Origin: Candidatus Schekmanbacteria bacterium
GTDB taxonomy: Bacteria > Schekmanbacteria > GWA2-38-11 > J061
Length of the DNA stretch: 64,000 nucleotides
NCBI GenBank assembly: GCA_016219965.1
Contig: JACRJM010000007.1
Span: forward strand, 452,473-516,472
Reading direction: 5' to 3'
Shown here piece by piece: positions 1 through 64,000 of the stretch. How positions within the stretch are numbered: position 1 is the first letter of the stretch; every line of letters begins with the position of its first letter. The notes below the pieces were generated by a model. The model searched no databases, was not told the origin of the DNA, and saw only the letters and a program-made list of their open reading frames with translations. Both the position numbers and the translations under genes were made by a program.

Positions 1-604
1 GATTCTGCGTTTTAAGTCCTTTTATATCTTTATGTTTCTTCACAGATACGCCTGCCCATTCCTGATGAATAATATTGGTAAGAAACGCATATTCCTCTTC
101 CTTGGTGACTTCATGTTCTTTCCAATAGTCGGTTAACTTATTGCGAGTTTCCTGTCCCATCATCCGTTGTTGAATCCACTTTTCACTTCTGCCGTGTTGT
201 TGCCAGTATTCACGGGCGCGGTCAAGAGAACGGGCAGGATCGCTCATATCCTGAAGCCTTTCATATCCGACTTTTGCCAGCCAGAGTTTGATCGGCTCTG
301 CCTTGGGGCTGGGAACGGACTGGATAAGACGAAGAAGCGTTTCAGGATCAGCAACATCAGTAAGATATTTTTTACCATCGGCAGCGGGTAATTTCAGTTG
401 GTGACAGTTTGTCACCGACTCACTACCCTCTTTTTTAAGCCGTTCCTTAAGTTTATTCCAATATTTCCGGGCAGTCTGATGATTCGATTGTTGAATCAGT
501 GCCGCTATTATATCAATGACCGAAAAATACCAGGTCTCTGTCGTTTCATCATAATGACGGCGAATATTATAGTTTTCAAATACAGCTAATGTGTTATCTG
601 TCAT
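1..604 (-). CDS. BRO-family phage antirepressor-like protein (3' end outside the window)
   Basis: The minus-strand frame is open from an ATG at 604-602 to the left edge, giving about 201 residues without a stop. The translation begins MTDNTLAVFENYNIRRHYDE and carries the typical BRO N-terminal core: a WYFSVIDIIAAL segment, then LTDVADPETLLRLIQSVPSP, KAEPIKLWLAKVGYERLQ and a LTDYWKEHEV segment. BRO/antirepressor proteins are DNA-binding proteins common in phages, and also occur as chromosomal copies where they can counter repressors. The C-terminal part lies outside the window, so full domain content is unknown. It may be a prophage remnant or a stand-alone DinD-like gene; nothing else phage-like is visible beside it. 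Confidence 0.85.
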   Translation of the reverse strand, partial: MTDNTLAVFENYNIRRHYDETTETWYFSVIDIIAALIQQSNHQTARKYWNKLKERLKKEGSESVTNCHQLKLPAADGKKYLTDVADPETLLRLIQSVPSPKAEPIKLWLAKVGYERLQDMSDPARSLDRAREYWQQHGRSEKWIQQRMMGQETRNKLTDYWKEHEVTKEEEYAFLTNIIHQEWAGVSVKKHKDIKGLKTQN

Positions 605-844
605 GTTTCTTCATTCGTTTCGCATTCTTAGGGTGAGTCAATACAATTCAGCGCAGAATATTGCCAATTTGACTAACAAGTCAAGCGCGATTTATTGAAA
701 GAACATATCCGGACATTATTGATAATTGTTCGAATTTTTATTGACAATAATTATTCCCCTGTTAATAAGAAGGATAATACAAATTAACAGAATAAGAAAT
801 AAACTTAAAATAATATTGAACAGAATTTCTGAAGGGAGACTTGC
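605..844. promoter_or_regulatory. Divergent A+T-rich intergenic region
   Basis: This stretch separates the BRO gene from the amidohydrolase operon and must hold both promoters. TTGACA at 741-746 is a plausible -35 box for the rightward operon, but no convincing -10 lies at standard spacing. The operon's ribosome binding site AAGGGAGA is clear just before 845. I see no other structure. Confidence 0.3.
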
Positions 845-1825
845 ATGAAGATATTTGACAGCCACATTCATCCGGGATTTGAGAAAAAAGGGATAGAAAA
901 AAGACCCGGCTGCCTGCGTCTCTGGATGGCAAAGGAGGGAGTCACATCCCAGACCCAGATGGCACTGAGAATGGCGTTAGGCGACCCCAATCCAACCAAG
1001 CCTATTAAATCAGTAGACGACATCCCTGAATTTAGCGTCGAGACATGGATAAAGCTGATGGATGCCAATGGTGTTGCAAAGGCACTGCTCATGGGGATGG
1101 ACACCATTACAGACCCGCCTTACAACGAACGCTGGCATGTGCCAATGGAATATATAAAAGAAGAATTCCTCGATAAATACCCAGACAGATTTGTAGCCAC
1201 TGCAGGAATAAATGTGAAGGCGAGCTTACAGGAAAGAATGGAAACTTGCTACAAGGCAAAGGAGCTTGGTTTCAAGGGGGTAAAGATACATACTCCATCC
1301 GCAGGGTATCCCAATGATGTTCAAAGATGCTACCCAGTGTATGAAAAATGCGTAGAGCTGGGGCTCCATGTTGAGATTCACACCGGACAGGAGGAGATAC
1401 CTGGAACAAGGGCAAAGTACCAGGACCCGGTCTTTATCGATGATGTTGCCGTAGATTTCCCGGAGCTAAGAATAGTCCAGCTTCACTGCGGTCTAATGAA
1501 CAACCCGAGACAGGCAGTATGGAATGTCATAAGACATCCCAATGTTTACACTGATATAACCGTACCGCATCCGACGCTCATGCAGTTCAGATACTTCATG
1601 GATCTCGAGCACATAAGGTTCCTTGAGACGTTCGCTCCCCACAAGGTGTGGTTCGGAACAGATGCCCCACTGATTTTACCGATTTACAGCACAGCCCTTG
1701 AATTTATAAAACTTCTCCCGCTCTCTGCCCAGTTCAAGAAGATGCTCTTCTGGGACAATGCCTACAATTTCTACTGCGGAGACTGGAGGGAAAAACAGGC
1801 AGCACAGTCAAGGGAGGCAAAATGA
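845..1825 (+). CDS. Amidohydrolase-2 family metal-dependent hydrolase/decarboxylase
   Basis: This is a TIM-barrel amidohydrolase of the amidohydrolase-2 (ACMSD-like) group, 326 aa, close to the family's usual length. The metal-binding pattern is visible: DSHIHPG (H7, H9), VEIHTG (H179), LHCG (H214) and FGTDAP (D273). Such enzymes hydrolyse or decarboxylate cyclic or aromatic-acid substrates; the substrate here is unknown. An AAGGGAGA ribosome site sits 6 bases before the ATG. The stop overlaps the next start as ATGA, so it is translationally coupled to the FAD oxidoreductase and probably works in one pathway with it and the ferredoxin. No signal peptide, so cytoplasmic. Confidence 0.85.
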   Translation: MKIFDSHIHPGFEKKGIEKRPGCLRLWMAKEGVTSQTQMALRMALGDPNPTKPIKSVDDIPEFSVETWIKLMDANGVAKALLMGMDTITDPPYNERWHVPMEYIKEEFLDKYPDRFVATAGINVKASLQERMETCYKAKELGFKGVKIHTPSAGYPNDVQRCYPVYEKCVELGLHVEIHTGQEEIPGTRAKYQDPVFIDDVAVDFPELRIVQLHCGLMNNPRQAVWNVIRHPNVYTDITVPHPTLMQFRYFMDLEHIRFLETFAPHKVWFGTDAPLILPIYSTALEFIKLLPLSAQFKKMLFWDNAYNFYCGDWREKQAAQSREAK

Positions 1826-3096
1826 CATACGATGTGGCGATAATCGGCGCAGGTCCTGCCGGTCTTATGGCTGCCAAAAGGGCGGCAGAAAAGGGGTTCA
1901 AAGCTGTTGTAATCGAAAAGAGAAAAAATGTTGGCGTGATCACCCGCTGCTGCTGCATGAACTTCATCCTCGATGACCCTTACATGGGGGAACGTGCTGA
2001 TTACAGGGACGGCAAGATGATGTTCCCTTTAACAGGCTTCGATGTTGAATACAAAGGAAGCGTAAAACCGGTCTACCACAAGGTCTACAGGTCCCCCTCA
2101 GGACATGAACTTACCTTCTCAAACAGAAAAACCGGCAAACCAATCTCCTACAGGTTTGACAAAGGGTTCCTGCTTAAAAGTTTATGGGAAGAATGCGGCA
2201 AAAAGGGTGTCACCCTTATGAATGAAACAGTCGCATACAATGCCAAAGATACAGGCAGCGGCGTTGAAATTGAAACTGTAAGAAAAAAGAAACATGAAAA
2301 GATCACGGCAAAGAAGGCAATCATCGCTGATGGTGTCAACTCCAGGATTTCCGAAGCCATAGGGTTAAATGAAGGCAGGACATATTTCACCACAGGCTTT
2401 GCCATGATATTCGAAATCGAAGGTTATCAGAACCACCCGGAATCCACATGGGTCGGGCATTTCGGAAGAAGTTACTATTCCAATGCAGCAGTCCTCATGG
2501 GGATTACCCTTGATGAAGGGATAGTTGAACTTGTGGCAATGGGAGGAAAAAGTAAACTGCCGCCGCTTATCTATGAAGATTTCTCGACAAAAGGAAGACT
2601 TGCAAAGAATTTCGAAAAGGCGAAGGTTGTGCGTGCAACAGGATGCTCAGCCAAGGCTTTTACAGGAATGAAAAAACCGTACAAGGGCAATTTCCTCGCC
2701 ATTGGCGACACGGGAGCTTATGTTGAAGTCGAAACACAGGGCGCCCTAATGTGCGGTTACAAGGGGATAGAAGCTCTATCTCAAGAGTTTGACGGAAAAA
2801 ATGGTTTTGAAGAATACACAAAGTGGTGGCTGAAATCATTCGAGTTTAACGGCGATGATTTCCTGCAGGTCGCACAGGGTTACGCTCTTATCCCGACATA
2901 CACTGATGAAGAACTGGATTATCTCTTCGCTCTCGCTGAAAAAAAGGAATTAGAGGGTACTTACAGCCAGTACAAGACTCCCAAACTTATGTGGAATGCA
3001 TTCCTTGAGCATAAGGACAGGATAAAAAAGGAAAAACCCGAGCTTTTTGCGAAAATAGAGAAACGGACTTCCGTAACGCTTAAAGATTCTTTCTAA
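1822..3096 (+). CDS. FAD-dependent oxidoreductase, geranylgeranyl-reductase-like
   Basis: A 424-aa flavoprotein with an N-terminal Rossmann FAD motif (IIGAGPAGLMAAKRAAEKG, residues 7-25) and a C-terminal FAD-contact segment (FLAIGDTGAYVEVETQGALM). Its overall layout matches the geranylgeranyl reductase/FixC-like family, which reduces double bonds or passes electrons between flavin and ferredoxin. An unusual run of three cysteines (TRCCCMNF, C43-C45) lies where relatives have a conserved glycine- or cysteine-rich loop. It overlaps the amidohydrolase gene by 4 bases, and a ferredoxin gene follows 10 bases later, so that ferredoxin is its likely electron partner. Cytoplasmic; substrate unknown. 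Confidence 0.8.
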   Translation: MTYDVAIIGAGPAGLMAAKRAAEKGFKAVVIEKRKNVGVITRCCCMNFILDDPYMGERADYRDGKMMFPLTGFDVEYKGSVKPVYHKVYRSPSGHELTFSNRKTGKPISYRFDKGFLLKSLWEECGKKGVTLMNETVAYNAKDTGSGVEIETVRKKKHEKITAKKAIIADGVNSRISEAIGLNEGRTYFTTGFAMIFEIEGYQNHPESTWVGHFGRSYYSNAAVLMGITLDEGIVELVAMGGKSKLPPLIYEDFSTKGRLAKNFEKAKVVRATGCSAKAFTGMKKPYKGNFLAIGDTGAYVEVETQGALMCGYKGIEALSQEFDGKNGFEEYTKWWLKSFEFNGDDFLQVAQGYALIPTYTDEELDYLFALAEKKELEGTYSQYKTPKLMWNAFLEHKDRIKKEKPELFAKIEKRTSVTLKDSF

Positions 3097-3106
3097 GGAA
3101 AAATTC

Positions 3107-3274
3107 ATGGCAATAAAGATAAATAAGGAATTATGTATAGCCTGCGGATGCTGCATATCTGCCTGCGCGCAGGGTGCACTTGAGCTCTACGAAAAGGCTG
3201 CTGTTGATGGAGATGCCTGCATAGACTGTCTTGCCTGCATAGCCATGTGTCCGGTTGATGCGATAACAGAGTAA
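3107..3274 (+). CDS. Small 2[4Fe-4S] ferredoxin
   Basis: A 55-aa protein starting MAIKINKELCIACGCC. It has two complete cluster-binding motifs, C10-x2-C13-x2-C16-x3-C20 and C38-x2-C41-x2-C44-x3-C48-P, as in clostridial-type ferredoxins that carry two low-potential [4Fe-4S] clusters. AAGGAA precedes the ATG. It lies 10 bases after the FAD oxidoreductase and 33 bases before the fumarase subunit, in the same direction. By position it should shuttle electrons to or from the flavoprotein, and possibly to the SdhA-like protein downstream, which has no iron-sulfur subunit beside it. Confidence 0.93.
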   Translation: MAIKINKELCIACGCCISACAQGALELYEKAAVDGDACIDCLACIAMCPVDAITE

Positions 3275-3307
3275 GTTTCTCTAAAATATACGGGCATATA
3301 CAGAAAC

Positions 3308-4150
3308 ATGAAAAAAATAAAAGTATCAGATATAACCGCTGCGATAAAGCGGATGTGCATGGAGTCAAACTTCGAACTTGGAGAAGACGTTCTAAGAGTC
3401 ATCGAAGAAGCTGTCGGAAAAGAAGAATCACCGATGGGAAAAGCAGTGCTGGAGCACATCAAAGAAAATGCTGAAATTGCACGCACCCAATCCATGCCGC
3501 TATGTCAGGACACAGGAGTTGCAATCTGCTTTGCCGACATCGGGCAGGAAGTCCACATCGAGGGTGGAAGCTTTGAAGAGGCAATAAACGAAGGAGTAAG
3601 GCAGGGATATACCGAAGGCTATCTCAGAAAATCAATCGTCGAACATCCTCTTAGAAGGAAAAATACCGGAGACAATACCCCTGCCGTAATCTATTCAACT
3701 ATTGTACCCGGAGATTCTCTTAAACTCTCACTCATGACAAAGGGGGGCGGCGGAGATATGATGAGTACAGTGAGAATGCTTACTCCTGCCGATGGCATTG
3801 AAGGGATAAAATCATTGATTCTGGATACTGTAATAAAAGCCGGTGCAAACCCCTGCCCCCCGATAATCGTAGGTGTGGGCATAGGCGGAACCTTCGAGCT
3901 TGCCCCGATTCTGGCTAAAAAATCGCTGTTAAGGAAGGTGGGCACTCCGAGCCCTGACCCTGACCTTGCAGCTTTAGAAAAAGAAATGCTTGAAAAAATA
4001 AATAATACAGGTATAGGACCGCAAGGATATGGTGGTAAAATTACAGCTCTTGCAGTTCATATCGAGGCTCGCCCTTGTCATATTGCATGCCTGCCTGTGG
4101 CTGTAAATTTGAATTGCCACTCGCACAGACATAGGGAGGTAATTTTGTAA
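3308..4150 (+). CDS. Class I fumarate hydratase, alpha subunit (FumA/TtdA type)
   Basis: This is the N-terminal (alpha) half of an oxygen-sensitive [4Fe-4S] hydro-lyase that interconverts fumarate and malate (or tartrate and oxaloacetate in TtdA). Recognisable segments are MPLCQDTG (C66), [26 protein letters not shown] (C183) and [19 protein letters not shown] near the C-terminus. The length, 280 aa, is normal for a separate alpha subunit. The beta subunit (FumA C-terminal half) is not adjacent and not elsewhere in this window, so it must be encoded elsewhere if the enzyme works. The TAA stop overlaps the ATG of the SdhA-like gene by one base, which links fumarate chemistry with the next enzyme. 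Confidence 0.9.
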
Positions 4151-5874
4151 TGATTATAGAACATGATGTAGTAATAGTCGGAGCAGGGCTTGCAGGCGCA
4201 AGGGCGGCAGTTGAGCTTTCAGGAAAAACTGATATCGCGGTTGTATCCAAAGTGTTTCCACCGCGATCGCATTCAACAGCAGCTCAAGGCGGCATAGGGG
4301 CAGCATTAGGAAACTTAGAGCCGGATTATCCTGAATGGCACGCTTTTGATACGGTGAAAGGAAGCGATTATTTAGGCGATCAGGATGCCATCGAGATAAT
4401 GGCTTATGATGCTCCGCGGGCAATCTATGAGATGGAGCACATGGGTGTACCATTCAGCAGGACAAAGGAAGGGAAGATTGCCCAGCGCCAGATAGGCGGA
4501 CATACGAGGAACTTCGGTGAGGGTCCTGTAAAACGATGCTGTTATGCGGCAGACAGGACAGGCTTTGTCATGCTTCACGCCCTTTATGAGCAATGTATAA
4601 AAAAGAACGTCAAATTTTATTCAGAGTTCCTGATGCTTGACCTTCTTATAGAAAATAATGTCTGCTGCGGCATTGTCGGCATAGATATAAAGACCGGCGA
4701 GCTTTCTGTGATACATTCCAAAGCAGTGCTTTTTGCAACAGGCGGCTATGGTAAAATCTTTAAAACGACTACAAACGGTTACGCCTCAACAGCGGACGGA
4801 TATGCCATAGCATACAACTCCGGTCTTCCGCTCGAGGATATGGAATTCGTGCAGTTTCATCCCACAGGACTTTACAAACTCGGCATACTCATAAGCGAAG
4901 GTGCACGCGGCGAGGGAGGAATACTCCGCAATAACGCTGGCGAGAGATTCATGGAAAAATATGCTCCGACTATGAAAGACCTTGGACCCCGCGACCTTGT
5001 TTCAAGATCCATCATGACAGAAATAAAAGAAGGACGTGGAATCGACGGGAAAGACTATGTCTATCTTGACCTTCGCCACCTCGGACGAAAAGAGATTGAC
5101 CTAAAGCTTCCCGATATATCTGATTTCAGCAGGATCTATCTCGGGATAGATGTTGCCGAGTCGCCCATACCAATCCAGCCCACGACTCATTATGCTATGG
5201 GAGGAATCCCCACTGACAACGATGGCAGGGTAATAATAGGGAGCCAGAAAGTTCCTGTTACAGGATTCTATGCGGCAGGGGAAGTTGCATGCGTATCAGT
5301 GCATGGAGCAAACAGGTTAGGCACAAACTCACTTCTCGATACAATTGTATTTGGCAGACGCGCCGGCAAATCGATTAATGAGTTTTTAAGGTCTGCTGAA
5401 TTTGAGCCTCTTCCACAAAATCCAATGGAAAAGACAAAGGAAAAGATCAGTGGAATCATTAACAGCAAAGGAAAAGAAAAGGTCCCTGAAATCAGAAAAT
5501 CCATGCAGGAAGAAATGATGGACAAGTGCTCGGTTTACAGGGAAGATAAAGGACTCACAAAGGTTTGCGGACATATTAAAGAACTGAAGGAAAGATATAC
5601 AAATATTTCAATTGCTGACAAGGGAACAACATACAATACAGATCTGCAGGACGCGATAGAGCTGGGTTTCATGCTCGATATCGCAGATGTGATTGCGACG
5701 GGCGCCCTTAACAGGACTGAAAGCCGCGGGGCACATTGTCGCGATGACTATCCTAATCGTGATGATGCTAAATGGCTAAAGCACACCCTCGCATATAAGT
5801 CCGATTCGGAAATTAAAATTGAATACAAAGACGTTTGCATAACGAAATTTCAGCCAAAGGAAAGAAAGTATTAA
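4150..5874 (+). CDS. Succinate dehydrogenase/fumarate reductase flavoprotein subunit
   Basis: A 574-aa flavoprotein of the SdhA/FrdA family. It has [13 protein letters not shown] (residues 8-20) for FAD and [17 protein letters not shown], with H41 as the likely covalent FAD attachment residue, which separates it from L-aspartate oxidase. Other hallmarks are [17 protein letters not shown] and [12 protein letters not shown], plus a full C-terminal helical domain. It would interconvert succinate and fumarate. No iron-sulfur (SdhB) or membrane-anchor (SdhC/D) gene follows; the next gene codes for an unrelated 235-aa protein. It may use the upstream ferredoxin, or subunits coded elsewhere. Confidence 0.93.
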
Positions 5875-5877
5875 TTT

Positions 5878-6585
5878 ATGAAAAACTATCTTGGGGAACT
5901 TTGGGACGAGATAGCAAAAAATATAAAGCTTGAAGAAATAAATCCTTTCCCTGACCTTAAGGATTTCAAGGCAAAAGGGAAAAAGGGAGAGATAGTCATT
6001 GAAGGAGCAGTTCAGCATTTCAAATCGGAAAAGATAGAAAAGATCGCCTATGGCAGATATCTGATGACCGGAGTCGAGATAAACGGTGTAAGCATAATTC
6101 CTGCCGACAACTATGACCTTCCGATTTTTGCCTGTAATCTTTCCTCAACGCCGCGTGGAATCAACATGGATGTTGATTTTTACGGGACCAAAGACCCCAT
6201 AGTGAATTACAACTATCTTGAAAAGTATTACTCTCCTCTTAAAGAAACCTATGATGAGTTCCTGAAACTTGCACAGGTTAAACCGCTTGAAAGCGATTTT
6301 TTCTGGTCAAGGACAATGAGATCCCCCTATTTCATCAAAGGTCTTTGTCCGGAACCTGATTCAGCTCCTTTTATTAACCTCAGCATGAAGCGTCTAATTA
6401 AATGGCTCGATTTGTGGAAGGAGGCTCAGCCGGTAAAAGATGAAGCAGAGGCCGGGCTTATAAAAAAAAGAAAATCAATGATAAGGAAAGTGACCGCTGA
6501 AGGAGACCCCGGGAAAGCAAGATACTTCGACAACATCCTTGAAGATAAGAATATCATCCAGAGAATAACCGACTCAATGATATAA
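5878..6585 (+). CDS. Conserved protein resembling ferredoxin-dependent bilin reductases (tentative)
   Basis: I do not recognise this 235-aa protein with certainty. No signal peptide or membrane helix is seen. The segment YDLPIFACNLSST followed by INMDVDFYG (about residues 80-103) looks like the FDLPMFGCDL...ADL core of phycocyanobilin:ferredoxin oxidoreductase and its relatives, which bind a linear tetrapyrrole on an antiparallel sheet. A C-terminal helical region with ITDSMI ends the protein. The 235-aa protein at 56527 has the same layout (DLPVMSAECV...FMVDVH). It starts 3 bases after the SdhA-like gene, in an operon with a ferredoxin, which would suit a ferredoxin-dependent reductase. Fold assignment is inference. 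Confidence 0.4.
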   Translation: MKNYLGELWDEIAKNIKLEEINPFPDLKDFKAKGKKGEIVIEGAVQHFKSEKIEKIAYGRYLMTGVEINGVSIIPADNYDLPIFACNLSSTPRGINMDVDFYGTKDPIVNYNYLEKYYSPLKETYDEFLKLAQVKPLESDFFWSRTMRSPYFIKGLCPEPDSAPFINLSMKRLIKWLDLWKEAQPVKDEAEAGLIKKRKSMIRKVTAEGDPGKARYFDNILEDKNIIQRITDSMI

Positions 6586-6601
6586 ATAATAAGGGGAATC
6601 T

Positions 6602-7297
6602 ATGAGTGGGAGATCCGGAGTAGATTTCAGGTCAACAAATCTCGACATAGTTATAGCTTTAGCTATTACGCTTGGACTCCCTTTTCTCTGCGCCAGGCTT
6701 TATGACACGACAGGCGCCTTAATTCCGATTCTTACCTATTATACCATCTGTTACGTTGTGGTAAAATGGCGCAAGGGAACATTGGATTACAACTGGCCTG
6801 AAAAAAAGATGGTCACCCCTCTCTTTGTCCTTTTATTTGCAATAATGATGATACTTATCTCTGCGGCTGCCTGGATAACACCTCTTACATCTCCAGAGAA
6901 AACAACATTCATTGGTTTTGCTGTTACGCTGCTCGTCTGGTGCACTGTAAACGCCTTTACCGAACAACTAATATGGATTTATATTTATGATGCCTTTGCA
7001 AACCGGTTTGAGGGGAAAGGGCTGAAAATCCTTGGACACGGACTGGGGCTCGTCTTTTTCTGGGCATTCATCGGACTCATACATGTATTTTTCTGGGTCA
7101 AATTCCTTCTGGGTATGGAGCAGATATCCCCTTATTTCCAGATATTCATGGGGCTGCAATATCCAATCACAATAGGGTATTTGGTTATTTACAGGAAAGG
7201 CAGGAGCATGTGGCCTGTCGCCATTCTGCACTTTCTACAGGACATTGGCGGAGTAATTGCTTCAAAGTATTCCATACTACCGTATTTATTTAAATAA
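6602..7297 (+). CDS. Integral membrane protein, divergent CPBP/CAAX-like family (tentative)
   Basis: A 231-aa protein with about six to seven hydrophobic helices. Three spaced polar motifs recall CPBP intramembrane proteases: FTEQLIW in the middle (usual motif EExxxR), WAFIGLIHVFF (FxxxH region), and AILHFLQDIGG near the C-terminus (usual HxxxN). The glutamate and both histidines are kept, but the second glutamate and the arginine of motif 1 and the final asparagine are changed, so activity is doubtful. AAGGGGAA precedes the ATG. It lies 16 bases after the bilin-reductase-like gene and may be part of its operon. It could instead be an unrelated membrane protein. Confidence 0.5.
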   Translation: MSGRSGVDFRSTNLDIVIALAITLGLPFLCARLYDTTGALIPILTYYTICYVVVKWRKGTLDYNWPEKKMVTPLFVLLFAIMMILISAAAWITPLTSPEKTTFIGFAVTLLVWCTVNAFTEQLIWIYIYDAFANRFEGKGLKILGHGLGLVFFWAFIGLIHVFFWVKFLLGMEQISPYFQIFMGLQYPITIGYLVIYRKGRSMWPVAILHFLQDIGGVIASKYSILPYLFK

Positions 7298-7304
7298 CTG
7301 TTAG

Positions 7305-7369
7305 TTGGTTTGGCAATCCCCACTCTGCGCTTGAACTCACAGGCGCTGCCGCGGCAACTGCCAAACCAA
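7305..7369. repeat. Intergenic palindromic repeat, copy A
   Basis: A near-perfect long hairpin: TTGGTTTGGCA at 7305-7315 pairs exactly with TGCCAAACCAA at 7359-7369. The interior (CTCTG-CGCTTGAAC-CAGGCG-CTGCCGCGG) matches copies at 12093, 23781 and 38122. The outer stem differs in each copy yet remains complementary. It lies between two co-directional membrane-protein genes and could end or stabilise a transcript, although no T-run follows immediately. Confidence 0.75.
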
Positions 7370-7399
7370 TATTTTTAGAGAAATCAGACAGGAGAAAAG

Positions 7400-8023
7400 A
7401 TGCAGCCTGATGTTTCGCTTGGAGTTGCCCTTTACGATTATGCCCCTAACATAGTTTTTGTCTTTGGGATTTACTGGATAATTAAGTCTTTAAAAAGCGA
7501 GCTTTCAAAGTCTTCTACTTACCTTATAGTCTTTGCTTCAGCACTTGTAATAATTGCAGGGATTCTTAAAGCAACGTGGAAACTCATCATTGCCTTGTCA
7601 GGCTCAGATGTGAGGATACTCTCAGACATTATGTTCCCTCTGATGGGAACAGGTTTTTTTCTTATATTTATTGTTCTTCTCATGGTTGTGATAAGGAAAA
7701 ATCCTGAAAAATCTTTTAAGCCTCTTGCCATCGCCTCTTCAAAGAAAATCTTCCTGCCTCTCATGATAATCGGAGGGATGGGGACAACGATATGCCTCCT
7801 TATAATCTCATGGAGAAAGAAAGCCCGGGCTGCATTTGTATTATTTATTATCGAGCTGATAATGACTCTTATGCTGGGCTATGTAGGAGGAAAATTTGAA
7901 GTGGTTACAAACTTCGGAGTCTTCCTTGAGCAGACACTAAACCTGTCATCAAGGATAGTATGGATGCTGGGCTGCTTTTATCTCTATAAGAAAAGCAGCG
8001 AATTAAATCCGCTAATTAAATAG
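7400..8023 (+). CDS. Hypothetical integral membrane protein
   Basis: A 207-aa protein I cannot place in a family. It has about six hydrophobic segments separated by short basic loops (for example KSLKSELSKSS, RKNPEKSFK and SWRKKAR), giving an inside-positive pattern. No cofactor or catalytic motif stands out. AGGAGA lies before the ATG. It sits downstream of repeat copy A and ends 15 bases before the convergent cytochrome operon. It may be a small sensor-free membrane protein or a transporter accessory; function unknown. Confidence 0.6.
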   Translation: MQPDVSLGVALYDYAPNIVFVFGIYWIIKSLKSELSKSSTYLIVFASALVIIAGILKATWKLIIALSGSDVRILSDIMFPLMGTGFFLIFIVLLMVVIRKNPEKSFKPLAIASSKKIFLPLMIIGGMGTTICLLIISWRKKARAAFVLFIIELIMTLMLGYVGGKFEVVTNFGVFLEQTLNLSSRIVWMLGCFYLYKKSSELNPLIK

Positions 8024-8037
8024 ACCTGTAAAAATCT

Positions 8038-8769
8038 TCAGTGTTTACCGTAATCCAGAGAAACCCCTTTTCTGGTTGAAAGTATGTATGCCTCAATGGC
8101 TTTCATATCCTCGCTGTCGTCAGGGATTGGTTTTCCTTCCATAGGTTTTTCAATACACCAGTTGATCATATCTCTCAGGAGTGCAACCTTTTTAAGCTGT
8201 GTCTGAAACTTGGGATATGTCTCAGGATGTGTATTTACAGCATCAGGATGGCACATATCACAGGATACCCCGTTTGTTCCCGTTAACTGGCTGTGGAATA
8301 GCTTATATCCTTTTTCAATCACTTTTTGTTCTTCAGCTTTCCATATCTGCATTTCCCTTTCAGTATGGCTCTGTCCTCCATGAATCAACATCAGGGGGAG
8401 CTGGAGGTCAGTATTGTCAATATTAACGAAGGGCTCACCGTTTACGGAAAGAAGAATGTCTATCCGGTTTTTTGGGATTACTGCCACTATCTCAGCCTCG
8501 CAATAGTTCATAAGGCTGTTAAGAAGCTTTGCCGCCTCTCTTGCCTTTTCAGGAGGTAGAAGCTCACCTTCTTTAAATCCCTCGACTACAACGCGTTTCC
8601 TGCCATCACATGCTGTTATGACCTGAATATCATAATCATAATTTTTCATCGTCTCTGAAAAAACTCCACCCGCTCTGCTTTCACTTGAATCACCGGCAAA
8701 AGCCGGCATCCCTGCTGCTCCCAAAATTACAATCACCATTATAAAAAGTATTTGTATGTTCTTCTTCAT
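8038..8769 (-). CDS. Exported monoheme c-type cytochrome
   Basis: The start used is the ATG at 8769, which begins MKKNIQILFIMVIVILGAAG and is preceded by AAGGAGA; a longer frame exists upstream but lacks that signal. The 243-aa product has a Sec signal peptide ending around AFA-GD and one heme c motif, CDMCH (C170, C173, H174). After the heme comes a KPIPDDSEDMKAIEAYILSTRKG segment typical of SoxA-like cytochromes. The N-terminal half is not recognisable and contains DsrE-like sheet patterns (CEAEIVAVIPKNRI ... LPLMLIHGG), which I cannot confirm. Last gene of a four-gene periplasmic redox operon; probably an electron carrier or heme enzyme. Confidence 0.78.
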   Translation of the reverse strand: MKKNIQILFIMVIVILGAAGMPAFAGDSSESRAGGVFSETMKNYDYDIQVITACDGRKRVVVEGFKEGELLPPEKAREAAKLLNSLMNYCEAEIVAVIPKNRIDILLSVNGEPFVNIDNTDLQLPLMLIHGGQSHTEREMQIWKAEEQKVIEKGYKLFHSQLTGTNGVSCDMCHPDAVNTHPETYPKFQTQLKKVALLRDMINWCIEKPMEGKPIPDDSEDMKAIEAYILSTRKGVSLDYGKH

Positions 8770-8797
8770 TGATAGTCTCCTTAATATTTCCAGATTA

Positions 8798-9865
8798 TTA
8801 ATAACGAGGGCCTGAAGACTTCCTGGGAGGCACTGCCCCGGTCTTTCCTGCTGCCAGCTCCTCATAGGTTACCTTCATTGGGTTCCTGTCCCAGGGCATA
8901 TATGTCTTATCTGCCTCGCCAGAGGAAAGTATATTTACATATCCCCATCCGCAGCCATCAAAATTATTGAACGGGTCGCTTCTGAACATTTCCGAAGTAT
9001 AAGCAGGAACTCCCTTGGGCGCATAAGGCCAGGGCCAGGCAGTAGAAAGCACGCCGTGAAAAGATACATTTTTTAACCTGTTAGTAAGTACCTGGTGCGT
9101 ATGACCGTGTATCACCGTTACTTTTTCAAAAGGGGAAAGAATATTCTGCACTTCTTCAGCATCATCAGTCCAGAAATTCCAGTTTTTGTATAACTTGTAA
9201 AGAGGTGAATGGGAAAAAATCACAACCGGCATAGTACTTGCAACTTTTGACAAATTGTTTTTAAGCCAATCACGCTGTTCACTTCCTACCGTGAACGGAC
9301 GTCCATTGGGATTATCAAGCTGCGCCATGGCATTCATTCTCTGCTCAGGCGTCATTTTAGGTTTTGTCCAGTAATCTTCCACTATGACAGAGTTCAAAAC
9401 TACAAAGTGCACCCCCTTGTGATCAAAGGAATATGTTTGCTGGCCGAAAAGCTGCTGCCACTTTTCGCCCATGTCAAGATACCAATCATGCTCTCCTACC
9501 ATCATTCTAAGCGGAGCCTTGATTGCAGAGAGAATATCCTTCCCCATTTCCAGCTCTTCAGGTTTGCCAAGCTGAGCCAGATCCCCGCCGAAAAGAACAA
9601 AATCAGGCTGGGGATTCATCGCATTTATATCATTAGCAGCTTTTATCAGAGACCTTGCGAATCTATGATCCTTACCCTTGGAAGAAAAAATCAAATGCGC
9701 ATCTGAGGCATAGGCAAAGGTGAATGACTCTCCCGCATTACCAACATCTATAAATATCCCGGGACCCATGGCAATGCCCGCAACGCCGGCGGCTGATAAT
9801 TTAACAAATTCCCTTCTGCTGAGCTGACGGCCTTTCTTTATAATCTCATCATGCTTTCCTGACAT
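8798..9865 (-). CDS. TAT-exported metallophosphoesterase
   Basis: A 355-aa calcineurin-like phosphoesterase. The N-terminus carries a twin-arginine signal (SRREFVKLSAAGVAGIA), so the folded protein is exported to the periplasm. The dimetal site motifs are in order: YASDAHL, GGDLAQLG, GEHDWYLD (in place of the usual GNHD), FSHSPLY and HGHTHQ. It lies between the cytochrome c peroxidase (17 bases upstream) and the cytochrome c (28 bases downstream), so it is probably co-transcribed with both. The natural phosphoester is unknown. The E replacing N in the GNHD motif may change metal or substrate handling. Confidence 0.88.
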   Translation of the reverse strand: MSGKHDEIIKKGRQLSRREFVKLSAAGVAGIAMGPGIFIDVGNAGESFTFAYASDAHLIFSSKGKDHRFARSLIKAANDINAMNPQPDFVLFGGDLAQLGKPEELEMGKDILSAIKAPLRMMVGEHDWYLDMGEKWQQLFGQQTYSFDHKGVHFVVLNSVIVEDYWTKPKMTPEQRMNAMAQLDNPNGRPFTVGSEQRDWLKNNLSKVASTMPVVIFSHSPLYKLYKNWNFWTDDAEEVQNILSPFEKVTVIHGHTHQVLTNRLKNVSFHGVLSTAWPWPYAPKGVPAYTSEMFRSDPFNNFDGCGWGYVNILSSGEADKTYMPWDRNPMKVTYEELAAGKTGAVPPRKSSGPRY

Positions 9866-9882
9866 AGATTACCTCCCAATGT

Positions 9883-10959
9883 TTACTGCATTAATTGGTC
9901 AAGATCCTCGCTGGTAAGGGATTTTAGAAACTCGACAAGCTGTGATTTTTCTTCGTCAGTCAGTCCAAGAGGGACTATTCCTCCGTCGAGGTTTGGATTG
10001 GGGACTCCCCCCTTGTTGTAAAAATCTATTACTGATTCGAGAGTCGCTTCACTTCCGTCATGCATGTATGGGGCAGTGAGAGCAATGTTTCTCAACCCCG
10101 AACTTTTGAAAGCGCCGATATCCTTTGGCTCATGGGTTACGATGAATCTCCCTAATTCAGCCACACCTGCCTTGAATGCCAGCTTCTCAGAGTCTGCATC
10201 CGGCTTTTGCGCCTCACGCGCAAGAGTTTCGAAAGCAGTTTCATTCATTGCCACACCGATGTTGTGAAATTTGTTGTCAGTAAAAAAAGGATAGACTTCA
10301 ACATAGCCATGACAGTTGTTGCATCGTGCTTTTCCATTGAAGAGTTTCCAGCCTGCCTGGGCAGCCTGAGATATGGCGTTATTGTCTCCAGCTATAAATC
10401 TGTCAAAGGGAGATTTTACTGAAATTATAGTCCGTTCAAACGCCGCGATTGCCTTAGCTATATGGTCCATGGTTAAATTGTCTGTCCCAAAAACTTTCAT
10501 GAACTCATCTTTGTATTCCGGGATATTTCTGATCTTCTCTTCAACATCCTTAAAAGAAGGCATTCCCATTTCTACTGGATTTATGATGGGAAGTTTTGCC
10601 TGGTCTTCGAGGGTGATGGCTCTTCCGTCCCAGAATTGCAATTCATAAAAGGCTGCATTTAAAACGGTTGGGGCATTTCTTGTCCCTTTTAATCCTCTGA
10701 TGCCTTCGCTGACCTTTTTCCCGTCAGCAAAGCCTTTGACCTGGTCGTGACAGGTCGCACAGGAAACTGTGTTGTCAATTGAAAGACGCTTATCAAAATA
10801 AAGTTTCTTGCCAAGAGCGACTTTTTCAGGTGTTGAAGGGTTGTCCTCAGGAACCTCAGGGGGAAGAATGGAAGAAGGCAAGACCGCCCATCCATCCGGA
10901 ACAGGGATAAACATTATAACTGCCAACAAGATCATTAATGGTACTAATTTTTTTACCAT
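9883..10959 (-). CDS. Diheme cytochrome c peroxidase / MauG family protein
   Basis: A 358-aa periplasmic enzyme with a cleavable signal peptide (VPLMILLAVIMFIPVPDGWA) and two heme c motifs, CATCH (C67-H71) and CNNCH (C213-H217). The family segments RNAPTVLNAAF, QFWDGRA, NPVEMGMP, GLRNIALTAPYMHDGS and LTDEEKSQLVEFLKSL are all present. It reduces hydrogen peroxide with electrons from small cytochromes c or, in MauG relatives, modifies proteins. The histidine/methionine ligand region looks complete. It is the second gene of the operon and has a cytochrome c three genes along that could donate electrons. Confidence 0.93.
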   Translation of the reverse strand: MVKKLVPLMILLAVIMFIPVPDGWAVLPSSILPPEVPEDNPSTPEKVALGKKLYFDKRLSIDNTVSCATCHDQVKGFADGKKVSEGIRGLKGTRNAPTVLNAAFYELQFWDGRAITLEDQAKLPIINPVEMGMPSFKDVEEKIRNIPEYKDEFMKVFGTDNLTMDHIAKAIAAFERTIISVKSPFDRFIAGDNNAISQAAQAGWKLFNGKARCNNCHGYVEVYPFFTDNKFHNIGVAMNETAFETLAREAQKPDADSEKLAFKAGVAELGRFIVTHEPKDIGAFKSSGLRNIALTAPYMHDGSEATLESVIDFYNKGGVPNPNLDGGIVPLGLTDEEKSQLVEFLKSLTSEDLDQLMQ

Positions 10960-11044
10960 TAATCTTTCCTCGTCAAAGATATGAGAAGCATTTTCTGCTT
11001 AAATATTAATTTGTCAATAGCGCTTTTGATATTTTTTGAATTTA

Positions 11045-11968
11045 TTAAAACTTTATCACAGGCGGAACATTCGCCATGGACCAGACCTCAAAGGGAACAA
11101 GCTTGCTCGAATATGGGTCTGAAAACAACTGATCCAAAAGCCACTGCTTCCGCATCGTGTCCTGCGCCTCTATATCTGCTTGCGTATATGGGGAGTTCTT
11201 GTGTTTTTCAACCTCCCCCAAATATGCATCTGTAAAAGAGACAAAGGCGTCGGAGACAAGATCGAAGTTCTTTTCCGTTTCAGCAAAGGCAGGACGACCG
11301 TAAAAACTGGCGCCTGCGCATGATGGCTTGCGCCGCCATTTGCGGTCTATTTCATCTGGATCTCCCTTGCAGATCAGATTGCGGTAATAGTCCGGATTTA
11401 CCTTGTATTTTGCAAAGACATTATCCATTGTTTTTTTCAATTCATCGATATCAGATTCGATTCTTGTACCCGGAAGAACATCGACCCATCCGCCGACAAA
11501 AGACATTCCGCTGTCGAAAAACTGTATGACCATCGCAACATGAAGCATTCCAACAAGGGGTGTTTTTGGATGAATATCAATGGAATAAAAACGTCCCCAG
11601 AGAAAGTTGCCCGGAATGCGGCTGTTAGGGCCGACTTTTTTGCTGACTGCAACCATTTGCCCCATCTTTTCTATTACAGCGCCACGTGTCACTTTAACAT
11701 CATAATCAGTATTTTCGGTTTTAAATTCCTTGCTTTCAGACTGAGAGTTGCCATTCATCTCATAAGCACGTCCAAAATATTTCTTATCCATGTCAGACAT
11801 AAACTGGAGCATTCGCTGTGCCTGTGCTTTTTGTTCAGGCGACAATTTCTCAAATCGTTCATCACCTTCAGCAGAAGCTTGCGGAACAATAACAGATGTC
11901 ATCATCACTCCCATAAAAAGTGCAGGCAATAACACCAGCGCCAAAATGTACCAGTAATCAGTCCGCAT
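11045..11968 (-). CDS. Exported protein homologous to oxygen-dependent coproporphyrinogen III oxidase (HemF-like)
   Basis: A 307-aa protein with an N-terminal export signal or anchor (residues about 6-33). The mature part follows HemF order: TRGAVIEKMG (94-103), IHPKTPLVGMLH (132-143), FVGGWVDVLP (157-166), DAYLGEVEKHKNSPYT (247-262) and a final WSMANVPPVIKF, matching HemF's G-VxEKxGVN, HPxNPxxPTxH, FGGGxDLTP, YLPIVERRKDTPY and MSLPP blocks. HemF is normally cytoplasmic and decarboxylates coproporphyrinogen; here it is predicted outside the membrane and several HemF catalytic positions differ. It heads the operon with CCP, phosphoesterase and cytochrome c. Role unknown, possibly heme or tetrapyrrole handling. 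Confidence 0.72.
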   Translation of the reverse strand: MRTDYWYILALVLLPALFMGVMMTSVIVPQASAEGDERFEKLSPEQKAQAQRMLQFMSDMDKKYFGRAYEMNGNSQSESKEFKTENTDYDVKVTRGAVIEKMGQMVAVSKKVGPNSRIPGNFLWGRFYSIDIHPKTPLVGMLHVAMVIQFFDSGMSFVGGWVDVLPGTRIESDIDELKKTMDNVFAKYKVNPDYYRNLICKGDPDEIDRKWRRKPSCAGASFYGRPAFAETEKNFDLVSDAFVSFTDAYLGEVEKHKNSPYTQADIEAQDTMRKQWLLDQLFSDPYSSKLVPFEVWSMANVPPVIKF

Positions 11969-12092
11969 AATAGCCCCCCATTATTTTTTTTAGATAAAAT
12001 GACTATACGAAAAGCCCATTTATGCGTCAATGGAATAGAGAGTTGAGGAGAGTAGATGCAGAACTTGGACATCAGAGGGATTGTATTTTTTT

Positions 12093-12155
12093 CCGGATTG
12101 GCGCTCCCCGGCAGGCACCTGCTGTTTAGTGCCAGAGGGGGAACCGCCAACCCGG
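12093..12155. repeat. Intergenic palindromic repeat, copy C (opposite orientation)
   Basis: CCGGATTGGCG (12093-12103) pairs with CGCCAACCCGG (12145-12155) with one mismatch, and inner CTCCCC pairs with GGGG. Read on the minus strand the core is CTCTGGCACTAAACAGCAGG followed by TGCCTGCC, nearly identical to the core of copy B at 23781. It lies in the 279-bp gap between the HemF-like gene and the protease; the rest of that gap shows nothing else I can identify. Confidence 0.75.
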
Positions 12156-12247
12156 TCTAAAAAGTATGTGAGGATTGCTAACCGAACGCTGACAACGCAT
12201 CACGCCAAATCCTGCATCTGCCCCCTTGTCATGGCCCCGTCCTCCAG

Positions 12248-15148
12248 CTACCTATGAAGGAGTTTATAGCCCTTGCGTCCTGTTTGCTGGGATGTGAGAC
12301 TTACCTGTTCTTCAACAGAAAAGTCTATCCCGGAGGTTTCTGCATCAGCATTTATTGTGACAAGAGAGGGTTGGTTTGTTGTCGGATAGTAACCGCAAGC
12401 ATCTCCCTGATCGCAAATATATCCGTCATTATTCCTGTCCGTACCGGCAACAACGAAATAATCTCCCTCAGGAACATCAGTCATTACATATTCATAGTTA
12501 CCTGCAAAGTCAGCATCCGCCTCCCCTTCAGTATCATAGCTTACTGAATTTACGACAAGGACGAAGATCTTTCCTGCATCCCTTGCCGCAACTGCACCAA
12601 TCTGCATTGTAACAGAGATACCTGAACTGCCTCCGTCAGATACAATATTTATTGCAGCAGAATAACTGCCGTCTGCAAGCCCTGTCCTGTCCACATCAGC
12701 CATAAAGAGCGCTGATTCACCGGCAGATATGGTAGTGGAAATAGTAGGAGTGACTGTAAGCCAGGTTTCTGTTGAATTGATACTTGTAATATTCAGGGTC
12801 CCGCCTCCTGAATTGCTCAAAGTAAACTGCACTTCATCAGTGCCTATCCCGAAATTAATTTTCTCTACTGATGCGGACAATATTGGATCCCCACTGCCGG
12901 AAATCTCTATTGCTTTTTTTACCGCAGCCTCTGCATTAACAAGCCCGTAACCATACTTGGAATCATTTCCAGAAGTACCGAGGTCTGTCGCTGTGTCCTT
13001 TAGTATCTGAGTCACGGACGCAGGAGAGAGTTTGGCAAACCCATTCTGGATCCTTGCCGCCTGTATCAGGCTTACTACGCCTGCAACATGAGGGGATGCC
13101 ATGGAAGTCCCCTGATAATATTCATAACCATACTGACCAGTGCTATCAAATTTTAATGTGCTTAATACTCCGTCAGGATATCCGTCACTATTTTTGTCAG
13201 CGTTGGTATCACCACCGGGAGCAACAATAGTTGTATTGCCAAAATTAGAATAATAGGAAAGCTTTAATGCGTAATCCACTGCTCCAACAGAAACAACACT
13301 GTCATAGGCAGCCGGATAGCTTGGCGAAGAACTTGAGTCATTCCCTGCCGCAGCTACAACTGTAACCCCTGCATTGATAGCCGCCTTTACAGCATCAGCC
13401 ATTGTCTTCGAGTATGCGCCTCCTCCAAGGCTCATGTTCATAACATCAGCTTTTTTTGCCGGCTTTGTCCCGGAAACATTGCTAAGCCCTGCCGCATATC
13501 TTATTGCCTGCGATATATCATAATTAGTTCCGCCCGTAGCTCCAAGCACACGCAAAGGCATTATTTTCCCAGACCAGGTAACACCGGCTACACCGGTTGA
13601 GTTATCTGTGGCTGCGCCTATTGTCCCGGCAACATGACTGCCGTGATAACTGCTATTATTGTGATTAGGGTCATCACCGGGATCTTCCGGATTGGAGTCA
13701 ATCCCGTCTCCATCAAGAGAATTGCTTACATCATTTATAAAGTCATAACCATCATCAGTGATTCTTCCCTGCAAATCAGGATGCTTTGAAAGAATACCGG
13801 TATCTATAACTGCAGCAATGACACTGTCGTCTCCTGTGGTTACATCCCATGCCGCAGGAAGATTGATGGAGTTATAATGCCACTGCCTTGTGTAATAAGG
13901 GTCATCAGGGGTTTTCAAAGCATGATAAATATAGTTTGGTTCCGCATATTCGACATTATTATCCATCATGAGCTTTTCTATCATTTCGACCGTAAGCTGT
14001 TTTTTATCTTCTGCGCTTGCAGTCCTTGCACTCCCGGTGCCGGTTGTAACTGAATTCACATCAAACTCCACAAGAGACACTTCATCTTCTTTTCCAGATA
14101 AAAGGACTCTGAAACTCCTATCTGATTTTAAAGCAGATGCATCAGGCGTTTTACCTTTTTTATATTTTACTACTGCTTCTCCCGGGACAAACTCTGGAAT
14201 ATTCCCGTTCATATTTCCTTTTAAGCTGTAACTTGTACCATTATTTATGTAATCTATTGTAAGCCTGTAATTGCCTGAACCGCTCTTGGCTCTTACTCCT
14301 ATGTATACTATTTGAGTAAATATCGGAGCAAACTCTATACTTTCACTGCTTCCCGCATTTTCAGACTTCCTGAATATCCCTCCTAAGGGCCCTAAAACAT
14401 AAATGTCAAAATCTGCTTCAGCAGCATCACTTTCAAGGCGGATTGAAATAGGATATGAAGAAGTTATCACGTACAGGTCCTGAACAGTGATTGAAGAAAG
14501 AGGAGGGGCATATCCGGAATCAGTTGAAGATGCATCGCCAAATATTTCTAAGGGTAATGAGTTTATGGGTTGAGCTAATTCGAGACTGTCATTCGACTCT
14601 TCCTCATTTATTGTATTGTATCCTTGTATGGAGAGTTTTCCCGAAAGACTTCCGATTCCTGCCTCAGCCAATGAAAGGGTATAACTGCCAACTTGCTTCT
14701 TTACGAAACTTTCTGCAAAAATAACGTATGTGCCATTTGAGGGAAGAAGATAAACAAGCTTTGCATTGAGCCCGCCGCCGCTGTCATTATCTTCCCCAAG
14801 ATACTCAAGATAGGTCCCGCTTTTTTTATAAAGCGTGATATAGCTGTCTATCTTAGTAGAGCTCATTTCTATGATTACCCGCTGGTCAGCACTTCCGGAA
14901 AATTTATATCTGTCATAATATTTACCGCCCGAAAGCTTTGAATCAGATTTCTTTATTTTTCCATTAATAGTGCTTCCAATCGTAATTTTGGCAGCTCTTT
15001 TGGATTTACTGCTTGCTGCAGATGAAGTTGCTGATACGGTCATACCGTTATCATGGGAAAAGGAGGCTGCTGGTTCAGCCGAAGTTACAGATAGTGGAAT
15101 ATTGCAAAAGAAAAGAACTGCTGCGACAATCATTATTATTTTCTTCAT
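12248..15148 (-). CDS. Secreted subtilisin-like serine protease (S8) with PPC-like N-terminal domains
   Basis: The ATG at 15148 (GGAGA upstream, then a lysine-rich signal peptide) is preferred over a start 33 bases earlier. The 966-aa product has a signal peptide, a PPC-like beta domain (KYYDRYKFSGSADQRVIIEM), a second similar region, a propeptide-like strand (VPGEAVVKYKKGK) and an S8 catalytic domain. The catalytic D lies in AAVIDTGIL (about residue 449), H in HGSHVAGTIG (about 501) and S in GTSMASPHVAG (about 680). A beta-sandwich domain and a calcium-type loop (DRNNDGYICDQGD) follow. All triad motifs are intact, so an active extracellular protease is likely. It stands alone on this strand. 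Confidence 0.93.
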   Translation of the reverse strand: MKKIIMIVAAVLFFCNIPLSVTSAEPAASFSHDNGMTVSATSSAASSKSKRAAKITIGSTINGKIKKSDSKLSGGKYYDRYKFSGSADQRVIIEMSSTKIDSYITLYKKSGTYLEYLGEDNDSGGGLNAKLVYLLPSNGTYVIFAESFVKKQVGSYTLSLAEAGIGSLSGKLSIQGYNTINEEESNDSLELAQPINSLPLEIFGDASSTDSGYAPPLSSITVQDLYVITSSYPISIRLESDAAEADFDIYVLGPLGGIFRKSENAGSSESIEFAPIFTQIVYIGVRAKSGSGNYRLTIDYINNGTSYSLKGNMNGNIPEFVPGEAVVKYKKGKTPDASALKSDRSFRVLLSGKEDEVSLVEFDVNSVTTGTGSARTASAEDKKQLTVEMIEKLMMDNNVEYAEPNYIYHALKTPDDPYYTRQWHYNSINLPAAWDVTTGDDSVIAAVIDTGILSKHPDLQGRITDDGYDFINDVSNSLDGDGIDSNPEDPGDDPNHNNSSYHGSHVAGTIGAATDNSTGVAGVTWSGKIMPLRVLGATGGTNYDISQAIRYAAGLSNVSGTKPAKKADVMNMSLGGGAYSKTMADAVKAAINAGVTVVAAAGNDSSSSPSYPAAYDSVVSVGAVDYALKLSYYSNFGNTTIVAPGGDTNADKNSDGYPDGVLSTLKFDSTGQYGYEYYQGTSMASPHVAGVVSLIQAARIQNGFAKLSPASVTQILKDTATDLGTSGNDSKYGYGLVNAEAAVKKAIEISGSGDPILSASVEKINFGIGTDEVQFTLSNSGGGTLNITSINSTETWLTVTPTISTTISAGESALFMADVDRTGLADGSYSAAINIVSDGGSSGISVTMQIGAVAARDAGKIFVLVVNSVSYDTEGEADADFAGNYEYVMTDVPEGDYFVVAGTDRNNDGYICDQGDACGYYPTTNQPSLVTINADAETSGIDFSVEEQVSLTSQQTGRKGYKLLHR

Positions 15149-15333
15149 CAGGAATCTCCGGATAAAATGCTCTTTAAGCAAAACCGATGTTTCGTGGCTA
15201 CAAAATAAGAAATTTAAACAATATGTTCAATCTATTTACTTCAATATTCTCTTATTTATAATTCTTTATAATTTCAATTACCACTTGATTCTTAAAAGAA
15301 ATAAGACTTTAAGAATTTAAAGAAGGAAAAATC

Positions 15334-16485
15334 ATGAAAAACAACAAAAGGTTTTTTACATTTATTATTTTCTTGTTTGCTCTTTCATTTTACGCAAAAG
15401 GCTATTGCCTAACACCTTCAATAGACACAGAGTTTGTAACAGGAGGGCTTTCAAACCCAACATCTATAACCCATGCAGGCGACGGCTCAGGCCGGTTATT
15501 CATTACACTTCAGCAGGGAAAGATTCTAATCTATGATGGAACTAAAATTTTATCCCAGCCCTTTCTTGATATAACCTCCCTTGTTTCCTGTTGTGATGAA
15601 AGGGGACTTTTGAGTATTGTTTTTCATCCTGATTACAGCAACAACGGATTCTTCTATATTGATTACACTGATATCGACGGCAACACTGTAATCGCCCGTT
15701 ACTCTGTCTCATCTGATGCTGATGTTGCAGACAAGGATTCTGCTCAAACTATAATTAAAATCAAACAACCTTTTGCAAACCACAATGGAGGCGAGCTTCA
15801 GTTCGGTCCTGACGGATACCTTTATATTGGAATGGGGGATGGAGGCTCGACCGGCGACCCTAACAACAATGCCCAAAATCTCAAATCATTGCTCGGAAAA
15901 ATATTGCGCATCGATATTGACAGAGGAACTCCATATGCAATCCCGCCAAACAATCCTTTCATAAAAAAAACAAAGGCAAAAAAAGAGATTTGGGCATACG
16001 GACTTAGGAATCCATGGCGCTTCAGCTTCGATAGACTGACAGGTGCCCTATTCATTGGAGACGTCGGGCAGAACAAATGGGAAGAGATTGATTTTGAGCG
16101 GGCAGTCAGCAAGGGAGGTAAAAATTACGGATGGAGGCGTATGGAGGGAAAACATTGCTATGACCCGGCAACTAACTGCAATAATGGTTCGCTAACACTG
16201 CCAATACTCGAGTATAGTCATTCAAAGGGATGTTCAGTAACAGGAGGATACCGTTACAGGGGAACGGAAATTAGTGCTCTTTACGGCTATTATCTTTATA
16301 GCGATTACTGCTCGGGAACAATCTGGGGCGCTAAGAAAAAAAAATCAGGCAAGTGGAAAAGCTTAAAACTTCTTGATACAGGGCAATCGGTTTCAACATT
16401 CGGTGAAGATGAGAATGGTGAAATTTACTTTGCTACCTATGATTCTGTTAATGGTGCAATCTACCGGATTATCGCAGGAAAGTAA
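15334..16485 (+). CDS. PQQ-dependent sugar dehydrogenase family protein (GSDH/sorbosone dehydrogenase)
   Basis: A 383-aa secreted six-bladed beta-propeller protein. The signal peptide (FFTFIIFLFALSFYAKGYC) is clear. The family motifs NHNGGELQFGPDGYLYIGMGD, LGKILRID, EIWAYGLRNPWRFSFD, DVGQNKWEEI and NYGWRRMEG mark soluble glucose dehydrogenase/Yli1-like aldose dehydrogenases that oxidise sugars with PQQ in the periplasm. Many relatives lack a known substrate. Several cysteine pairs (SCCDE, HCYDPATNC, KGCSV) suggest disulfides. AGAAGGAA precedes the ATG. Not clearly in an operon: it starts 185 bases from the divergent protease and ends next to the convergent TPR protein. Confidence 0.9.
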   Translation: MKNNKRFFTFIIFLFALSFYAKGYCLTPSIDTEFVTGGLSNPTSITHAGDGSGRLFITLQQGKILIYDGTKILSQPFLDITSLVSCCDERGLLSIVFHPDYSNNGFFYIDYTDIDGNTVIARYSVSSDADVADKDSAQTIIKIKQPFANHNGGELQFGPDGYLYIGMGDGGSTGDPNNNAQNLKSLLGKILRIDIDRGTPYAIPPNNPFIKKTKAKKEIWAYGLRNPWRFSFDRLTGALFIGDVGQNKWEEIDFERAVSKGGKNYGWRRMEGKHCYDPATNCNNGSLTLPILEYSHSKGCSVTGGYRYRGTEISALYGYYLYSDYCSGTIWGAKKKKSGKWKSLKLLDTGQSVSTFGEDENGEIYFATYDSVNGAIYRIIAGK

Positions 16486-16493
16486 GTACTGGG

Positions 16494-18494
16494 TTATTTA
16501 ATCTCCCCTCCCATATTTAAATACTCCTGTGCTCTTTTGATATCTCCCATCTTCTCGCAGGCTTGCGCAGCGTTCTGGTATGCTTCGCTCCGTTTGGGGT
16601 TTATCCGGATAAGAGTGTCAAATGCATCAAGGGCGGCACCGTACTCACCTTTCATTGAAAGTGCAATCCCTTTGCTTAAGAGCGCACCTTCATGCCGGGG
16701 TGAGATTTTAAGAGATTCATCCCAATCGGAAAGAGCATCATCAATATTCCCGGAACGGGCAGAAATCAGACCAAGGTTGTACCATCCATCTGCATTTCCC
16801 CTGTCATTATCCAAAGCCTTAAGATAATACTGCCTCGCTTCATCAGATTTGCCGCGAAGATATGCTATGCTTCCAAGATTCATAAGGGCCTTTACATTAT
16901 TGGGGGCACGGGCAAGCACTTCATTGAAAACTCTCTCTCCTTCATCAATCCTTCCTGTATTCATATATATTGCGCCAATATACAAAACAGCATCAGTATA
17001 TTCCGGGAAACGTGATTTCATATCAGAAAAGACTGCTATCGCCTCATCAAATTTACCGGCTTTCTCAAGGATTGTACCAAGTAGATAATAAGGTTCAGGT
17101 TTGTCAGGAATGTTAGCAATAAGGCTTTTAAGTCTTCTTTCTGCCTCGTCTAATCTTCCTTCGCTGAAAGCAAGATAGGCAAGGTTCATCTCACTAAGCT
17201 GAGGAAGGTCAGAAATGGATGACGCTTTTTTGAACATCTCGGATGCTTCATTAAGCCTTCCCATCTTTAAAAGTTCGTTACCCACATTGATATAGGGTCT
17301 TCCCTTTTGAGGTGATTTATTAAGTGCATCAGTCCAGAGAGTGAGATTATCTTTCCAGACATGATTGCGCTCAAATGCAAGACTTGAAAGCATGAAGACT
17401 GCGCCAGCAAGTAAAACAATGGCGCTATTTTTTAACAATCTCTTCTTAATCAATAAGTCTGACATCAAAAGTGATGCTATAAAAAAAGCCATTCCAATAG
17501 ATGGGAGATAAAGCCATCTTTCGCTGAAGCTGTCCTGTACCGGGATAATAAGCGTCGGAAGCTGTGATATGAAGATCCACCCAAAAGAGAAAAAAAGAAA
17601 AGCTGATTTCCTGAAAAAATAAACAAGTGTTATTACAGCGATAAGAAAAAGAGCAGAAATTATAAACTTTGCATCTGTAATAGTTTCAGACAATGGGAAA
17701 TAATGGTCAACATTTAGGTTAAGAGGCAACAACATTAGTTTCAACCCAAATATAAATGATCTCACCTGCGTATAAAACTGGGTAAGTGCCTCCCGCTGGA
17801 AGTTGGGATTCCCCACAGCGCCGAGAGAATAAATCCTCTCTATAATCACAAGCAGGATTATTCCCCAGTAGGGGGAGTGGTTTTTAAGGCTTTCTTTGAT
17901 GTTCCATTTTTTGCCGCTCTCCGCATTGCGCGAATAATCGATCAATAGCAGTATTAATGGAAGTGTTGCCCCTGACTCCTTGCTGAAACAGGAAAATATG
18001 AAAAAAAGAAGAGAAAGAATAATATTTTTTTTGATATAGAAAAGTATCGCAAGGAGATAAAAAAATGCGCAAAGAAGCCCGGAACGGCTTGAGATATAGG
18101 TAACAGATTCAACATTAACAGGGTTAACAAGAAAAAGAAGAGATGAAAAAATCGCTGAAGTCCGGCTCATCTTTTCCGGGAAAAGCCTCATGACAAGGAG
18201 ATAAAAGAAAACCCCGTTCAGAAAATGAATAGCTATATTTAAAATATGGTAACCAAATGTGTTAAGCCCTCCAAAGGCATAGTTCACGGCAAAAGATAAA
18301 TTGAGCACAGCTCTCTGGGGATTAGACAGAATTATAGACTTAAAATCAGCGATATTTCTGATATTCTCGTTGTTCTCAATGACAAGCGCATCATCATAGT
18401 GGAAGGGATAGTTTAGTGTCCTCCAATAAATTAAAAGACAAAGGACAGAAAGAAAAAATATAAAAAGTCCTGAAAATAATCTTTCTCTTTTCAT
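16494..18494 (-). CDS. Membrane glycosyltransferase-like protein with C-terminal TPRs (TMTC-like)
   Basis: A 666-aa protein in two halves. The N-terminal ~370 residues have about ten hydrophobic helices and an early acidic motif NYPFHYDDALV, like GT-C mannosyltransferases and TMTC proteins that use lipid-linked sugars. The C-terminal ~290 residues are about eight tetratricopeptide repeats (for example APNNVKALMNLGSIAYLRG and NADGWYNLGLISARSG). Such bacterial proteins are usually annotated as TPR membrane proteins with unknown acceptor. It faces away from the glycan cluster that begins 78 bases upstream and may share its promoter region; a role in protein or surface glycosylation is inferred. 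Confidence 0.8.
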   Translation of the reverse strand: MKRERLFSGLFIFFLSVLCLLIYWRTLNYPFHYDDALVIENNENIRNIADFKSIILSNPQRAVLNLSFAVNYAFGGLNTFGYHILNIAIHFLNGVFFYLLVMRLFPEKMSRTSAIFSSLLFLVNPVNVESVTYISSRSGLLCAFFYLLAILFYIKKNIILSLLFFIFSCFSKESGATLPLILLLIDYSRNAESGKKWNIKESLKNHSPYWGIILLVIIERIYSLGAVGNPNFQREALTQFYTQVRSFIFGLKLMLLPLNLNVDHYFPLSETITDAKFIISALFLIAVITLVYFFRKSAFLFFSFGWIFISQLPTLIIPVQDSFSERWLYLPSIGMAFFIASLLMSDLLIKKRLLKNSAIVLLAGAVFMLSSLAFERNHVWKDNLTLWTDALNKSPQKGRPYINVGNELLKMGRLNEASEMFKKASSISDLPQLSEMNLAYLAFSEGRLDEAERRLKSLIANIPDKPEPYYLLGTILEKAGKFDEAIAVFSDMKSRFPEYTDAVLYIGAIYMNTGRIDEGERVFNEVLARAPNNVKALMNLGSIAYLRGKSDEARQYYLKALDNDRGNADGWYNLGLISARSGNIDDALSDWDESLKISPRHEGALLSKGIALSMKGEYGAALDAFDTLIRINPKRSEAYQNAAQACEKMGDIKRAQEYLNMGGEIK

Positions 18495-18571
18495 TGGAAA
18501 TCCAAAAGTCCTTGTAGAATATTATTATTTTTAAGGTTAAGATTTGATTATAAACATTTTCTGACATCTAT

Positions 18572-19357
18572 ATGAAACAAAAACTAACAGCCCTGATTCC
18601 TTCTTATAATGAGGAAGAAAACATAGGCGCCTGCCTTGAAAGCGTAAAATGGGCAGACGAGGTCCTTGTCGTTGATTCCTTTAGCACCGACCGCACAATA
18701 GAGATAGCCCGCAAATACACTGACCGGATCATCCAGCATGAATACATAAACTCGGCTACACAGAAAAACTGGGCAATCCCGCAGGCATCGCATAAATGGA
18801 TCCTCATTGTTGACAGCGACGAAAGGGTGACCCCTCGCCTTCGTGCAGAGATTGAACTGATACTTGAAGGGAATCCATCAGATTCAGGGTTCTACATCCC
18901 CAGAAAAAACTTCTTTTTAGGCTGTGAAGTAAAACATGGCGGCTGGGGTTATAAAAATGACCTCAACATACGTCTTTTCATGCGAGACAGGGGAAGATAT
19001 GAGGAAAAGGAAGTCCATGCAGACATGATAATAGATGGAACAGTGGGAATGATTAAGGAGCCTTTCATACATTATTCATACAACTCATTAGACCAGTATA
19101 TACGGAAAATGAAAAGATACACTGACTGGGCAGCCATAGATGTCTGCAAGAAGCACAAACATATCGGAGTCGCACATCTTTTATTCCGGCCATGCTTTAC
19201 TTTTTTCAAAATGTATGTTTTAAAAGCGGGCTTTCTTGACGGAATTAGGGGGATCATCCTGGCAGTACTGTCATCTTATTATGTCTACATCAAATACGCA
19301 AAAGCCTGGGAAAGACTTTATGCCCGGCAACAAAACCAACAACAAGAACCTTCTTAA
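18572..19357 (+). CDS. GT2 glycosyltransferase, WaaE/KdtX-like
   Basis: A 261-aa family 2 glycosyltransferase. It opens with TALIPSYNEEENIGACLESV, then VLVVDSFSTDRTIEIA and the DxD-type WILIVDSDERVTP, followed by IPRKNFFLGCEVKHGGWGY and the C-terminal segment typical of WaaE-like LPS core glucosyltransferases (FKMYVLKAGFLDGIRGI). It would add a hexose to the LPS inner core on the cytoplasmic face. Its end overlaps the next gene's start by 38 bases. It is the first gene of the rightward surface-glycan cluster; no clear ribosome binding site is seen before its ATG. Confidence 0.85.
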   Translation: MKQKLTALIPSYNEEENIGACLESVKWADEVLVVDSFSTDRTIEIARKYTDRIIQHEYINSATQKNWAIPQASHKWILIVDSDERVTPRLRAEIELILEGNPSDSGFYIPRKNFFLGCEVKHGGWGYKNDLNIRLFMRDRGRYEEKEVHADMIIDGTVGMIKEPFIHYSYNSLDQYIRKMKRYTDWAAIDVCKKHKHIGVAHLLFRPCFTFFKMYVLKAGFLDGIRGIILAVLSSYYVYIKYAKAWERLYARQQNQQQEPS

Positions 19358-20372
19358 CCGGCGAATCCTGCTTGTAAGAAATGACAAGGTCGGAGATCTT
19401 GTCATTGCGACTCCGGCCATAAAGGCATTGAGAGATTCTTTTCCAACCGGTTACATATCAGCCCTTGTAAGCAAATATGCACAGGACGTGGTAAAGGGCA
19501 ACCCCCATCTTGACAGTGTAATCGTTGATGATTCAAAAGGGACGCACAAAGGAATAAGCGGGATCATAAGACTTGCAGGTGAATTAAGAAAAGAGAATTT
19601 CGATACCGCTGTTGTAGTTTTTCCTTTCTTAAGAACAGCGATTCTTCTTATCCTTGCAGGAATACCAACAAGAATTTCTACAAGCGGAAGGTGGTACCAG
19701 TTTCTTTTTAACCGTACCATATATCTCAAGCGCTCAAAGGCTGAAAAACATGAAATAGATTATGCTCTGGATTTAATCAAACTTGCAGGAGCGGAGCCGC
19801 AGCACTCAATGCCCGAAATATTCCCGGCAAAGGAACATTTCCTTTACGCAGATGAATTTCTTTTATCGCAAGGGATTAAAAAAGAAGACATCCTCATCGG
19901 CATTAATCCCGGCAGCGGGCTCTCTGCACGCAAATGGCCTGAAAAAAATTACGGAGAGCTTTCAAAGGCGCTTAAAAAGAATTTCGGTGCAAAGGTGCTC
20001 ATATTCTGGGGACCAAGCGAGGAAAAGCTGGCAGAAAATGTAAGAATAAATGGCGGGGATGAATGCATCATTGCATGCAAGGCGGACATTCTCCAGCTTG
20101 CGGCATTGATTTCAAGATGTTCCCTCTTCATCACAAATAACACCGGTCCCATGCATATAGCAGCAGCGACCAATGTTCCCATGATTTCAATCTTCGATCC
20201 CAAGTTTGCATGCTCGCCCGTAAGATGGGGATATGAGGACAGCCGCCGCATAGTGCTTAAGCCTGATATAAAATGTACAACCTCCTGCGATGACAGGAAA
20301 TGCGGTTATGATGAATGCATGGACCTTGTAACAGTGGATATGGTAATGAGCGCTGCGAGAAAACTGATATGA
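19320..20372 (+). CDS. GT9 heptosyltransferase-family glycosyltransferase
   Basis: The ATG at 19320 gives a 350-aa protein starting MPGNKTNNKNLLNRRILLVR; the frame extends further upstream but only inside the GT2 gene. GT9 hallmarks are RNDKVGDLVIATPAIKALRD at the N-terminus, GINPGSGLSARKWP in the middle and TNNTGPMHIAAATNVPMISIF for the ADP-heptose site. These enzymes transfer heptose from ADP-heptose to the LPS inner core. Its stop overlaps the next gene's start (ATGA). With the WaaE-like gene it suggests a heptose-containing LPS core. Confidence 0.9.
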   Translation: MPGNKTNNKNLLNRRILLVRNDKVGDLVIATPAIKALRDSFPTGYISALVSKYAQDVVKGNPHLDSVIVDDSKGTHKGISGIIRLAGELRKENFDTAVVVFPFLRTAILLILAGIPTRISTSGRWYQFLFNRTIYLKRSKAEKHEIDYALDLIKLAGAEPQHSMPEIFPAKEHFLYADEFLLSQGIKKEDILIGINPGSGLSARKWPEKNYGELSKALKKNFGAKVLIFWGPSEEKLAENVRINGGDECIIACKADILQLAALISRCSLFITNNTGPMHIAAATNVPMISIFDPKFACSPVRWGYEDSRRIVLKPDIKCTTSCDDRKCGYDECMDLVTVDMVMSAARKLI

Positions 20373-21556
20373 AAAAACCACTCAACATACTTCACATGTC
20401 GAGCACAAGAAAACGCGGAGGCTCCGGTGCAAGCGCCATGGCCATAGTCAAAAAACTCCATGAACGGGGGCACAAGGTAATATACGTTTGCAGGGAGAGC
20501 AGCCTCGGCTTCAGCATGCTGAAGGAAAAGAATTTAAAAATGATAACGACTGTTGGAATGAAGGCAGGCTTTAAACCCACTCCGTCATTCATAAGTACAT
20601 TTTTAAATGATATAAAAACAATAGCTGAGATAATCGACGAAGAAAAAATTAACATTGTCCACATGCACTCATCTCCTGAGGGATGGATCGGAACGGTTGC
20701 AGCACTTCGCTCATCTATGAATCCTGCACTTATAAGGACACGCCACATAGTTGTACCGGTAAAGAGAAACCAGGCAAACGTTTATATGTTCAACAATTAC
20801 ACTGATGCTGTAATCACTGTGGCTGAAACAATAAGACAGCATTACTTTGACCGCGGCCTTTATGACATGAGCAAGATAGAAACAATCTACGACGGTGTTG
20901 ACATCTCAAGGTTCAATCCTAAACTTTACGGCAGCAACGTAAGAAATGAGTTCGGCATAAAAGAGGGAACACCGGTCATCTCGGTCATAGCTCGTTATTC
21001 AAGGATAAAGGGACATATTTACTTCCTTGAGGCAATGAAAGAGGTAGTTAAGGATTTCCCGCAGGCTGTAGCGCTCCTTGCCGGCCAGAAAGGGAAAAAA
21101 GGGAACCTTGGAGTTTTTGAAGAATTAACTGCTGCTACGGATAAATTAGGAATAAAAGAAAACATAAGATTTCTCGACTTCAGGACTGACATTCCGGAGA
21201 TACTTGCTGCATCTGACATATTTGTCCTCCCATCCATAGGCTCAGAGGGCTCAAGCCGCGGCACCCTTGAGGCAATGGCGATGGCAAAACCCTGTGTTGT
21301 GACAAAGGTAGGAGTGCTTCCTGAATTTATCGAGGAGGGGGTCACTGGTTATCTTGTGAATAAAAAGGATGGTAGAGCCCTTGCTCAGGGTATAAAAAAG
21401 CTTCTCTCCAACATAGCAGAAGCAAAAAAGATGGGTGAGCGCGCAAGGGCAAAGGTGCTTGAAAGATACTCAGAAGATATAATGGTTGAAAAAACTGAAG
21501 ACCTCTATTACAGGGCAATAGAAAAAAAAGGGAAAAGGAGTACAGTAAAACAATGA
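20369..21556 (+). CDS. GT4 glycosyltransferase
   Basis: The ATG at 20369 overlaps the GT9 stop and gives a 395-aa protein starting MKKPLNILHMSSTRKRGGSG. It is a GT-B family 4 enzyme: the glycine-rich acceptor loop RKRGGSGASAMAI, a middle YDGVDISRFNP segment and the nucleotide-sugar site SIGSEGSSRGTLEAMAMAKP with VTKVGVLPEF are all present. Donor and acceptor are unknown. The KRTRHIVV/VPVKRN-like middle segment is shared with the GT4 proteins at 21553 and 45257, so these are paralogues. It overlaps the next gene as ATGA. Confidence 0.9.
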   Translation: MKKPLNILHMSSTRKRGGSGASAMAIVKKLHERGHKVIYVCRESSLGFSMLKEKNLKMITTVGMKAGFKPTPSFISTFLNDIKTIAEIIDEEKINIVHMHSSPEGWIGTVAALRSSMNPALIRTRHIVVPVKRNQANVYMFNNYTDAVITVAETIRQHYFDRGLYDMSKIETIYDGVDISRFNPKLYGSNVRNEFGIKEGTPVISVIARYSRIKGHIYFLEAMKEVVKDFPQAVALLAGQKGKKGNLGVFEELTAATDKLGIKENIRFLDFRTDIPEILAASDIFVLPSIGSEGSSRGTLEAMAMAKPCVVTKVGVLPEFIEEGVTGYLVNKKDGRALAQGIKKLLSNIAEAKKMGERARAKVLERYSEDIMVEKTEDLYYRAIEKKGKRSTVKQ

Positions 21557-22689
21557 AGAGGAAATTGCGGATATTACAGACCAACAATCACAGGGGAGGC
21601 TGGGGAGGTCAGCCTAACAGGGTGCTGGTTAAATCCCAGGGCCTGACAAAGCTTGGCCATTTCGTGATAATTGCTGTCCCCCGCGGAAGCACTCTCGCCG
21701 GGAGAGCGCGCGCAAAGAGCTTGAACGTATATGATGAGCTTGAATTCTCACGAAAGTTCTCATTGTTCAACAAGATACAAGAAGTCCTAAAGATAAAGAA
21801 TTTAATCGAGTCCGAGGAGATAGATATTGTCCATACGCACGGCTCGCAGGACACATGGATAGCCGCCACAGCAGCGCATCTTTCTAAGAAAAAACCCTTA
21901 GTAATAAGGACAAGGCACAACATCTTTCAGGTAAGCACTCATCTTTTCAACAAACTTCTTTACAGAAAGATGATAGACAAGGTCATAGCTGTGTCCGACG
22001 GGGTCACAAAGATTTTTGAAGAAAACAAGCTCATCCCGGCTGAATCAATAAAAATAATATGCAGCAGCGTAGATTTAGACAGATTCGATACAGAAAATGA
22101 TGGGGCAAAGATAAGGGCTGAGTTCAATATAAATAAAGAGACCATCCTTATAGGAATGGCCGGACGTTTAGCCAGGGAGAAAGGCCATGATGTTCTCATT
22201 GAGGCAGCAAGGGAAATCACAGCAAAAAGAACTGACGTTAAGTTCATTCTTGCCGGAGACGGCCCTGAAGAAAAAAGGCTTAAGGAAAAGGTAAAAGAAT
22301 ACGGGATGACGGATTCCATAATATTCGCGGGTTTCAGGACAGATATACCGGAATTCCTCGCAGCCCTCGATATATTCACCCTCACACCAATTTCCGGCGA
22401 ATCCCTTGGAACAGCCATACTTGAGGCATTTGCTATGAAAAAACCTGTCGTTGCGGCAGACCTGGGAGGGATCCATACATCTGTGCGTGATGGTAAGACC
22501 GGATTCCTTTTTGAGCCGGGAAACAGCAAAGAGCTTGGAGAGAAGCTCATCGAGCTGATTGAAAATCCCGCACTTAGGAAGCAGTTTGGGGAAGCCGGCA
22601 GGAAAATGATAGAAGAGGAGTTCACAGAGGAAAGGATGGTTGCCTTAACTGAAGAACTCTACTTTGAAGAGCTAAACAAAAGAAAATGA
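21553..22689 (+). CDS. GT4 glycosyltransferase
   Basis: A 378-aa family 4 enzyme. It starts MKRKLRILQTNNHRGGWGGQ, has the acceptor-side THGSQDTWIAATAAHLS and RTRHNIFQVSTHLFN segments, then MAGRLAREKGHDVLIEAA and the donor-site motif TPISGESLGTAILEAFAMKKP with VVAADLGGIHTSV. It is paralogous to its upstream neighbour. ATGA overlaps join it both to the GT4 before it and to the glycerophosphotransferase-like gene after it, so the three are translationally coupled. Likely adds a sugar to a surface glycan; specificity cannot be read from sequence. Confidence 0.9.
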   Translation: MKRKLRILQTNNHRGGWGGQPNRVLVKSQGLTKLGHFVIIAVPRGSTLAGRARAKSLNVYDELEFSRKFSLFNKIQEVLKIKNLIESEEIDIVHTHGSQDTWIAATAAHLSKKKPLVIRTRHNIFQVSTHLFNKLLYRKMIDKVIAVSDGVTKIFEENKLIPAESIKIICSSVDLDRFDTENDGAKIRAEFNINKETILIGMAGRLAREKGHDVLIEAAREITAKRTDVKFILAGDGPEEKRLKEKVKEYGMTDSIIFAGFRTDIPEFLAALDIFTLTPISGESLGTAILEAFAMKKPVVAADLGGIHTSVRDGKTGFLFEPGNSKELGEKLIELIENPALRKQFGEAGRKMIEEEFTEERMVALTEELYFEELNKRK

Positions 22690-23771
22690 TAAAAACCAAA
22701 AAGAAAAAAATTCTTTTTTACATAGCCACACCTATGAATTACGCCATACTTAAGCCTATCTATGAGGCTTTGAAAGAGGATGAAAGGCTTGATATAAGGT
22801 TCACCCTCCGCTTCTCGGAAAAAAGGAAACATCGGAATGCCTATCCATTCTTCAGCGAACTTGGAGAAGAAAAGATAATCATAAAAAAAATTGCCCGTCT
22901 CATGAAGTTTGACATGCTGCTTTGCTGTGACTTCGGGTTTGAAAATAACAGGATACCGGTCAAAATTCATCTTTTCCACGGCGTATCGTTCAGGAACAGC
23001 ACTGTGCGCGGGAAGATAAGCAATTTTGACAAGCTCTTCATCGCAGGTCCCTACATGAAAAGACTTATAGAAAAAAGAAGGCTTCTGCCGGCCGGCGACC
23101 ACAGAATGGAGATGACAGGAATACCAAAGCTCGACAGACTTCTCGATGGCACGTACAGGAAAGAAGAGATTTTAAAGGGCTTGAACCTTGACCCATCTCT
23201 CCCTACCATCATGTATGCACCTACACATTCAGAAAGTTCATCAATATACACATACGGGGAAGAAATCTTAAAATACATGAGTGGCTTGAGTGGTATGAGT
23301 AGAATGAAAGTCAATTTCCTTATAAAGCTCCATGATCTCCTCTTTGACCCTGACAGGAACAGTGTTGACTGGAGAAAGCTGATAAATGAAAAAAAAGGGG
23401 AGAACACAAGATTAATAGAGGACTACGATATTGTTCCCTATATGTGCGCCTCCGACATACTGATAAGCGATGCAAGCTCGGTGGCAAATGAATTCACTCT
23501 TCTTGACCGCCCCATAATATTTCTCGACTCTCCTCAGCTTCTAAAGGACTATGAGAAGACCCTTGACCTGGACACATGGGGGAGAAAAGCCGGCACTGTT
23601 GCTTCCAGTATCAGAGAGCTTGATGCCGCTATTGGCGAGGCGCTTAAAAACCCAAAAGAAAAAAGCAAGATAAGGAAGGCAGTGGCAGATGACATATTCT
23701 GCAATCATGGAAAGGCAACAAAGGCTGCTGTAGAATCAATATACAGACTTTTGAAAATGGAAAAAACTTAA
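22686..23771 (+). CDS. CDP-glycerol glycerophosphotransferase-family protein
   Basis: A 361-aa protein of the TagB/TagF-like family, which transfers polyol phosphates from CDP-alcohols. Visible segments: KKILFYIATPMNYAILKPI, HLFHGVSFRNS, GIPKLDRLLDG, PTIMYAPTHSESSS, KLHDLLFDPDRN and the conserved SDASSVANEFTLLDRPIIFLD near the C-terminus. No membrane helix. The partner gene at 25005 is a close paralogue with the same motifs. In a Gram-negative glycan cluster, it may decorate a polysaccharide with glycerol- or another alditol-phosphate. Confidence 0.87.
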   Translation: MIKTKKKKILFYIATPMNYAILKPIYEALKEDERLDIRFTLRFSEKRKHRNAYPFFSELGEEKIIIKKIARLMKFDMLLCCDFGFENNRIPVKIHLFHGVSFRNSTVRGKISNFDKLFIAGPYMKRLIEKRRLLPAGDHRMEMTGIPKLDRLLDGTYRKEEILKGLNLDPSLPTIMYAPTHSESSSIYTYGEEILKYMSGLSGMSRMKVNFLIKLHDLLFDPDRNSVDWRKLINEKKGENTRLIEDYDIVPYMCASDILISDASSVANEFTLLDRPIIFLDSPQLLKDYEKTLDLDTWGRKAGTVASSIRELDAAIGEALKNPKEKSKIRKAVADDIFCNHGKATKAAVESIYRLLKMEKT

Positions 23772-23780
23772 ACTAAAATA

Positions 23781-23838
23781 GCTTGGGAGTCCCGCTCTGG
23801 CGCTAAACCGCAGGCGCCTGCCGCGGGAACTCCCAAGC
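23781..23838. repeat. Intergenic palindromic repeat, copy B
   Basis: GCTTGGGAGT (23781-23790) pairs exactly with ACTCCCAAGC (23829-23838), and CCCGC further in pairs with GCGGG. The core CTCTGGCGCTAAACCGCAGG is shared with copy C (12093) and, less exactly, copies A and D. It separates two copies of the GT4-glycerophosphotransferase gene pair in the glycan cluster. Confidence 0.78.
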
Positions 23839-23871
23839 CATTCAGAATAATAATTCAACAGAGAATAAACT

Positions 23872-25002
23872 GTGAATAAAAAACTCAATATACTTCAGGT
23901 GCTCTCGCACAGGAACCTTGAAAGAGGGGGTGCAGTGCAGGCATTCCTCCTTGCCAAGGGATTAAAAGAAAGAGGGCATCAGGTAAAATGCATATTCAAC
24001 ATGGAAGATGGCACAGTCACTGAAAAGGACATGGGTTCCATCAAGAAGCTTAAAGATTACTCCATAGAATTTGAGTTCTTCGGAATGAACTCTTTCCGTG
24101 AAGCCCTGAGGATGAGAAGGATACTGAAATTAAACGACTACGATGTCATTCATACGCATCGCGATATTGCTCTTCGTTTTATACTTCGAGCAGCAAGCGG
24201 CATGAAACTTAAAAGCCTTTTCACAAACAGAGGGAATAACTACATCCTTAAAAACGAAAAGAAGCTCTTTTTTTCGAAGAAACTCGACAGGGTAATGGCT
24301 GTTGCAGAGGCGGTAAAAGATGTTCTTGTAAAAAAATCCGGAATGCCGGCTGAAAAAATTGAAGTCGTTTATGGCAGTTTCGACCCCGAGATGTTCACCC
24401 CAGAAATTGACGGTAAAGAAGTGCGAAGAGAATTCAATATCAGGGATGATGTCCCTGTAATAGGCAACATTGCCGCGCCGCAGGGGAAAAAAGGGCATCC
24501 TCTTTTCTTTGAAGCGGCGAAGAAGGTCATTGCAGCAAGGAGTGATGTGCTTTTCATGATGGTTGGAAGCAGGCTTGAGGAAAAATTCCTCCCTATCGCA
24601 AAGGAGATGGGGATTGAAAAAAACCTTCTTTTCACCGGGTTCCGCAATGACATCGCAAGGGTAATCGCAGCAATGGATATATCTGTCTGTTCTGCGACAA
24701 AGGGGGAAGGACTTACAGGCGCAATAAGGGAATCCCTTGCAATGGCAAGACCTGTTGTATCAACCGATGTTGCGGGGAACCGCGAGATTGTGATACATAA
24801 AAAAACCGGAATGCTTGTTCCGGTAAAAAACCCGGATGCTTTAGCAGATGCTATTCTTTATCTGCTAAACCATATGGATGAGGGAAAGCAAATGGGGTTG
24901 GAAGGAAGAAAAATTGTACTTCAAAAATGCACAAACAAGATTAGATGTGAAAAAGTTGAAAAAATTTATCATGAGGTACTTGAAAGAAAGTCAACTCGCT
25001 AA
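23872..25002 (+). CDS. GT4 glycosyltransferase (GTG start)
   Basis: A 376-aa family 4 enzyme starting at a GTG codon (VNKKLNILQVLSHRNLERGG once decoded as Met). It shows the acceptor loop LERGGAVQAFLLAKGL, the THRDIALRFILRAAS segment, AAPQGKKGHPLFFEAAKKVI and the donor-site motif GEGLTGAIRESLAMARP with VSTDVAGNREIV. The donor motif has E..GLTGAIRE rather than the SSRGTLE type of the 20369 protein, matching instead the GT4 at 29330. It is followed after 2 bases by a glycerophosphotransferase-like gene. Confidence 0.88.
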   Translation: MNKKLNILQVLSHRNLERGGAVQAFLLAKGLKERGHQVKCIFNMEDGTVTEKDMGSIKKLKDYSIEFEFFGMNSFREALRMRRILKLNDYDVIHTHRDIALRFILRAASGMKLKSLFTNRGNNYILKNEKKLFFSKKLDRVMAVAEAVKDVLVKKSGMPAEKIEVVYGSFDPEMFTPEIDGKEVRREFNIRDDVPVIGNIAAPQGKKGHPLFFEAAKKVIAARSDVLFMMVGSRLEEKFLPIAKEMGIEKNLLFTGFRNDIARVIAAMDISVCSATKGEGLTGAIRESLAMARPVVSTDVAGNREIVIHKKTGMLVPVKNPDALADAILYLLNHMDEGKQMGLEGRKIVLQKCTNKIRCEKVEKIYHEVLERKSTR

Positions 25003-25004
25003 AC

Positions 25005-26063
25005 ATGGATAAGAAAAAGAAGATCCTTTTCTACGCTGTATCCCCCATGAACTATGCTGTATTCAGCACCATCCACAGAAAGCTTGAGCAGGACCCTCGC
25101 ATAGAGATAACCTTCACATCCAAGTTCGAGGGTTCAAAAAATCCTGACAGGCTTTACAGGGATGTTCTCGGGCTTATTAATGTAAATCTTTTAAACTTCA
25201 GGCTCGCGGGGCTTAAAAGGTTCGATCTCTACATAAGTCCTGACATAATGATGGCCGGGAAGAGATGCAGCTTTAAAGTCCATATGTTCCACGGTGCATC
25301 ATTCAAGGGGAAGGCATATTCTGACAAAGTTTATCAGTTCGACAAGCTTTTTTTAATCGGCGAATACATGCGGAGCAAGTTCGTAAGCGATGGTCTCCTT
25401 AAAGAGGATGACAAACGCATTGAAAAAGTCGGGATGCCGAAACTCGACAGGTTCTTTGACGGCTCATTAAATCGCGAAAAAATACTGGAGCCGATGGGGC
25501 TTGATCCAAAAATCCCCACAGTCATTTATGCACCGACATGGTCCCAGCAGTCATCCCTTTATACAGTGGGCGAAGCCCTTATAAGCGAGCTTTCTCATGA
25601 AGGGCTAAACGTGCTTGTAAAGATACATGATCATTCCTATGACCTTAACCGCAACCCTGTTGACTGGAGGGAAAAGCTTGCTCCTCTGGAAAAAGGGAAA
25701 ACAAGGATTATAAAGGATTATGATATCGTGCCCTACCTTTTCGCAAGCGATCTCTTGATTACAGACTTAAGTTCAGTCTCTAATGAGTTTGCCCTTCTTG
25801 ACAGACCCATCGTATTCATAGATACTCCCGGTTTGCTTGAAAGATACAAAAATACGGTTGACCTTGAAGTCTGGGGAAGAAAATCAGGCTACACTGTGGA
25901 GACAATCCCTCAAATTAAGTCTGCTGTGCAGAAGGGAATTGAAAATCCGGCAGAACATTCTGAGGTAAGAAGAAGGCTGGCAGAAAACCTTTTTTACAAC
26001 CCGGGGAAGGCAACTGAAAAAGCTGTATCTTCCATTTACAGATATCTCGAGCTTGATGAGTAA
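25005..26063 (+). CDS. CDP-glycerol glycerophosphotransferase-family protein
   Basis: A 352-aa paralogue of the 22686 gene product. Shared blocks are KKILFYAVSPMNYAVFSTI, KVHMFHGASFKGK, GMPKLDRFFDGS, PTVIYAPTWSQQSS, KIHDHSYDLNRNPVDWR, IKDYDIVPYLFASDLL and TDLSSVSNEFALLDRPIVFID. It belongs to the family that transfers glycerol- or ribitol-phosphate from a CDP-activated donor. It starts 2 bases after the preceding GT4 stop. The order GT4-glycerophosphotransferase is thus repeated twice in a row in this cluster. Confidence 0.87.
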   Translation: MDKKKKILFYAVSPMNYAVFSTIHRKLEQDPRIEITFTSKFEGSKNPDRLYRDVLGLINVNLLNFRLAGLKRFDLYISPDIMMAGKRCSFKVHMFHGASFKGKAYSDKVYQFDKLFLIGEYMRSKFVSDGLLKEDDKRIEKVGMPKLDRFFDGSLNREKILEPMGLDPKIPTVIYAPTWSQQSSLYTVGEALISELSHEGLNVLVKIHDHSYDLNRNPVDWREKLAPLEKGKTRIIKDYDIVPYLFASDLLITDLSSVSNEFALLDRPIVFIDTPGLLERYKNTVDLEVWGRKSGYTVETIPQIKSAVQKGIENPAEHSEVRRRLAENLFYNPGKATEKAVSSIYRYLELDE

Positions 26064-26092
26064 GTTAACGAGCAAGTTTAGGAGTAAGTTGC

Positions 26093-26128
26093 TAGTTTAA
26101 GTTTTAGTTTAAGTCTTAGTTTAAGTTA
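26093..26128 (+). repeat. Three tandem 12-bp units
   Basis: TAGTTTAAGTTT, TAGTTTAAGTCT and TAGTTTAAGTTA follow one another directly in the 82-bp gap before the nucleotidyltransferase gene. A GAGCAAGTTTA motif flanks them on both sides (about 26070 and 26134), the right copy reaching the start codon. It looks like slippage-generated sequence in a leader; phase-variable spacing is possible but unproven. Confidence 0.7.
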
Positions 26129-26145
26129 ATGAGGAGCAAGTTTAA

Positions 26146-26865
26146 ATGAAGGCAATAATATTAGCCGCAGGGGAAAGCAAAAGGCTTATGCCCTACACCA
26201 AGGACAGGCCTAAATGCCTCCTTGAGATATGCGGCAAGGCAATAATCAACTACCAGATAGAGAGCTTCCGTTCCTGCGGCGTTAAAGACATAGTGATAGT
26301 GACAGGACATGGAGAGGGTCTTCTGAGAGAGAAACTTGGAAATGATTTTCATTATATTTTCAATGAGAAGTATAAATCAACGAGCAGTATCTATTCTCTC
26401 TGGCTTGCAAGGGAAGCGCTTTCCGGGAACTCATTCTTCATACTCAATTCCGATGTCCTCTTCCATCCATTAATATTAAAAGAGCTTCTCAATTTTAAGG
26501 AAGAAAACTGTATAACAGTTGATTTCAAGGACGGCATGGGGGAAGAGGAGATGAAGGTAAAGGTAAAGGACGGCAAAGTCATAGACATGAGTAAGGCCAT
26601 GCCCCCATCCGAGGCACAAGGGGAAAACGTGGGGCTTATTAAATTCGGCGTTGACGGAGGAAAGATCCTTTACTCCATCATGGACAGGATAATCTCGGAA
26701 GGAAAAGTAAATGAATGGGCGCCTTATGCTTTTAAAGAGATGACAAAAGTCCACCCGCTGCATGCTGTGAGCACCGGAGGGCTCCCCTGGATCGAGATAG
26801 ATTTCCCGCAGGATCTTGAAGATGCACGGGAAAAAGTATATCCAAAGATAGCAGGCGGTATCTGA
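26146..26865 (+). CDS. Sugar/alditol-phosphate nucleotidyltransferase
   Basis: A 239-aa nucleotidyltransferase that activates a phosphorylated sugar or alcohol with an NTP. The N-terminal pyrophosphorylase signature AIILAAGESKRLMPYTKDRP with KCLLEICGKAIINYQIES is intact, and FILNSDVLFH supplies a metal-binding aspartate. The short form without a C-terminal helix resembles LicC-like phosphocholine cytidylyltransferases. It follows two CDP-glycerol glycerophosphotransferase-like genes and could make their CDP-linked donor; that is inference. Ends 2 bases before moaD. Confidence 0.85.
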   Translation: MKAIILAAGESKRLMPYTKDRPKCLLEICGKAIINYQIESFRSCGVKDIVIVTGHGEGLLREKLGNDFHYIFNEKYKSTSSIYSLWLAREALSGNSFFILNSDVLFHPLILKELLNFKEENCITVDFKDGMGEEEMKVKVKDGKVIDMSKAMPPSEAQGENVGLIKFGVDGGKILYSIMDRIISEGKVNEWAPYAFKEMTKVHPLHAVSTGGLPWIEIDFPQDLEDAREKVYPKIAGGI

Positions 26866-26867
26866 TT

Positions 26868-27113
26868 ATGAAAATAAAAATACTATACTTTGCAGCTATA
26901 AGGGAAAAGGTCGGGAAAGGCTCTGAGGAGATTGAGGCCGCAGAAGGAGAAACCCTGCATGACACAATGGAAAAGCTTAAAAGCAGGTATCCAATAATAG
27001 CGGATATGAACGAATCGCTCCTTGTTGCCGTAAACAGGGAATATTGCAAGAGAGAAACAGTATTGAAAAACGGAGATGAAGTAGCACTTATACCTCCTGT
27101 AAGCGGGGGCTGA
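26868..27113 (+). CDS. moaD: Molybdopterin synthase small subunit MoaD
   Basis: An 81-aa ubiquitin-fold sulfur carrier ending in PPVSGG, the diglycine whose C-terminus is thiocarboxylated. MKIKILYFAAIREKVGKGSE is a typical MoaD start. It donates sulfur to cyclic pyranopterin monophosphate together with MoaE, encoded immediately downstream (1-base gap). Other moa genes are not in the window. Cytoplasmic. It sits in the middle of the glycan cluster, in the same direction, so may be read from the same transcript. Confidence 0.92.
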   Translation: MKIKILYFAAIREKVGKGSEEIEAAEGETLHDTMEKLKSRYPIIADMNESLLVAVNREYCKRETVLKNGDEVALIPPVSGG

Positions 27114-27114
27114 T

Positions 27115-27522
27115 ATGTACAAGATCATAGATGATGAAGTAAAGATTGATACCCTTATAAAGGAGGTAGCAGATGAAGCGGCTGGCGCTATCGTCACCTT
27201 CCTTGGAGTCACAAGAGGGATAGAAGGAGATAAAAGGGTAAGCTATCTTGACTATGATGCCTACAAGGAAATGGCGGAAGACAAACTCAAAGAAATCGGG
27301 GAAGAAACAAAAAAGAAATTCGACATCTGCCATATCAGCGTGGTTCACAGGGTCGGAAAACTTGGAGTCGGCGAGGCAAGCGTAGGTATCGCAGTCTCTT
27401 CTCCGCACCGTGCCGAAGGTTTTGAAGCCTGTAAATACATAATGGACAGGATAAAGGAGATAGCCCCTATCTGGAAAAAGGAAGTCTGGAACGGCGGAGA
27501 AAAATGGAAGGGAAAAGAATGA
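27115..27522 (+). CDS. moaE: Molybdopterin synthase catalytic subunit MoaE
   Basis: A 135-aa protein with the MoaE signature: GAIVTFLGVTRGI near the N-terminus, YLDYDAYKEMAEDKL, ISVVHRVGKLGVGEASVGIA and the C-terminal APIWKKEVWNGGEKW with the catalytic lysines. It binds two MoaD subunits and converts precursor Z to molybdopterin. Adjacent moaD confirms the assignment. Its stop overlaps the ATG of the following hydrolase gene as ATGA. Confidence 0.95.
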   Translation: MYKIIDDEVKIDTLIKEVADEAAGAIVTFLGVTRGIEGDKRVSYLDYDAYKEMAEDKLKEIGEETKKKFDICHISVVHRVGKLGVGEASVGIAVSSPHRAEGFEACKYIMDRIKEIAPIWKKEVWNGGEKWKGKE

Positions 27523-28163
27523 ACATAGACTGCCTTGTTGTGGGACCTTTTATGGAAAACTGTTTTCTGGTGAGCAAAGAAAGCGGTGAAACCATAATAA
27601 TAGACCCGGGTGATGATGAGGAAAGGATAATATCATTGATTAAGAAGAAAAATCTCAATCCTCTGGCAATCCTTGCTACACATGCGCATATTGACCATGT
27701 AGGGGCTGTAAACAGACTTAAAAAAGATTACGGCATCCCATTTTATCTTAATGCGGCAGATTTAAAACTTCTTTCATCCCTTAATGAACAGGCAAGCATG
27801 GTCGGGTTTTCCTTCGGAGAGATTCCCCGTGTTGACAATTTCCTTAAAGAGGATTCAGCGCTTGAAATAGGTGGTTTCCAAATAGAAGTTATCTGCACCC
27901 CGGGACATACGCAGGGCGGGACATGCTATAAGTTTGGCAATTTCATATTCACGGGAGACACGCTTTTTCACGGCTCAATCGGAAGAACTGACCTGCCGGG
28001 TGGAAACTACAATCAGATCATGAGCTCTATAATGAACAAATTGGTCCCTTTAAGCGGGAATACGATGGTTCATTGCGGACACGGGGAGAATACAACAATT
28101 CAAAATGAAAAAAAGAGCAATCCTTTTATTCTTGACCCGGAGCGTTACAGAGGGTTACTCTAA
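27519..28163 (+). CDS. MBL-fold metallohydrolase (glyoxalase II-like)
   Basis: The ATG at 27519 (overlapping the moaE stop, with AAGGGAA upstream) gives a 214-aa product; an earlier in-frame ATG at 27504 is possible. Metal motifs: THAHIDHVG, a histidine in TPGHTQGG, FTGDTLF with the bridging aspartate, and HCGHGENT near the end. This is the short glyoxalase-II-like class lacking the C-terminal substrate domain. It likely hydrolyses a thioester or similar small substrate in the cytoplasm. Context gives no specific substrate. Confidence 0.88.
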   Translation: MNIDCLVVGPFMENCFLVSKESGETIIIDPGDDEERIISLIKKKNLNPLAILATHAHIDHVGAVNRLKKDYGIPFYLNAADLKLLSSLNEQASMVGFSFGEIPRVDNFLKEDSALEIGGFQIEVICTPGHTQGGTCYKFGNFIFTGDTLFHGSIGRTDLPGGNYNQIMSSIMNKLVPLSGNTMVHCGHGENTTIQNEKKSNPFILDPERYRGLL

Positions 28164-28215
28164 GAGATAGCAAGTGGCTTGGCAGTAATTATAAGAATAA
28201 TTCATTAGGACTAAT

Positions 28216-28758
28216 ATGGAAGATCTCATAAAAAAGGTGTTAACGGATATCGGCGAAGATGTAGGAAGGGAGGGACTCCTCAAAACTCCGCAGCGCGTGC
28301 GGGAGACTATCGAGTTTCTCACAAAAGGATACCGCATCGACCCAAAAAGCATACTCAGTTCCCCTGATTCCACGTTCACCGAAGATTACGAGGAAATGAT
28401 CCTTCTTAAGGGGATCGACCTTTACAGTCTTTGCGAACATCACCTTCTCCCTTTTTTCGGCAAGTGCCATGTGGCATACATCCCGCGTAAAAAGATAGTA
28501 GGCCTTGACAAGCTTGCGACCCTCGTTGACGTTTTTTCCAAGAGGCTCCAGATACAGGAAAGGCTCACAAACCAGATTGCAAAAACCATCGAAGAGGCGC
28601 TTAATCCCCTTGGAGTCGCTGTAGTTATTGAGGCAAAGCACCTCTGCATGATAATGAGGGGAACTGAAGAGCAGAACTCCCTTGTCGTTACAAGCGCAAT
28701 ACTCGGCGCTTTCAGACGCCCGGAAACAAGGGCGGAATTCATGAACCTGATAAAATAA
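28216..28758 (+). CDS. folE: GTP cyclohydrolase I
   Basis: A 180-aa FolE that converts GTP to 7,8-dihydroneopterin triphosphate, the first step of folate or queuosine synthesis. The zinc and active-site motifs [40 protein letters not shown] and KHLCMIMRG are complete, including both cysteines and the EHH histidines. Normal length. It starts 52 bases after the hydrolase gene and ends 2 bases before dcd. Confidence 0.96.
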
Positions 28759-28760
28759 TC

Positions 28761-29318
28761 ATGTCTGTAAAATCTGACAATTGGCTTGTAAAGATGGCTA
28801 AAGAAAAAGGGATGATAGAACCCTTCGAGGCAAGCCAGATAAAAAAAGGGAACATATCCTACGGCGTCTCTTCCTACGGATATGACTTAAGGCTTTTCGA
28901 TGAGTACAGGGTCCCCCAGGGGAACCGGGAGACAGCAACCATAGACCCCAAAAATCTGGATATATCAGTATATAAAAATGTAAAAGCTCCTGTTCTCGAA
29001 ATAGAGCCGGGACAGACAGTGCTTGGAAGGTCTCTCGAATACTTTCGCATCCCGCGCGACATAATAGTTCTCTGCTTCGGCAAATCAACCTATGCACGGT
29101 GCGGACTGCTTGTAAATATCACCCCTCTTGAACCTGAATGGGAAGGATTCATCACGATCGCCATCTCAAACATATCTTCTTCAAAGGTTAGAGCTTATTC
29201 CATGGAAGGCATCTCACAGGCAGTGTTCATCGAAAGCGATGAAACCTGCGCCGTTTCATATGCCGACAAAGGCGGAAAATACCAGGCACAGAAGGCGATA
29301 ACATACGCCAAGATTTGA
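28761..29318 (+). CDS. dcd: dCTP deaminase
   Basis: A 185-aa trimeric deaminase of the Dcd/Dut family that converts dCTP to dUTP. Motifs: SYGYDLRLF, the nucleotide-binding FGKSTYARCGLLVNITPLEP, EWEGFITIAISN and the C-terminal glycine-rich DKGGKYQAQKAITYAKI. The active-site glutamate lies in the EPEWEG segment. Its stop overlaps a possible TTG start of the following GT4 gene. Confidence 0.95.
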   Translation: MSVKSDNWLVKMAKEKGMIEPFEASQIKKGNISYGVSSYGYDLRLFDEYRVPQGNRETATIDPKNLDISVYKNVKAPVLEIEPGQTVLGRSLEYFRIPRDIIVLCFGKSTYARCGLLVNITPLEPEWEGFITIAISNISSSKVRAYSMEGISQAVFIESDETCAVSYADKGGKYQAQKAITYAKI

Positions 29319-29329
29319 ATATCAGAAAA

Positions 29330-30466
29330 ATGAAAGAACCCCTGAGCATCATCCAGATTATACCCAGAGCAGGCTGTCATAGCGGAGGCACATTCCAGGC
29401 TTACCAGCTTGCCAAAGCCTTGCTCGATAAAGGACATAATTCCCTTCTTATTACAAGACCCGGGAAACAGGCTGTGGAACGGGCAAAGGACATGAAGATA
29501 CCTGTTGAAACAGTCTCCATGAAAAATGAATGGGACATTAAATCCATAATGGCACTGAGAAAGATAATTGCAGAGCGGAAAGTTGATGTAGTTCACGCAC
29601 ACAAGGGACTGGCCCTTTCCCTTTCGCTTTTTGCACTTATCGGGAACAGGCGGACTGCGCTTGTTGCAAACAGAGGAGTTATGTTTCCGCTTGATCCTTT
29701 CAACAGGCTGAAATACCGCTCAGGCAAACTTGATGCAGTGGTTGCAGTTTCATCTGTAGTAAAGGACATAACAGTAAAAAGCTCCGGCCTTAAGGAGAAC
29801 AAAGTGCGTGTTATCTATGGCGGCACTGACCTTCAAAGATTCAACTGGCAGATAAGCCCCCTTGCCATGAGGAATGAATTCAAAATAAACAATGCATATC
29901 CTGTGGTCGGTATAGTGGCTAACATAAGAAGTTGGAAGGGACACATATATTTTGCAGAGGCTGCGGCAAAGGTCCTCATACGTTTTCCTGAAGCAAAGTT
30001 CTTCATCGTCGGAGGATACAAGGAAGAACGGGATACGTTCAAGAACCTCATGGCAAAGATAGATGAACTTGGCATCGGGAAAAGCATATTCATCACTGGC
30101 TTCAGGGACGACATCCCGGAACTCATGGCAGGGATGGACATAACCGTGAATGCTTCCTATGACGGAGAAGGGCTTACGGGAACAATAAGGGAATCCTTTG
30201 CAATGAAGAAACCTGTCATAGCAACACGCATTGCTGGAAATCCTGAGCTTGTAGAAGAGGGAGTCACCGGAATACTTGTAAAACCCAAAAGCCCGGACGC
30301 CCTTTCAGAGGCGATGATAAGTCTTTTAAGCGACAGGGAGAGACTTGCCCTTATGGGAGAAAACGCTTACAGGACAGTGCTTGAAAGATTCTCCCTTCAA
30401 AGCAGGATAAACAACATTGAGAACCTATACTACGAACTTGTAAGTTGCAAGAGGCAGAAGAATTGA
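29330..30466 (+). CDS. GT4 glycosyltransferase
   Basis: The product from the ATG at 29330 is 378 aa (MKEPLSIIQIIPRAGCHSGG); a TTG at 29315 overlapping the dcd stop would add 5 residues. Family 4 features: the acceptor loop CHSGGTFQAYQLAKAL, AHKGLALSLSLFAL, YGGTDLQRFN and the donor-site GEGLTGTIRESFAMKKP with IATRIAGNPELVEEGVTG. Closest in the window to the GT4 at 23872. It restarts the glycan genes after the moa/folE/dcd block. Substrates unknown. Confidence 0.88.
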   Translation: MKEPLSIIQIIPRAGCHSGGTFQAYQLAKALLDKGHNSLLITRPGKQAVERAKDMKIPVETVSMKNEWDIKSIMALRKIIAERKVDVVHAHKGLALSLSLFALIGNRRTALVANRGVMFPLDPFNRLKYRSGKLDAVVAVSSVVKDITVKSSGLKENKVRVIYGGTDLQRFNWQISPLAMRNEFKINNAYPVVGIVANIRSWKGHIYFAEAAAKVLIRFPEAKFFIVGGYKEERDTFKNLMAKIDELGIGKSIFITGFRDDIPELMAGMDITVNASYDGEGLTGTIRESFAMKKPVIATRIAGNPELVEEGVTGILVKPKSPDALSEAMISLLSDRERLALMGENAYRTVLERFSLQSRINNIENLYYELVSCKRQKN

Positions 30467-31602
30467 CCGGGCAGAGGAAATTTAACCTAGTAAGGATAAT
30501 CTCAGACCTTCCTGTGGGGGGAGTTGAGAGAAGGCTCGTCGGACTCCTTCCAAAGTTAAAAGATGCCTTTAATGTTTCAGTTGTCTGCATCCGTGAAAAG
30601 GGAGCACTTGCTCATGAGCTTGAAGAACAGGGAATACCTGTACATCTGATTCATTTCAAAGGGCGGCTGCATCCGGCAAGCTTAAGAAAGCTTTCAAAAT
30701 TTTTACGGGAAAATCAAACACACATAGTCCACACCCATATGTACCGTCCGGGCATATCAGGAACAATCTCAGCCTGGCTTGCCGGGGTTCCGGTAGTGAT
30801 ATCCAATGTACATAATGTAGCTCAGTGGGATACAAAACGCCAGGCATTCATGGACAGGCTTGTAAACCCCATTCGCGATTCTGTGATAGCTGTCTCAGGG
30901 GAAGTGAAAAAAGATTTCATCGAAAATACCGGATTAAACGAGGATAAATGCACAGTCATATATAACGGCGTGGACACATCTAAATTCCGCCCTGATTACC
31001 CCGGGAAAAATAGAATAATCGAAGAATTTAAAATAGCTGAAGGGGAAAAGACTGTCGTAAACATAGCAAGACTTGTTGCCCAGAAGGATCATCTCACTTT
31101 TTTTAAGGCTGCCGCAGAAGTGATAAAAAAATATCCCGGGAAAGTCAGATTCCTTATCGTGGGGGGCGGCAGGGCTCACGAAGAAGCTCTCAAAGCTGCA
31201 AGAGAAACAGGGATAGAAGGGAATGTGATATTCACAGGCAGGCGCAATGACATACCTGAAATCCTTTCAGCCTCGGATATTTCAGTCCTCTCATCTCTAA
31301 AAGAGGGATTCTCCAATGTAATTCTTGAATCAATGGCATCCGGCAAACCTGTGGTTGCAACAGATGTGGGGGGGAACATGGAAGCAATAGAGGAAGGAGA
31401 AACAGGCTTTCTTGTAAAAGCAGGCGATTTTAATACAATGAGCGACCGCATATTACAGCTTTTCCAGGATGAAAATCTTAAAAAATCAATGGGGATAAAA
31501 GCGCGTAAACGCGCAGAAGATTTCTTCTCAATAGAAAAAATGATTGAAAAAACAACGAATTTGTATTTTAACCTATTGAAGAAAAAAGGAGTATCTTCAT
31601 AA
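30463..31602 (+). CDS. GT4 glycosyltransferase (TTG start)
   Basis: The start proposed is a TTG at 30463 that overlaps the previous stop (TTGA) and has GAGG at suitable distance; another TTG lies 18 bases upstream. About 379 aa. Features: RIISDLPVGGVERRLVGLLP, HTHMYRPGISGTISAWLAGV, YNGVDTSKFRPD, VARLVAQKDH-type middle and the donor-site SSLKEGFSNVILESMASGKP with VATDVGGNMEAIEEGETG. This is the EGFSNVILE subtype common in polysaccharide GT4 enzymes. Donor unknown. Confidence 0.87.
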   Translation: MTGQRKFNLVRIISDLPVGGVERRLVGLLPKLKDAFNVSVVCIREKGALAHELEEQGIPVHLIHFKGRLHPASLRKLSKFLRENQTHIVHTHMYRPGISGTISAWLAGVPVVISNVHNVAQWDTKRQAFMDRLVNPIRDSVIAVSGEVKKDFIENTGLNEDKCTVIYNGVDTSKFRPDYPGKNRIIEEFKIAEGEKTVVNIARLVAQKDHLTFFKAAAEVIKKYPGKVRFLIVGGGRAHEEALKAARETGIEGNVIFTGRRNDIPEILSASDISVLSSLKEGFSNVILESMASGKPVVATDVGGNMEAIEEGETGFLVKAGDFNTMSDRILQLFQDENLKKSMGIKARKRAEDFFSIEKMIEKTTNLYFNLLKKKGVSS

Positions 31603-31622
31603 TTTCCCTTGATGAAAATGAA

Positions 31623-32927
31623 ATGACAAAAAACCATACATATGAATATCCTCTGCAATCAATGGCAGGTGGGGCAGATGGAATCAATAAATATGCAAAA
31701 GTAGGAATTTATCTAAGGCACTTAATTGAGATTTGCATCCTCACTTATATAGTTGTCATTCCTTTTAACAACAGGGCATCACTGTCAGACTCAGCTCTTG
31801 TCATGATCGCGATAGTCTGGACCGCACTGATGTTTTTTGAAAAAAAGATTATTTTTAAGAAAACTTCTCTTAATATTCCTGCCGGTATTCTGATCTTAGT
31901 GTCAATCCTGTCTGCATTCTTCTCTATTGATCCGGCTTACAGTTTTGACTACATCAGAAGCGAAATATTAAAGTCCTTTCTCATATTATTTGCCATAATT
32001 AATTTCATGGACGAGGAGAGGCAGATCAAAAGGCTTATATGGTTCATCATAGCCTCTTTTACTGTTATGAACATTTATGGCATTGTTGAATATTATATTA
32101 CACTTGCGCATGAGGGGAAAAAGCTTGATGCGACACTCGGTCATCATAACAAGGTCGGAATGTTTGCAGACCTGGTTTTTCCGGTAATACTTATCATGTT
32201 TTTGAAGATCAAGGGGTGGAAGACACGTTTGCCTTTGAGCATATCAATCATAGTCGGAATGATAGTTATAATCTTTGCACAGTCGAGGGGAAGCTGGGTT
32301 TCGATTATTCTTTCTCTTCTGATTATCGGGGTTTTCTACGAAAGAAAAGTACTGGGTGCAGTCGCGATTACATTTGCAATCCTTCCGCTGCTCCTCCCCG
32401 GAACTATTATAAAAAGATTTATAACCATATTTGATTTTGGGAACTACCTTAAACCCAAAAAGGTACTTATAGAAAGACCCTTTGTCTGGCAGGCGTCATT
32501 CAAGATAATCAAGAAATATCCTTTTCTTGGAGCAGGGACAGGGACTGACATATTCTACAAACTTTATGTTGAAAAAGGACTTAAACCCAAAAAGGCGAAA
32601 CAGAAGCTAGGACATGCACATAACCAGATGCTGCAAACCCTTGTCGAGAACGGCATAGCCGGTTTTTTAGCCCAGACAGCATTGTTCGTCTCATTCTTTT
32701 GCACCGTATTTGCAGGCAGGAAAAAATACCGGAACACTTTCAGGGAAGTCATAATAATTGGATGCGCAGCAGGTATAATTGCCATATTTTTTCACGGCTT
32801 TGTGGGAACTTTTCTGAGAAGCCGTATGGTTATCATGGTGATGATAATTATGGGAACTGCCGTGGCCTGCTGCCAGACTCCATCTGAAGAAGATAATTTG
32901 ATTGATAGAAGTAAAACAATAAGTTAG
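31623..32927 (+). CDS. O-antigen ligase / Wzy-like polymerase
   Basis: A 434-aa polytopic membrane protein with about ten to twelve helices. It carries the O-antigen ligase family marks: a cytoplasm-proximal QSRGSWVSIILSL arginine-tryptophan segment and a large periplasmic loop with RPFVWQASFKIIKKYPFLGAGTG and GHAHNQMLQTLVENGIAG, where the histidine is a catalytic candidate. Such proteins join undecaprenyl-linked glycan to the LPS core or polymerise repeat units. It lies between GT4 and MsbA-like genes, as expected for LPS or capsule assembly. WaaL and Wzy cannot be told apart here. Confidence 0.88.
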   Translation: MTKNHTYEYPLQSMAGGADGINKYAKVGIYLRHLIEICILTYIVVIPFNNRASLSDSALVMIAIVWTALMFFEKKIIFKKTSLNIPAGILILVSILSAFFSIDPAYSFDYIRSEILKSFLILFAIINFMDEERQIKRLIWFIIASFTVMNIYGIVEYYITLAHEGKKLDATLGHHNKVGMFADLVFPVILIMFLKIKGWKTRLPLSISIIVGMIVIIFAQSRGSWVSIILSLLIIGVFYERKVLGAVAITFAILPLLLPGTIIKRFITIFDFGNYLKPKKVLIERPFVWQASFKIIKKYPFLGAGTGTDIFYKLYVEKGLKPKKAKQKLGHAHNQMLQTLVENGIAGFLAQTALFVSFFCTVFAGRKKYRNTFREVIIIGCAAGIIAIFFHGFVGTFLRSRMVIMVMIIMGTAVACCQTPSEEDNLIDRSKTIS

Positions 32928-32987
32928 CAATAACAACATTTTAATTCCGGAGCAGTTGCAAAACACCAAAAATTGAAACTGAAAAAA

Positions 32988-34778
32988 ATGGGAAAGAAAA
33001 AACAACTTAATAAGAACACAATAATAAGCCTTTACAAGAGACTCTTTGTATACGTAAAGCCATACTGGGTGAGAATAGCAATAGGTACTGCCTTTGCCCT
33101 GACAGTCTCGGCAACTACCGGAGCAACTGCATGGGCTGTAAAGCCTGCTCTCGACAACATATTCCTAAATAAGGATGCCGCAAAACTTGCACTTTTGCCC
33201 ATCGGCATCCTTGCTCTTTTTGCCATACAGGGGGTATCCCGCTACGCTCAGAATTATCTAATGAAATATGTTGCATTGAAAGTCGTCATGGAAGTAAGGC
33301 GTGATTTGTTTAGCCATATGCAGAGGCTCTCGCTCTCATTCTTTCATAAAACTCCCATAGGATCGCTTATGTCGAGGATAACAAACGACACCAAGGAGCT
33401 CTCCCAGGTTGCTGCTGATATAATTCCTGAGCTCCTAAGGCAGATATTTACCCTCTTTGGACTTGTGGGTGTACTTTTCTATCAGGACTGGCAGCTTGCA
33501 TGTATCGCCGTATTTGTCCTTCCATTTGTGGGACTGTTGATGAATACATTTGGGAAAAAGATAAAGAAGATAAGCAAGAAAAGCCTTGAAAACACGGCAA
33601 GCCTTACATCTGTGCTTCAGGAATCATTCTCCGGCATAAAAATTGTTAAAGCCTTTGGGATGGAGCCGCATGAGAACAGAAAATTCCAGAAAGTGAACAA
33701 AAGAAATTTTGATATAAGCATGAAATCTGTAAGGGTAAATGAAATAAGTTCTCCTCTTATGGAATTTATTGGAGCACTGGCAGGCGCTGCAATTCTATGG
33801 TACGGAGGCTTTCAGGTAATAAACGGGACCAAGACACCCGGCACTTTCTTCTCTTTCCTTGCCGCACTTGCAATGCTCTATGATCCGATACGCAAACTTT
33901 CCAAGACAAACAATGACATCCAGAAAGCAATGGCCGGGGCTGAAAGAGTGTTTGAAATAATGGACATAAAACCCGCCATAAAGGACGTGCATGGAGCTGT
34001 AACAAAAGACCGGTTTGAAAGTGAAATAGTGTTCAACAATGTATCGTTCCTGTACAATGAAGCAGACGGTATGATTCTTAAAGATATAGACTTCAGGGTA
34101 CAAAAAGGACAGATGATAGCTCTTGTTGGTCCAAGCGGTGTCGGCAAATCAACCCTTGTTGATCTTATCCCGAGATTTTATGAACCCACGATAGGAAGTA
34201 TAACAATAGACGGGATCGATACAAGACAGATAAAGCTCACTTCTCTCTGCTCCCTCATCGGAATTGTTACACAGGAGACATTTCTCTTCAACGACACTAT
34301 AAGGGATAACATTGCCTATGGCAGGGTTGATGCAACTGAGGAAGAGATAATAGAAGCTGCCAAGGCCGCTTTTGCCCATGATTTTGTAAGTAATTTTCCC
34401 ATGGGATATAATACGGTAATAGGAGAAAGAGGTGTAAGGCTCTCGGGGGGTGAGAAACAGCGCATATCAATCGCCCGGGCACTCCTTAAAAACCCTGACA
34501 TCCTCATTCTTGATGAAGCGACTTCAGCCCTTGATTCGGAATCTGAGAAGATGGTACAGAAGGCCCTTGAAAACCTCATGCAGCAGAGGACAACATTAGT
34601 GATAGCACACAGGCTCTCAACCATAGTTCACGCAGACCTCATCCTTGTTTTTGAAGGCGGCAAAATAGTTGAGATGGGAAAACACGATGAGCTCCTTGCA
34701 AAGAAAGCTGTTTACAGTAAGCTTCACAGGATACAGTTCAGGACTGACAAAGAATTTGAAAAGGGAATAGTGCATTAA
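32988..34778 (+). CDS. ABC exporter, MsbA/lipid-flippase family
   Basis: The ATG at 32988 gives 596 aa; a TTG 15 bases earlier is in frame. The N-terminal ~320 residues form a six-helix type I ABC exporter domain. The ATPase domain has Walker A GPSGVGKST, Q-loop TQETFLFNDTIRDNI, signature LSGGEKQRISIARALLKNP, Walker B ILILDEATSALD and H-loop IAHRLSTI, all intact. One half-transporter per chain, so it works as a homodimer. By context it flips lipid A-core or another lipid-linked glycan across the inner membrane. Confidence 0.93.
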   Translation: MGKKKQLNKNTIISLYKRLFVYVKPYWVRIAIGTAFALTVSATTGATAWAVKPALDNIFLNKDAAKLALLPIGILALFAIQGVSRYAQNYLMKYVALKVVMEVRRDLFSHMQRLSLSFFHKTPIGSLMSRITNDTKELSQVAADIIPELLRQIFTLFGLVGVLFYQDWQLACIAVFVLPFVGLLMNTFGKKIKKISKKSLENTASLTSVLQESFSGIKIVKAFGMEPHENRKFQKVNKRNFDISMKSVRVNEISSPLMEFIGALAGAAILWYGGFQVINGTKTPGTFFSFLAALAMLYDPIRKLSKTNNDIQKAMAGAERVFEIMDIKPAIKDVHGAVTKDRFESEIVFNNVSFLYNEADGMILKDIDFRVQKGQMIALVGPSGVGKSTLVDLIPRFYEPTIGSITIDGIDTRQIKLTSLCSLIGIVTQETFLFNDTIRDNIAYGRVDATEEEIIEAAKAAFAHDFVSNFPMGYNTVIGERGVRLSGGEKQRISIARALLKNPDILILDEATSALDSESEKMVQKALENLMQQRTTLVIAHRLSTIVHADLILVFEGGKIVEMGKHDELLAKKAVYSKLHRIQFRTDKEFEKGIVH

Positions 34779-35913
34779 GATAAAAACCTCGCCACAAAAA
34801 ATCCTCTACATACAGGGAGTGACAAGGATGGGAGGAGCCATTGAAAGCCTTCTCCTTCTTGTGCGGAACATTGACAGAGAAAGATTCTTTCCCTGTGTGG
34901 TTACTTCTGCTGAAGGTACTTTCGTCGATGAGCTTCAATCTTCAGGTGTAAAGCCCGCCTTAATAAAAATGGAAATGTGGAGAAAGGCACGCGGCTTCCT
35001 TTCGCGCCCCATCACTTTTGAAAAGCTCCTTAGAATGGCAGAAAGTGAAGGTATCTCTCTTATTCACTGCAACACACTTTGGGACAACCCTTACGGAGCA
35101 ATGATTGCCCGCAGCCTTGAAATCCCTCTTGTCTGTCACATCAGGAATACGTTCGAGAGAACAAAGATCCGCAAATATTCGCTGATAGAAAGCGACAGGA
35201 TAATCTGCGTATCCGATGCCATCAAAGAGACATTCAGGGGATGGGAAAATGAGCGAAGAGTCTCGACAGTTTATAACGGAGTTGACCTTGAAAAATTCGA
35301 CACAGCAAAGATTGACAGCATGGAAGTGCGCCGCGAGCTTGGTATATTGCAGAATGATATTGTCATAGGAATCGTGGGCAGATTAGCTCCTGAAAAAGGA
35401 CAGATGGAGTTGATCCGCGCATGCGGAATTTTAAAGACTGCGGGACACTCATTCAAAGCGCTAATAGTAGGTGAACCCTCCAGGAAAGAGGCAGGATACA
35501 CAGATTATTTACGAAAGTCAGCAGAGGAGCTTGGCGTTGCCGACAGCGTAATATTCACAGGTTTCAGGCGAGACATAGAAAGGATCACCGCTTCTTTCAA
35601 TATAGCAGTATTTCCCTCACTTGAAACCGCAAACGAAGGTTTCGGGCGCGGCATAATCGAGGCAATGGCATTGGGAAAACCAGTAATTGGCTCTGCAACA
35701 GGCGGTGTGCCTGAGGTGATAGAGGAAGGGAAAACAGGTCTTCTCACTTCCCCCGGAGATATCGAGAGCCTCGCAGGCAAAATAGAAATGCTTATCAAGA
35801 ATGAACCTCTCCGCAGAGAGCTTGGAGAAAATGGCAACCGGCGAGCCCACGCACTTTTCAGCGTTTCTTCATACGTTGCCGGCATCGAGAAGATCTACTC
35901 AGAACTGCTTTGA
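34774..35913 (+). CDS. GT4 glycosyltransferase, probable ATT start
   Basis: A family 4 enzyme of about 379 aa. The first usual start codon is a GTG at 34819, but the conserved first beta strand and glycine loop (KILYIQGVTRMGGAIESLLL) begin upstream of it. The frame is open only back to 34771, and the sole well-placed codon is an ATT at 34774 that overlaps the MsbA-like stop and has AAGGGA 7 bases upstream. Other motifs: YNGVDLEKFD, VGRLAPEKGQ and the donor-site NEGFGRGIIEAMALGKP. Last gene of the glycan cluster. An alternative is that translation starts at GTG and the N-terminal strand is lost, or a sequencing error. Confidence 0.82.
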   Translation: MKIKTSPQKILYIQGVTRMGGAIESLLLLVRNIDRERFFPCVVTSAEGTFVDELQSSGVKPALIKMEMWRKARGFLSRPITFEKLLRMAESEGISLIHCNTLWDNPYGAMIARSLEIPLVCHIRNTFERTKIRKYSLIESDRIICVSDAIKETFRGWENERRVSTVYNGVDLEKFDTAKIDSMEVRRELGILQNDIVIGIVGRLAPEKGQMELIRACGILKTAGHSFKALIVGEPSRKEAGYTDYLRKSAEELGVADSVIFTGFRRDIERITASFNIAVFPSLETANEGFGRGIIEAMALGKPVIGSATGGVPEVIEEGKTGLLTSPGDIESLAGKIEMLIKNEPLRRELGENGNRRAHALFSVSSYVAGIEKIYSELL

Positions 35914-35957
35914 TAAATTCCTTACCTTTGCACCCATTCAGTAATTTACACAGGTTC

Positions 35958-35990
35958 TTGACAGCTAACCAATATGAGGTATACTATACC
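35958..35990 (+). promoter_or_regulatory. Promoter and palindromic operator of the TumE/TumA module
   Basis: TTGACA at 35958-35963 and TATACT at 35980-35985 are 16 bases apart and make a strong sigma70 promoter. The -10 box lies inside the perfect palindrome GGTATA-C-TATACC (35978-35990), a fitting site for autorepression by the downstream antitoxin. Transcription should begin near 35992, only about 3 bases before the ATG at 35995. Confidence 0.75.
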
Positions 35991-35994
35991 ATAT

Positions 35995-36279
35995 ATGGCT
36001 AGCATTCTTGTACTTCATGATAAATATACAAGACCTGACGGGAATATAGTTGAAATGAAAATCTGGAAAGTTCCTGCATCCAGAACTTACCCTCAGGGAT
36101 ATAAATATTCATTGGTTTATATTGTAAAAGGGGAACGGATAATCGGTTATGACAATGCAGAGGGGAAAGGGCATCACAGACATTCTATAAAAAAAGAGGA
36201 TTCCTATAATTTTAAAAATATATCAAAACTTATAAGCGATTTTTTTAATGATATAATAAAAATTGAAAGGGATAGATAG
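35995..36279 (+). CDS. TumE-family toxin (DUF6516)
   Basis: A 94-aa protein starting MASILVLHDKYTRPDGNIVE. An ATG 21 bases earlier is in frame but lies upstream of the promoter -10 box, so the 35995 ATG is preferred. The family core is clear: GNIVEMKIWKVP, YPQGYKYSLVYIVKG, YDNAEGKGHHRH and a C-terminal helix with SDFFNDI. TumE is the toxin of the TumE-TumA type II pairs. It precedes the antitoxin by 2 bases. If the promoter call is right, its mRNA is almost leaderless. Confidence 0.82.
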   Translation: MASILVLHDKYTRPDGNIVEMKIWKVPASRTYPQGYKYSLVYIVKGERIIGYDNAEGKGHHRHSIKKEDSYNFKNISKLISDFFNDIIKIERDR

Positions 36280-36281
36280 CC

Positions 36282-36656
36282 ATGAAGATAAAAAAAGTTA
36301 AAATAGGAATAAGAACTCTGGAAGACGGCTTAAAGCATTTTGCCAAAGTTGCAAAAATAATTGAAAAAGGCAAAACCGTAAAAAATGAGAGAGGAGTTTA
36401 TTTTGAAAATCTTGCCACAATGAGAAAAATATTAACTGACCGAAGGATTGAGGTTTTGAAGTTAATAAAAGACAAGAAACCTTCTTCTGTTTATGAACTG
36501 GCAAAGGCACTCCACAGAGATTTAAAAAATGTCAACGAGGACTTAAGGCTTCTTGAACAAAGCGGACTTGTATCTTTGAAAAAAAGTAAAACAGACAGAC
36601 AGAGGATAACGCCAACCGTAAATTACGACACCATTCAGCTTGAGATTTCTGTTTAG
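36282..36656 (+). CDS. TumA-type HTH antitoxin
   Basis: A 124-aa basic protein with a winged-helix region from about residue 55: TDRRIEVLKLIKDKKPSSVY, ELAKALHRDLKNVNEDLRLLE and QSGLVSLKKSK, which fits MarR/ArsR-like DNA-binding antitoxins of the TumA group. It should neutralise TumE and repress their shared promoter, likely through the GGTATACTATACC palindrome. The ATG is 2 bases after the toxin stop with AAAGGGAT upstream. Confidence 0.82.
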   Translation: MKIKKVKIGIRTLEDGLKHFAKVAKIIEKGKTVKNERGVYFENLATMRKILTDRRIEVLKLIKDKKPSSVYELAKALHRDLKNVNEDLRLLEQSGLVSLKKSKTDRQRITPTVNYDTIQLEISV

Positions 36657-36678
36657 GGTTTGCCGGAAAATAGCCATG

Positions 36679-36706
36679 TAAAGGCAGGTTTTAAACCTGT
36701 CCCTAC
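36679..36706. terminator. Palindrome between convergent genes, probable bidirectional terminator
   Basis: AGGTTT-T-AAACCT forms a stem, extended by GGC/GTC pairing on each side and followed rightward by an A/T tract ending in seven T. It sits between the convergent tumA and LVIVD-repeat genes, where a shared terminator is expected. The stem sequence is also of the kind seen as dispersed GGCAGGTTTTAAACCTG elements in many genomes. Confidence 0.5.
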
Positions 36707-36711
36707 AATAA

Positions 36712-37947
36712 TTATTTTTTTATATTAATGGTTTTGTTATTCTCAGATTTCAGACCTGTAGATTTTATAACCCGGATGGACGCTTTGCCGGATTTAAGGC
36801 TTTTTGATAATTTCAAAACTATTTTATAGTTGCTCCATGAAATGATAGTACATTCATAATTTTTACTTCCCTGTTTAACTATAACCTTTCCTGCATCAGC
36901 ACCGAACTTCTTTCCATTAACTGTAAGCTTACTTCCTGGCGCACATGTATCTCTGCTTAAAGCTGAGATAGAAGCCGGTTTTAAATCATATATTTCTAAA
37001 CCTGTTATATATGATAAATACATAGCCCCATTACTAAATTGTATTTGTTGCATACCTCCAACTTTATAAAGTTCTGTTGCTTTTGAAGAGAGCAAATCAA
37101 TAACCCATATTCCGACAAGACCATCAGACCTCTGAGTATAATAATAAAGTTTATCATCATAAACAGTAAAAGGTTCACCTGATGACCCCATACCGTGAAA
37201 TATAGCTGTTATGGTTGGAGAAGACGGATTACTGACATCAACCTTATTTATTTCGCCACATAGGTCTATATAAAAAAATCCTTTATAATACATTAATGGA
37301 GAACAACATCCTCCTGTTTGTCCTAACACACTGGGGCTTGAGGGGTCAGAAATATCTATTATTTGAAATCCTCTTCCCCCATCTTCATTGTCTCCGACAT
37401 AAGCATAATTGCCTGAAACATAAATTCCTCCGGGTTGATTACCCGCATCAACACTCCCAAGCAAGGTGGGAGCAGAGGGATTGGAAATATCAATAAGGTC
37501 TAAATTTCCATACCAATTGTGGACGAAGGCTATACCATTAGATACGTAAATTTGCCTTGCACTTCCAGTGTTATAACTGCCTAAAAGAGTGGGCGATTCT
37601 GGATTTGATACATCAATGATTTCAAATCCATTATTTGCATCTGCAATATAAGCAATCCCGTTTTCAACAAATACATCCAGTATATCGCTGTTGTCTTCTT
37701 TATAGGTTCCCAAAAGATGAGGTGATGATTGATCTGATATATCTAAAATTACTAAGCCACCCTCCACTGCTGCAAGATAAGCAATGTCATTAACAACAAC
37801 CGTCTTCCAGACTACATTCTGTGTATATTCACCAATTAAATATTTTGAAGTTAATTTTGTAATCTTAGTTTTAGCGAAACTAACATCAACAGATAGAAAA
37901 AGAATAAAACAAATCAAAAAAGCAGTTATTGTTTTTCTTTTGGTCAT
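36712..37947 (-). CDS. Secreted LVIVD-repeat beta-propeller protein with IPT/TIG-like C-terminus
   Basis: A 411-aa protein with a signal peptide (KTITAFLICFILFLSVDVSFA). The middle is a chain of about six to seven LVIVD-type propeller blades, each with a line such as GLVILDISDQSSPHLLGTY, GFEIIDVSNPESPTLLGSY or NLDLIDISNPSAPTLLGSV. The last ~80 residues (CAPGSKLTVNGKKFG ... ASIRVIKSTG) look like an IPT/TIG immunoglobulin-like domain. Such proteins are extracytoplasmic and usually of unknown function, perhaps binding scaffolds. No operon partner is seen. Confidence 0.87.
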   Translation of the reverse strand: MTKRKTITAFLICFILFLSVDVSFAKTKITKLTSKYLIGEYTQNVVWKTVVVNDIAYLAAVEGGLVILDISDQSSPHLLGTYKEDNSDILDVFVENGIAYIADANNGFEIIDVSNPESPTLLGSYNTGSARQIYVSNGIAFVHNWYGNLDLIDISNPSAPTLLGSVDAGNQPGGIYVSGNYAYVGDNEDGGRGFQIIDISDPSSPSVLGQTGGCCSPLMYYKGFFYIDLCGEINKVDVSNPSSPTITAIFHGMGSSGEPFTVYDDKLYYYTQRSDGLVGIWVIDLLSSKATELYKVGGMQQIQFSNGAMYLSYITGLEIYDLKPASISALSRDTCAPGSKLTVNGKKFGADAGKVIVKQGSKNYECTIISWSNYKIVLKLSKSLKSGKASIRVIKSTGLKSENNKTINIKK

Positions 37948-38121
37948 TGTTTAGCCCCCAGCAAATTGGCAACAAGAATATAATCAACTTTAAGATAATA
38001 TTAATTACTATAATTGACAAGATTAAATTACCCCAGAGCAAGCTGCCAGGCATCCAAATATGAATACAATGTTGTCATTCCGCACAGATGCGAAATCCAG
38101 TGTTAGTAATTATTTGTGGGA

Positions 38122-38182
38122 AGCGGTGGCTGTCTGCATAAGAGCGCCTGAAGTTTGAAGCGAAATGCAGACTGCCGCCGCT
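38122..38182. repeat. Intergenic palindromic repeat, copy D
   Basis: AGCGGTGGCTGTCTGCAT (38122-38139) pairs with ATGCAGACTGCCGCCGCT (38165-38182) with two mismatches. On the minus strand the core reads CGCTTCAAACTTCAGGCGC, matching copy A's CGCTTGAACTCACAGGCGC. The outer stem again differs from all other copies. It lies in the 263-bp gap between the LVIVD gene and the sensor kinase; the rest of the gap shows nothing identifiable. Confidence 0.65.
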
Positions 38183-38210
38183 GCTTCAAGCTGATAAAAC
38201 AGGTTTACAC

Positions 38211-40835
38211 TTACGCTGATTCGCCGAGGCGCTGGGCGGCAGGGAAAATGAAAGAAAAGGTTGTCCCCTCTCCTGCCTTGCTTTTGACATCAATCTTGCC
38301 GTTGTGCTTTTCTATTATCTCATAGACTATTGAAAGCCCCAGTCCTGTTCCGACACCGACCTCCTTGGTGGTAAAGAAGGGATCGAATATCTTGTCGAAA
38401 ACTTCTTCAGGAATACCGCATCCTGTGTCGGAAATGTTCACAACAACATTGTTCCCTTCTCCCTTTGTCTCAATGGTAAGCTCCCCGCCGTCAGGCATCA
38501 TGGCATGGTTGGCATTGATAAAAATATTGAGGAAAACCTGCTCAATTTCTTTTTTGATCCCGTTTATGCTCCTTAAATCCCAGCTCATTTCTTTTTTTAT
38601 TTTAACATTGTTAAGCTCAAGCTGATGGTCCACAATTTCAAGGCTGTCTTCGATGCACTCGTTTACATTGACCATCTCGTCTTCTTTGCCGTTTGAAGGC
38701 CTTGAAAATACGAGCAGGTCGCGGATTATCTTCTTGCACCGTTCACCTCCTTTATATGCTGTCTCAAGAAGCCTCTGTCTTTTCTTCTCAAGTCTGAGAT
38801 ACTCTTCATAGAAAGCTGCCATCTTCTGTGTGCAATCCGCATCAGGGCTGATAACCTTACATTTCGCCACTATCTCACCCGGATCAGGAACCTTTATCTC
38901 CTTTATCATGCCAAGGTTTGTGACAACACCGCTCAATGGATTGTTTATCTCATGCGCAACCCCGCCCGCCAGTCTGCCGATGGATGCCAGTTTCTCAGAT
39001 TGGATGAGTCTTTGCTGGAGCTCTTTCTGTTTTGATTCGGCCTTCTTTTTTTCTGTAAGGTCACGCAGGTCCGCCACTGCTGCAACAATCTTTCCCCTCT
39101 CATCATAGACGAACGACGAGCTTTGTTCTACGGCAATAAAAGTGCCGTCCTTTCTCCTGTACATAACCTCGGTCGGCGCGCTTTTGCCCGCCTTTCGCAA
39201 AGTATCAAGTATCCTGCGCTGGGCTTCAACATGCTCGACCTGCTTTGTCGAAAGCTCACTTGTATGCATCCCTATAAGCTCCGGTTTCTCATATCCAAGG
39301 ATATGGGAAACCGCATCATTAGCCATTCTTATTACACCGGTGGCATCGGTAACTATCATACCGTCCACCGATGCCTCAAATATCTTCTCCAGATACTCTT
39401 TTGTCTCCTTGATCTCCGCTTCAAGGCGTTTCTGCTCCGTAATATCCTCCCTCATTATGACAGCACCTACAATGCTGTTTTTCGCATCCCTTAAAGGATT
39501 GATCCGGACTGACAGCAATAGCTTCTCTTCTTTTCCCCTGAATGTGATCATCGGGTTAAAATAAGGCACACCGCCATTCAGCACATGATTATATATATCT
39601 ATTGCATTCTGCCTGAGGCTTTCCGGAATCTGCTCGATAACATCCGTTCCGATCTCTCCCTCAATATCCCTTATGAGACCTATCTTTTTCCCCTGCTTTA
39701 TTATTTCCTCGTTTATGCTCTGGATTTTTCGTTCCTTGTCAATCACCACTATTCCGACCGGAAGGTTCTTTATGATGTTCTCATTGAACTCTTTAAGATA
39801 AAGTATCTCCTCGCTTGCCTTCAGCTTCTGGATTAAAGCTTCAGCCCTCTTCCTGTTCACCCTGATCGCATACGCGCCTGAAAGCGAGAGAGCAAGGATG
39901 ATAGTCACTGAAAGGAGGACCATATAAAGGTAGCTCATACGCGCCTGGTTTGCGATTGAAGAAAGAGGAACACTGGTCACGACTTTAAAAGATATTCCCC
40001 TTAGCATCGACGTAGATGCGGAAACAAGCATCACATGCTTGCCAACCTTATGTGCGCCGCTGAAATCAGGATTCTTAAGAATATCCTGCTCTACAGAAAA
40101 ATCCTCATGACATCTGAGACAGTCATTGGTAGCTGAAAAAATACTCATCTGCACCATTTCAGGATGTGTAGGAAGATAGAGAATGACGCCGTCCTGCGAC
40201 ATCACCCATGCAGACTGTCCTTCTGAAGTGATAAGAGGGGAAACAAACCTTTTAAAGATCAGGTCAAGGTCAATGACAGCCCCTGCTATGCCGTGCAATT
40301 GTCTCTCAACTCCCACGCCGCTGTAAAAAGGCATAAGAAAAAGAAAGTGCTGCGGGCTTACAGGTTCACCATGGTTTCTGATCATTACATTTTGAATCAG
40401 ATAATCATCAGCGTGCATTCCCTTTAATTCATCAACAAGAGTCTGCGGCAATGAAATCTGTCCTGTTACAACAGCCGACGAAGTACGGACAATATTTCCA
40501 TGAAGGTCAGTGAGGAAATAGGCATCTATCTCTGCCCGGGATATGCTTTCATAATATCTGCCCAGAGATTCGCCATCCATACCTTTTTCCGCTGCTATCC
40601 TGCTGACGTTCGCAAGCCTTGCGGTAAGACTGAATTCCCTGCGCAGGTTATCAAAATAGGATGTCAATTGGCCTGCAGACTGGGATGTAACGAGAGACTG
40701 CCTTGCTGCATACTCCTTCTCAAGCTGAGCCATGTTGAGAGTGTAAATCTTCCCCACAATGATCAGAAAGAAGATTATTACAATTATTGTTGCAGCAAGA
40801 TGAATAGCGATTCTTCTAAAAAGAAATCCTTTCAT
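38211..40835 (-). CDS. Membrane sensor histidine kinase with periplasmic heme-c motif and PAS domains
   Basis: An 874-aa kinase. One helix near residues 11-28 and another near 301-324 bracket a ~270-residue periplasmic sensor of the dCache/double-PAS kind. This sensor contains CLRCH (C239, C242, H243), a canonical heme c attachment motif. After the membrane come two PAS domains (about 345-460 and 475-600, the second with DGMIVTDATGVIRMAND), a HisKA domain with H628 in GGVAHEINNPLSG and a HATPase domain (NIFINANHAMMPDGG, DTGCGIPEE, GTGLGLSIVYEI). No response regulator is adjacent. It probably senses redox state, oxygen, NO or a heme ligand. Confidence 0.9.
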   Translation of the reverse strand: MKGFLFRRIAIHLAATIIVIIFFLIIVGKIYTLNMAQLEKEYAARQSLVTSQSAGQLTSYFDNLRREFSLTARLANVSRIAAEKGMDGESLGRYYESISRAEIDAYFLTDLHGNIVRTSSAVVTGQISLPQTLVDELKGMHADDYLIQNVMIRNHGEPVSPQHFLFLMPFYSGVGVERQLHGIAGAVIDLDLIFKRFVSPLITSEGQSAWVMSQDGVILYLPTHPEMVQMSIFSATNDCLRCHEDFSVEQDILKNPDFSGAHKVGKHVMLVSASTSMLRGISFKVVTSVPLSSIANQARMSYLYMVLLSVTIILALSLSGAYAIRVNRKRAEALIQKLKASEEILYLKEFNENIIKNLPVGIVVIDKERKIQSINEEIIKQGKKIGLIRDIEGEIGTDVIEQIPESLRQNAIDIYNHVLNGGVPYFNPMITFRGKEEKLLLSVRINPLRDAKNSIVGAVIMREDITEQKRLEAEIKETKEYLEKIFEASVDGMIVTDATGVIRMANDAVSHILGYEKPELIGMHTSELSTKQVEHVEAQRRILDTLRKAGKSAPTEVMYRRKDGTFIAVEQSSSFVYDERGKIVAAVADLRDLTEKKKAESKQKELQQRLIQSEKLASIGRLAGGVAHEINNPLSGVVTNLGMIKEIKVPDPGEIVAKCKVISPDADCTQKMAAFYEEYLRLEKKRQRLLETAYKGGERCKKIIRDLLVFSRPSNGKEDEMVNVNECIEDSLEIVDHQLELNNVKIKKEMSWDLRSINGIKKEIEQVFLNIFINANHAMMPDGGELTIETKGEGNNVVVNISDTGCGIPEEVFDKIFDPFFTTKEVGVGTGLGLSIVYEIIEKHNGKIDVKSKAGEGTTFSFIFPAAQRLGESA

Positions 40836-40930
40836 TTGGCCACTAATACAGGTAAAAAGCAGTCGGTTATTATCATTTTTTTATTCTATTTTATGAATAC
40901 TCCCTTATCAAGGAGTTTTTATACTAGTGA

Positions 40931-40962
40931 TACAAGCACTGATTGCAATCAATGCGTTTGTA
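40931..40962. promoter_or_regulatory. Palindrome in the kinase/his divergent region
   Basis: The 12-bp perfect palindrome TGATTGCAATCA (40940-40951) is flanked by TACAA on the left and TTGTA on the right, giving an imperfect 32-bp dyad. It lies between the divergent kinase and hisB starts and could be an operator. No regulator gene is adjacent, so the binding protein is unknown. Confidence 0.35.
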
Positions 40963-41052
40963 TAGTACATTTAGCAACATTGAGTATAGGGAAAAGGTAA
41001 ACTCTTAACGAATCGAGGAAGATCGTTTACATAATTTTAGAGGCAAATTGAT

Positions 41053-41652
41053 ATGGCAGAAAAAAGAAAATCAAAGGTAGAGAGAAACAGCTCTGAAACA
41101 AGGATATTTGTTAATCTCAAGATTGACGGCGAAGGGAAATCCCGCATAGATGTTGGAATACCCTTTCTCAACCACATGCTCGACCTTTTTGCACGTCACG
41201 GAGAGTTTGACATAGAGCTTAAGGGGAAAGGCGACATCGAGGTTGATTGTCACCACACGGTAGAAGATGCCGGGATAGTTTTAGGGCAGGCATTCAGAAA
41301 TGCACTGGGGCAAAGGAAAGGGATTGCGCGTTACGGAGAGGCTTATACCCCGATGGACGAATCGCTCGCACGGGTTGTGCTTGATATAAGCGGCCGCCCT
41401 TATCTTAAATATGATGTCAAAATGCCGCCAAAAAAATTCGAGGGCTTCGACTATTCACTGGTAAAGGAGTTCTTCAGGGCCTTTTCCATTCACAGCGGGA
41501 CAACTTTGCACATATCCCTGCTTTACGGAGAAAACCAGCACCACATCTGCGAGGCCGTGTTCAAAGCCTTTGGCCGGGCGTTAAAGAAAGCCTGTGACCG
41601 CACCCGTAAAGGACAGGGGATACCATCTACAAAGGGCCGTCTTGATTCATGA
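41053..41652 (+). CDS. hisB: Imidazoleglycerol-phosphate dehydratase
   Basis: A 199-aa single-domain HisB, which dehydrates imidazole-glycerol phosphate to imidazole-acetol phosphate. The two metal-ligand repeats are present: LNHMLDLFARHG ... DCHHTVEDAGI, and SLVKEFFRAFSIHSG ... NQHHICEAVFKAFGRAL. No fused phosphatase domain. It is the first gene of the hisBHAFI-coaE operon and overlaps hisH as ATGA. Confidence 0.96.
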   Translation: MAEKRKSKVERNSSETRIFVNLKIDGEGKSRIDVGIPFLNHMLDLFARHGEFDIELKGKGDIEVDCHHTVEDAGIVLGQAFRNALGQRKGIARYGEAYTPMDESLARVVLDISGRPYLKYDVKMPPKKFEGFDYSLVKEFFRAFSIHSGTTLHISLLYGENQHHICEAVFKAFGRALKKACDRTRKGQGIPSTKGRLDS

Positions 41653-42287
41653 TAGCAATTGTAGACTATGGGATGGGAAACCTGCGCAGTGTTCAGAAAG
41701 CCTTTGAGCGTACAGGCTTAAACGCACAAGTAACAAACATCCCTGAAACAATAAAAAAAGCTGACGCCCTTGTTCTGCCCGGAGTCGGAGCATTCAGGGA
41801 CTGCATGGCGAATCTTGCACATCTGGAACTTGAAGACACGGTAAAATCATTTATAAAAACAGGGAAACCCTATTTTGGTATATGCCTTGGATTGCAGATA
41901 CTCCTTACATCAAGCGAGGAGTTCGGGCTTTCAAAGGGGCTGGATATCATCAAGGGGAGTGTCGTTGAGTTTGATAAGAACATGTCTGACCCAAAATCAG
42001 GTGAGATTATGAAGATCCCTCATATGGGATGGAACACATTGGAAAACATGAAACAGTCTCCCCTCTTTGACGGGATAAAAGACGGCGAGTATTTCTATTT
42101 CGTGCACTCATTCTATGTCAAGCCTTCTGACATGGCATACGCATCATCCACAACCGGCTATGGTATAGAATTCGTGTCAAGCGTGTGGAAGGACAACATC
42201 GTTGCAACACAGTTTCACCCTGAAAAGAGCCAGACTGCAGGATTGAAGATAATTGAAAACTTCGGAAAGTGGATAAAAAAATGCTGA
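41649..42287 (+). CDS. hisH: Imidazole glycerol phosphate synthase, glutaminase subunit
   Basis: A 212-aa class I glutamine amidotransferase that feeds ammonia to HisF. VDYGMGNLRSVQKAFE opens the protein, the nucleophile cysteine is in PYFGICLGLQILL, and the catalytic H and E are in ATQFHPEKSQTAGL. It overlaps hisB upstream and hisA downstream, so the three are translationally coupled. Confidence 0.96.
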   Translation: MIAIVDYGMGNLRSVQKAFERTGLNAQVTNIPETIKKADALVLPGVGAFRDCMANLAHLELEDTVKSFIKTGKPYFGICLGLQILLTSSEEFGLSKGLDIIKGSVVEFDKNMSDPKSGEIMKIPHMGWNTLENMKQSPLFDGIKDGEYFYFVHSFYVKPSDMAYASSTTGYGIEFVSSVWKDNIVATQFHPEKSQTAGLKIIENFGKWIKKC

Positions 42288-43009
42288 TAATACCTGCCAT
42301 AGATCTGCGGGGAGAAAAGTGCGTAAGGCTCATACAGGGTGATTTTTCGAGAGAGAAGGTATATTCCTCAGACCCTGTAGACATTGCAATGAAATTTAAG
42401 GAATGCGGGGCAAAACTCATTCATGTCGTTGACCTTGACGGTGCAAGGACAGGGGCTCCGGGAAACCTTAAAAGCATCGAAAGGCTCCTGCACGAGATAA
42501 CTGTCCCAATAGAGGTTGGCGGAGGAATACGCACATACGAAGTGGCGAAGGGCTATGTTGAGATGGGAGTTAAACGCATAATCCTCGGCACTGCGGCAAT
42601 AAAGAACCGTGCTCTCCTTGAAAAGCTCTGCACGGATTTCCCGGGGAAGATCGTAGTCGGGATTGACACGATGAAAGGGAAGATCGCCATAGAGGGGTGG
42701 GAAAAAGATACCGGAGTCGACCTTGAAAAATTCATCAAAGAGATAAACGCACTTAAACCCAGCGCCATTATCTGCACGGATATATCAAGGGACGGTATGC
42801 TTACCGGACCTAATATCTCCTTCATGGAAAACATCCTCGGCATATCTGAAATCCCTGTGGTCGCATCAGGAGGAGTATCAAGACTTGAGGACCTGGTAAA
42901 GCTTGTAGCTGTTAGGAACGGAGCCATCGAAGGCGTCATCGTGGGGAAAGCTATCTACGAAGGGCAGATTGATTTAAAAGAAGCGATTAAAGTCATAGAG
43001 GGAAAGTAA
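42281..43009 (+). CDS. hisA: Phosphoribosylformimino-AICAR phosphate isomerase
   Basis: The ATG at 42281, overlapping the hisH stop, gives a 242-aa protein starting [20 protein letters not shown]. This is the (beta/alpha)8 isomerase that converts ProFAR to PRFAR. The catalytic aspartate is in PAIDLRG and the second acid in [15 protein letters not shown]; the phosphate-binding GGGIR and ASGGVS segments are intact. An in-frame GTG 12 bases upstream is a less likely start. Confidence 0.95.
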
Positions 43010-43014
43010 TCAGG

Positions 43015-43779
43015 ATGCTGGCAAAACGAATCATACCATGTCTTGACGTTAAGGAAGGACGCGTCGTAAAGGGAATAAAATTTTTAAACCTCATCGATGC
43101 AGGCGACCCTGTTGAATGCGCAAAAGTATATGATACGCAGGGGGCTGACGAACTGACATTCCTTGACATAACCGCCTCTTACGAAAAGCGCGGTATAATG
43201 ATAGACGTAGTGGAGAGAACAGCGAACGAGATATTCATTCCTCTCACTGTGGGAGGAGGGATAAGAAACGTAGACGACATAAGGGATCTCCTCAAAGCAG
43301 GCGCTGACAAGGTCTCAATCAACACTGCCGCAGTGAACAATCCTGAACTGATAATGGAAGCATCAGAAAAGTTCGGTTCCCAGTGCATTGTTGTCGCGAT
43401 AGACGCAAAACATAAAGGGCACGGGAAAGACGGTTGGGAAGTCTACATCCATGGCGGAAGAACTCCTACCGGCGCAGACGCTGTGGAATGGGCAAAACAG
43501 GCAGAAGAACTTGGCGCAGGTGAGATACTTCTTACCAGCATGGACAGGGACGGGACAAAAGACGGCTACGACCTCGCGCTTACAAGGAAGATCGTAGATT
43601 CCATAAGCATACCGGTCATAGCTTCGGGAGGTGTTGGAACTTTAGAACACATATACAGCGGCCTTTCTGAGGGGGGAGCGAGCGCCGCACTTGCAGCATC
43701 GATATTTCACTACGGAGAATATACAATAAAGGATGTTAAGGATTATCTTAATACAAAAGGAATTAACGTGAGGGTCTGA
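43015..43779 (+). CDS. hisF: Imidazole glycerol phosphate synthase, cyclase subunit
   Basis: A 254-aa (beta/alpha)8 protein related to HisA. It uses ammonia from HisH to cut PRFAR into imidazole-glycerol phosphate and [24 protein letters not shown] holds the catalytic aspartate, [15 protein letters not shown] the second one; [10 protein letters not shown] and [10 protein letters not shown] bind phosphates. It starts 5 bases after hisA and ends 2 bases before hisI. Confidence 0.97.
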
Positions 43780-43781
43780 GA

Positions 43782-44171
43782 ATGGGAATAGAAGAAATAA
43801 AATATGACACGAACGGGCTGGTACCGGCAATAATCCAGGATGAGGAAAATAACGAAGTCCTCATGATGGCTTACATGAACGACGTTTCGCTCAAGAAAAC
43901 CCTTGAAACAGGCAAAACTTACTTCTGGAGCCGTTCACGCAAAGAATACTGGATGAAGGGTGAATCATCCGGGCACACGCAGGATGTAAAGGAAATATAT
44001 TATGACTGTGATGCGGACACGCTTCTCATCAAGGTAAAACAGAATGTTGCCGCATGCCACACAGGCTACAGGACATGTTTCTACAGAAGGGTTGACTTAA
44101 AGACAGGTCATGCACGGGAAGTGGGAGAAAAAGTTTTTGACCCTGAATCTACCTATGGAGTGAAAAAGTAA
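43782..44171 (+). CDS. hisI: Phosphoribosyl-AMP cyclohydrolase
   Basis: A 129-aa HisI that opens the adenine ring of phosphoribosyl-AMP. The metal-binding segments [30 protein letters not shown] and [13 protein letters not shown] are intact. It is the single-domain form; the HisE pyrophosphohydrolase domain is absent here, so hisE must be elsewhere. Confidence 0.96.
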
Positions 44172-44173
44172 AA

Positions 44174-44773
44174 ATGCCTTTTATCGGGCTCACAGGGAGC
44201 ATCTGCACAGGGAAAAGTACGGTGTCGAAAATGTTTGAAAGCCTGGGAGCCCGCATCATTGATGCAGATCTGATAGCCCGCGATGTCGTAAGAAAAGGAA
44301 GCCCCGTACTCCAAAAAATAGCAGAAGAATTTGGACGGGGGATATTGCTCGAAGACGGAAACCTTGACAGGGAAAAGCTTGGGAAGATAGTCTTTGCCGA
44401 TCCTGAAAAGCTTAAAAAGCTCAATAGCCTTACCCATCCTGAAATAATAAGAATAATAATGGAAGAAAGAAAACGCCTCGGGCAGGCTCATCCGGACGAT
44501 GTCATAATATTAGATGCTCCTCTCCTCTACGAGACCGGGCTTCAGCAATTTGTCGAAAAGGTAATAGTTGTTTCGGCAAGCAGGGAAAACCAGATGGAGC
44601 GTCTTCTCAAAAGAAATAATATTTCACCGGAAGATGCGCAAAACCGGATCAAATCTCAGATGGCCATTGAAGAGAAGGCAAGCCGCGCTGATTTTGTTAT
44701 AGACAGCAACTCATCTATCAGTGAAACATTAAAGCAGGTAAGAGAAGTCTATAACAGAATTCATCCCATTTAG
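44174..44773 (+). CDS. coaE: Dephospho-CoA kinase
   Basis: A 199-aa P-loop kinase for the last step of coenzyme A synthesis. FIGLTGSICTGKSTVSKMFE is the Walker A region, followed by GARIIDADLIARDVVRKGSP and VILDAPLLYETG. It starts 2 bases after hisI, so it rides on the histidine operon. Its TAG stop shares bases with the TAA stop of the convergent PPIase gene. Confidence 0.95.
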   Translation: MPFIGLTGSICTGKSTVSKMFESLGARIIDADLIARDVVRKGSPVLQKIAEEFGRGILLEDGNLDREKLGKIVFADPEKLKKLNSLTHPEIIRIIMEERKRLGQAHPDDVIILDAPLLYETGLQQFVEKVIVVSASRENQMERLLKRNNISPEDAQNRIKSQMAIEEKASRADFVIDSNSSISETLKQVREVYNRIHPI

Positions 44774-45198
44774 ATTATCTCGACAAGCCTTATATCAAAA
44801 TTCAGGTCCTGACCTGCAAGAGGATGGTTTACATCAATCGTTATTTCATCATCTGAAAGCTCAGCAATGGTAACGGACATGATTTTCCCATCATCCCGCC
44901 TCAGACCGATTTGTTTGCCGACTTCAGGGACAAAGTCTTTCGGGAATTGTTCTCTTTTTACTACAAAGATCATTTCTTCATCATATTTGCCATAAGCCTC
45001 TTCGGCTACGATTCTTTCTGTCTTTGAATCACCGGGAGTCATGCCTATTACAGCCTTTTCAAAACCGGGGATCATTCCGCCCTCACCTAAAGTAAATTCA
45101 AGAGGGTCGCGTCCTTCAGAGGTATCAAATACAGTACCGTCATCAAACTTCCCCGTATAGTGGATCTTTACCTTATCTCCGTCTTTTGCCTGCGCCAT
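44770..45198 (-). CDS. FKBP-type peptidyl-prolyl isomerase, SlyD-like
   Basis: A 142-aa cytoplasmic PPIase/chaperone. DKVKIHYTGKFDDGTVFDTS and GMIPGFEKAVIGMTPGD are the FKBP core, with the IF (insert-in-flap) chaperone domain between about residues 65 and 120, then DVNHPLAGQDLNFDIRLVEI. It lacks the histidine-rich metal-binding tail of E. coli SlyD. AAGGAG lies just before the ATG. Single gene. Confidence 0.93.
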   Translation of the reverse strand: MAQAKDGDKVKIHYTGKFDDGTVFDTSEGRDPLEFTLGEGGMIPGFEKAVIGMTPGDSKTERIVAEEAYGKYDEEMIFVVKREQFPKDFVPEVGKQIGLRRDDGKIMSVTIAELSDDEITIDVNHPLAGQDLNFDIRLVEII

Positions 45199-45256
45199 AT
45201 AATTCTCCTTTTCGAAACACTACTAATACAGTCCAAAAAATATGTCAAAATAATTG

Positions 45257-46375
45257 CTAACCCTTTGCATCTTCCCCTAAAACTTTTTCCGTATTTTCAA
45301 GCCAGTTGCGGGCATTGAATTTTTCGACGAGCATTGAATAAGCCCTTTCACCCATCTCTCCGGCAAACTTCCTGTCACCGAGAAGCTCAATGACAGCCTT
45401 TGCCATTGCATCAGAGCTTTTTGGCGGAATGATTATCCCGCTCACCCCATCTTCAATAAGCTCAGGGATTATTCCGACCCGGGTCGCGACTATAGGTTTT
45501 TTCATAGCCATATATTCATAACAGGCACGGCTTGAGCCTTCAGAACCTTTTGAAGCTATTACCGAAACATCAAAGCATGCCGCGATATCTGCAACATCCC
45601 GCCTGTAACCGGGGAAAATAACATCTTTTTGAAGGCCGAGATCTTTTATAATATTTTTAAGCTTAGCATCAGTCTCTTCATCACGAACATCTCCGGGGAA
45701 AATTAGCTTTGCGTCAGGATACTTTTTCTTTATCTCCGGCAAAGCATTTATCAGGTATTTGTGTCCTTTTATCGGGGCAATCCTCCCCACAATCCCTATG
45801 ACCGGAGAATCTGCGGCAATCCCGAATTCCTCTCTTATGCCTACACCATCTCTTTTAAAATCAAACTCCGAAAGATCAGCACCGGTATAAACGAGGGAGA
45901 GTTTATCTTCAGTGACGATCCCGGTTTTCAGATACCCTTCCTTTATATGGGCGGAAACGCAGATGACTTTGTTTGTGTTATAGTAGAGCCAGCGGTTGAA
46001 AAAATGAGTGCGCACAGGGACATTCACATGACGCGTTCTCACAATGGGAATTTTTTTTCCGGAAATTTTAACAGCCGCAACGGAAAGCCAGTGGTCATGT
46101 CCTCTGTGGCAATGGATCACATCAACTTGTTCTTTTCTTAAAATACCAACCAGTTTCGAAATATCTGAGAAATTATCACTGATATTGAAACGTCCGTTCA
46201 TCGCAAGCTCTATCGGCTCTATCCCCTGCTCACGTGCTCTCGCGGAAACCTCCCATCCTTTCTTAGAGACAAGTATCACCTTATGGCCGCGACCAATGAG
46301 CATCCTTGTAAGCTGAAAAGCATGGGCAGCCTCGCCTATCCAGCGCCGGCTGCTGATTATTTCCAATATAGTCAT
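45257..46375 (-). CDS. GT4 glycosyltransferase
   Basis: A 372-aa family 4 enzyme outside the main glycan cluster and on the other strand. Features: SSRRWIGEAAHAFQLTRML, HCHRGHDHWLSVAAVKIS, RTRHVNVPVRTHFFNRWLYY, GIVGRIAPIKGHKYLINAL and the donor-site SKGSEGSSRACYEYMAMKKP with VATRVGIIPELIEDGVSG. It is paralogous to the GT4 proteins at 20369 and 21553 (shared RTRH...V and SEGSSR motifs), but the GTLEA triplet is replaced by ACYEY. Acceptor unknown. Confidence 0.87.
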   Translation of the reverse strand: MTILEIISSRRWIGEAAHAFQLTRMLIGRGHKVILVSKKGWEVSARAREQGIEPIELAMNGRFNISDNFSDISKLVGILRKEQVDVIHCHRGHDHWLSVAAVKISGKKIPIVRTRHVNVPVRTHFFNRWLYYNTNKVICVSAHIKEGYLKTGIVTEDKLSLVYTGADLSEFDFKRDGVGIREEFGIAADSPVIGIVGRIAPIKGHKYLINALPEIKKKYPDAKLIFPGDVRDEETDAKLKNIIKDLGLQKDVIFPGYRRDVADIAACFDVSVIASKGSEGSSRACYEYMAMKKPIVATRVGIIPELIEDGVSGIIIPPKSSDAMAKAVIELLGDRKFAGEMGERAYSMLVEKFNARNWLENTEKVLGEDAKG

Positions 46376-46509
46376 TATTTCAAATAGTTAAGCTTATAAT
46401 CAAACAAAAAACTTGAAAAAAATTACACGATGTGCTCTATATACCAGCTTCAATCTGCAAGGTAAATGAGGTTTATTGAAAAGCTTTAAATATCAGGAGG
46501 TAACTGCAA

Positions 46510-46692
46510 GTGGCAATGAAATGCGAAATCTGTGGGAAGGGGCCGAGATTCGGCAGTACCATAAGCCATGCCCACAATGTTTCATCAAGAAGGTTTAATC
46601 CCAATCTCCAAAAAAAACGGATCAAGGTAAAAGGACAGGTAAAGACAATTAAAATCTGTACCCGTTGTCTTCGCACATCTGCAGCTGCCTGA
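46510..46692 (+). CDS. rpmB: Ribosomal protein bL28
   Basis: A 60-aa bL28. The GTG at 46510 is preferred over the ATG 6 bases later because AGGAGG lies 9 bases upstream of it. MKCEICGKGPRFGSTISHAHN with the zinc-type cysteines (CEIC ... CTRC) marks the cysteine-containing form. KKRIKVKGQVKTIKICTRCLR completes the fold. A strong terminator overlaps its stop codon, so it is monocistronic. Confidence 0.96.
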   Translation: MAMKCEICGKGPRFGSTISHAHNVSSRRFNPNLQKKRIKVKGQVKTIKICTRCLRTSAAA

Positions 46693-46714
46693 GTTTTCAG
46701 GCAGCTTTTTTTTT
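46684..46714 (+). terminator. Rho-independent terminator of rpmB
   Basis: GCTGCCTGA and TCAGGCAGC form a perfect 9-bp stem around a GTTT loop, followed directly by nine T. The stem begins within the last rpmB codons. Read on the minus strand it lies at the 3' end of the convergent methyltransferase gene, without a comparable T-run. Confidence 0.93.
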
Positions 46715-47459
46715 ATTCCCGATTCCACCATATGATTGCGCTTTTTTTCTTAACTTCTGCACGCAGCCATTTGCCGTCATAGACCAGTTTGCCGGATAGA
46801 AATTCTCTCAGCGTCTTGTCAAACCTCGAATCTTCAAGTTTCATGTATGCTTTCCAGAATACAACCGCCTCATCAAGGCTTACGAAAGGCTGATCAAGAT
46901 TGTAATTTATAAATGTCACGTCAGCTTTAATCCCAAATCTGAATAGTTCATCAAATACAACTTCGTGTGTTTCTCTTTCCGGGTAACTTTCTCCGAAAAT
47001 GATGGGATAAAGCTCATTGAAGTAAAACTTATTATTGCTCGTGTCAGCTCCTGTAATAATAACAATAGTTTGCGGCGATATTTTCTCCATACCGCGAAGT
47101 AGCATCGGGATATCCATGAAAAGCTTCCTCACATTCGCCACTATTGCTGCATCATGATGACCGGTGTCGCTCTCTTCAAACTTTTTCTCTATCATCCTGA
47201 GATTAGAAAGCTTTTCTTTATCAGCCTTCTCTTTTATTTTATTCATCATTGAAGGCGACGGCTCAAGGGCGGTTACATCATAACCAAGTCTTGCAAGGGG
47301 CACTGCAATAGGTCCGCACCCTGCACCGACATCTATCACCGAGCGGCATGATTTGATGAGGGGAATGATGACGCTTAATATCTTCCCGCTGTAATCGCTT
47401 TCATCCAGCGCCCTGTCATACCAGTCGACTTTTCTCTGGTCCCAGAAATTGTCAGGCAT
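46713..47459 (-). CDS. Class I SAM-dependent methyltransferase
   Basis: A 248-aa methyltransferase. The SAM-binding motif I is SVIDVGAGCGPIAVPLARLG (about residues 39-58), followed by the acidic VTALEPSPSM. The rest (YPERETHEVVFDELFRFGI, DEAVVFWKAYM) is not specific enough to name a substrate. It ends at the rpmB terminator and is separated by 87 bases from the toxin-antitoxin pair upstream. Cytoplasmic. Confidence 0.85.
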   Translation of the reverse strand: MPDNFWDQRKVDWYDRALDESDYSGKILSVIIPLIKSCRSVIDVGAGCGPIAVPLARLGYDVTALEPSPSMMNKIKEKADKEKLSNLRMIEKKFEESDTGHHDAAIVANVRKLFMDIPMLLRGMEKISPQTIVIITGADTSNNKFYFNELYPIIFGESYPERETHEVVFDELFRFGIKADVTFINYNLDQPFVSLDEAVVFWKAYMKLEDSRFDKTLREFLSGKLVYDGKWLRAEVKKKSAIIWWNRE

Positions 47460-47546
47460 ACCAGCTTTCCCTCATTGCTTTCCCCATAACCTCAATTATG
47501 TTAGAATAGAATCCAGGTTTTATATATGGAAAAAAATGTTAAATCT

Positions 47547-47915
47547 TTAGGTCCGAAGCGGCAAAATGCGGATTCTTGATTTATGCTTGTCTATTGAAAT
47601 AAGCGCACCCATTTCAAGAACTGATTCATATTGTTTTAATATTTTAACTGTCTCTATTCCTGAATTCCTGGGCAAAACATCCTGCGTACGAACTTGAACT
47701 ACACTTGGTCCTTCAGCATTAGTTGCGGCAAGAAGTACTCCAAAGTCAAGGTCATGTGTGAAAACGACATAACCGTTATTACGCGCCCACTCCATTATTA
47801 TCCTGTCAGACGCACGAAGATCTCCCACAGATGACCAATGAATTGCATCCAGTCCCTGTTGCTTAAATACATTAACCCAGTCAGGTGTTAGATTTACATC
47901 AATGAGTATTTTCAT
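47547..47915 (-). CDS. DUF5615 PIN-like toxin
   Basis: A 122-aa protein with a PIN-like nuclease layout: MKILIDVNLTPDWVNVFKQQ with the first acidic residue, WSSVGDLRASDRIIMEWARN, VVFTHDLDFGVLLAAT with the second acidic cluster, and a C-terminal RIRILPL. DUF5615 proteins pair with DUF433 antitoxins and are presumed RNases. It overlaps the antitoxin gene upstream as ATGA, so they form one operon. Confidence 0.87.
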   Translation of the reverse strand: MKILIDVNLTPDWVNVFKQQGLDAIHWSSVGDLRASDRIIMEWARNNGYVVFTHDLDFGVLLAATNAEGPSVVQVRTQDVLPRNSGIETVKILKQYESVLEMGALISIDKHKSRIRILPLRT

Positions 47916-48142
47916 GAATTAATCAGAGGCAATTCAATTTCCTCAGAGCGCCACGCAGCATACGCAAGCGCTTCGCGGATATCTTCTTCTTCCAGGTATG
48001 GATATGCCTGCAAGATATCAGTATTGGAATAACCTTCAGCAACAAGACCAACAATAGTACCGACTGTAACACGCAAGCCCCGAATGCATGGCTTGCCGCC
48101 CATTACATCAGGGGCAAAGGTGATTCTTTTCAGATTCTTCAT
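47912..48142 (-). CDS. DUF433 antitoxin
   Basis: A 76-aa HTH-like protein: ITFAPDVMGGKPCIRGLRVT, VGTIVGLVAEGYSNTDILQA and YPYLEEEDIREALAYAAWRS are the DUF433 hallmarks. It is the presumed antitoxin for the overlapping DUF5615 gene. A GGAGG-like site (AAGGAGG) lies before its ATG. The 252 bases upstream, to the TPR/CSD gene, are A+T-rich and show no feature I can name. Confidence 0.88.
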   Translation of the reverse strand: MKNLKRITFAPDVMGGKPCIRGLRVTVGTIVGLVAEGYSNTDILQAYPYLEEEDIREALAYAAWRSEEIELPLINS

Positions 48143-48394
48143 AACAGACCTCCTTTTTTTTCTAAAGCTGATGCAACTACTTAAAATAATACTTATTTAT
48201 TTTAATATTATTTGCCATAGTTAGCAACAATCTCTGCTAATTCGTGGAGATTAGGCCAGTTTCCTTTTTTTACAGATTAACAGCTTGTCAGCGCACATAA
48301 ACTTTTTTAAAAATTACTTCATACTCTATTTCTGAAGCATTTTTCCTAATTTTTTAGTTCGACCTATCATTTTCTTCACATATAAATATTATCT

Positions 48395-49687
48395 TCAAGC
48401 AGGGATAATGTTTATAGCTTCTTCAGATTCTTTTTTCTTAGCTTTGTCATATGATTGTTGAACATTGAATGTAACTTTTATTTCTTCCATTAATTTAGCT
48501 TTATTCCCATTAAAGGAAATAACGCGGAAATAATAATCCTTACCATCAATTGACTTTATGAAACCGGCTTTTCCGTTTGGTAGCAATTTTTTAATTTTCC
48601 CCTCCTTTTTAGGAAGTTGATCAGATTTGTTCTTTTCCCAGAACTTCTTAAGTTCACCTAATAAATGTTTATACTCTACATTGACAGGCAATGTAATAGA
48701 TAACTCCCTTAAATGGTTTGTCAGCTGTTGTGGAATTTTCCATCCGTGTTGTTCTCTTAATTTATATGCTAATAGGGCATGTTTCTTTGATAATTCTAAC
48801 TGGTTAATTTGTTGAAGTATTAACGAACAAAAATAGTACACCTCCCAAGTATTTTCAGGTTTTTGACTTCGCAATGATGATATACAGGCTTCTATAATAT
48901 AACTAAGAGCATTCTCATGATCTTTTAATTCAAAATAAAAACAAGCTATGTCTCTATAAATAAACCATTCTCTTTTTTCTCTAGCAATTAACTTTAGGGA
49001 CTCAATAGCATGGATGCGATTACCCAATTGTCCTTCACAAATAGCTCTGCGCCTTTTTAACCAAGCATCGTCAGGGAAATCCTTCAACGCCATATTACAA
49101 ATCTCTAAACACTTCTTAAAATCTTCAAGTTTTTCATATGCTTTTGATGTTTTAGAATACCATGATTGTAACTTAGAGGGGATTTCAATATTTTTCTTAT
49201 TTAAAGAAGTAATAAAAGCTTCTTTAGAAAGGGATTTAAATTCCACTTTTTCAGACCATAATATTACCTCTTGCCACATGCCTTTATCAGCACAAAAATC
49301 CATTATTTTAAAAACTGATAGCTGACGGAAAATATTTTCGAGTTCGGATTCAGTATGCAAAATAACTTCTTGAACATAATCTTTTACTGCACTGTAATTA
49401 ATGTCATCATCGAGATTCTTTAAATGTAAATAGTAAATAGCACGTACATATTCTAATTTTATTAGCTTGAATTCAGGATCAATTCTCTTGACTTCTTTAC
49501 ATACATTTAAAGCTTCATTATGTTTCTGAACTTTATTTAAGCAAAATGCTAAACTCCATCCATCCCATTTATCTTTTTTTTCTTTTGTTTTACCCCACAC
49601 AACCATGAGCGATTCTATGGCTTCCTGGTAATTTTTTTCTTTCCTAAGTTTAGAAGCTTTTTCTCTGATTGACTTTAAGTCAGTCAT
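48395..49687 (-). CDS. TPR protein with C-terminal cold-shock-like domain
   Basis: A 430-aa cytoplasmic protein. Residues 1-350 are helical repeats, several TPR-like (NYQEAIESLMVVWGKTKEKK, KKCLEICNMALKDFPDDAWL, HENALSYIIEACISSL). The last ~70 residues look like a cold-shock/S1-type nucleic-acid-binding fold: KIKKLLPNGKAGFIKSIDGK, DYYFRVISFNG and VTFNVQQSYDKAKKKESEEA followed by AINI. A TPR scaffold carrying a CSD suggests an RNA- or ssDNA-binding partner. It overlaps the helicase stop as ATGA, so the two are made together. Codon and base use are more A+T-rich than in the flanking genes. Confidence 0.75.
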   Translation of the reverse strand: MTDLKSIREKASKLRKEKNYQEAIESLMVVWGKTKEKKDKWDGWSLAFCLNKVQKHNEALNVCKEVKRIDPEFKLIKLEYVRAIYYLHLKNLDDDINYSAVKDYVQEVILHTESELENIFRQLSVFKIMDFCADKGMWQEVILWSEKVEFKSLSKEAFITSLNKKNIEIPSKLQSWYSKTSKAYEKLEDFKKCLEICNMALKDFPDDAWLKRRRAICEGQLGNRIHAIESLKLIAREKREWFIYRDIACFYFELKDHENALSYIIEACISSLRSQKPENTWEVYYFCSLILQQINQLELSKKHALLAYKLREQHGWKIPQQLTNHLRELSITLPVNVEYKHLLGELKKFWEKNKSDQLPKKEGKIKKLLPNGKAGFIKSIDGKDYYFRVISFNGNKAKLMEEIKVTFNVQQSYDKAKKKESEEAINIIPA

Positions 49688-51822
49688 AGCAAATTAATGA
49701 GCTCCTGAATTAAAATAGCTGAGTTGCTAAATTGTTCTTGTGGATGGCATTTAACAAACCTTCCTTGTTCATTATAGTAGAAATTGAGCTGAGCAACTTC
49801 ATTATTTCTTATAAAAATATACTTTTCTAAATATAGGTTGTGTTCGATTTTGGAAATTGTAATTATTGTCCCGGATATCTTTGTAAGAATGTCATTATAA
49901 AATTCTTTTAAATGGGGTTTATTTTCTGGGAATGTAATTTCATTACTGAAGTACTTTTCTTGATAATCTAATATAATTTTACCACATAATTTCTGTAAAG
50001 AGTTTAAAATATCATCTATATTGCCATCTGAGTTAATAACTTGAATATTAGTTATTTTGTTTTTTGAATATATTACATCTACTGTTAATGAGCCTAAGGG
50101 AGATTCTATTTCATATCTTTCTCGATAGTTAAAATGTTTGATGTTTTTTATAGTTGTGTCAGAGTTCATTTCATTTCTAACCATATGATAACAATCCTGT
50201 TGTAACTCATTTCCAAATTTAACTTCTTGTGCTTGGGTTATTTTATCATTAACAATCGTTTGGTTTTTACTCAATGAAAGCTTCATTACTAGTTCTGCAG
50301 GAATGATTTTTAAATAATCAGAGGGGCCTACATTAGGATTGTTCAATACATAGAGAAGTTTCTTGCTTCGTGTAAGCGCAGTATAACACCATCTGAAATA
50401 CTCTTCATTAAATTTGGCATTTGAAGTTTGGAAATCTACTATCGTAGTATTCCATTCACCACCTTGTGCTTTGTGACAAGTTACCGCATAGCCATATTTA
50501 AGCTGAATGGAATTAAAATAAAGATCCATTTTTATAGCCTCTTTAAATTCTGGGGTTCCTGCTTTTAAATTTGGATTACGTAATTTAAAAAGTATATAAA
50601 GAGCTCTTGTCTCATCATTGGTTAGAGTTGGCTCTTTTGAATTAAGTGGGGTTTCTATTATTTTGCAGTTGATTTCAAACAACTCTCCATTTATGTCTGG
50701 AACTTCTATGGTAATATCTCTAAAAGATAGTGTGACAGTTATATTGTCTGTCTTTTTTTTAAGGGTTAAAGGTATTTTCTCAGTCTCTGAATTAATTCTT
50801 TTTACTCTTCCGAATTCACCATTTAATACCTTATACTTATAATTATTACGTATAATTAAAACTTTATCATTTTCTTGAATTTCATCTTTTCCCGGAAAAA
50901 AATGATTCCTTACTAGTTCATTAAGATGATGTACACTTTTATTGGAGTAGGCAATTATAATAATGTCGTTTGTATTGCTATTTGCTGTTGCTTTAATGTA
51001 CGCACTTAATAAGTCTTCATGCTTAATTGGTATAATGTCATTTAGATTTTCATCTATATTTATTTTATTAAATTTCTTGGTTTGAATATTGTCTCTGATT
51101 TTTGTGGCGTTCTTAAGTATGCCACTGTCTTTATCTTGCCTTGCTACATCAGTCATCTCGCATTCTTCAATCGTAAGTCCAAAGGACAGGTTAGACAGAT
51201 AGATGGAATCAATCGCTGGAGATAATTTCATATTAACAGGTGGTAATTGTGCAGAATCTCCAACAAAGATGATCTTGCGATTAAGTTTAGGGTTATTGAA
51301 ATCTATATAATTCAAAAGATCATTAAGCAGAAACCCACTTCCGAACCTGATAAACTCTGTATCTGAATATTGGTTTGATATCATTGAAGCTTCATCAACG
51401 ATATAAATTGCATTAGCAGGATCATCATTATTTTTAAGCCCAAAGAAATAGCGAAAAGTCTCTGAGCCATCTTGGCCAGTTTCTTTGTATTCCAGCAGGT
51501 TATCATTTGAATAAATTGATTTATGAATAGTACTAGCATCCCACTTTGTTTTTTCTTGAATAACTGAAGCTGCTCTCCCGGTTGGAGCCATTAGTTTAAA
51601 TGTTTGTTTTTGGTTTGAGAGATATGAACTTATTCCGCAGAGAAGAGTTGTTTTGCCAGTGCCAGCAAACCCTTTAAGTAAAAAACATTTTTTGTCATTA
51701 TTTAGAAAGTTGTGAAGTTTCTTTACAGCGTCAATTTGCGATAAGGTTAAAGGGAAATTAAATATTGAGCTTATATAAGATGTCAAATTTGAATTATTTT
51801 TTGGCTCATTTCCAATATTCAC
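49684..51822 (-). CDS. RecD-like superfamily 1 helicase
   Basis: A 712-aa SF1 helicase of the RecD/TraA type. Motif I is KGFAGTGKTTLLCGI (51-64), Ia is APTGRAASVI, II is YIVDEASMI, III is FVGDSAQLPPV, V is YAVTCHKAQGGEW and VI is YTALTRSKKLLYV; all are intact. The ~200 C-terminal residues after motif VI are unrecognised. It may unwind DNA or RNA:DNA ends with the TPR/CSD protein encoded next. It starts 165 bases after the 337-aa gene and may have its own promoter or continue the same transcript. A+T-rich. Confidence 0.88.
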   Translation of the reverse strand: MNIGNEPKNNSNLTSYISSIFNFPLTLSQIDAVKKLHNFLNNDKKCFLLKGFAGTGKTTLLCGISSYLSNQKQTFKLMAPTGRAASVIQEKTKWDASTIHKSIYSNDNLLEYKETGQDGSETFRYFFGLKNNDDPANAIYIVDEASMISNQYSDTEFIRFGSGFLLNDLLNYIDFNNPKLNRKIIFVGDSAQLPPVNMKLSPAIDSIYLSNLSFGLTIEECEMTDVARQDKDSGILKNATKIRDNIQTKKFNKINIDENLNDIIPIKHEDLLSAYIKATANSNTNDIIIIAYSNKSVHHLNELVRNHFFPGKDEIQENDKVLIIRNNYKYKVLNGEFGRVKRINSETEKIPLTLKKKTDNITVTLSFRDITIEVPDINGELFEINCKIIETPLNSKEPTLTNDETRALYILFKLRNPNLKAGTPEFKEAIKMDLYFNSIQLKYGYAVTCHKAQGGEWNTTIVDFQTSNAKFNEEYFRWCYTALTRSKKLLYVLNNPNVGPSDYLKIIPAELVMKLSLSKNQTIVNDKITQAQEVKFGNELQQDCYHMVRNEMNSDTTIKNIKHFNYRERYEIESPLGSLTVDVIYSKNKITNIQVINSDGNIDDILNSLQKLCGKIILDYQEKYFSNEITFPENKPHLKEFYNDILTKISGTIITISKIEHNLYLEKYIFIRNNEVAQLNFYYNEQGRFVKCHPQEQFSNSAILIQELINLL

Positions 51823-51987
51823 TTATCTTACCTTTGTTAATCTAATATTAAGAACATTATTTATTAGCAGGTCATCAATTAGGGTTATTTTTTCAGTAAC
51901 TATTTCACTCAATCAAGTGGATAGCTTTATTATATCTCTATGTAGAACACATTAATTGTTCCAGATGGACTAAAATATTTAATTGGC

Positions 51988-53001
51988 TTATTTTTCTATA
52001 CTTGCTTCATCTAACTTCTGGCATTCCTTAAGATGCTCAAAACAACCATTATCTATTTTAATAATATTTCGTTTAATTGTTTCCCCATCCGGCATAAAAA
52101 GATCAAATCCTCTATCAAATAAAACTACAGCAGGTTGTGCCTCTAAATGGCGTGCATGAAATATTCCACTTTTATCTTCCTTAACCAATAATTTAATCTT
52201 CCATTTAAACTTTTCTTGTAATGGCTTTATTAATTCCTTCATAACTTTATTATACGCTTCTTGATTCGAATTCTTTTTTTCGCTTTGTTTGCTGGCAGGT
52301 TCATCATCATAAATTATTTCTTTTTGGCAAGTTATGACTTCTACTTCCAGATCATTTTGAACAGCAAAATATCCATTCGTGAGCCACAAGTTCAATATAA
52401 AATCAATTCCCTTTCGAAAATGGCTTGTATTTTTACCTCGACCTATTTGCTTATCATAGAAGCGCAGATATTTCGCAAAACGAATTGAACGAGTAATTAT
52501 TTCCGCCAGTTTTTTCTTATCTAATTGGTCAATAGGGGGGACATCTTCCATTAGCCAACGGCGATTTTCTTCAAACTCGCTGTAAATATAACCATTTAAT
52601 GTCATAGTTTTAAAATCCGGATTCTTCTTTTGGATCTCCTCTCTGTCCATTTCACTTAATATGAGGGAATCAGTGTTACAAATAGAATTAACATTGTACG
52701 CTAAGTTCAACAGATTATTTTTTTTAAAACTTTCTAATCCCTTATCATTACAGTTAACAAAATGTTTGCGTTTATTTTTCAGGAGTTCTTCCATTAATAT
52801 ATTTATTTTTGTTTTATACTTTATAGGGAGTGTTTTAATTTCACTTATTAAATTATCCTTTAAGAATCCATCTGGATCAACTATAAGAAGCCCATTGCTT
52901 CTAATACCCCTTAAAAACATTTCAGCATTTTCTCGATAACCAGGTAAGTCATAATTATCTTTGCAAAATGCAGAGGGAGCAACAACTGCTGTCATGAGCA
53001 T
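51988..53001 (-). CDS. Unrecognised protein, possible PLD-like effector
   Basis: I do not recognise this 337-aa protein. No signal peptide or membrane helix. Near the C-terminus FHARHLEAQPAVVLFDRGFD and an upstream KWKIKLLVKEDKSG strand, after GIDFILNLWLTNGYFAV and LEVEVITCQ, resemble the second half of phospholipase-D-like folds (HxR before a strand and Gly-Asp), but the full HxKxxxxD motif is absent. GAGGAA precedes its ATG, 12 bases after the DUF3696 ATPase gene, so it is co-transcribed with it. By position it is the likely effector or partner of that ATPase. Confidence 0.55.
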   Translation of the reverse strand: MLMTAVVAPSAFCKDNYDLPGYRENAEMFLRGIRSNGLLIVDPDGFLKDNLISEIKTLPIKYKTKINILMEELLKNKRKHFVNCNDKGLESFKKNNLLNLAYNVNSICNTDSLILSEMDREEIQKKNPDFKTMTLNGYIYSEFEENRRWLMEDVPPIDQLDKKKLAEIITRSIRFAKYLRFYDKQIGRGKNTSHFRKGIDFILNLWLTNGYFAVQNDLEVEVITCQKEIIYDDEPASKQSEKKNSNQEAYNKVMKELIKPLQEKFKWKIKLLVKEDKSGIFHARHLEAQPAVVLFDRGFDLFMPDGETIKRNIIKIDNGCFEHLKECQKLDEASIEK

Positions 53002-53013
53002 ATCTGCATTCCT

Positions 53014-54636
53014 CTAAGAAATCTCATCCATCCGTTCCGGGAAAAAGCCATCAGGCCATTCATCAATAAAATCACCTTCCTCATCAATGTGCAATCGCTG
53101 CGCTTTGGAACCATCATTTTCCTTACTTATATAAATTATAGATACATCATCAGGCTTGAGAACTTTTTGACGTATTAATTTTTGTAATCTCAAAATAAGA
53201 TGTTCACTGTGAGTTTCAACAATGAATTGATTTTTTTCTTTTATGCAGTGAGCCAAGAAAGTTCCTATCTCAGCCTGTAAACGAGGATGGAGATGTAATT
53301 CAGGTTGTTCAATTAGAATTAAATTATTTGTTGATAAAACTCCCTGAACTATTATTGGGAGCAACTGACTTATACCAAAACCAACATCTGTTGGACTAAC
53401 TTTTATATTATTTATTTTATCAATTAAATTTATACAAAATAAATTTCTAAAATTTTGATCTTTTGAAATATTTGCAGACAGATTGTAGGCTATCTCAAAT
53501 TTTTCTAACCATTTATTAACTTTCCTAGATATTCTTTTATCATTAAGTAAAATTGTCGGTGTAAACTCACCAATTTTCCCCACACCAGACGGAAACTCTC
53601 CAGAATACTTGTACTGTCTTTCAAGGACCTGCCTGACAGGACCAAGATAAATTATTTTATTTAATTTTTCTCCTAATGTTTTTCCCACTCGCCATGCTAT
53701 CTTTCCAATCCCATTGTCTTCTGTTTGCTCTATCCCTATATCCTTACTATAGGCATCAGCAGCATCACCAATAATTTCAAATACATCATCTGTTGAATAT
53801 TTATCCCAGCATGGAAGAAAATGATATGCCAACAATGCTGTGTTGTTTAAATTTAAACTTAAATCATTCAAAAAATCATCAAATGAATATTTAGTAATTT
53901 TAACTAAAATGTTACATATTTCTTTTTTTCTTTTGGACAATTCAGCATAGGATTTTCTGTCATTTTTTTTACTATTTTTAAGCAAATAATTTAATTTATT
54001 TAATTCTCTATTCAAGTCTTTTAACTTTTTCTTTATTTTACTCTTAAATTCATTCCAGTTTCTTTCTATCAGTGGATGTTTATCGTTTAAATACTTGAGT
54101 CTTAAAAAAGAGTTATATTCACCAAATAAGTTATAAAAAACTGCATCGTTTAATTCCTTATCACTATCAACATGACTCATGCGGTATGAACCTAATATCA
54201 TATTAGCAACAGAGAATGAGTAATCTTCTAATTCTATTTTTTTTGACTTAGAAAAAATAAATGAAAATTTGCAATCTGCAATCAGATTATTCTCTTCATC
54301 ACAAAAACTTGACATATCCTCATTTTCAAAAAAACTAAGTCCAAAATTAAAATCATGATCTGTACTTATTTTGAATCCAATGGACAGGCGCTTATTAATA
54401 TCATGGTTATTAATAAATTGATAATAATCATCAATATCTATTATTTCCCCAACAGGCTTTAACGCTTCATCATAGTTTTTATTATCATCTACAGTCTGTT
54501 TTAAAAGCAATAAAGACTGCAACACTGACGTTTTTCCTGAACTGTTTGGACCAAATAAAAGAGTGATTGGTCTTATTGGAATCCTCTGTTCTTTCCCAAA
54601 AGCTTTAAAATTTTCAATTCGTAACTCTGTTAACAT
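53014..54636 (-). CDS. AAA family ATPase with DUF3696-type C-terminus (RecF/OLD-like)
   Basis: The ATG at 54636, with AGGGAGA upstream and downstream of the sigma54 promoter, gives 540 aa starting MLTELRIENFKAFGKEQRIP; the frame extends 144 bases further upstream but that part has no homology-like content. ABC-type ATPase motifs: Walker A FGPNSSGKTS (28-37), a signature-like VGFGISQLLPII, Walker B NLILIEQPELHLHP and the H-loop ETHSEHL. A long charged, coiled-coil-like insertion lies around residues 190-260. The C-terminal EEGDFIDEWPDGFFPERMDE is typical of DUF3696. Such ATPases partner with effectors in several defence systems. Confidence 0.88.
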   Translation of the reverse strand: MLTELRIENFKAFGKEQRIPIRPITLLFGPNSSGKTSVLQSLLLLKQTVDDNKNYDEALKPVGEIIDIDDYYQFINNHDINKRLSIGFKISTDHDFNFGLSFFENEDMSSFCDEENNLIADCKFSFIFSKSKKIELEDYSFSVANMILGSYRMSHVDSDKELNDAVFYNLFGEYNSFLRLKYLNDKHPLIERNWNEFKSKIKKKLKDLNRELNKLNYLLKNSKKNDRKSYAELSKRKKEICNILVKITKYSFDDFLNDLSLNLNNTALLAYHFLPCWDKYSTDDVFEIIGDAADAYSKDIGIEQTEDNGIGKIAWRVGKTLGEKLNKIIYLGPVRQVLERQYKYSGEFPSGVGKIGEFTPTILLNDKRISRKVNKWLEKFEIAYNLSANISKDQNFRNLFCINLIDKINNIKVSPTDVGFGISQLLPIIVQGVLSTNNLILIEQPELHLHPRLQAEIGTFLAHCIKEKNQFIVETHSEHLILRLQKLIRQKVLKPDDVSIIYISKENDGSKAQRLHIDEEGDFIDEWPDGFFPERMDEIS

Positions 54637-54685
54637 TATATTTTCTCCCTTATACTTATTACCATTCCCGTCTGTGATCTTTATA

Positions 54686-54702
54686 TTGCAATACACATGC
54701 CA
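54686..54702 (-). promoter_or_regulatory. sigma54 (-24/-12) promoter of the ATPase operon
   Basis: On the minus strand, TGGCATGTGTATTGCAA matches the sigma54 consensus TGGCACG-N4-TTGCW with one change. The GG and GC doublets are exactly 10 bases apart. Transcription would start near 54677, about 40 bases before the ATPase ATG. It lies 139 bases downstream of the CARF-sigma54 activator gene. An imperfect dyad GGTTTAATGTAACC (54805-54818), about 120 bases upstream of the -12, is a candidate activator site. Confidence 0.8.
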
Positions 54703-54840
54703 AGTAGACTGATTCAAGTAACCTGTTAAAAAACAATTAGTTCCCGTAGCCGTAAAAAAGAAAAGCTTTTTTAGCATCAACCAAAGTTTAAATTCTTCAA
54801 CTCAGGTTTAATGTAACCACCTTATTAAAATAAATTAACT

Positions 54841-56364
54841 TCATAACTGGTTTTTTGCTTTCACAAACTTGCTTACTGCCTGAGGTGAAACACCTAAAAG
54901 CCTTGCCGCTTCACTGCAACGACCTCCTGCCTTTTCTAATGCTTTTGCAAAAAAATAATTTCGGATATCTGATAGCGTGTTATCCAGTAGAAATCCGGGA
55001 TAAGGTTCAGGCAAACTTTCAAAATATTTGTCACCCTTCTTTGATTGGCTCGGTTTCAAATCCTGAGGAACTATAAGCCTATCCTTAGAAATTAAGACTG
55101 CCCTATGTACAACATTCTTCAATTCACGAGTATTCCCCGGCCAATCCTGACATTGAAGAAACGCAAGAGCTTCTGGTGAAAATGACTTAGGAACTTTTAA
55201 GCCCTGATTAAATTGATCTAAGAAATAAAGTGAAAGCAATGGAATATCAGACCTTCTCTCACGAAGAGATGGTAGTTTTATTTCACCGACATTTAATCTG
55301 AAATACAAATCTTCCCTGAACTTCTTTTCTGAAATGGCTGAGTTTATATCACAGTTTGTCGCAGCAATGATTCGCACATCAACCTTATGGCTGTTATTGC
55401 TTCCCAAAGGTTCCACAATCCCATCCTGCAATACACGGAGAAGTTTTCCCTGAACTTCAAAGTTCAGTTCAGCAAGTTCATCGAGAAAAAGCGTACCGCC
55501 GTCTGCAACATCAAATTTTCCGGCTTGATCCTGCAATGCACCGGTAAACGCCCCTTTTTTGTGACCAAATAGGAAGCTTTCCGCAAGTTGCTTTGGGATT
55601 GCCGCGCAATTTACAGCAACGAAAGGATCTTTTTTTCTGCTGCTAAACCTATAAATAAGATTTGCTACAACTTCTTTTCCAGTTCCTGATTCGCCAAGAA
55701 GCAAAATAGGAATATCTGGTTCTGCTAATATAACTGAGGTTTCAATAGCTGAGATAAATGTAGGATGTTTGCCAATAATACCTTCTCTAGCCATTATATA
55801 AGAAAGTTTGTTTTCCTTCTCGTCAGGGCTCTGATGTATGACAAGCTCAGTGAGCTTTTTAGGCTGTATATCTGGAAATTCAGAGAGTGTTATATCTACT
55901 TCAGTTACTAATGGAGTTTCATCCGTAGCAAAACGTTTAGGTTTGATGTTTAATATTGTTGCCGAAATCTCTCCGCTCGCTGTCAATAAAAGCCAGCATG
56001 CGTGCATCTGCGGTGTCCCTGATGCAATCGCAATATAATATTTTGTATCAGTTGTATTGCTGTTTATTTCATTAAATATTATGCGAAGCCCTGTTAATAT
56101 CTGAGAGTAATCAGTAGGATCAAAAACGTTCAAATGTTTGGTGAGTGTTTCAATTCCCTTAAATCTTTCTTTTATCGCTTCATTAGTCTTCTTAGTAATT
56201 TCTATAGTTTTTGGAGTTGAAATAAGAATAACCCGGTCAAATTTTTTTTCTCTGAGAAGTGATAAAATCGGTCCCTCTTCTTCCTGCCCATCTATTAAGC
56301 CAGGAGAATATGGATCATGGAATCCGGTAAAAGTTAGAAGAATATTAGAAAAGGCTGTTACCAT
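54841..56364 (-). CDS. CARF-domain sigma54-dependent activator, RtcR-like
   Basis: A 507-aa enhancer-binding protein in three parts. Residues 1-165 are an RtcR/CARF-type sensor: [40 protein letters not shown] and [20 protein letters not shown], matching RtcR's DPWDFEEVY and HITTGTHVAQICWFLL blocks. The AAA+ domain has Walker A GESGTGKE (224-231), the sigma54-contacting GAFTGA (271-276) and Walker B TLFLDE. A Fis-type HTH ends it ([20 protein letters not shown]). CARF domains bind cyclic oligonucleotides or RNA ends. A matching sigma54 promoter lies just downstream, before the ATPase gene. Confidence 0.9.
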
Positions 56365-56526
56365 AACTCACTTGTTAACTGTTAAATTGATTAATTAATA
56401 ACAGAATTGAATTTTTCAGACAAGGAAATTAGGAAGAACTGGTTTTTTATTGCTATTTTTACTGATTGAATTCTTATAACTGAACAGGATATAATTTTAA
56501 TCAATAATTCTTGAGGAGGAACATTA

Positions 56527-57234
56527 ATGGAAACATTAAAGGATATACACTCTATAGCAATAGCGGAGCTTAAAAAAAAGTTCACTCTTAACCCTGTAAG
56601 CCTCACTCATCCATTCCCAGAAAGACCGACGAAAATATTATTCAAGCCATTGATCAAGATGGATGGCAATATTTTCAGCGCAGAAAAGTTCACGCGCATC
56701 ACATTCTTGCGGATAAATCTTCCGGTTTACATGTGTGTGCGTTCCACCTTCCTTCGCCCCCGCATAGAGCTTGACCTTCCGGTAATGTCGGCTGAATGCG
56801 TTATCATGGGTGGAAAGAGGATGTTCATGGTTGATGTCCACAGGACAGGGGAAGGAGAAAGACCCGGGGACAAGGAATTCTTTGACAGGCTCGTAAAGAT
56901 AAGGGACAAATATCCGGATCTCCTTAAAAACAAGACCAGGACCGGCGGCGACCAGATACAGACTGTTTTTTCAAGAGCTGTATGCCAGGCAAAGATCACA
57001 TCTGCTCAGGATGGTGAAGCCTTAAAATTGTTCCGGGAATATCTAGGCGAATTCTGCGAACTCGCTAAAAGCACAAAGCCTCTCGCCGGATCATCTCTGG
57101 AAGAAGCAAACAATAAATATGCGGACTATCTGAAAACCGTTGTCGACCACGACCCGGGAGTCAAAGGCTACAAGATGTTCTTCGGAGAGGAAGGGGGCGT
57201 GCAACGTTCAATGGAGATGTTTTTTAATTCGTAA
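56527..57234 (+). CDS. Conserved protein resembling ferredoxin-dependent bilin reductases (tentative)
   Basis: A 235-aa cytoplasmic protein not assigned with confidence. TRITFLRINLPVYMCVRSTF, IELDLPVMSAECVIMGGK and MFMVDVHRTG (residues about 55-115) recall the antiparallel sheet and the DLP-x-F-G-x-D-L core of PcyA/PebA-type bilin reductases and red chlorophyll catabolite reductase. It parallels the 5878 protein in length and in this core. The C-terminus (YKMFFGEEGGVQRSMEMFFN) resembles a helix near the bilin pocket. GAGGAGGAAC gives a strong ribosome site. It is divergent from the CARF regulator and not part of the island by strand or base composition. Confidence 0.4.
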   Translation: METLKDIHSIAIAELKKKFTLNPVSLTHPFPERPTKILFKPLIKMDGNIFSAEKFTRITFLRINLPVYMCVRSTFLRPRIELDLPVMSAECVIMGGKRMFMVDVHRTGEGERPGDKEFFDRLVKIRDKYPDLLKNKTRTGGDQIQTVFSRAVCQAKITSAQDGEALKLFREYLGEFCELAKSTKPLAGSSLEEANNKYADYLKTVVDHDPGVKGYKMFFGEEGGVQRSMEMFFNS

Positions 57235-57251
57235 ATACTTCGTTCCATATT

Positions 57252-57521
57252 TTAATTTATCGCATCTGTTAAATCTTTGCTGATCCCATATTTTTCATAG
57301 ATCAGCCTTGAGAATCTTGGCGCATAAATAAGGTCGTAGACAGACTCCTTGTCAGGGAAAAGTCCAAGCACAGCCATTTTGGTTTCCTCGGTCAGCGTCA
57401 ATACCTCACGAAGGGAAAGGTCTGACTGTATAATGATGGACTGCGTAAGGTTAATTAAAAACCGCATCCGTCTTATTTTTCTTTCCTCTTCCTTAAGCTC
57501 ATCTTCCATTTTCTTTATCAT
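57252..57521 (-). CDS. Hypothetical protein
   Basis: An 89-aa protein I cannot assign. The N-terminal ~25 residues are a charged helix (KKMEDELKEEERKIRRMRFL), followed by LTQSIIIQSDLSLREVLTLTEETKMAVLGLFPDKESVYDLIYAPRFSRLIYEKYG. This reads as a small helical protein. It converges with the 56527 gene. No clear partner; coding is supported by length and amino-acid balance only. Confidence 0.5.
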   Translation of the reverse strand: MIKKMEDELKEEERKIRRMRFLINLTQSIIIQSDLSLREVLTLTEETKMAVLGLFPDKESVYDLIYAPRFSRLIYEKYGISKDLTDAIN

Positions 57522-57724
57522 CCTTCTTTATCATCCTTACAAAATCTTATGTATAAAAGATTATTAAAATTTCTCAATGTTTAAAAAATTTTTTAGAAAC
57601 TTGCCAGCTTTTGATGTAAGAATTTACATAAATAATTAACCAGAATATTTCTAATGGATTCAGCAGATCTGTTGAAATATTTTAAATAGCATGATAATTG
57701 CGTAATTAAATCTTAATATTAACT

Positions 57725-58975
57725 ATGATGATAAGAGATCCCAGATATAGATTCACATTATGTCTGATCCTGTTCATGATCTTTCAGGTGATCCAGGCTG
57801 ATGTGATCTCAGCCGGAGAAACACCCTGTCTCTTCTATGAAATACCGGATAGCAAACAAGATAAGAATCTGCGCCAATCAACAAATAATGACAGGATGCG
57901 TGTTGCAGTTGATTTTTCCCTCATTGAACCAGCGGGCAGGCAAAGAAAGAAGATATCTGCGCCTCTCCCCGGGCAAAAAGTCATACTTGAAAAAGACACT
58001 CTCGAACAACGGGAAAACGGCGACTACACATGGTTTGGTAAAGTCCATGGAAAAAGGCTTTCGACTGTTGTCATGACAGTGGCAGACGGCTACTTGTACG
58101 GACATATTGAGATTAATGGAGAAACTTATTCTATCGGACCGGAGAGTGGGAATTATCTTGTAGTAAAAGAAGACTATTCCAAAGCGCTGCCAATGTGTGA
58201 TGGCGGGAAGGTTCCGGAAATTAAAAACAAAAAGACGCAGGCAAAGAGAGCGGGAAGTTTACAGGCTGACAGCGGTGAAGAGATAGATGTTCTTGTACTT
58301 TACACAAAGCAGATGAAAAAGAAATTTGGGAAGAAACTAAAAGCACAGATACAGAATTTTGTGGATATTGCAAACAGCGGATATAAGAACAGCGATGTAA
58401 ATTTAAAGTTGAGGCTCGCTCATAGCGAGCTTTATAAAGATGCAAAAGCAAATGAGAACGTAGATATTAGTGAAGCTTTATATTATTTTTATGCTGATCC
58501 CGCTGTTAATGAAATAAGGGACAATTATAAGGCTGATCTGGTGTGCCTCATGAGGGTCTATCATGACGGAGCAAGCTGCGGCACAGGATTCATGATGCTT
58601 GGCTTAGAGAATTATTATTCCACATGGGGGTTTTCAGTTGTTGAAGTAAGAAATTACACACAAGGACTATACTGCGATAAAAGGACCTTTGTCCATGAGC
58701 TGGGACATAACATGGGGTGTCAGCATGACAGGCCTAATGCTACAAGTGCAGGAATATTCTCTTATTCCTACGGATATTCCTATAAAAAACAGTTTGGGAC
58801 TATAATGAGTTACGTAAGACCAAACATAACCTATTTTTCAAACCCCAACAAGAAGTACAATGGACATACCATAGGAAAGCCGGAATCATCTTCCAAATCA
58901 GCCTACAATGCGCTTACCATAAAGAACACAAAGGAAACCGTAGCCAACTATAGATTAAGGAACAGCGCAGAATAA
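57725..58975 (+). CDS. Secreted reprolysin-like metalloprotease (M12B-type)
   Basis: A 416-aa secreted zinc protease. A signal peptide (FTLCLILFMIFQVIQADVISA) is followed by a ~170-residue propeptide and a catalytic domain that begins EIDVLVLYTKQMKKKFG. The zinc motif HELGHNMGCQHD gives ligands H324, H328 and H334 with catalytic E325, and the Met-turn is GTIMSYVRP. Domain order and length fit bacterial M12B-like enzymes without extra C-terminal domains. Single gene, preceded by an A+T-rich 200-base leader. Confidence 0.9.
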   Translation: MMIRDPRYRFTLCLILFMIFQVIQADVISAGETPCLFYEIPDSKQDKNLRQSTNNDRMRVAVDFSLIEPAGRQRKKISAPLPGQKVILEKDTLEQRENGDYTWFGKVHGKRLSTVVMTVADGYLYGHIEINGETYSIGPESGNYLVVKEDYSKALPMCDGGKVPEIKNKKTQAKRAGSLQADSGEEIDVLVLYTKQMKKKFGKKLKAQIQNFVDIANSGYKNSDVNLKLRLAHSELYKDAKANENVDISEALYYFYADPAVNEIRDNYKADLVCLMRVYHDGASCGTGFMMLGLENYYSTWGFSVVEVRNYTQGLYCDKRTFVHELGHNMGCQHDRPNATSAGIFSYSYGYSYKKQFGTIMSYVRPNITYFSNPNKKYNGHTIGKPESSSKSAYNALTIKNTKETVANYRLRNSAE

Positions 58976-59013
58976 CAAAAACGTAAAAAACTTACATATT
59001 AAGAATGTCCAAG

Positions 59014-59526
59014 CTACTGTCTGGCAAACTTCAATATTCGCGCAAGAAATTTTCCCCTTATCTCCTCATCCTGAAGTCTTTTTTCATCCTCAACAGGAAT
59101 GGAAGGGAAATGCTTAATGAACTTCGAGGCAAAAATACCGGTCCCATTTGTTTCAGCTATTCTACTCTCATTAAAAATCTTAATTCCATACAATGCGCAG
59201 CTTGGCGAGTTGCTCTTGAAGATAAATCCGCAGAGATTCTCATTTTCAAGGACGGCGAGACGTTTTTCCATCCACTCCTGCATGAGTTGGGTATAATCTA
59301 TATTAGTATTTACTGTGACAAGATGTGGAGAATCAGAAGTTCCGGCAAGTTTCATTTCTTCTCTCGGGACAGACAAGCCGCATTCAACTTCAGGACACAC
59401 AGGCACCCATTCAGCAAATCCTTCGAAAGCATCTATAAGACATTTGTCCAATTTATGCCCGCCGTCATATCTCACATTTTTTCCCAGGAGGCAGGAGCTG
59501 ATTCCAATTTTTACCCGTTCATCCAT
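59014..59526 (-). CDS. DUF523 family protein
   Basis: A 170-aa cytoplasmic protein. DERVKIGISSCLLGKNVRYD, GHKLDKCLIDAF, VPVCPEVECGLSVPREEM, GFIFKSNSPSCALYGIKIF and ETNGTGIFASKF with the conserved cysteines are DUF523 hallmarks. Related to the N-terminal part of YbgA-type proteins; biochemical role unknown, possibly a cysteine/metal-dependent thiouracil desulfurase-type enzyme. Convergent with the metalloprotease gene, 38 bases away. Confidence 0.88.
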   Translation of the reverse strand: MDERVKIGISSCLLGKNVRYDGGHKLDKCLIDAFEGFAEWVPVCPEVECGLSVPREEMKLAGTSDSPHLVTVNTNIDYTQLMQEWMEKRLAVLENENLCGFIFKSNSPSCALYGIKIFNESRIAETNGTGIFASKFIKHFPSIPVEDEKRLQDEEIRGKFLARILKFARQ

Positions 59527-59653
59527 ATGCTAACACATCTATTCTTATTTTTTGTCTTCCAGACAACCAGTAACATGCACCGGCCATCTAATCAATAACG
59601 ATTCAAGCAAAACAATTGACAATCGTATTGACTTATTTAACCCGTAGAGTTAT

Positions 59654-59678
59654 TCACCCCACTACAAGTGGAGGGTGA
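59654..59678 (+). promoter_or_regulatory. Hairpin overlapping the methyltransferase ribosome site
   Basis: TCACC pairs with GGTGA and CCACT with AGTGG around an ACA loop, with a 2-base bulge on the 3' side. The Shine-Dalgarno GGAGGG (59670-59675) lies in the 3' arm, just before the ATG at 59681. If folded in the mRNA it would hide the ribosome site; it could instead be a DNA operator. Confidence 0.5.
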
Positions 59679-59680
59679 CA

Positions 59681-60709
59681 ATGGAAAAACTTGATGACCT
59701 GATAAAAGTCGCATACGGATTCTCTGTGTCAAAGGTCCTTTTTACTTCTGTAAAATTCGATGTCTATACAAAGCTCTCAAAATCTGAAAAATCTGCCTCT
59801 CAACTTGCCGCAGAACTTCAGCTTCCTGAGAGATCTTTCACCAGGATACTTAACGCCTGTGCGGCTTTCGGGCTTTTAAAAAAGAAAGACGGGAAATATT
59901 CCAACTCCGCAGTGGCTGAGGAGTATCTTGTTGCAGGTAAGCCTTTATATTTCGGTTATCATATAAACGCATTGAACGACAGGCTTTACGGGCCATGGGG
60001 AAATCTTGAAGAGATAATAAAAAAAGATGAGTTCCATCCGTCGGTGGAAGGAAAATCTGATGACATAATCAAGGCAGTGGCAAGCACAAAGGAATTTGCG
60101 CGAAAAGCCATGATGTCCCAGCATAACTACAGCCAGATGATAGCAAAAGACTTTGCCGAGATAGTCGACCTTTCAAAATACAAAAAAATGCTCGATGTCG
60201 GGGGCGGCACCGCAATACTGACAGTTGAGGCACTTAAGAAAAATCCCCACCTTCAATCCATAGTGTTTGACCGTGCCTTTGTTCTCGCAGTTGCTGAAGA
60301 CATAGTAGCCGAGCACGGAGTTGGAGACAGAGTGAAACTCCAGCCGGGAGATATATTGGTTGACCCTTTCCCGGAAGGTGCAGATGTTGCGCTTCTATCA
60401 GGGATACTCGATGGCTATGAAGAAAAAACATGCAGGGCAATAGTCAAAAAAATATACGATTACCTTCCCAGCGGAGGACTCTTCCTTGTGACAGAGTCTG
60501 TCATTTACGATGACAGGTCTGGTCCAATATTCCCATCCATATTCTCGCTCATCCTATTGCTCCAGACAAAAGAAGGCGACGCACGTTCACAGGGAGAAAT
60601 GACAGAATGGATGCGGGATGCAGGATTCATTGATATAAAATACAAAATCATGAAAAATTTAAGCGGAGCTTACAGGAATTCAGGACTGTTAACTGCTGTT
60701 AAAAAATAA
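59681..60709 (+). CDS. O-methyltransferase (acetylserotonin/hydroxyindole OMT-like)
   Basis: The ATG at 59681 (GGAGGG 5 bases upstream) gives 342 aa; an in-frame GTG 6 bases earlier is less likely. An N-terminal winged-helix dimerisation part (FTSVKFDVYTKLSKSEKSAS, LQLPERSFTRILNACAAFGL) precedes the SAM-binding part with MLDVGGGTAILTVEALKKNP, VFDRAFVL and KLQPGDILVDPFPEGAD. LLSGILDGYEEKTC and GGLFLVTESVIYDD follow. This is the plant-type/AcrtF O-methyltransferase family. It is followed after 1 base by an MFS transporter, which may export or import its product. Confidence 0.87.
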   Translation: MEKLDDLIKVAYGFSVSKVLFTSVKFDVYTKLSKSEKSASQLAAELQLPERSFTRILNACAAFGLLKKKDGKYSNSAVAEEYLVAGKPLYFGYHINALNDRLYGPWGNLEEIIKKDEFHPSVEGKSDDIIKAVASTKEFARKAMMSQHNYSQMIAKDFAEIVDLSKYKKMLDVGGGTAILTVEALKKNPHLQSIVFDRAFVLAVAEDIVAEHGVGDRVKLQPGDILVDPFPEGADVALLSGILDGYEEKTCRAIVKKIYDYLPSGGLFLVTESVIYDDRSGPIFPSIFSLILLLQTKEGDARSQGEMTEWMRDAGFIDIKYKIMKNLSGAYRNSGLLTAVKK

Positions 60710-60710
60710 A

Positions 60711-61994
60711 ATGAAGCCGCGACTTCTCAATGAACATGAAAAACCAACCAGAGAGCACTATGCAATACTGCTGATGAGCTGGTCTGGCTGGGTTTTTGAT
60801 TTCTATGATCTCATTTTATATACCTTTCTTCTAATCCCAATCGGAAAGGAACTCCATCTCAACGATGTGATGCTCTCATACGTTCTTGGTGCTTCCCTTG
60901 CTGCAACAGCAGTGGGAGGAGTCATATTCGGGATACTTTCAGACCGCTATGGACGTAAAAGCGTCCTGCAATGGACCATAATCGTTTACAGCGTGGGAAC
61001 TTTTTTAAGCGGATTTGCAACTAATATCGAGCTGCTCCTGATCTTCAGAATCATCACAGGGCTTGGCGTAGGCGGCGAATGGGCGACAGGGCAGACCTAC
61101 ATAGGCGAAACATTCCCTGCGAATGTGCGCGGCAAATACTGCGCATTCATGCAAACCGGTGCGCCCATTGGAGTTGCGCTTGCATCGGTTGTCGGCGGTT
61201 TTGTGGCTCCTGTAATAGGCTGGAGGATGAGTTTCTTCGTTTCAGTACTCCCTGCCCTTCTAGTAATCTTTATCAGGAAAAAACTCCCGGAGTCGGATGT
61301 CTGGCTTGAAAGGAAGAAACTTGTTGCCTCAGGGACAATGTCCCCGGAAGCACTTGAAGGTGAAAAGGGGAACAAGTTTGTAATATTATTTTCCGCAGCA
61401 TACAGGATGCTCTTCATCCAATCGCTGATCCTCGCTGTCTTCGACATGTCTGCTTACTGGTTCACCTATTCATGGCTTCCGGGATACTTACATCAGCAGA
61501 GACAGTTTTCCCTGGCTAAATCCGCTATCTGGATGCTGGTGACGCAGGCAGGAGGATTTTTAGGCTACTTCACTTTCGGTTTTGTTGCAGACAGGCTTGG
61601 CAGGAGACCAGCATATTCAATCTATTCGGTAGGCATGGCATTTGGCCTTGTCATGATTACCTTAATGTGGAATGTCATTGCCATGTACCCGTCATTAATA
61701 CTTGCCTTCATGTTCCTCGTCGGATTCGGCACAGGAATGTTCGGAGGATTCGGCGCCCTTTTCTCGGAATTATTCCCGACCAATATCAGGAACACGGCAA
61801 TGGGTTCCGCATTCAATCTCGCAAGGGGTGTGCAGTTTTTCACTCCGGTTATTATCGCGGTGATTGCGGGAAGGTACGGGCTCGGCGGAGGCATATCCCT
61901 CGCAGCGCTTTTTGCCCTCCTTACAGGCGCATGGGTTTGGACATTTCCGGAAACAAGGGGGAAAAAACTCGGGGAAATAGAAGGAGAATTATAA
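60711..61994 (+). CDS. MFS transporter, aromatic/organic acid-proton symporter-like
   Basis: A 427-aa twelve-helix transporter. WSGWVFDFYDLILYTFLL opens helix 1, GILSDRYGRKSVLQW is the loop 2-3 signature, RIITGLGVGGEWATGQTYIGE lies in helix 4 and the second-half loop has FVADRLGRRPAYSIYSVGMA. This sequence pattern fits the metabolite:H+ symporter (sialic acid/aromatic acid) group. Ends ETRGKKLGEIEGEL. Its start is 1 base after the methyltransferase stop. Substrate unknown. Confidence 0.88.
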   Translation: MKPRLLNEHEKPTREHYAILLMSWSGWVFDFYDLILYTFLLIPIGKELHLNDVMLSYVLGASLAATAVGGVIFGILSDRYGRKSVLQWTIIVYSVGTFLSGFATNIELLLIFRIITGLGVGGEWATGQTYIGETFPANVRGKYCAFMQTGAPIGVALASVVGGFVAPVIGWRMSFFVSVLPALLVIFIRKKLPESDVWLERKKLVASGTMSPEALEGEKGNKFVILFSAAYRMLFIQSLILAVFDMSAYWFTYSWLPGYLHQQRQFSLAKSAIWMLVTQAGGFLGYFTFGFVADRLGRRPAYSIYSVGMAFGLVMITLMWNVIAMYPSLILAFMFLVGFGTGMFGGFGALFSELFPTNIRNTAMGSAFNLARGVQFFTPVIIAVIAGRYGLGGGISLAALFALLTGAWVWTFPETRGKKLGEIEGEL

Positions 61995-62039
61995 CCCCTG
62001 CAACATCGTATTTTCTTCCAGCAAATAGCTGCTCATTGC

Positions 62040-62069
62040 TTGACATTACACAAATTTGAATGTTATTAA
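62040..62069 (+). promoter_or_regulatory. Promoter of the truncated tRNA-Arg gene
   Basis: TTGACA (62040-62045) and TTATTA/TATTAA (62063-62069) are 17-18 bases apart. Transcription would start near 62075, 12 bases before the tRNA 5' end. This intact promoter suggests the tRNA 5' half is native sequence. Confidence 0.5.
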
Positions 62070-62086
62070 GACCCCCATTGTTTCGT

Positions 62087-62129
62087 GGGCCCGTAGCTCA
62101 GTAGGATAGAGCGGCGGATTCCTAATCCG
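62087..62129 (+). pseudogene. tRNA-Arg(CCU), 5' half only
   Basis: GGGCCCG acceptor arm, TA, a GCTC...GAGC D-arm and the anticodon arm GCGGA-TTCCTAA-TCCG with anticodon CCT are present in order. After that the expected variable loop, T arm (GGTTC...) and acceptor 3' strand CGGGCCC are missing; the sequence becomes ATTTGACC and then A+T-rich DNA. No 3' half is found in the following 1.9 kb. tRNA genes broken at the anticodon region are typical tyrosine-recombinase integration sites. Confidence 0.75.
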
Positions 62130-62609
62130 ATTTGACCATTTTTTACAACTCTTTGAAAACCCTTGTAACTTACTGAAATATAGAAACAATATCATTGTTT
62201 CTGACTTAGGTTCTGTGAGGTCAAAATAGGCCATTTTAGCTATGTCATGGACACTATATGGACACCAGAATGGAGCCACGGACTCCAATAACTTTTCCCG
62301 AGTGGGCACTTTGGGTTTAGTGTCCATCTGGTGACTATACCTAAAAAACTGATCTTTTATTAGATTGTGAAAAATTCAATTTCAAATAGATTAGAAGGAG
62401 ATATTTTTTTAAATAAACCTATGCTATATTGACAAGCTTTCTTTTTCACCCTATGTTTAAAGTAGCTCCTTCAAAAGGGCTAATAATTATAAGGTAATTT
62501 CTTAACTACCTTTATAATTTTAATATGGGTTAAGGGTATCAAAATAAAAAAGGGGAATTTAAATAGTTTTTTAACATAACAATAATATTTTTTAAGGAGG
62601 CTTTAAGTA
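62130..62609. other. A+T-rich region right of the broken tRNA, possible attachment-site DNA
   Basis: No convincing gene. It holds TGGACAC in two direct copies (62248-62254 and 62259-62265) and one inverted copy (GTGTCCA, 62320-62326), plus a GGAG...CTCC dyad near 62272. Such short repeats beside a tRNA scar could be recombinase arm sites. The last ~200 bases are very A+T-rich and lead to the RelBE-type pair, with TTAAGGAGG as ribosome site. Confidence 0.4.
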
Positions 62610-62819
62610 ATGAAAGGGAAAAGCAAAAAAAGACCTTTTGAAATTATTCTTAGAGAGGGTAAACCGACGGCAGTAATCTTGGACATAAAGGATTATTCAG
62701 AAATGTTAGAACGGCTAGAAGACGCTGAGGATTTGAAGCTACTGGAGGAAATGCGAAAGAAACCGCTCAAATTTAGAAAATTGGAAGATTTTCTAGAGGA
62801 GTATCAGACCGGTGTATGA
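62610..62819 (+). CDS. Phd/RelB-like antitoxin
   Basis: A 69-aa acidic-tailed protein. The first 30 residues (KRPFEIILREGKPTAVILDI) form a Phd-like DNA-binding/dimerisation sheet, then DYSEMLERLEDAEDLKLLEEM gives the helix and the C-terminal FRKLEDFLEEYQTGV binds toxin. AAGGAGG precedes the ATG. It overlaps the toxin gene by 8 bases. Confidence 0.85.
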   Translation: MKGKSKKRPFEIILREGKPTAVILDIKDYSEMLERLEDAEDLKLLEEMRKKPLKFRKLEDFLEEYQTGV

Positions 62820-63066
62820 AATCTATCTTGAGCGGGCAGCAGAGCGAGAATTAAAGCAAATTCCAAAAGAAGATTTCAATCGTATTATTCTCCATATAAA
62901 AACTTTAGCTGAAAATCCAAGACCTCGTGGATGCTGTAAATTATCAGGCTCAGCAACTGATTGGCGGATCAGAGTCGGTGTCTATAGAATTATCTACGAA
63001 ATTGATGAAAAGGCAAAGGCTGTACGAGTAATGCGAGTTAGACATCGCCGTGAATCATACCGATAA
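62812..63066 (+). CDS. RelE/ParE-family mRNA interferase toxin (GTG start)
   Basis: An 84-aa RelE-type toxin starting at GTG inside the antitoxin gene (MYEIYLERAAERELKQIPKE). GCCKLSGSATDWRIRVGVYRIIYEIDEK and the C-terminal VMRVRHRRESYR are typical of RelE; the arginines and final tyrosine are those used for ribosome-dependent mRNA cleavage. A terminator follows 45 bases on. Confidence 0.92.
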   Translation: MYEIYLERAAERELKQIPKEDFNRIILHIKTLAENPRPRGCCKLSGSATDWRIRVGVYRIIYEIDEKAKAVRVMRVRHRRESYR

Positions 63067-63110
63067 AAAAGTATTTGTCGGGACTTCAGTCTCGTTAAAT
63101 TGCTACCAAG

Positions 63111-63136
63111 CCAACCTAAAAATGGTTGGTTTTTTT
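63111..63136 (+). terminator. Rho-independent terminator of the RelBE-type operon
   Basis: CCAACC (63111-63116) pairs with GGTTGG (63124-63129) around TAAAAAT, followed by seven T. It lies 45 bases after the toxin stop and before the GGDEF gene, whose own leader (about 63137-63289) is A+T-rich with no obvious feature. Confidence 0.8.
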
Positions 63137-63289
63137 ATTTCTTTTTAATTGTTATATTTCTAATTTCAAAAAACTAATGACCTTTTGATGATTTTCCGTT
63201 ATAGTAAGTCAATATTTGCTTTTCATGTATTAGAAACTCAAAACATATCTTTTTTTGAAGACAACAAATAAAAGACTGAGTGGATTGTA

Positions 63290-64000
63290 ATGAAAAGAAA
63301 TATAAATAACCCTAGCTCTCAGCAATACAATTTCGAAAACTTCACTTCTCTTTCCTGTGACATGATCACAAAGCTTGTCAACCGCACCTGCTTTATGGAG
63401 TTGTTTAAGAATTTAACATCTCAGGCAGGTACTTCAAATCAAACCAGCGTGCTTCTTTTAATTAATGTTGACGAGTTCCGGTCAATCAACGACATTTACG
63501 GGCACTCCGTTGGAGATGAACTTTTACATCGTCTTGCTGTGCTTATCCAAGACACTGTCATAAACTTCGATTTAATAAAATATTATACGAGTAGCGCCAG
63601 CATAATCGGCTATCTGGGAAGCGATGAATTTGGAGTTTTTTTGCCTGAAAGAGATAAAGAGGAAGGAATCAGGTTGGCCGAAGAGGTTAGGCAGAAGATA
63701 GAGAAAACACATTTTGCCGGGATACCGATTTCTTCCACGGTCAGCATAGGCATAGGGATTTATCCGGAGCATGGCAGTTCTACATCGGAGTTATTAACCA
63801 AAACTGACGCTGCTCTGTATCGGGCAAAGGAAAAAAAGGGAAACTGCTGTCATCTGTACTTATCGGAAGATCGTGTTTTAGAACAGATGCACTCAAGGCT
63901 TGAATGGAAGGATCGGATTAAAAACGCTCTTGAGGAAGACAGAATAAGCCCGTGGTTCCAGCCGATACTTTCACTTAAGGATAACCAGATACATCACTAC
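63290..64000 (+). CDS. Diguanylate cyclase/phosphodiesterase, GGDEF plus start of EAL (3' end outside the window)
   Basis: The frame is open from the ATG at 63290 to the right edge (237 codons). Residues ~25-195 are a GGDEF domain: CDMITKLVNRTCFMELF, LLLINVDEFRSINDIYGHSVGDELL, GYLGSDEFGVFLPE and STVSIGIGIYPEHG with ALYRAKEKKGN. The active-site loop reads GSDEF instead of GGDEF, so cyclase activity may be altered. The last residues (WKDRIKNALEEDRISPWFQPILSL) start an EAL domain. No N-terminal sensor domain precedes the GGDEF if this ATG is right. Confidence 0.88.
   Translation, partial: MKRNINNPSSQQYNFENFTSLSCDMITKLVNRTCFMELFKNLTSQAGTSNQTSVLLLINVDEFRSINDIYGHSVGDELLHRLAVLIQDTVINFDLIKYYTSSASIIGYLGSDEFGVFLPERDKEEGIRLAEEVRQKIEKTHFAGIPISSTVSIGIGIYPEHGSSTSELLTKTDAALYRAKEKKGNCCHLYLSEDRVLEQMHSRLEWKDRIKNALEEDRISPWFQPILSLKDNQIHHY

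Follow-up and report, generated by a model that had tools for sequence, protein, structure and literature searches.

What a sensor domain controls when it is built into a transcription factor is the question raised by this locus, where a CARF domain, of a kind known mainly as switches on enzymes, forms part of a sigma54 activator standing ahead of an ATPase and a protein of no recognised family. The window, a stretch of 64,000 nt from a Candidatus Schekmanbacteria bacterium, whose phylum comprises only four genomes, carries four elements in one row, all on the minus strand: the regulator, a sigma54 promoter, a DUF3696 ATPase and a 337-aa protein (Table 1). This is the layout given in the preliminary description, and the open reading frames and Pfam domains bear it out, with the CARF-AAA+-Fis activator upstream of, and on the same strand as, the two other genes. 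The promoter that had been claimed between the regulator and the ATPase also stands, backed by its position and its conservation across homologous loci, and the 337-aa protein, described as unrecognised, indeed matched no family in Pfam, NCBIfam or PADLOC. The genome, which is 98% complete, holds a single RtcR-type (PF06956) gene and a single DUF3696 gene, adjoining each other, and rpoN (sigma54) is present. The regulator is predicted, on strong comparative evidence, to control the ATPase-effector pair; it appears to be a sensor able to switch on silent genes, and the pair looks like an anti-virus device.

Table 1. Elements of the regulator-ATPase-effector locus (window coordinates)
Feature	Position	Strand	Basis or remark
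CARF-AAA+-Fis sigma54 activator, RtcR_PspF2-like, 507 aa	54841..56364	minus	Pfam and PADLOC matches
UAS 1, palindrome TTAAACCTGAGTTGAA	54796..54811	minus	tandem palindromes in homologous loci
UAS 2, palindrome TTAAACTTTGGTTGAT	54776..54791	minus	20 nt from UAS 1
Sigma54 -24/-12 promoter TGGCATGTGTATTGCA	54687..54702	minus	51 nt before ATPase start codon
DUF3696 ABC/SMC/OLD-type ATPase, 540 aa, NsnB-like (Menshen)	53014..54636	minus	Pfam, PADLOC
Effector candidate, 337 aa, putative remote PLD-fold family member, HxR motif HARHLEAQ at residue 282	51988..53001	minus	family profile match

The regulator and its predicted control sites

Like other members of the RtcR superfamily, the regulator has an N-terminal CARF domain (motifs at residues 9 and 115), a sigma54-contacting AAA+ domain with Walker A (residue 224) and GAFTGA (residue 271) intact, and a Fis-type HTH (around residue 485), together with, judging by sequence and conservation, a target sigma54 promoter and upstream enhancer-like sites. 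Pfam recognised RtcR (CARF, PF06956; 41 bits, over the cut-off), Sigma54_activat (218 bits) and HTH_8. The PADLOC model RtcR_PspF2 matched at 425 bits, a score that does not by itself set the protein apart, given that ordinary sigma54 activators reach about 400 bits via the AAA+ domain; the model was dropped as a genome probe for this lack of specificity, and only matches covering the CARF part were used. Scored alone, the CARF part still gave a significant 59 bits. CARF-only PADLOC matches ranged from 49 to 64 bits, with the Csm6/Csx1-type CARF of type III CRISPR effectors (CARF_HEPN) at 64 bits and RtcR at 49 bits, and the NCBIfam RtcR model reached 327 bits against a cut-off of 650. The CARF alignment found no match among viral contigs. 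Domain order, sigma54 mode and CARF homology are shared with RtcR of the rtcBA RNA repair operon, but the window regulator has no linked rtcA or rtcB as its target, its CARF strand-4 motif reads SGTPQMH instead of TGSHVAQ, and the promoter follows the regulator gene, in the same orientation. From the Csm6/Csx1 effectors it differs in its predicted output, which is transcription and not RNase activity.

Taken as a match alone the window promoter is weak, because two copies of the loose sigma54 core pattern are present in the window against 1.3 expected. It is position and conservation that lift it above chance: none of 100 shuffles of its own region scored as high, and a good sigma54 site lies <240 nt from the regulator stop in 43 of 56 homologous loci, mostly at 95-119 nt. 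The -24/-12 element recurs about 110 nt past the regulator stop codon and is preceded by two palindromes (TTcAACCnnGGTTgAA), which were found in 29 of 57 homologous loci against 0.5 expected; the window has both. Since the loci were chosen by protein patterns, the conservation of double UAS and promoter is independent of that choice. Two other matches of the UAS-promoter pattern in the same genome have no double palindrome and were taken as chance. These conserved cis-elements are new here; a double UAS with promoter was not found described in the available portions of the work on RtcR-like regulators of R-M and CoCoNuT operons (PMC4012209, PMC11090510).

The ATPase and its PLD-fold partner

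The ATPase is over the cut-off for Pfam AAA_15 and DUF3696 and carries both the Walker A motif GPNSSGKTS (residue 29) and LILIEQPELHLHP (residue 439). Its mechanically called frame begins at TTG 54780, but this extension would run through the promoter, so that ATG 54636, with AGGGAG ahead of it, is the likely start. The protein is the subunit shared with Menshen (NsnB, 214 bits), and it is similar to the ATPases of the PADLOC candidate systems PDC-M55 (PDC-M55A, 194 bits) and HEC-03 (HEC-03B, 166 bits), whereas the second gene of the window is matched by no PADLOC model. The module further differs from Menshen in its added sigma54 regulator, and no NsnA/DUF262 or NsnC match was found among the scanned neighbours of the ATPase. 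Weak similarity to NsnC (E 0.045) was seen over the HxR region of one effector relative; elsewhere, two matches to the NsnC profile bear an HDRYL motif.

The 337-aa protein, for which PDB sequences, plasmids and viral contigs also gave no match, appears from its sequence to be a very remote member of an unnamed effector family: identity is about 15% and hhalign gives E 0.004 with a probability of only 8%, while the family profile match beats those of 200 shuffles and 45 other window ORFs. DUF3696 partners from Planococcus and Lacticaseibacillus were rejected as members, having no relation to the family, and serve as negative controls. The family, a PLD-fold partner of DUF3696 ATPases, is new here and is missed by Pfam and PADLOC models.

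In the C-terminal half of the family a phospholipase-D fold is found in which HxR replaces HxK. The structure closest to a family representative (L085) is MITD1 (Z 11.2), to our knowledge not an enzyme, and it is quite possible, if somewhat less than an even chance, that the partner is a non-enzymatic adaptor of the same sort and the ATPase the active part. Such a role would suit the departure from the catalytic motif HxKxxxxD, which reads HxRxxxxD in most family members and HARHLEAQ, with the Asp missing, in the window. Against this, PLDs and nucleases follow at Z 8-11, the nuclease PLD folds (Nuc, NucT, SauUSI, BfiI, NgoAVII R protein) scoring almost equal to MITD1, and all 11 aligned sequences keep the His, the Arg and an upstream Asp. 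The predicted model of the window protein itself is poor (pLDDT 59), with PLDs as its top Foldseek matches (E 0.013).

Cargo across homologous loci

The comparison covered 61 loci from many phyla that had been selected with two CARF peptides and carry a close relative of the regulator; the high conservation of the CARF motifs is thus partly built in, and this selection is without effect on DNA sites or gene neighbours. In 363 kb downstream and 355 kb upstream, the type I R-M nuclease HsdR was present in 34 loci against 0, the DUF3696 ATPase in 17 against 0 and the effector in 10 against 0. The pairing of regulator and ATPase, whose conservation in other genomes had been named beforehand as a check, therefore recurs, together with the enhancer and promoter layout. 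The proposal of a defence-type target instead of RNA repair is likewise supported, since the genes targeted by this family are in their great majority defence genes. Most common among the cargo is type I R-M, and the ATPase-effector cassette usually sits behind HsdS; the order regulator, (HsdR-M-S), DUF3696 ATPase, effector recurs in Deltaproteobacteria, Betaproteobacteria, Gammaproteobacteria and others, and on a Vibrio plasmid. Members of the regulator family also precede type III-A CRISPR operons and a Card1-like nuclease gene. Many bacteria unrelated to one another thus have the same switch and the same DNA control sites ahead of virus-defence genes.

CARF-sigma54 regulators of defence operons have already been predicted (Makarova 2014, PMC4012209; CoCoNuTs, Bell 2024, PMC11090510). 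The RtcR-like regulators of R-M and CoCoNuT operons have the CARF-AAA+-HTH architecture of the window regulator and, as in the family studied here, occupy the 5' position in defence (super)operons, on the same strand and with type I R-M among the cargo. The window regulator differs from them in that the ATPase and its PLD-fold partner follow it directly and R-M and CoCoNuT genes are absent, and the predicted direct control of this pair without restriction genes is new here. The same direct arrangement occurs in Syntrophus (L079) and a deltaproteobacterium (L060), and is rarer than the R-M arrangement. It is conceivable, though rather unlikely, that the cassette formerly closed a type I R-M operon under this regulator, and that what remains after loss of the R-M genes may be in decay. 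The prevalence of R-M cargo with the cassette behind HsdS would fit such a loss, as would the drift of the window effector from its family, the split ATPase frame of L060 and the fragmentary regulator and ATPase of a further locus (L097). In the window, however, all three frames are open and the regulator and ATPase motifs, UAS and promoter are in place, and the regulator tree requires no fewer than three independent changes, spread over different phyla, to explain the direct arrangements, for which reason the short form looks viable.

Signal, mechanism and meaning

We consider it probable that the locus is a signal-gated defence module in which the regulator switches on the ATPase-effector operon. 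The CARF-AAA+-Fis protein would bind the pair of palindromic enhancers that closely follow its own gene, with its AAA+ motor kept inactive as long as the CARF domain is empty; the ligand is probably an oligonucleotide derived from RNA (a cyclic oligoadenylate or a damaged-RNA end) and made in infection or stress. The ligand-bound regulator would then oligomerise and open the sigma54 promoter, which lies some 75-110 nt further downstream, and an otherwise silent operon would thus be expressed only when the alarm is on. The ATPase may act as a second gate: on this view it detects a phage product or invading DNA and governs its partner, a PLD-fold effector acting on nucleic acid. We infer this ligand, DNA binding, inducibility, an ATPase-effector complex and effector catalysis from the features above, and an anti-phage role from genomic context.

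A response to RNA damage, in which the regulator senses broken tRNA ends as RtcR does, the operon serves repair or stress survival and any anti-phage action is incidental, seems unlikely. RtcR does respond to tRNA fragments that bear a cyclic phosphate (PMC7790460), and oligoadenylates fail to activate the E. coli protein (PMC9650030). In the genome, Cas10 gave only sub-threshold matches (one with a PAS-like N-terminus by eye) and no SMODS CD-NTase was found, so that these searches gave no local source of cyclic oligoadenylate. The targets across loci, however, are R-M, CRISPR and ATPase-effector genes and not RNA repair genes, and the CARF part fits the Csm6/Csx1 type at least as well as RtcR and has SGTP where rtcB-linked RtcR has TGSH. 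The only rtcB of the genome sits in an archease-like operon with neither UAS nor sigma54 site, and its regulation in trans by the regulator was rejected on these grounds. That the regulator and the ATPase pair are unrelated neighbours is very improbable, for although defence islands mix genes and the R-M-free order is the rarer one, the DUF3696 genes lie exclusively downstream, the promoter and double UAS fall exactly inside the regulator-ATPase gap, and L079 and L060 share the direct arrangement.

The signal-gated module may be the minimal form of a widespread, transcription-licensed immunity, an idea we hold tentatively, at just under evens, in which one family of CARF-sigma54 switches and a fixed enhancer-promoter cassette serve interchangeable defence cargo and an oligonucleotide alarm leads to de novo effector expression. 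The cargo listed for this class comprises type I R-M, DUF3696 ATPase with PLD-fold effector, type III CRISPR and Card1. Here a CARF signal would drive sigma54-dependent expression of defence genes, even in a genome in which no oligoadenylate synthase was detected, and the ligand question thus becomes directly testable. Both the UAS and the promoter, being conserved, can be put to use as a reporter and to search for additional defence operons. The locus lies within a low-GC stretch (about 30% vs 41%), and further candidate defence genes are found in the same stretch.

Conservation of the regulator-ATPase-partner order

A CARF-AAA+-Fis activator, a DUF3696 ATPase and a 337-aa protein unmatched in a family search lie in a row on one strand, as first described. 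The regulator carries an RtcR/CARF domain above the Pfam cut-off, a complete sigma54-interacting AAA+ domain and a Fis-type HTH. The ATPase retains Walker A, the LILIEQPELHLHP Walker B region and DUF3696, and is closest in PADLOC to NsnB of the Menshen system, followed by PDC-M55A and HEC-03B. The genome has a single RtcR-type gene and a single DUF3696 gene, adjacent to each other across a 204-nt gap, and a sigma54 gene.

Features of the window and cargo behind related regulators (L, comparison loci)
Feature	Coordinates	Strand	Remarks
CARF-AAA+-Fis regulator, 507 aa	56364-54841	minus	Pfam domains
DUF3696 ATPase, 540 aa	54636-53014	minus	Walker A, Walker B region, DUF3696
Partner protein, 337 aa	53001-51988	minus	no family match
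RecD-like helicase and TPR-cold-shock protein	48395-51822	minus	TBP-TOTE domain in helicase (PADLOC PDC-M16A, 734 bits)
122-aa protein	47547-47915		DUF5615 PIN-like toxin by eye; adjoins low-GC segment
Ferredoxin-dependent bilin reductase match	56527-57234	plus	Pfam 45 bits; adjoins regulator
Card1-like nuclease and kinase	L087:6364-8118		cargo
VWA and FtsK/HerA ATPase	L066:2008-7546		cargo
Reverse transcriptase	L050:7968-10677		cargo
Protein kinase	L075:18075-20140		cargo
pPIWI-associated nuclease	L061:18045-19157		cargo

Relatives of the regulator were gathered via the CARF domain alone, and their neighbours and DNA sites were therefore unselected. With nearly equal amounts of sequence searched on each side of the 61 recognizable regulators, a type I restriction subunit was found downstream in 34, a DUF3696 ATPase in 17 (16 of them co-oriented with the regulator; two 30-bit AAA_15 matches omitted) and the partner in 10, and none of the three was ever upstream; the pairing anticipated in the preliminary description is thus kept in other genomes. 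The usual order is regulator, HsdR, HsdM, HsdS, ATPase, partner (L057, L070, L072, L085, L086, G027 and a Vibrio coralliilyticus plasmid). As in the window, the ATPase and partner directly follow the regulator in Syntrophus (L079) and a Deltaproteobacterium (L060, ATPase frame split); this form requires at least three separate changes on the regulator tree and therefore arose repeatedly. A Methylocella cassette has no CARF-sigma54 regulator, and a WYL protein precedes its R-M genes.

Promoter and enhancer-like sites

The proposed sigma54 promoter in the gap, TGGCATGTGTATTGCA, proved to be of a conserved type: a TGGCAY-N5-TTGC-like element occurs at 43 of the 56 loci within 240 nt of the regulator stop codon, most often 95-119 nt past it. 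Alignment on this element revealed two palindromes, TTcAACCnnGGTTgAA, ~21 nt apart and beginning near the stop codon, in 29/57 loci (0.5 expected from shuffles). In the window these are TTAAACCTGAGTTGAA and TTAAACTTTGGTTGAT, and the promoter element lies behind both, 51 nt 5' of the ATPase start codon. The stretches in between are largely unconserved across loci, so the sites reflect constraint rather than mere relatedness. L104, a type III CRISPR locus, differs: its regulator leads into cas10, and the strongest promoter match stands ahead of the regulator.

The earlier reading, a signal-gated, sigma54-licensed stress or anti-phage module, was largely right: comparison bears out the regulation, and predicted control of the ATPase-partner operon by the regulator is well supported; the signal and anti-phage function are presumptive. 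Two papers link RtcR-like regulators to R-M (2014, PMC4012209) and CoCoNuT superoperons (2024, PMC11090510), and CARF-sigma54 control of defence is therefore a known prediction. Our literature search found no description of a DUF3696-phospholipase D pair under such a regulator, or of the double enhancer-like site.

Partner family and putative signal

The partner proteins encoded after the ATPases at these loci belong to a single family, in which an Asp and the HxR and GxD positions are invariant or nearly so. The window protein is a remote relative: its profile score of 27.6 (E 0.004), from an alignment spanning the HxR region, exceeds the highest values reached by 200 shuffles (23.5) and by 45 other window proteins (21.8). 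An AlphaFold2 model of the typical L085 member (pLDDT 85) has a phospholipase-D fold at residues 128-295, matching MITD1 best (Z 11.2), along with phosphatidylserine synthase, SauUSI, Streptomyces PLD, NucT, Nuc and BfiI; the window protein's model is poor, its best matches likewise being phospholipases D. Arginine replaces the HKD lysine throughout the family, and the window copy lacks the Asp of the HKD-type motif; given both, catalysis is only putative, and an effector chemistry is presumed. HDRYL also occurs in NsnC-profile matches elsewhere, which suggests a plan common to Menshen NsnB-NsnC and the ATPase-partner pair.

The regulator's CARF part matched Csm6/Csx1-type and RtcR-type domains about equally, and its strand-4 motif is SGTPQM versus TGSHVA in an rtcB-linked RtcR. 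E. coli RtcR is not activated by oligoadenylates (PMC9650030). The family directly precedes type III-A CRISPR operons (L044/L104, L045, L107; cas10-csm or cas6-cas1-csm6-cas2-cas10). It also lies before a Card1-like nuclease (L087), and in these settings oligoadenylate would be available. Searches of the window genome found no Cas10 over the cut-off and no SMODS CD-NTase. Oligoadenylate-class and RtcR-type ligands are both candidates.

Neighbouring genes and a further cassette

A GC content of ~30% at about 48000-55000 (41% for the window) suggests a horizontally acquired island. The RecD-like helicase and TPR-cold-shock genes, a candidate defence pair, begin 165 nt past the partner gene and are possibly co-transcribed with it; no relatives of the pair occur among 67 regulator loci. 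Rhodococcus, Aeromonas and Azotobacter plasmids (L006, L007, L008) carry another recurring three-gene cassette, in which a DUF3696 ATPase comes first, with a ~170-aa protein and then a member of an RNA ligase family behind it.

Follow-up and report, generated by a model that had tools for sequence, protein, structure and literature searches.

A conserved promoter module points to sigma54 control of a probable inducible defense operon behind a CARF-type activator gene

Does the near-consensus sigma54 box that lies between a predicted sigma54 activator gene and an ATPase gene in this window (the whole 64-kb stretch of DNA that we analyzed) serve as a promoter, and if so, which genes does it control and under what circumstances? 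We conclude that the box, TGGCATGTGTATTGCA, is a genuine sigma54 promoter site, and we consider it very probable that it drives a ligand-gated, inducible defense operon for which the upstream gene encodes the dedicated activator. The original prediction had recognized the promoter and the activator, both of which our analysis supports, but had missed the CARF sensor, the tandem enhancer sites and the defense nature of the downstream genes.

Results

The box is correctly placed in a genome that appears to use sigma54

The promoter region is made up of the following features:

54841..56364, minus strand: activator gene, encoding a Csm6-like CARF domain, a sigma54-interacting AAA+ domain with GAFTGA and a Fis-type HTH (RtcR_PspF2; profiles, alignment, fold)
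54687..54702, minus strand: sigma54 (-24/-12) box, TGGCATGTGTATTGCA (consensus match, genome enrichment, conservation in homologues)
54645..54651, minus strand: ribosome-binding site AAGGGAG of the first target gene (sequence)
53014..54636, minus strand: first target gene, encoding an AAA_15/DUF3696 ATPase similar to PADLOC NsnB, PDC-M55A and HEC-03B

We found that the box reads from 54702 down to 54687 on the minus strand (the last A quoted earlier is 54686), with GG at 54701-54700 and GC at 54689-54688, which gives the exact GG-N10-GC spacing. As had been predicted, it differs at one position from the reference, TGGCACGNNNNTTGCW (CACG to CATG), and homologous promoters carry T and C at this position about equally (14 T, 13 C). 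The distance of 139 bases from the activator stop codon to the box was also given correctly, and the good ribosome site expected about 40 bases past the box is AAGGGAG, which begins ~35 bases past it and stands 8 bases from the ATG at 54636. Transcription from this box would be expected to start near 54676. We considered the TTG at 54780 as the start of the ATPase gene and rejected it, because the box would then fall within the gene and because ATG 54636 has a good ribosome site.

The presence of rpoN and a genome scan for further matches had been proposed as checks on the promoter, and both results favor it. A profile search of the whole genome (3.58 Mb, 98% complete) revealed that RpoN is encoded in one copy (E 1.5e-63), and 130 sites in the genome match TGGCAYGNNNNTTGCW with one mismatch or none, compared to 11 for the reversed pattern. 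The genes just behind other listed sites, which we identified by eye from protein starts, include those for a type IV pilin, an ammonium transporter and a flagellar rod/hook protein, all of them typical sigma54 targets. Thus, given RpoN, the enrichment of sites and these typical targets, this organism appears to use sigma54 routinely. Among the 33 genomes searched (this one and 32 carriers of activator homologues), rpoN was found in 31.

Tandem palindromes stand at a conserved distance from the box

The original prediction had placed one candidate dyad at enhancer distance from the box. Such a dyad exists, and in fact there are two:

54776..54791, minus strand: proximal candidate enhancer palindrome, TTAAACTTTGGTTGAT, 89 bases before the box
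54796..54811, minus strand: distal candidate enhancer palindrome, TTAAACCTGAGTTGAA, 109 bases before the box

Both palindromes are of the TTCAACCnnGGTTGAA type and lie in tandem, 20 bases apart, with centers ~107 and ~127 bases ahead of the expected start. Their conserved distance from the box fits the upstream enhancer sites that accompany sigma54 promoters, and the two are probably the enhancer sites of the activator. We found no tandem pair of this kind elsewhere in this genome; thus, the activator probably has only this target here.

Scanning genome contigs with the CARF part of the activator yielded 35 homologous loci, whose record titles name Deltaproteobacteria, Nitrospirae, Planctomycetota, Acidobacteria, Verrucomicrobia, Gammaproteobacteria, Cloacimonadota, Eisenbacteria and others. 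Near complete activator genes, we observed 16 boxes with no more than one mismatch in the 5.8 kb behind the stop codon, compared to 5 in 420 kb of sense-strand DNA elsewhere. Two tandem TTCAACCnnGGTTGAA palindromes directly precede the boxes in homologous loci, spaced 20-22 bp apart, with the pair ~93 bp before the -24/-12 box; the palindrome-to-box distances peak at 89-94 and 109-115 bases, and the spacing in the window (89 and 109, with dyads 20 apart) is at the edge of the observed range. Unlike this distance, that from the activator stop to the box varies widely (29 to 683 bases), and the palindromes themselves may be located within the activator gene at its 3' end, in the gap, or alongside the payload. 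We counted 25 modules with the full composite in 504 kb, two of which (the first in locus L057 and the one in L046) are uncertain and have weaker elements, compared to 0, 0, 1, 0 and 0 when the distance was shifted by 30, 60, 120, 200 and -60 bases, and 0 in reversed sequence; the loci that were counted had also supplied the consensus, a circularity that the shifted-spacing controls and a DNA-only search lessen and do not abolish.

For the DNA-only search, we looked for a single palindrome plus a box at the module distance in the genomes of 389 relatives of one carrier. Of the ten that matched, four were known carriers and six were new; a wrong-spacing control with one extra base between -24 and -12 matched two of the 389. 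Among the new matches, G174 carries the tandem module next to an activator homologue (495 residues aligned at 49.7% identity), and G393 carries it 108 bases short of a contig end; the other four have no tandem pair and seem to be chance matches. Viral contigs yielded two composite matches, neither with an activator or tandem dyads.

These results bear on the alternative that the box is a chance sequence and that read-through from the activator gene accounts for expression of the ATPase. Weak matches do occur in the window at the chance level (64 found with at most three mismatches, 73 expected), and we found no strong terminator between the activator and ATPase genes, the fold of 54740-54845 being no better than that of shuffled sequences. 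However, the box is the sole match with at most one mismatch on both strands of the window and one of only 10 perfect matches to the degenerate consensus in 3.58 Mb, and its position relative to two dyads is conserved across phyla, with near-empty controls. We give almost no credence to a chance match, which this conservation and these controls lead us to reject, and the earlier judgment that chance was unlikely thus holds.

The homologous loci are not uniform. Some, such as L065, L067 and L068, are without the module, and L060 has a single palindrome and a weak box at 67 bases. In L039 (597-801 from the activator stop) and L064 (2092-2282), tandem palindromes and a perfect box are 169-204 bases apart rather than 93-114; these are possible spacing variants. 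In L057, a possible second module (5030-5160) precedes an RmuC-like gene ~4 kb upstream of the activator, with a weak box that may be due to chance. L046 has a composite (9475-9490, minus strand), weak in its second palindrome, ~100 bases ahead of a gene set that is convergent to the activator and encodes a 263-residue protein, then an ATPase and its partner; this placement suggests that module and payload travel together.

The activator joins a CARF domain to a sigma54-type AAA+ domain

The activator (507 residues, CARF-AAA+-HTH) has the features of a bacterial enhancer-binding protein, an AAA+ domain with Walker motifs and a GAFTGA loop plus an HTH, and domain matches, motif and fold all agree with the earlier claim that a sigma54 activator lies upstream of the box. 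It matches PADLOC RtcR_PspF2 (1.5e-127) and Pfam Sigma54_activat (8.9e-65), and its CARF part matches Pfam RtcR (1.8e-10). Alignment with 26 homologues revealed an invariant 10-residue stretch in the CARF part, the GAFTGA loop, which in such proteins contacts sigma54, and a conserved HTH. In the predicted model (pLDDT 84), residues 193-438 match NtrC1 (Z 29.3, 1.8 A, 246 residues), and residues 2-165 match Csm6' bound to cyclic hexa-adenylate (cA6) (Z 17.2, 3.0 A, 150 residues). Csm6 binds cyclic oligoadenylate.

We found no protein relatives of the activator in viral contigs and none in plasmids at 1e-90; the matches in phage records are mostly over the AAA+ part. The divergent neighbor of the activator gene (56527-57234, plus strand) matches ferredoxin-dependent bilin reductase (Pfam 1.1e-11), which would be unexpected in a non-phototroph.

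The genes behind the module resemble defense genes

Three further genes follow the ATPase gene:

51988..53001, minus strand: second target gene, encoding a 337-residue protein without a family match (profile scans, alignment)
49684..51822, minus strand: probable further target, encoding a RecD-like helicase with a C-terminal TBP-TOTE domain (PDC-M16A; profiles)
48395..49687, minus strand: probable further target, encoding a TPR protein with an OB/cold-shock domain (profiles)

The 337-residue protein can be aligned weakly, at 17-19% identity, with the partners of ATPases in L055, L041 and L046; our searches found no family, plasmid relative or solved-structure relative for it, and its fold model is poor. 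The helicase and TPR-OB genes overlap by 4 bases. With a TBP-TOTE domain on the helicase (4.4e-26) and TPR fused to a cold-shock OB domain in its neighbor (8.1e-58), this pair combines an effector with the TBP-like, TPR and OB domains that mark a TOTE conflict system, and in a Shewanella plasmid homologue, a TPR gene is likewise found behind the helicase. Immediately past the TOTE genes (47547-48150, minus strand), a small gene followed by one for a DUF5615/PIN-like protein resembles a toxin-antitoxin pair.

The TOTE pair is likely to be in the same transcript as the ATPase pair. We also considered that the promoter is real and serves only the ATPase and its partner, with the helicase/TPR-OB pair independent and under its own promoter in the 165-base gap ahead of the helicase gene. 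That gap is itself consistent with this arrangement, as are the helicase-TPR pairs on E. coli and Shewanella plasmids, which have no such activator adjoining, and the helicase is associated with the activator in none of the other sampled activator loci. On the other hand, the TOTE genes are on the same strand, and simple scans of the gap found no terminator and no sigma70-like site on that strand, scans that prove little. We put the chance of an independent TOTE pair at somewhat below even.

The payloads differ between loci and include type I restriction-modification systems, CARF nucleases and ATPase pairs. In most loci, hsdR, hsdM and hsdS of type I restriction-modification lie behind the module, the hsd genes usually being preceded by a conserved 94-residue SNase-like protein. 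Other payloads include a VWA protein plus a CARF-PD-(D/E)xK nuclease (L058) and an ATPase pair resembling that of the window (L055). The SNase-like mini-protein (~94 residues; IDGDTFEV...VRPxGYDAPEL...DRGRLVCDVY) is the first gene product behind the promoter in most type I loci (L034 2246-2530, L044 10703-10987 and ~15 further loci) and is absent from the window; its matches to Pfam SNase are just under the cut-off.

Discussion

A ligand-gated switch would hold the operon silent

We infer that a ligand triggers this operon, that the activator binds the dyads and that the products act against viruses; for the mechanism, we draw on what is established for enhancer-binding proteins and for RtcR. 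Without ligand, the Csm6-like CARF domain, acting as the sensor, would keep the AAA+ domain inactive and the promoter closed, with the C-terminal HTH binding both tandem palindromes. With ligand, an activator oligomer on the palindromes would come to the box by looping of the DNA, and its GAFTGA loop would remodel RNA polymerase-sigma54, opening the promoter. The induced transcript would then encode the ATPase and the 337-residue protein, and probably the TOTE pair as well.

Searching this 98% complete genome with one profile, we found no Cas10, only sub-threshold palm matches, of which the full-length one is a PAS/GGDEF protein. We therefore rejected a type III CRISPR system of this genome as the ligand source; in an organism without Cas10, as this one appears to be, the signal would need another source. 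In RtcR, repression of the AAA+ domain by the CARF domain lasts until a ligand binds (PMC9650030, PMC7790460), and the protein responds to tRNA fragments (PMC7790460) and was not activated by oligoadenylates (PMC9650030).

This precedent raises the alternative that the promoter is real and that the activator controls stress or RNA repair in the manner of RtcR, with a payload acting on the cell's own damaged RNA or DNA. The CARF domain does belong to the RtcR superfamily, tRNA fragments do trigger RtcR, and RtcB exists in the genome. However, rtcB is on another contig (C4; the window is on C7), the activator scores 327 bits, well below the cut-off of 650, against the RtcR equivalog, and the payloads behind the module are mostly restriction-modification or CARF nuclease systems. 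We regard RNA repair as an improbable function for this switch and prefer an inducible defense operon.

Going beyond this locus, we see an even chance that the module and its activator are a portable, ligand-gated sigma54 switch that has spread across phyla and keeps interchangeable defense payloads off until infection is signaled by a nucleotide or an RNA end. The occurrence of the module, with the same spacing, before different defense genes suggests that these defenses are kept off until a signal molecule appears. Its exact promoter, probable binding sites and spacing rule make the sigma54 prediction of 2014 directly testable; the module is also a DNA signature for finding target operons without prior knowledge of their genes, and a ready reporter for seeking the ligand of these CARF domains.

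Relation to known systems

We found no published description of these palindromes, promoter or spacing in a literature search that covered subscription journals thinly; the cis-regulatory module thus appears to be undescribed, while sigma54 control by such activators has already been predicted. Among the closest known systems is the RtcR/rtcBA RNA-repair operon of E. coli and Salmonella, which shares the CARF-AAA+-HTH activator, the sigma54 promoter and the upstream activating sequence. In contrast, the target genes in the window are not rtcBA (no protein neighboring the activator matched RtcA or RtcB), and the activator scores far under the RtcR equivalog cut-off.

In the accessible text of Makarova 2014 (PMC4012209), RtcR-like CARF proteins beside restriction-modification genes are proposed as sigma-54 activators of downstream genes. 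Those activators (PADLOC RtcR_PspF2) share with ours the protein family and the association with defense genes; they differ in that the window has an ATPase pair, probably together with TOTE genes, as its payload, and promoter and binding sites are not given in that portion of the paper. A similar role is proposed, in the available part of the CoCoNuT paper (PMC11090510), for RtcR homologues ahead of defense superoperons. These likewise have an RtcR-like activator at the 5' end of co-directional defense genes, whereas the window proteins that we scanned include no match to McrB or McrC, and cis elements are not described in that part of the source. Finally, the TOTE (TPR, OB, TBP, effector) conflict systems, cited in PMC12458937, share the TBP-TOTE domain found on the window helicase and the adjacent TPR-OB protein; the pair in the window differs in lying behind a CARF-sigma54 switch, an arrangement absent from the other sampled activator loci.
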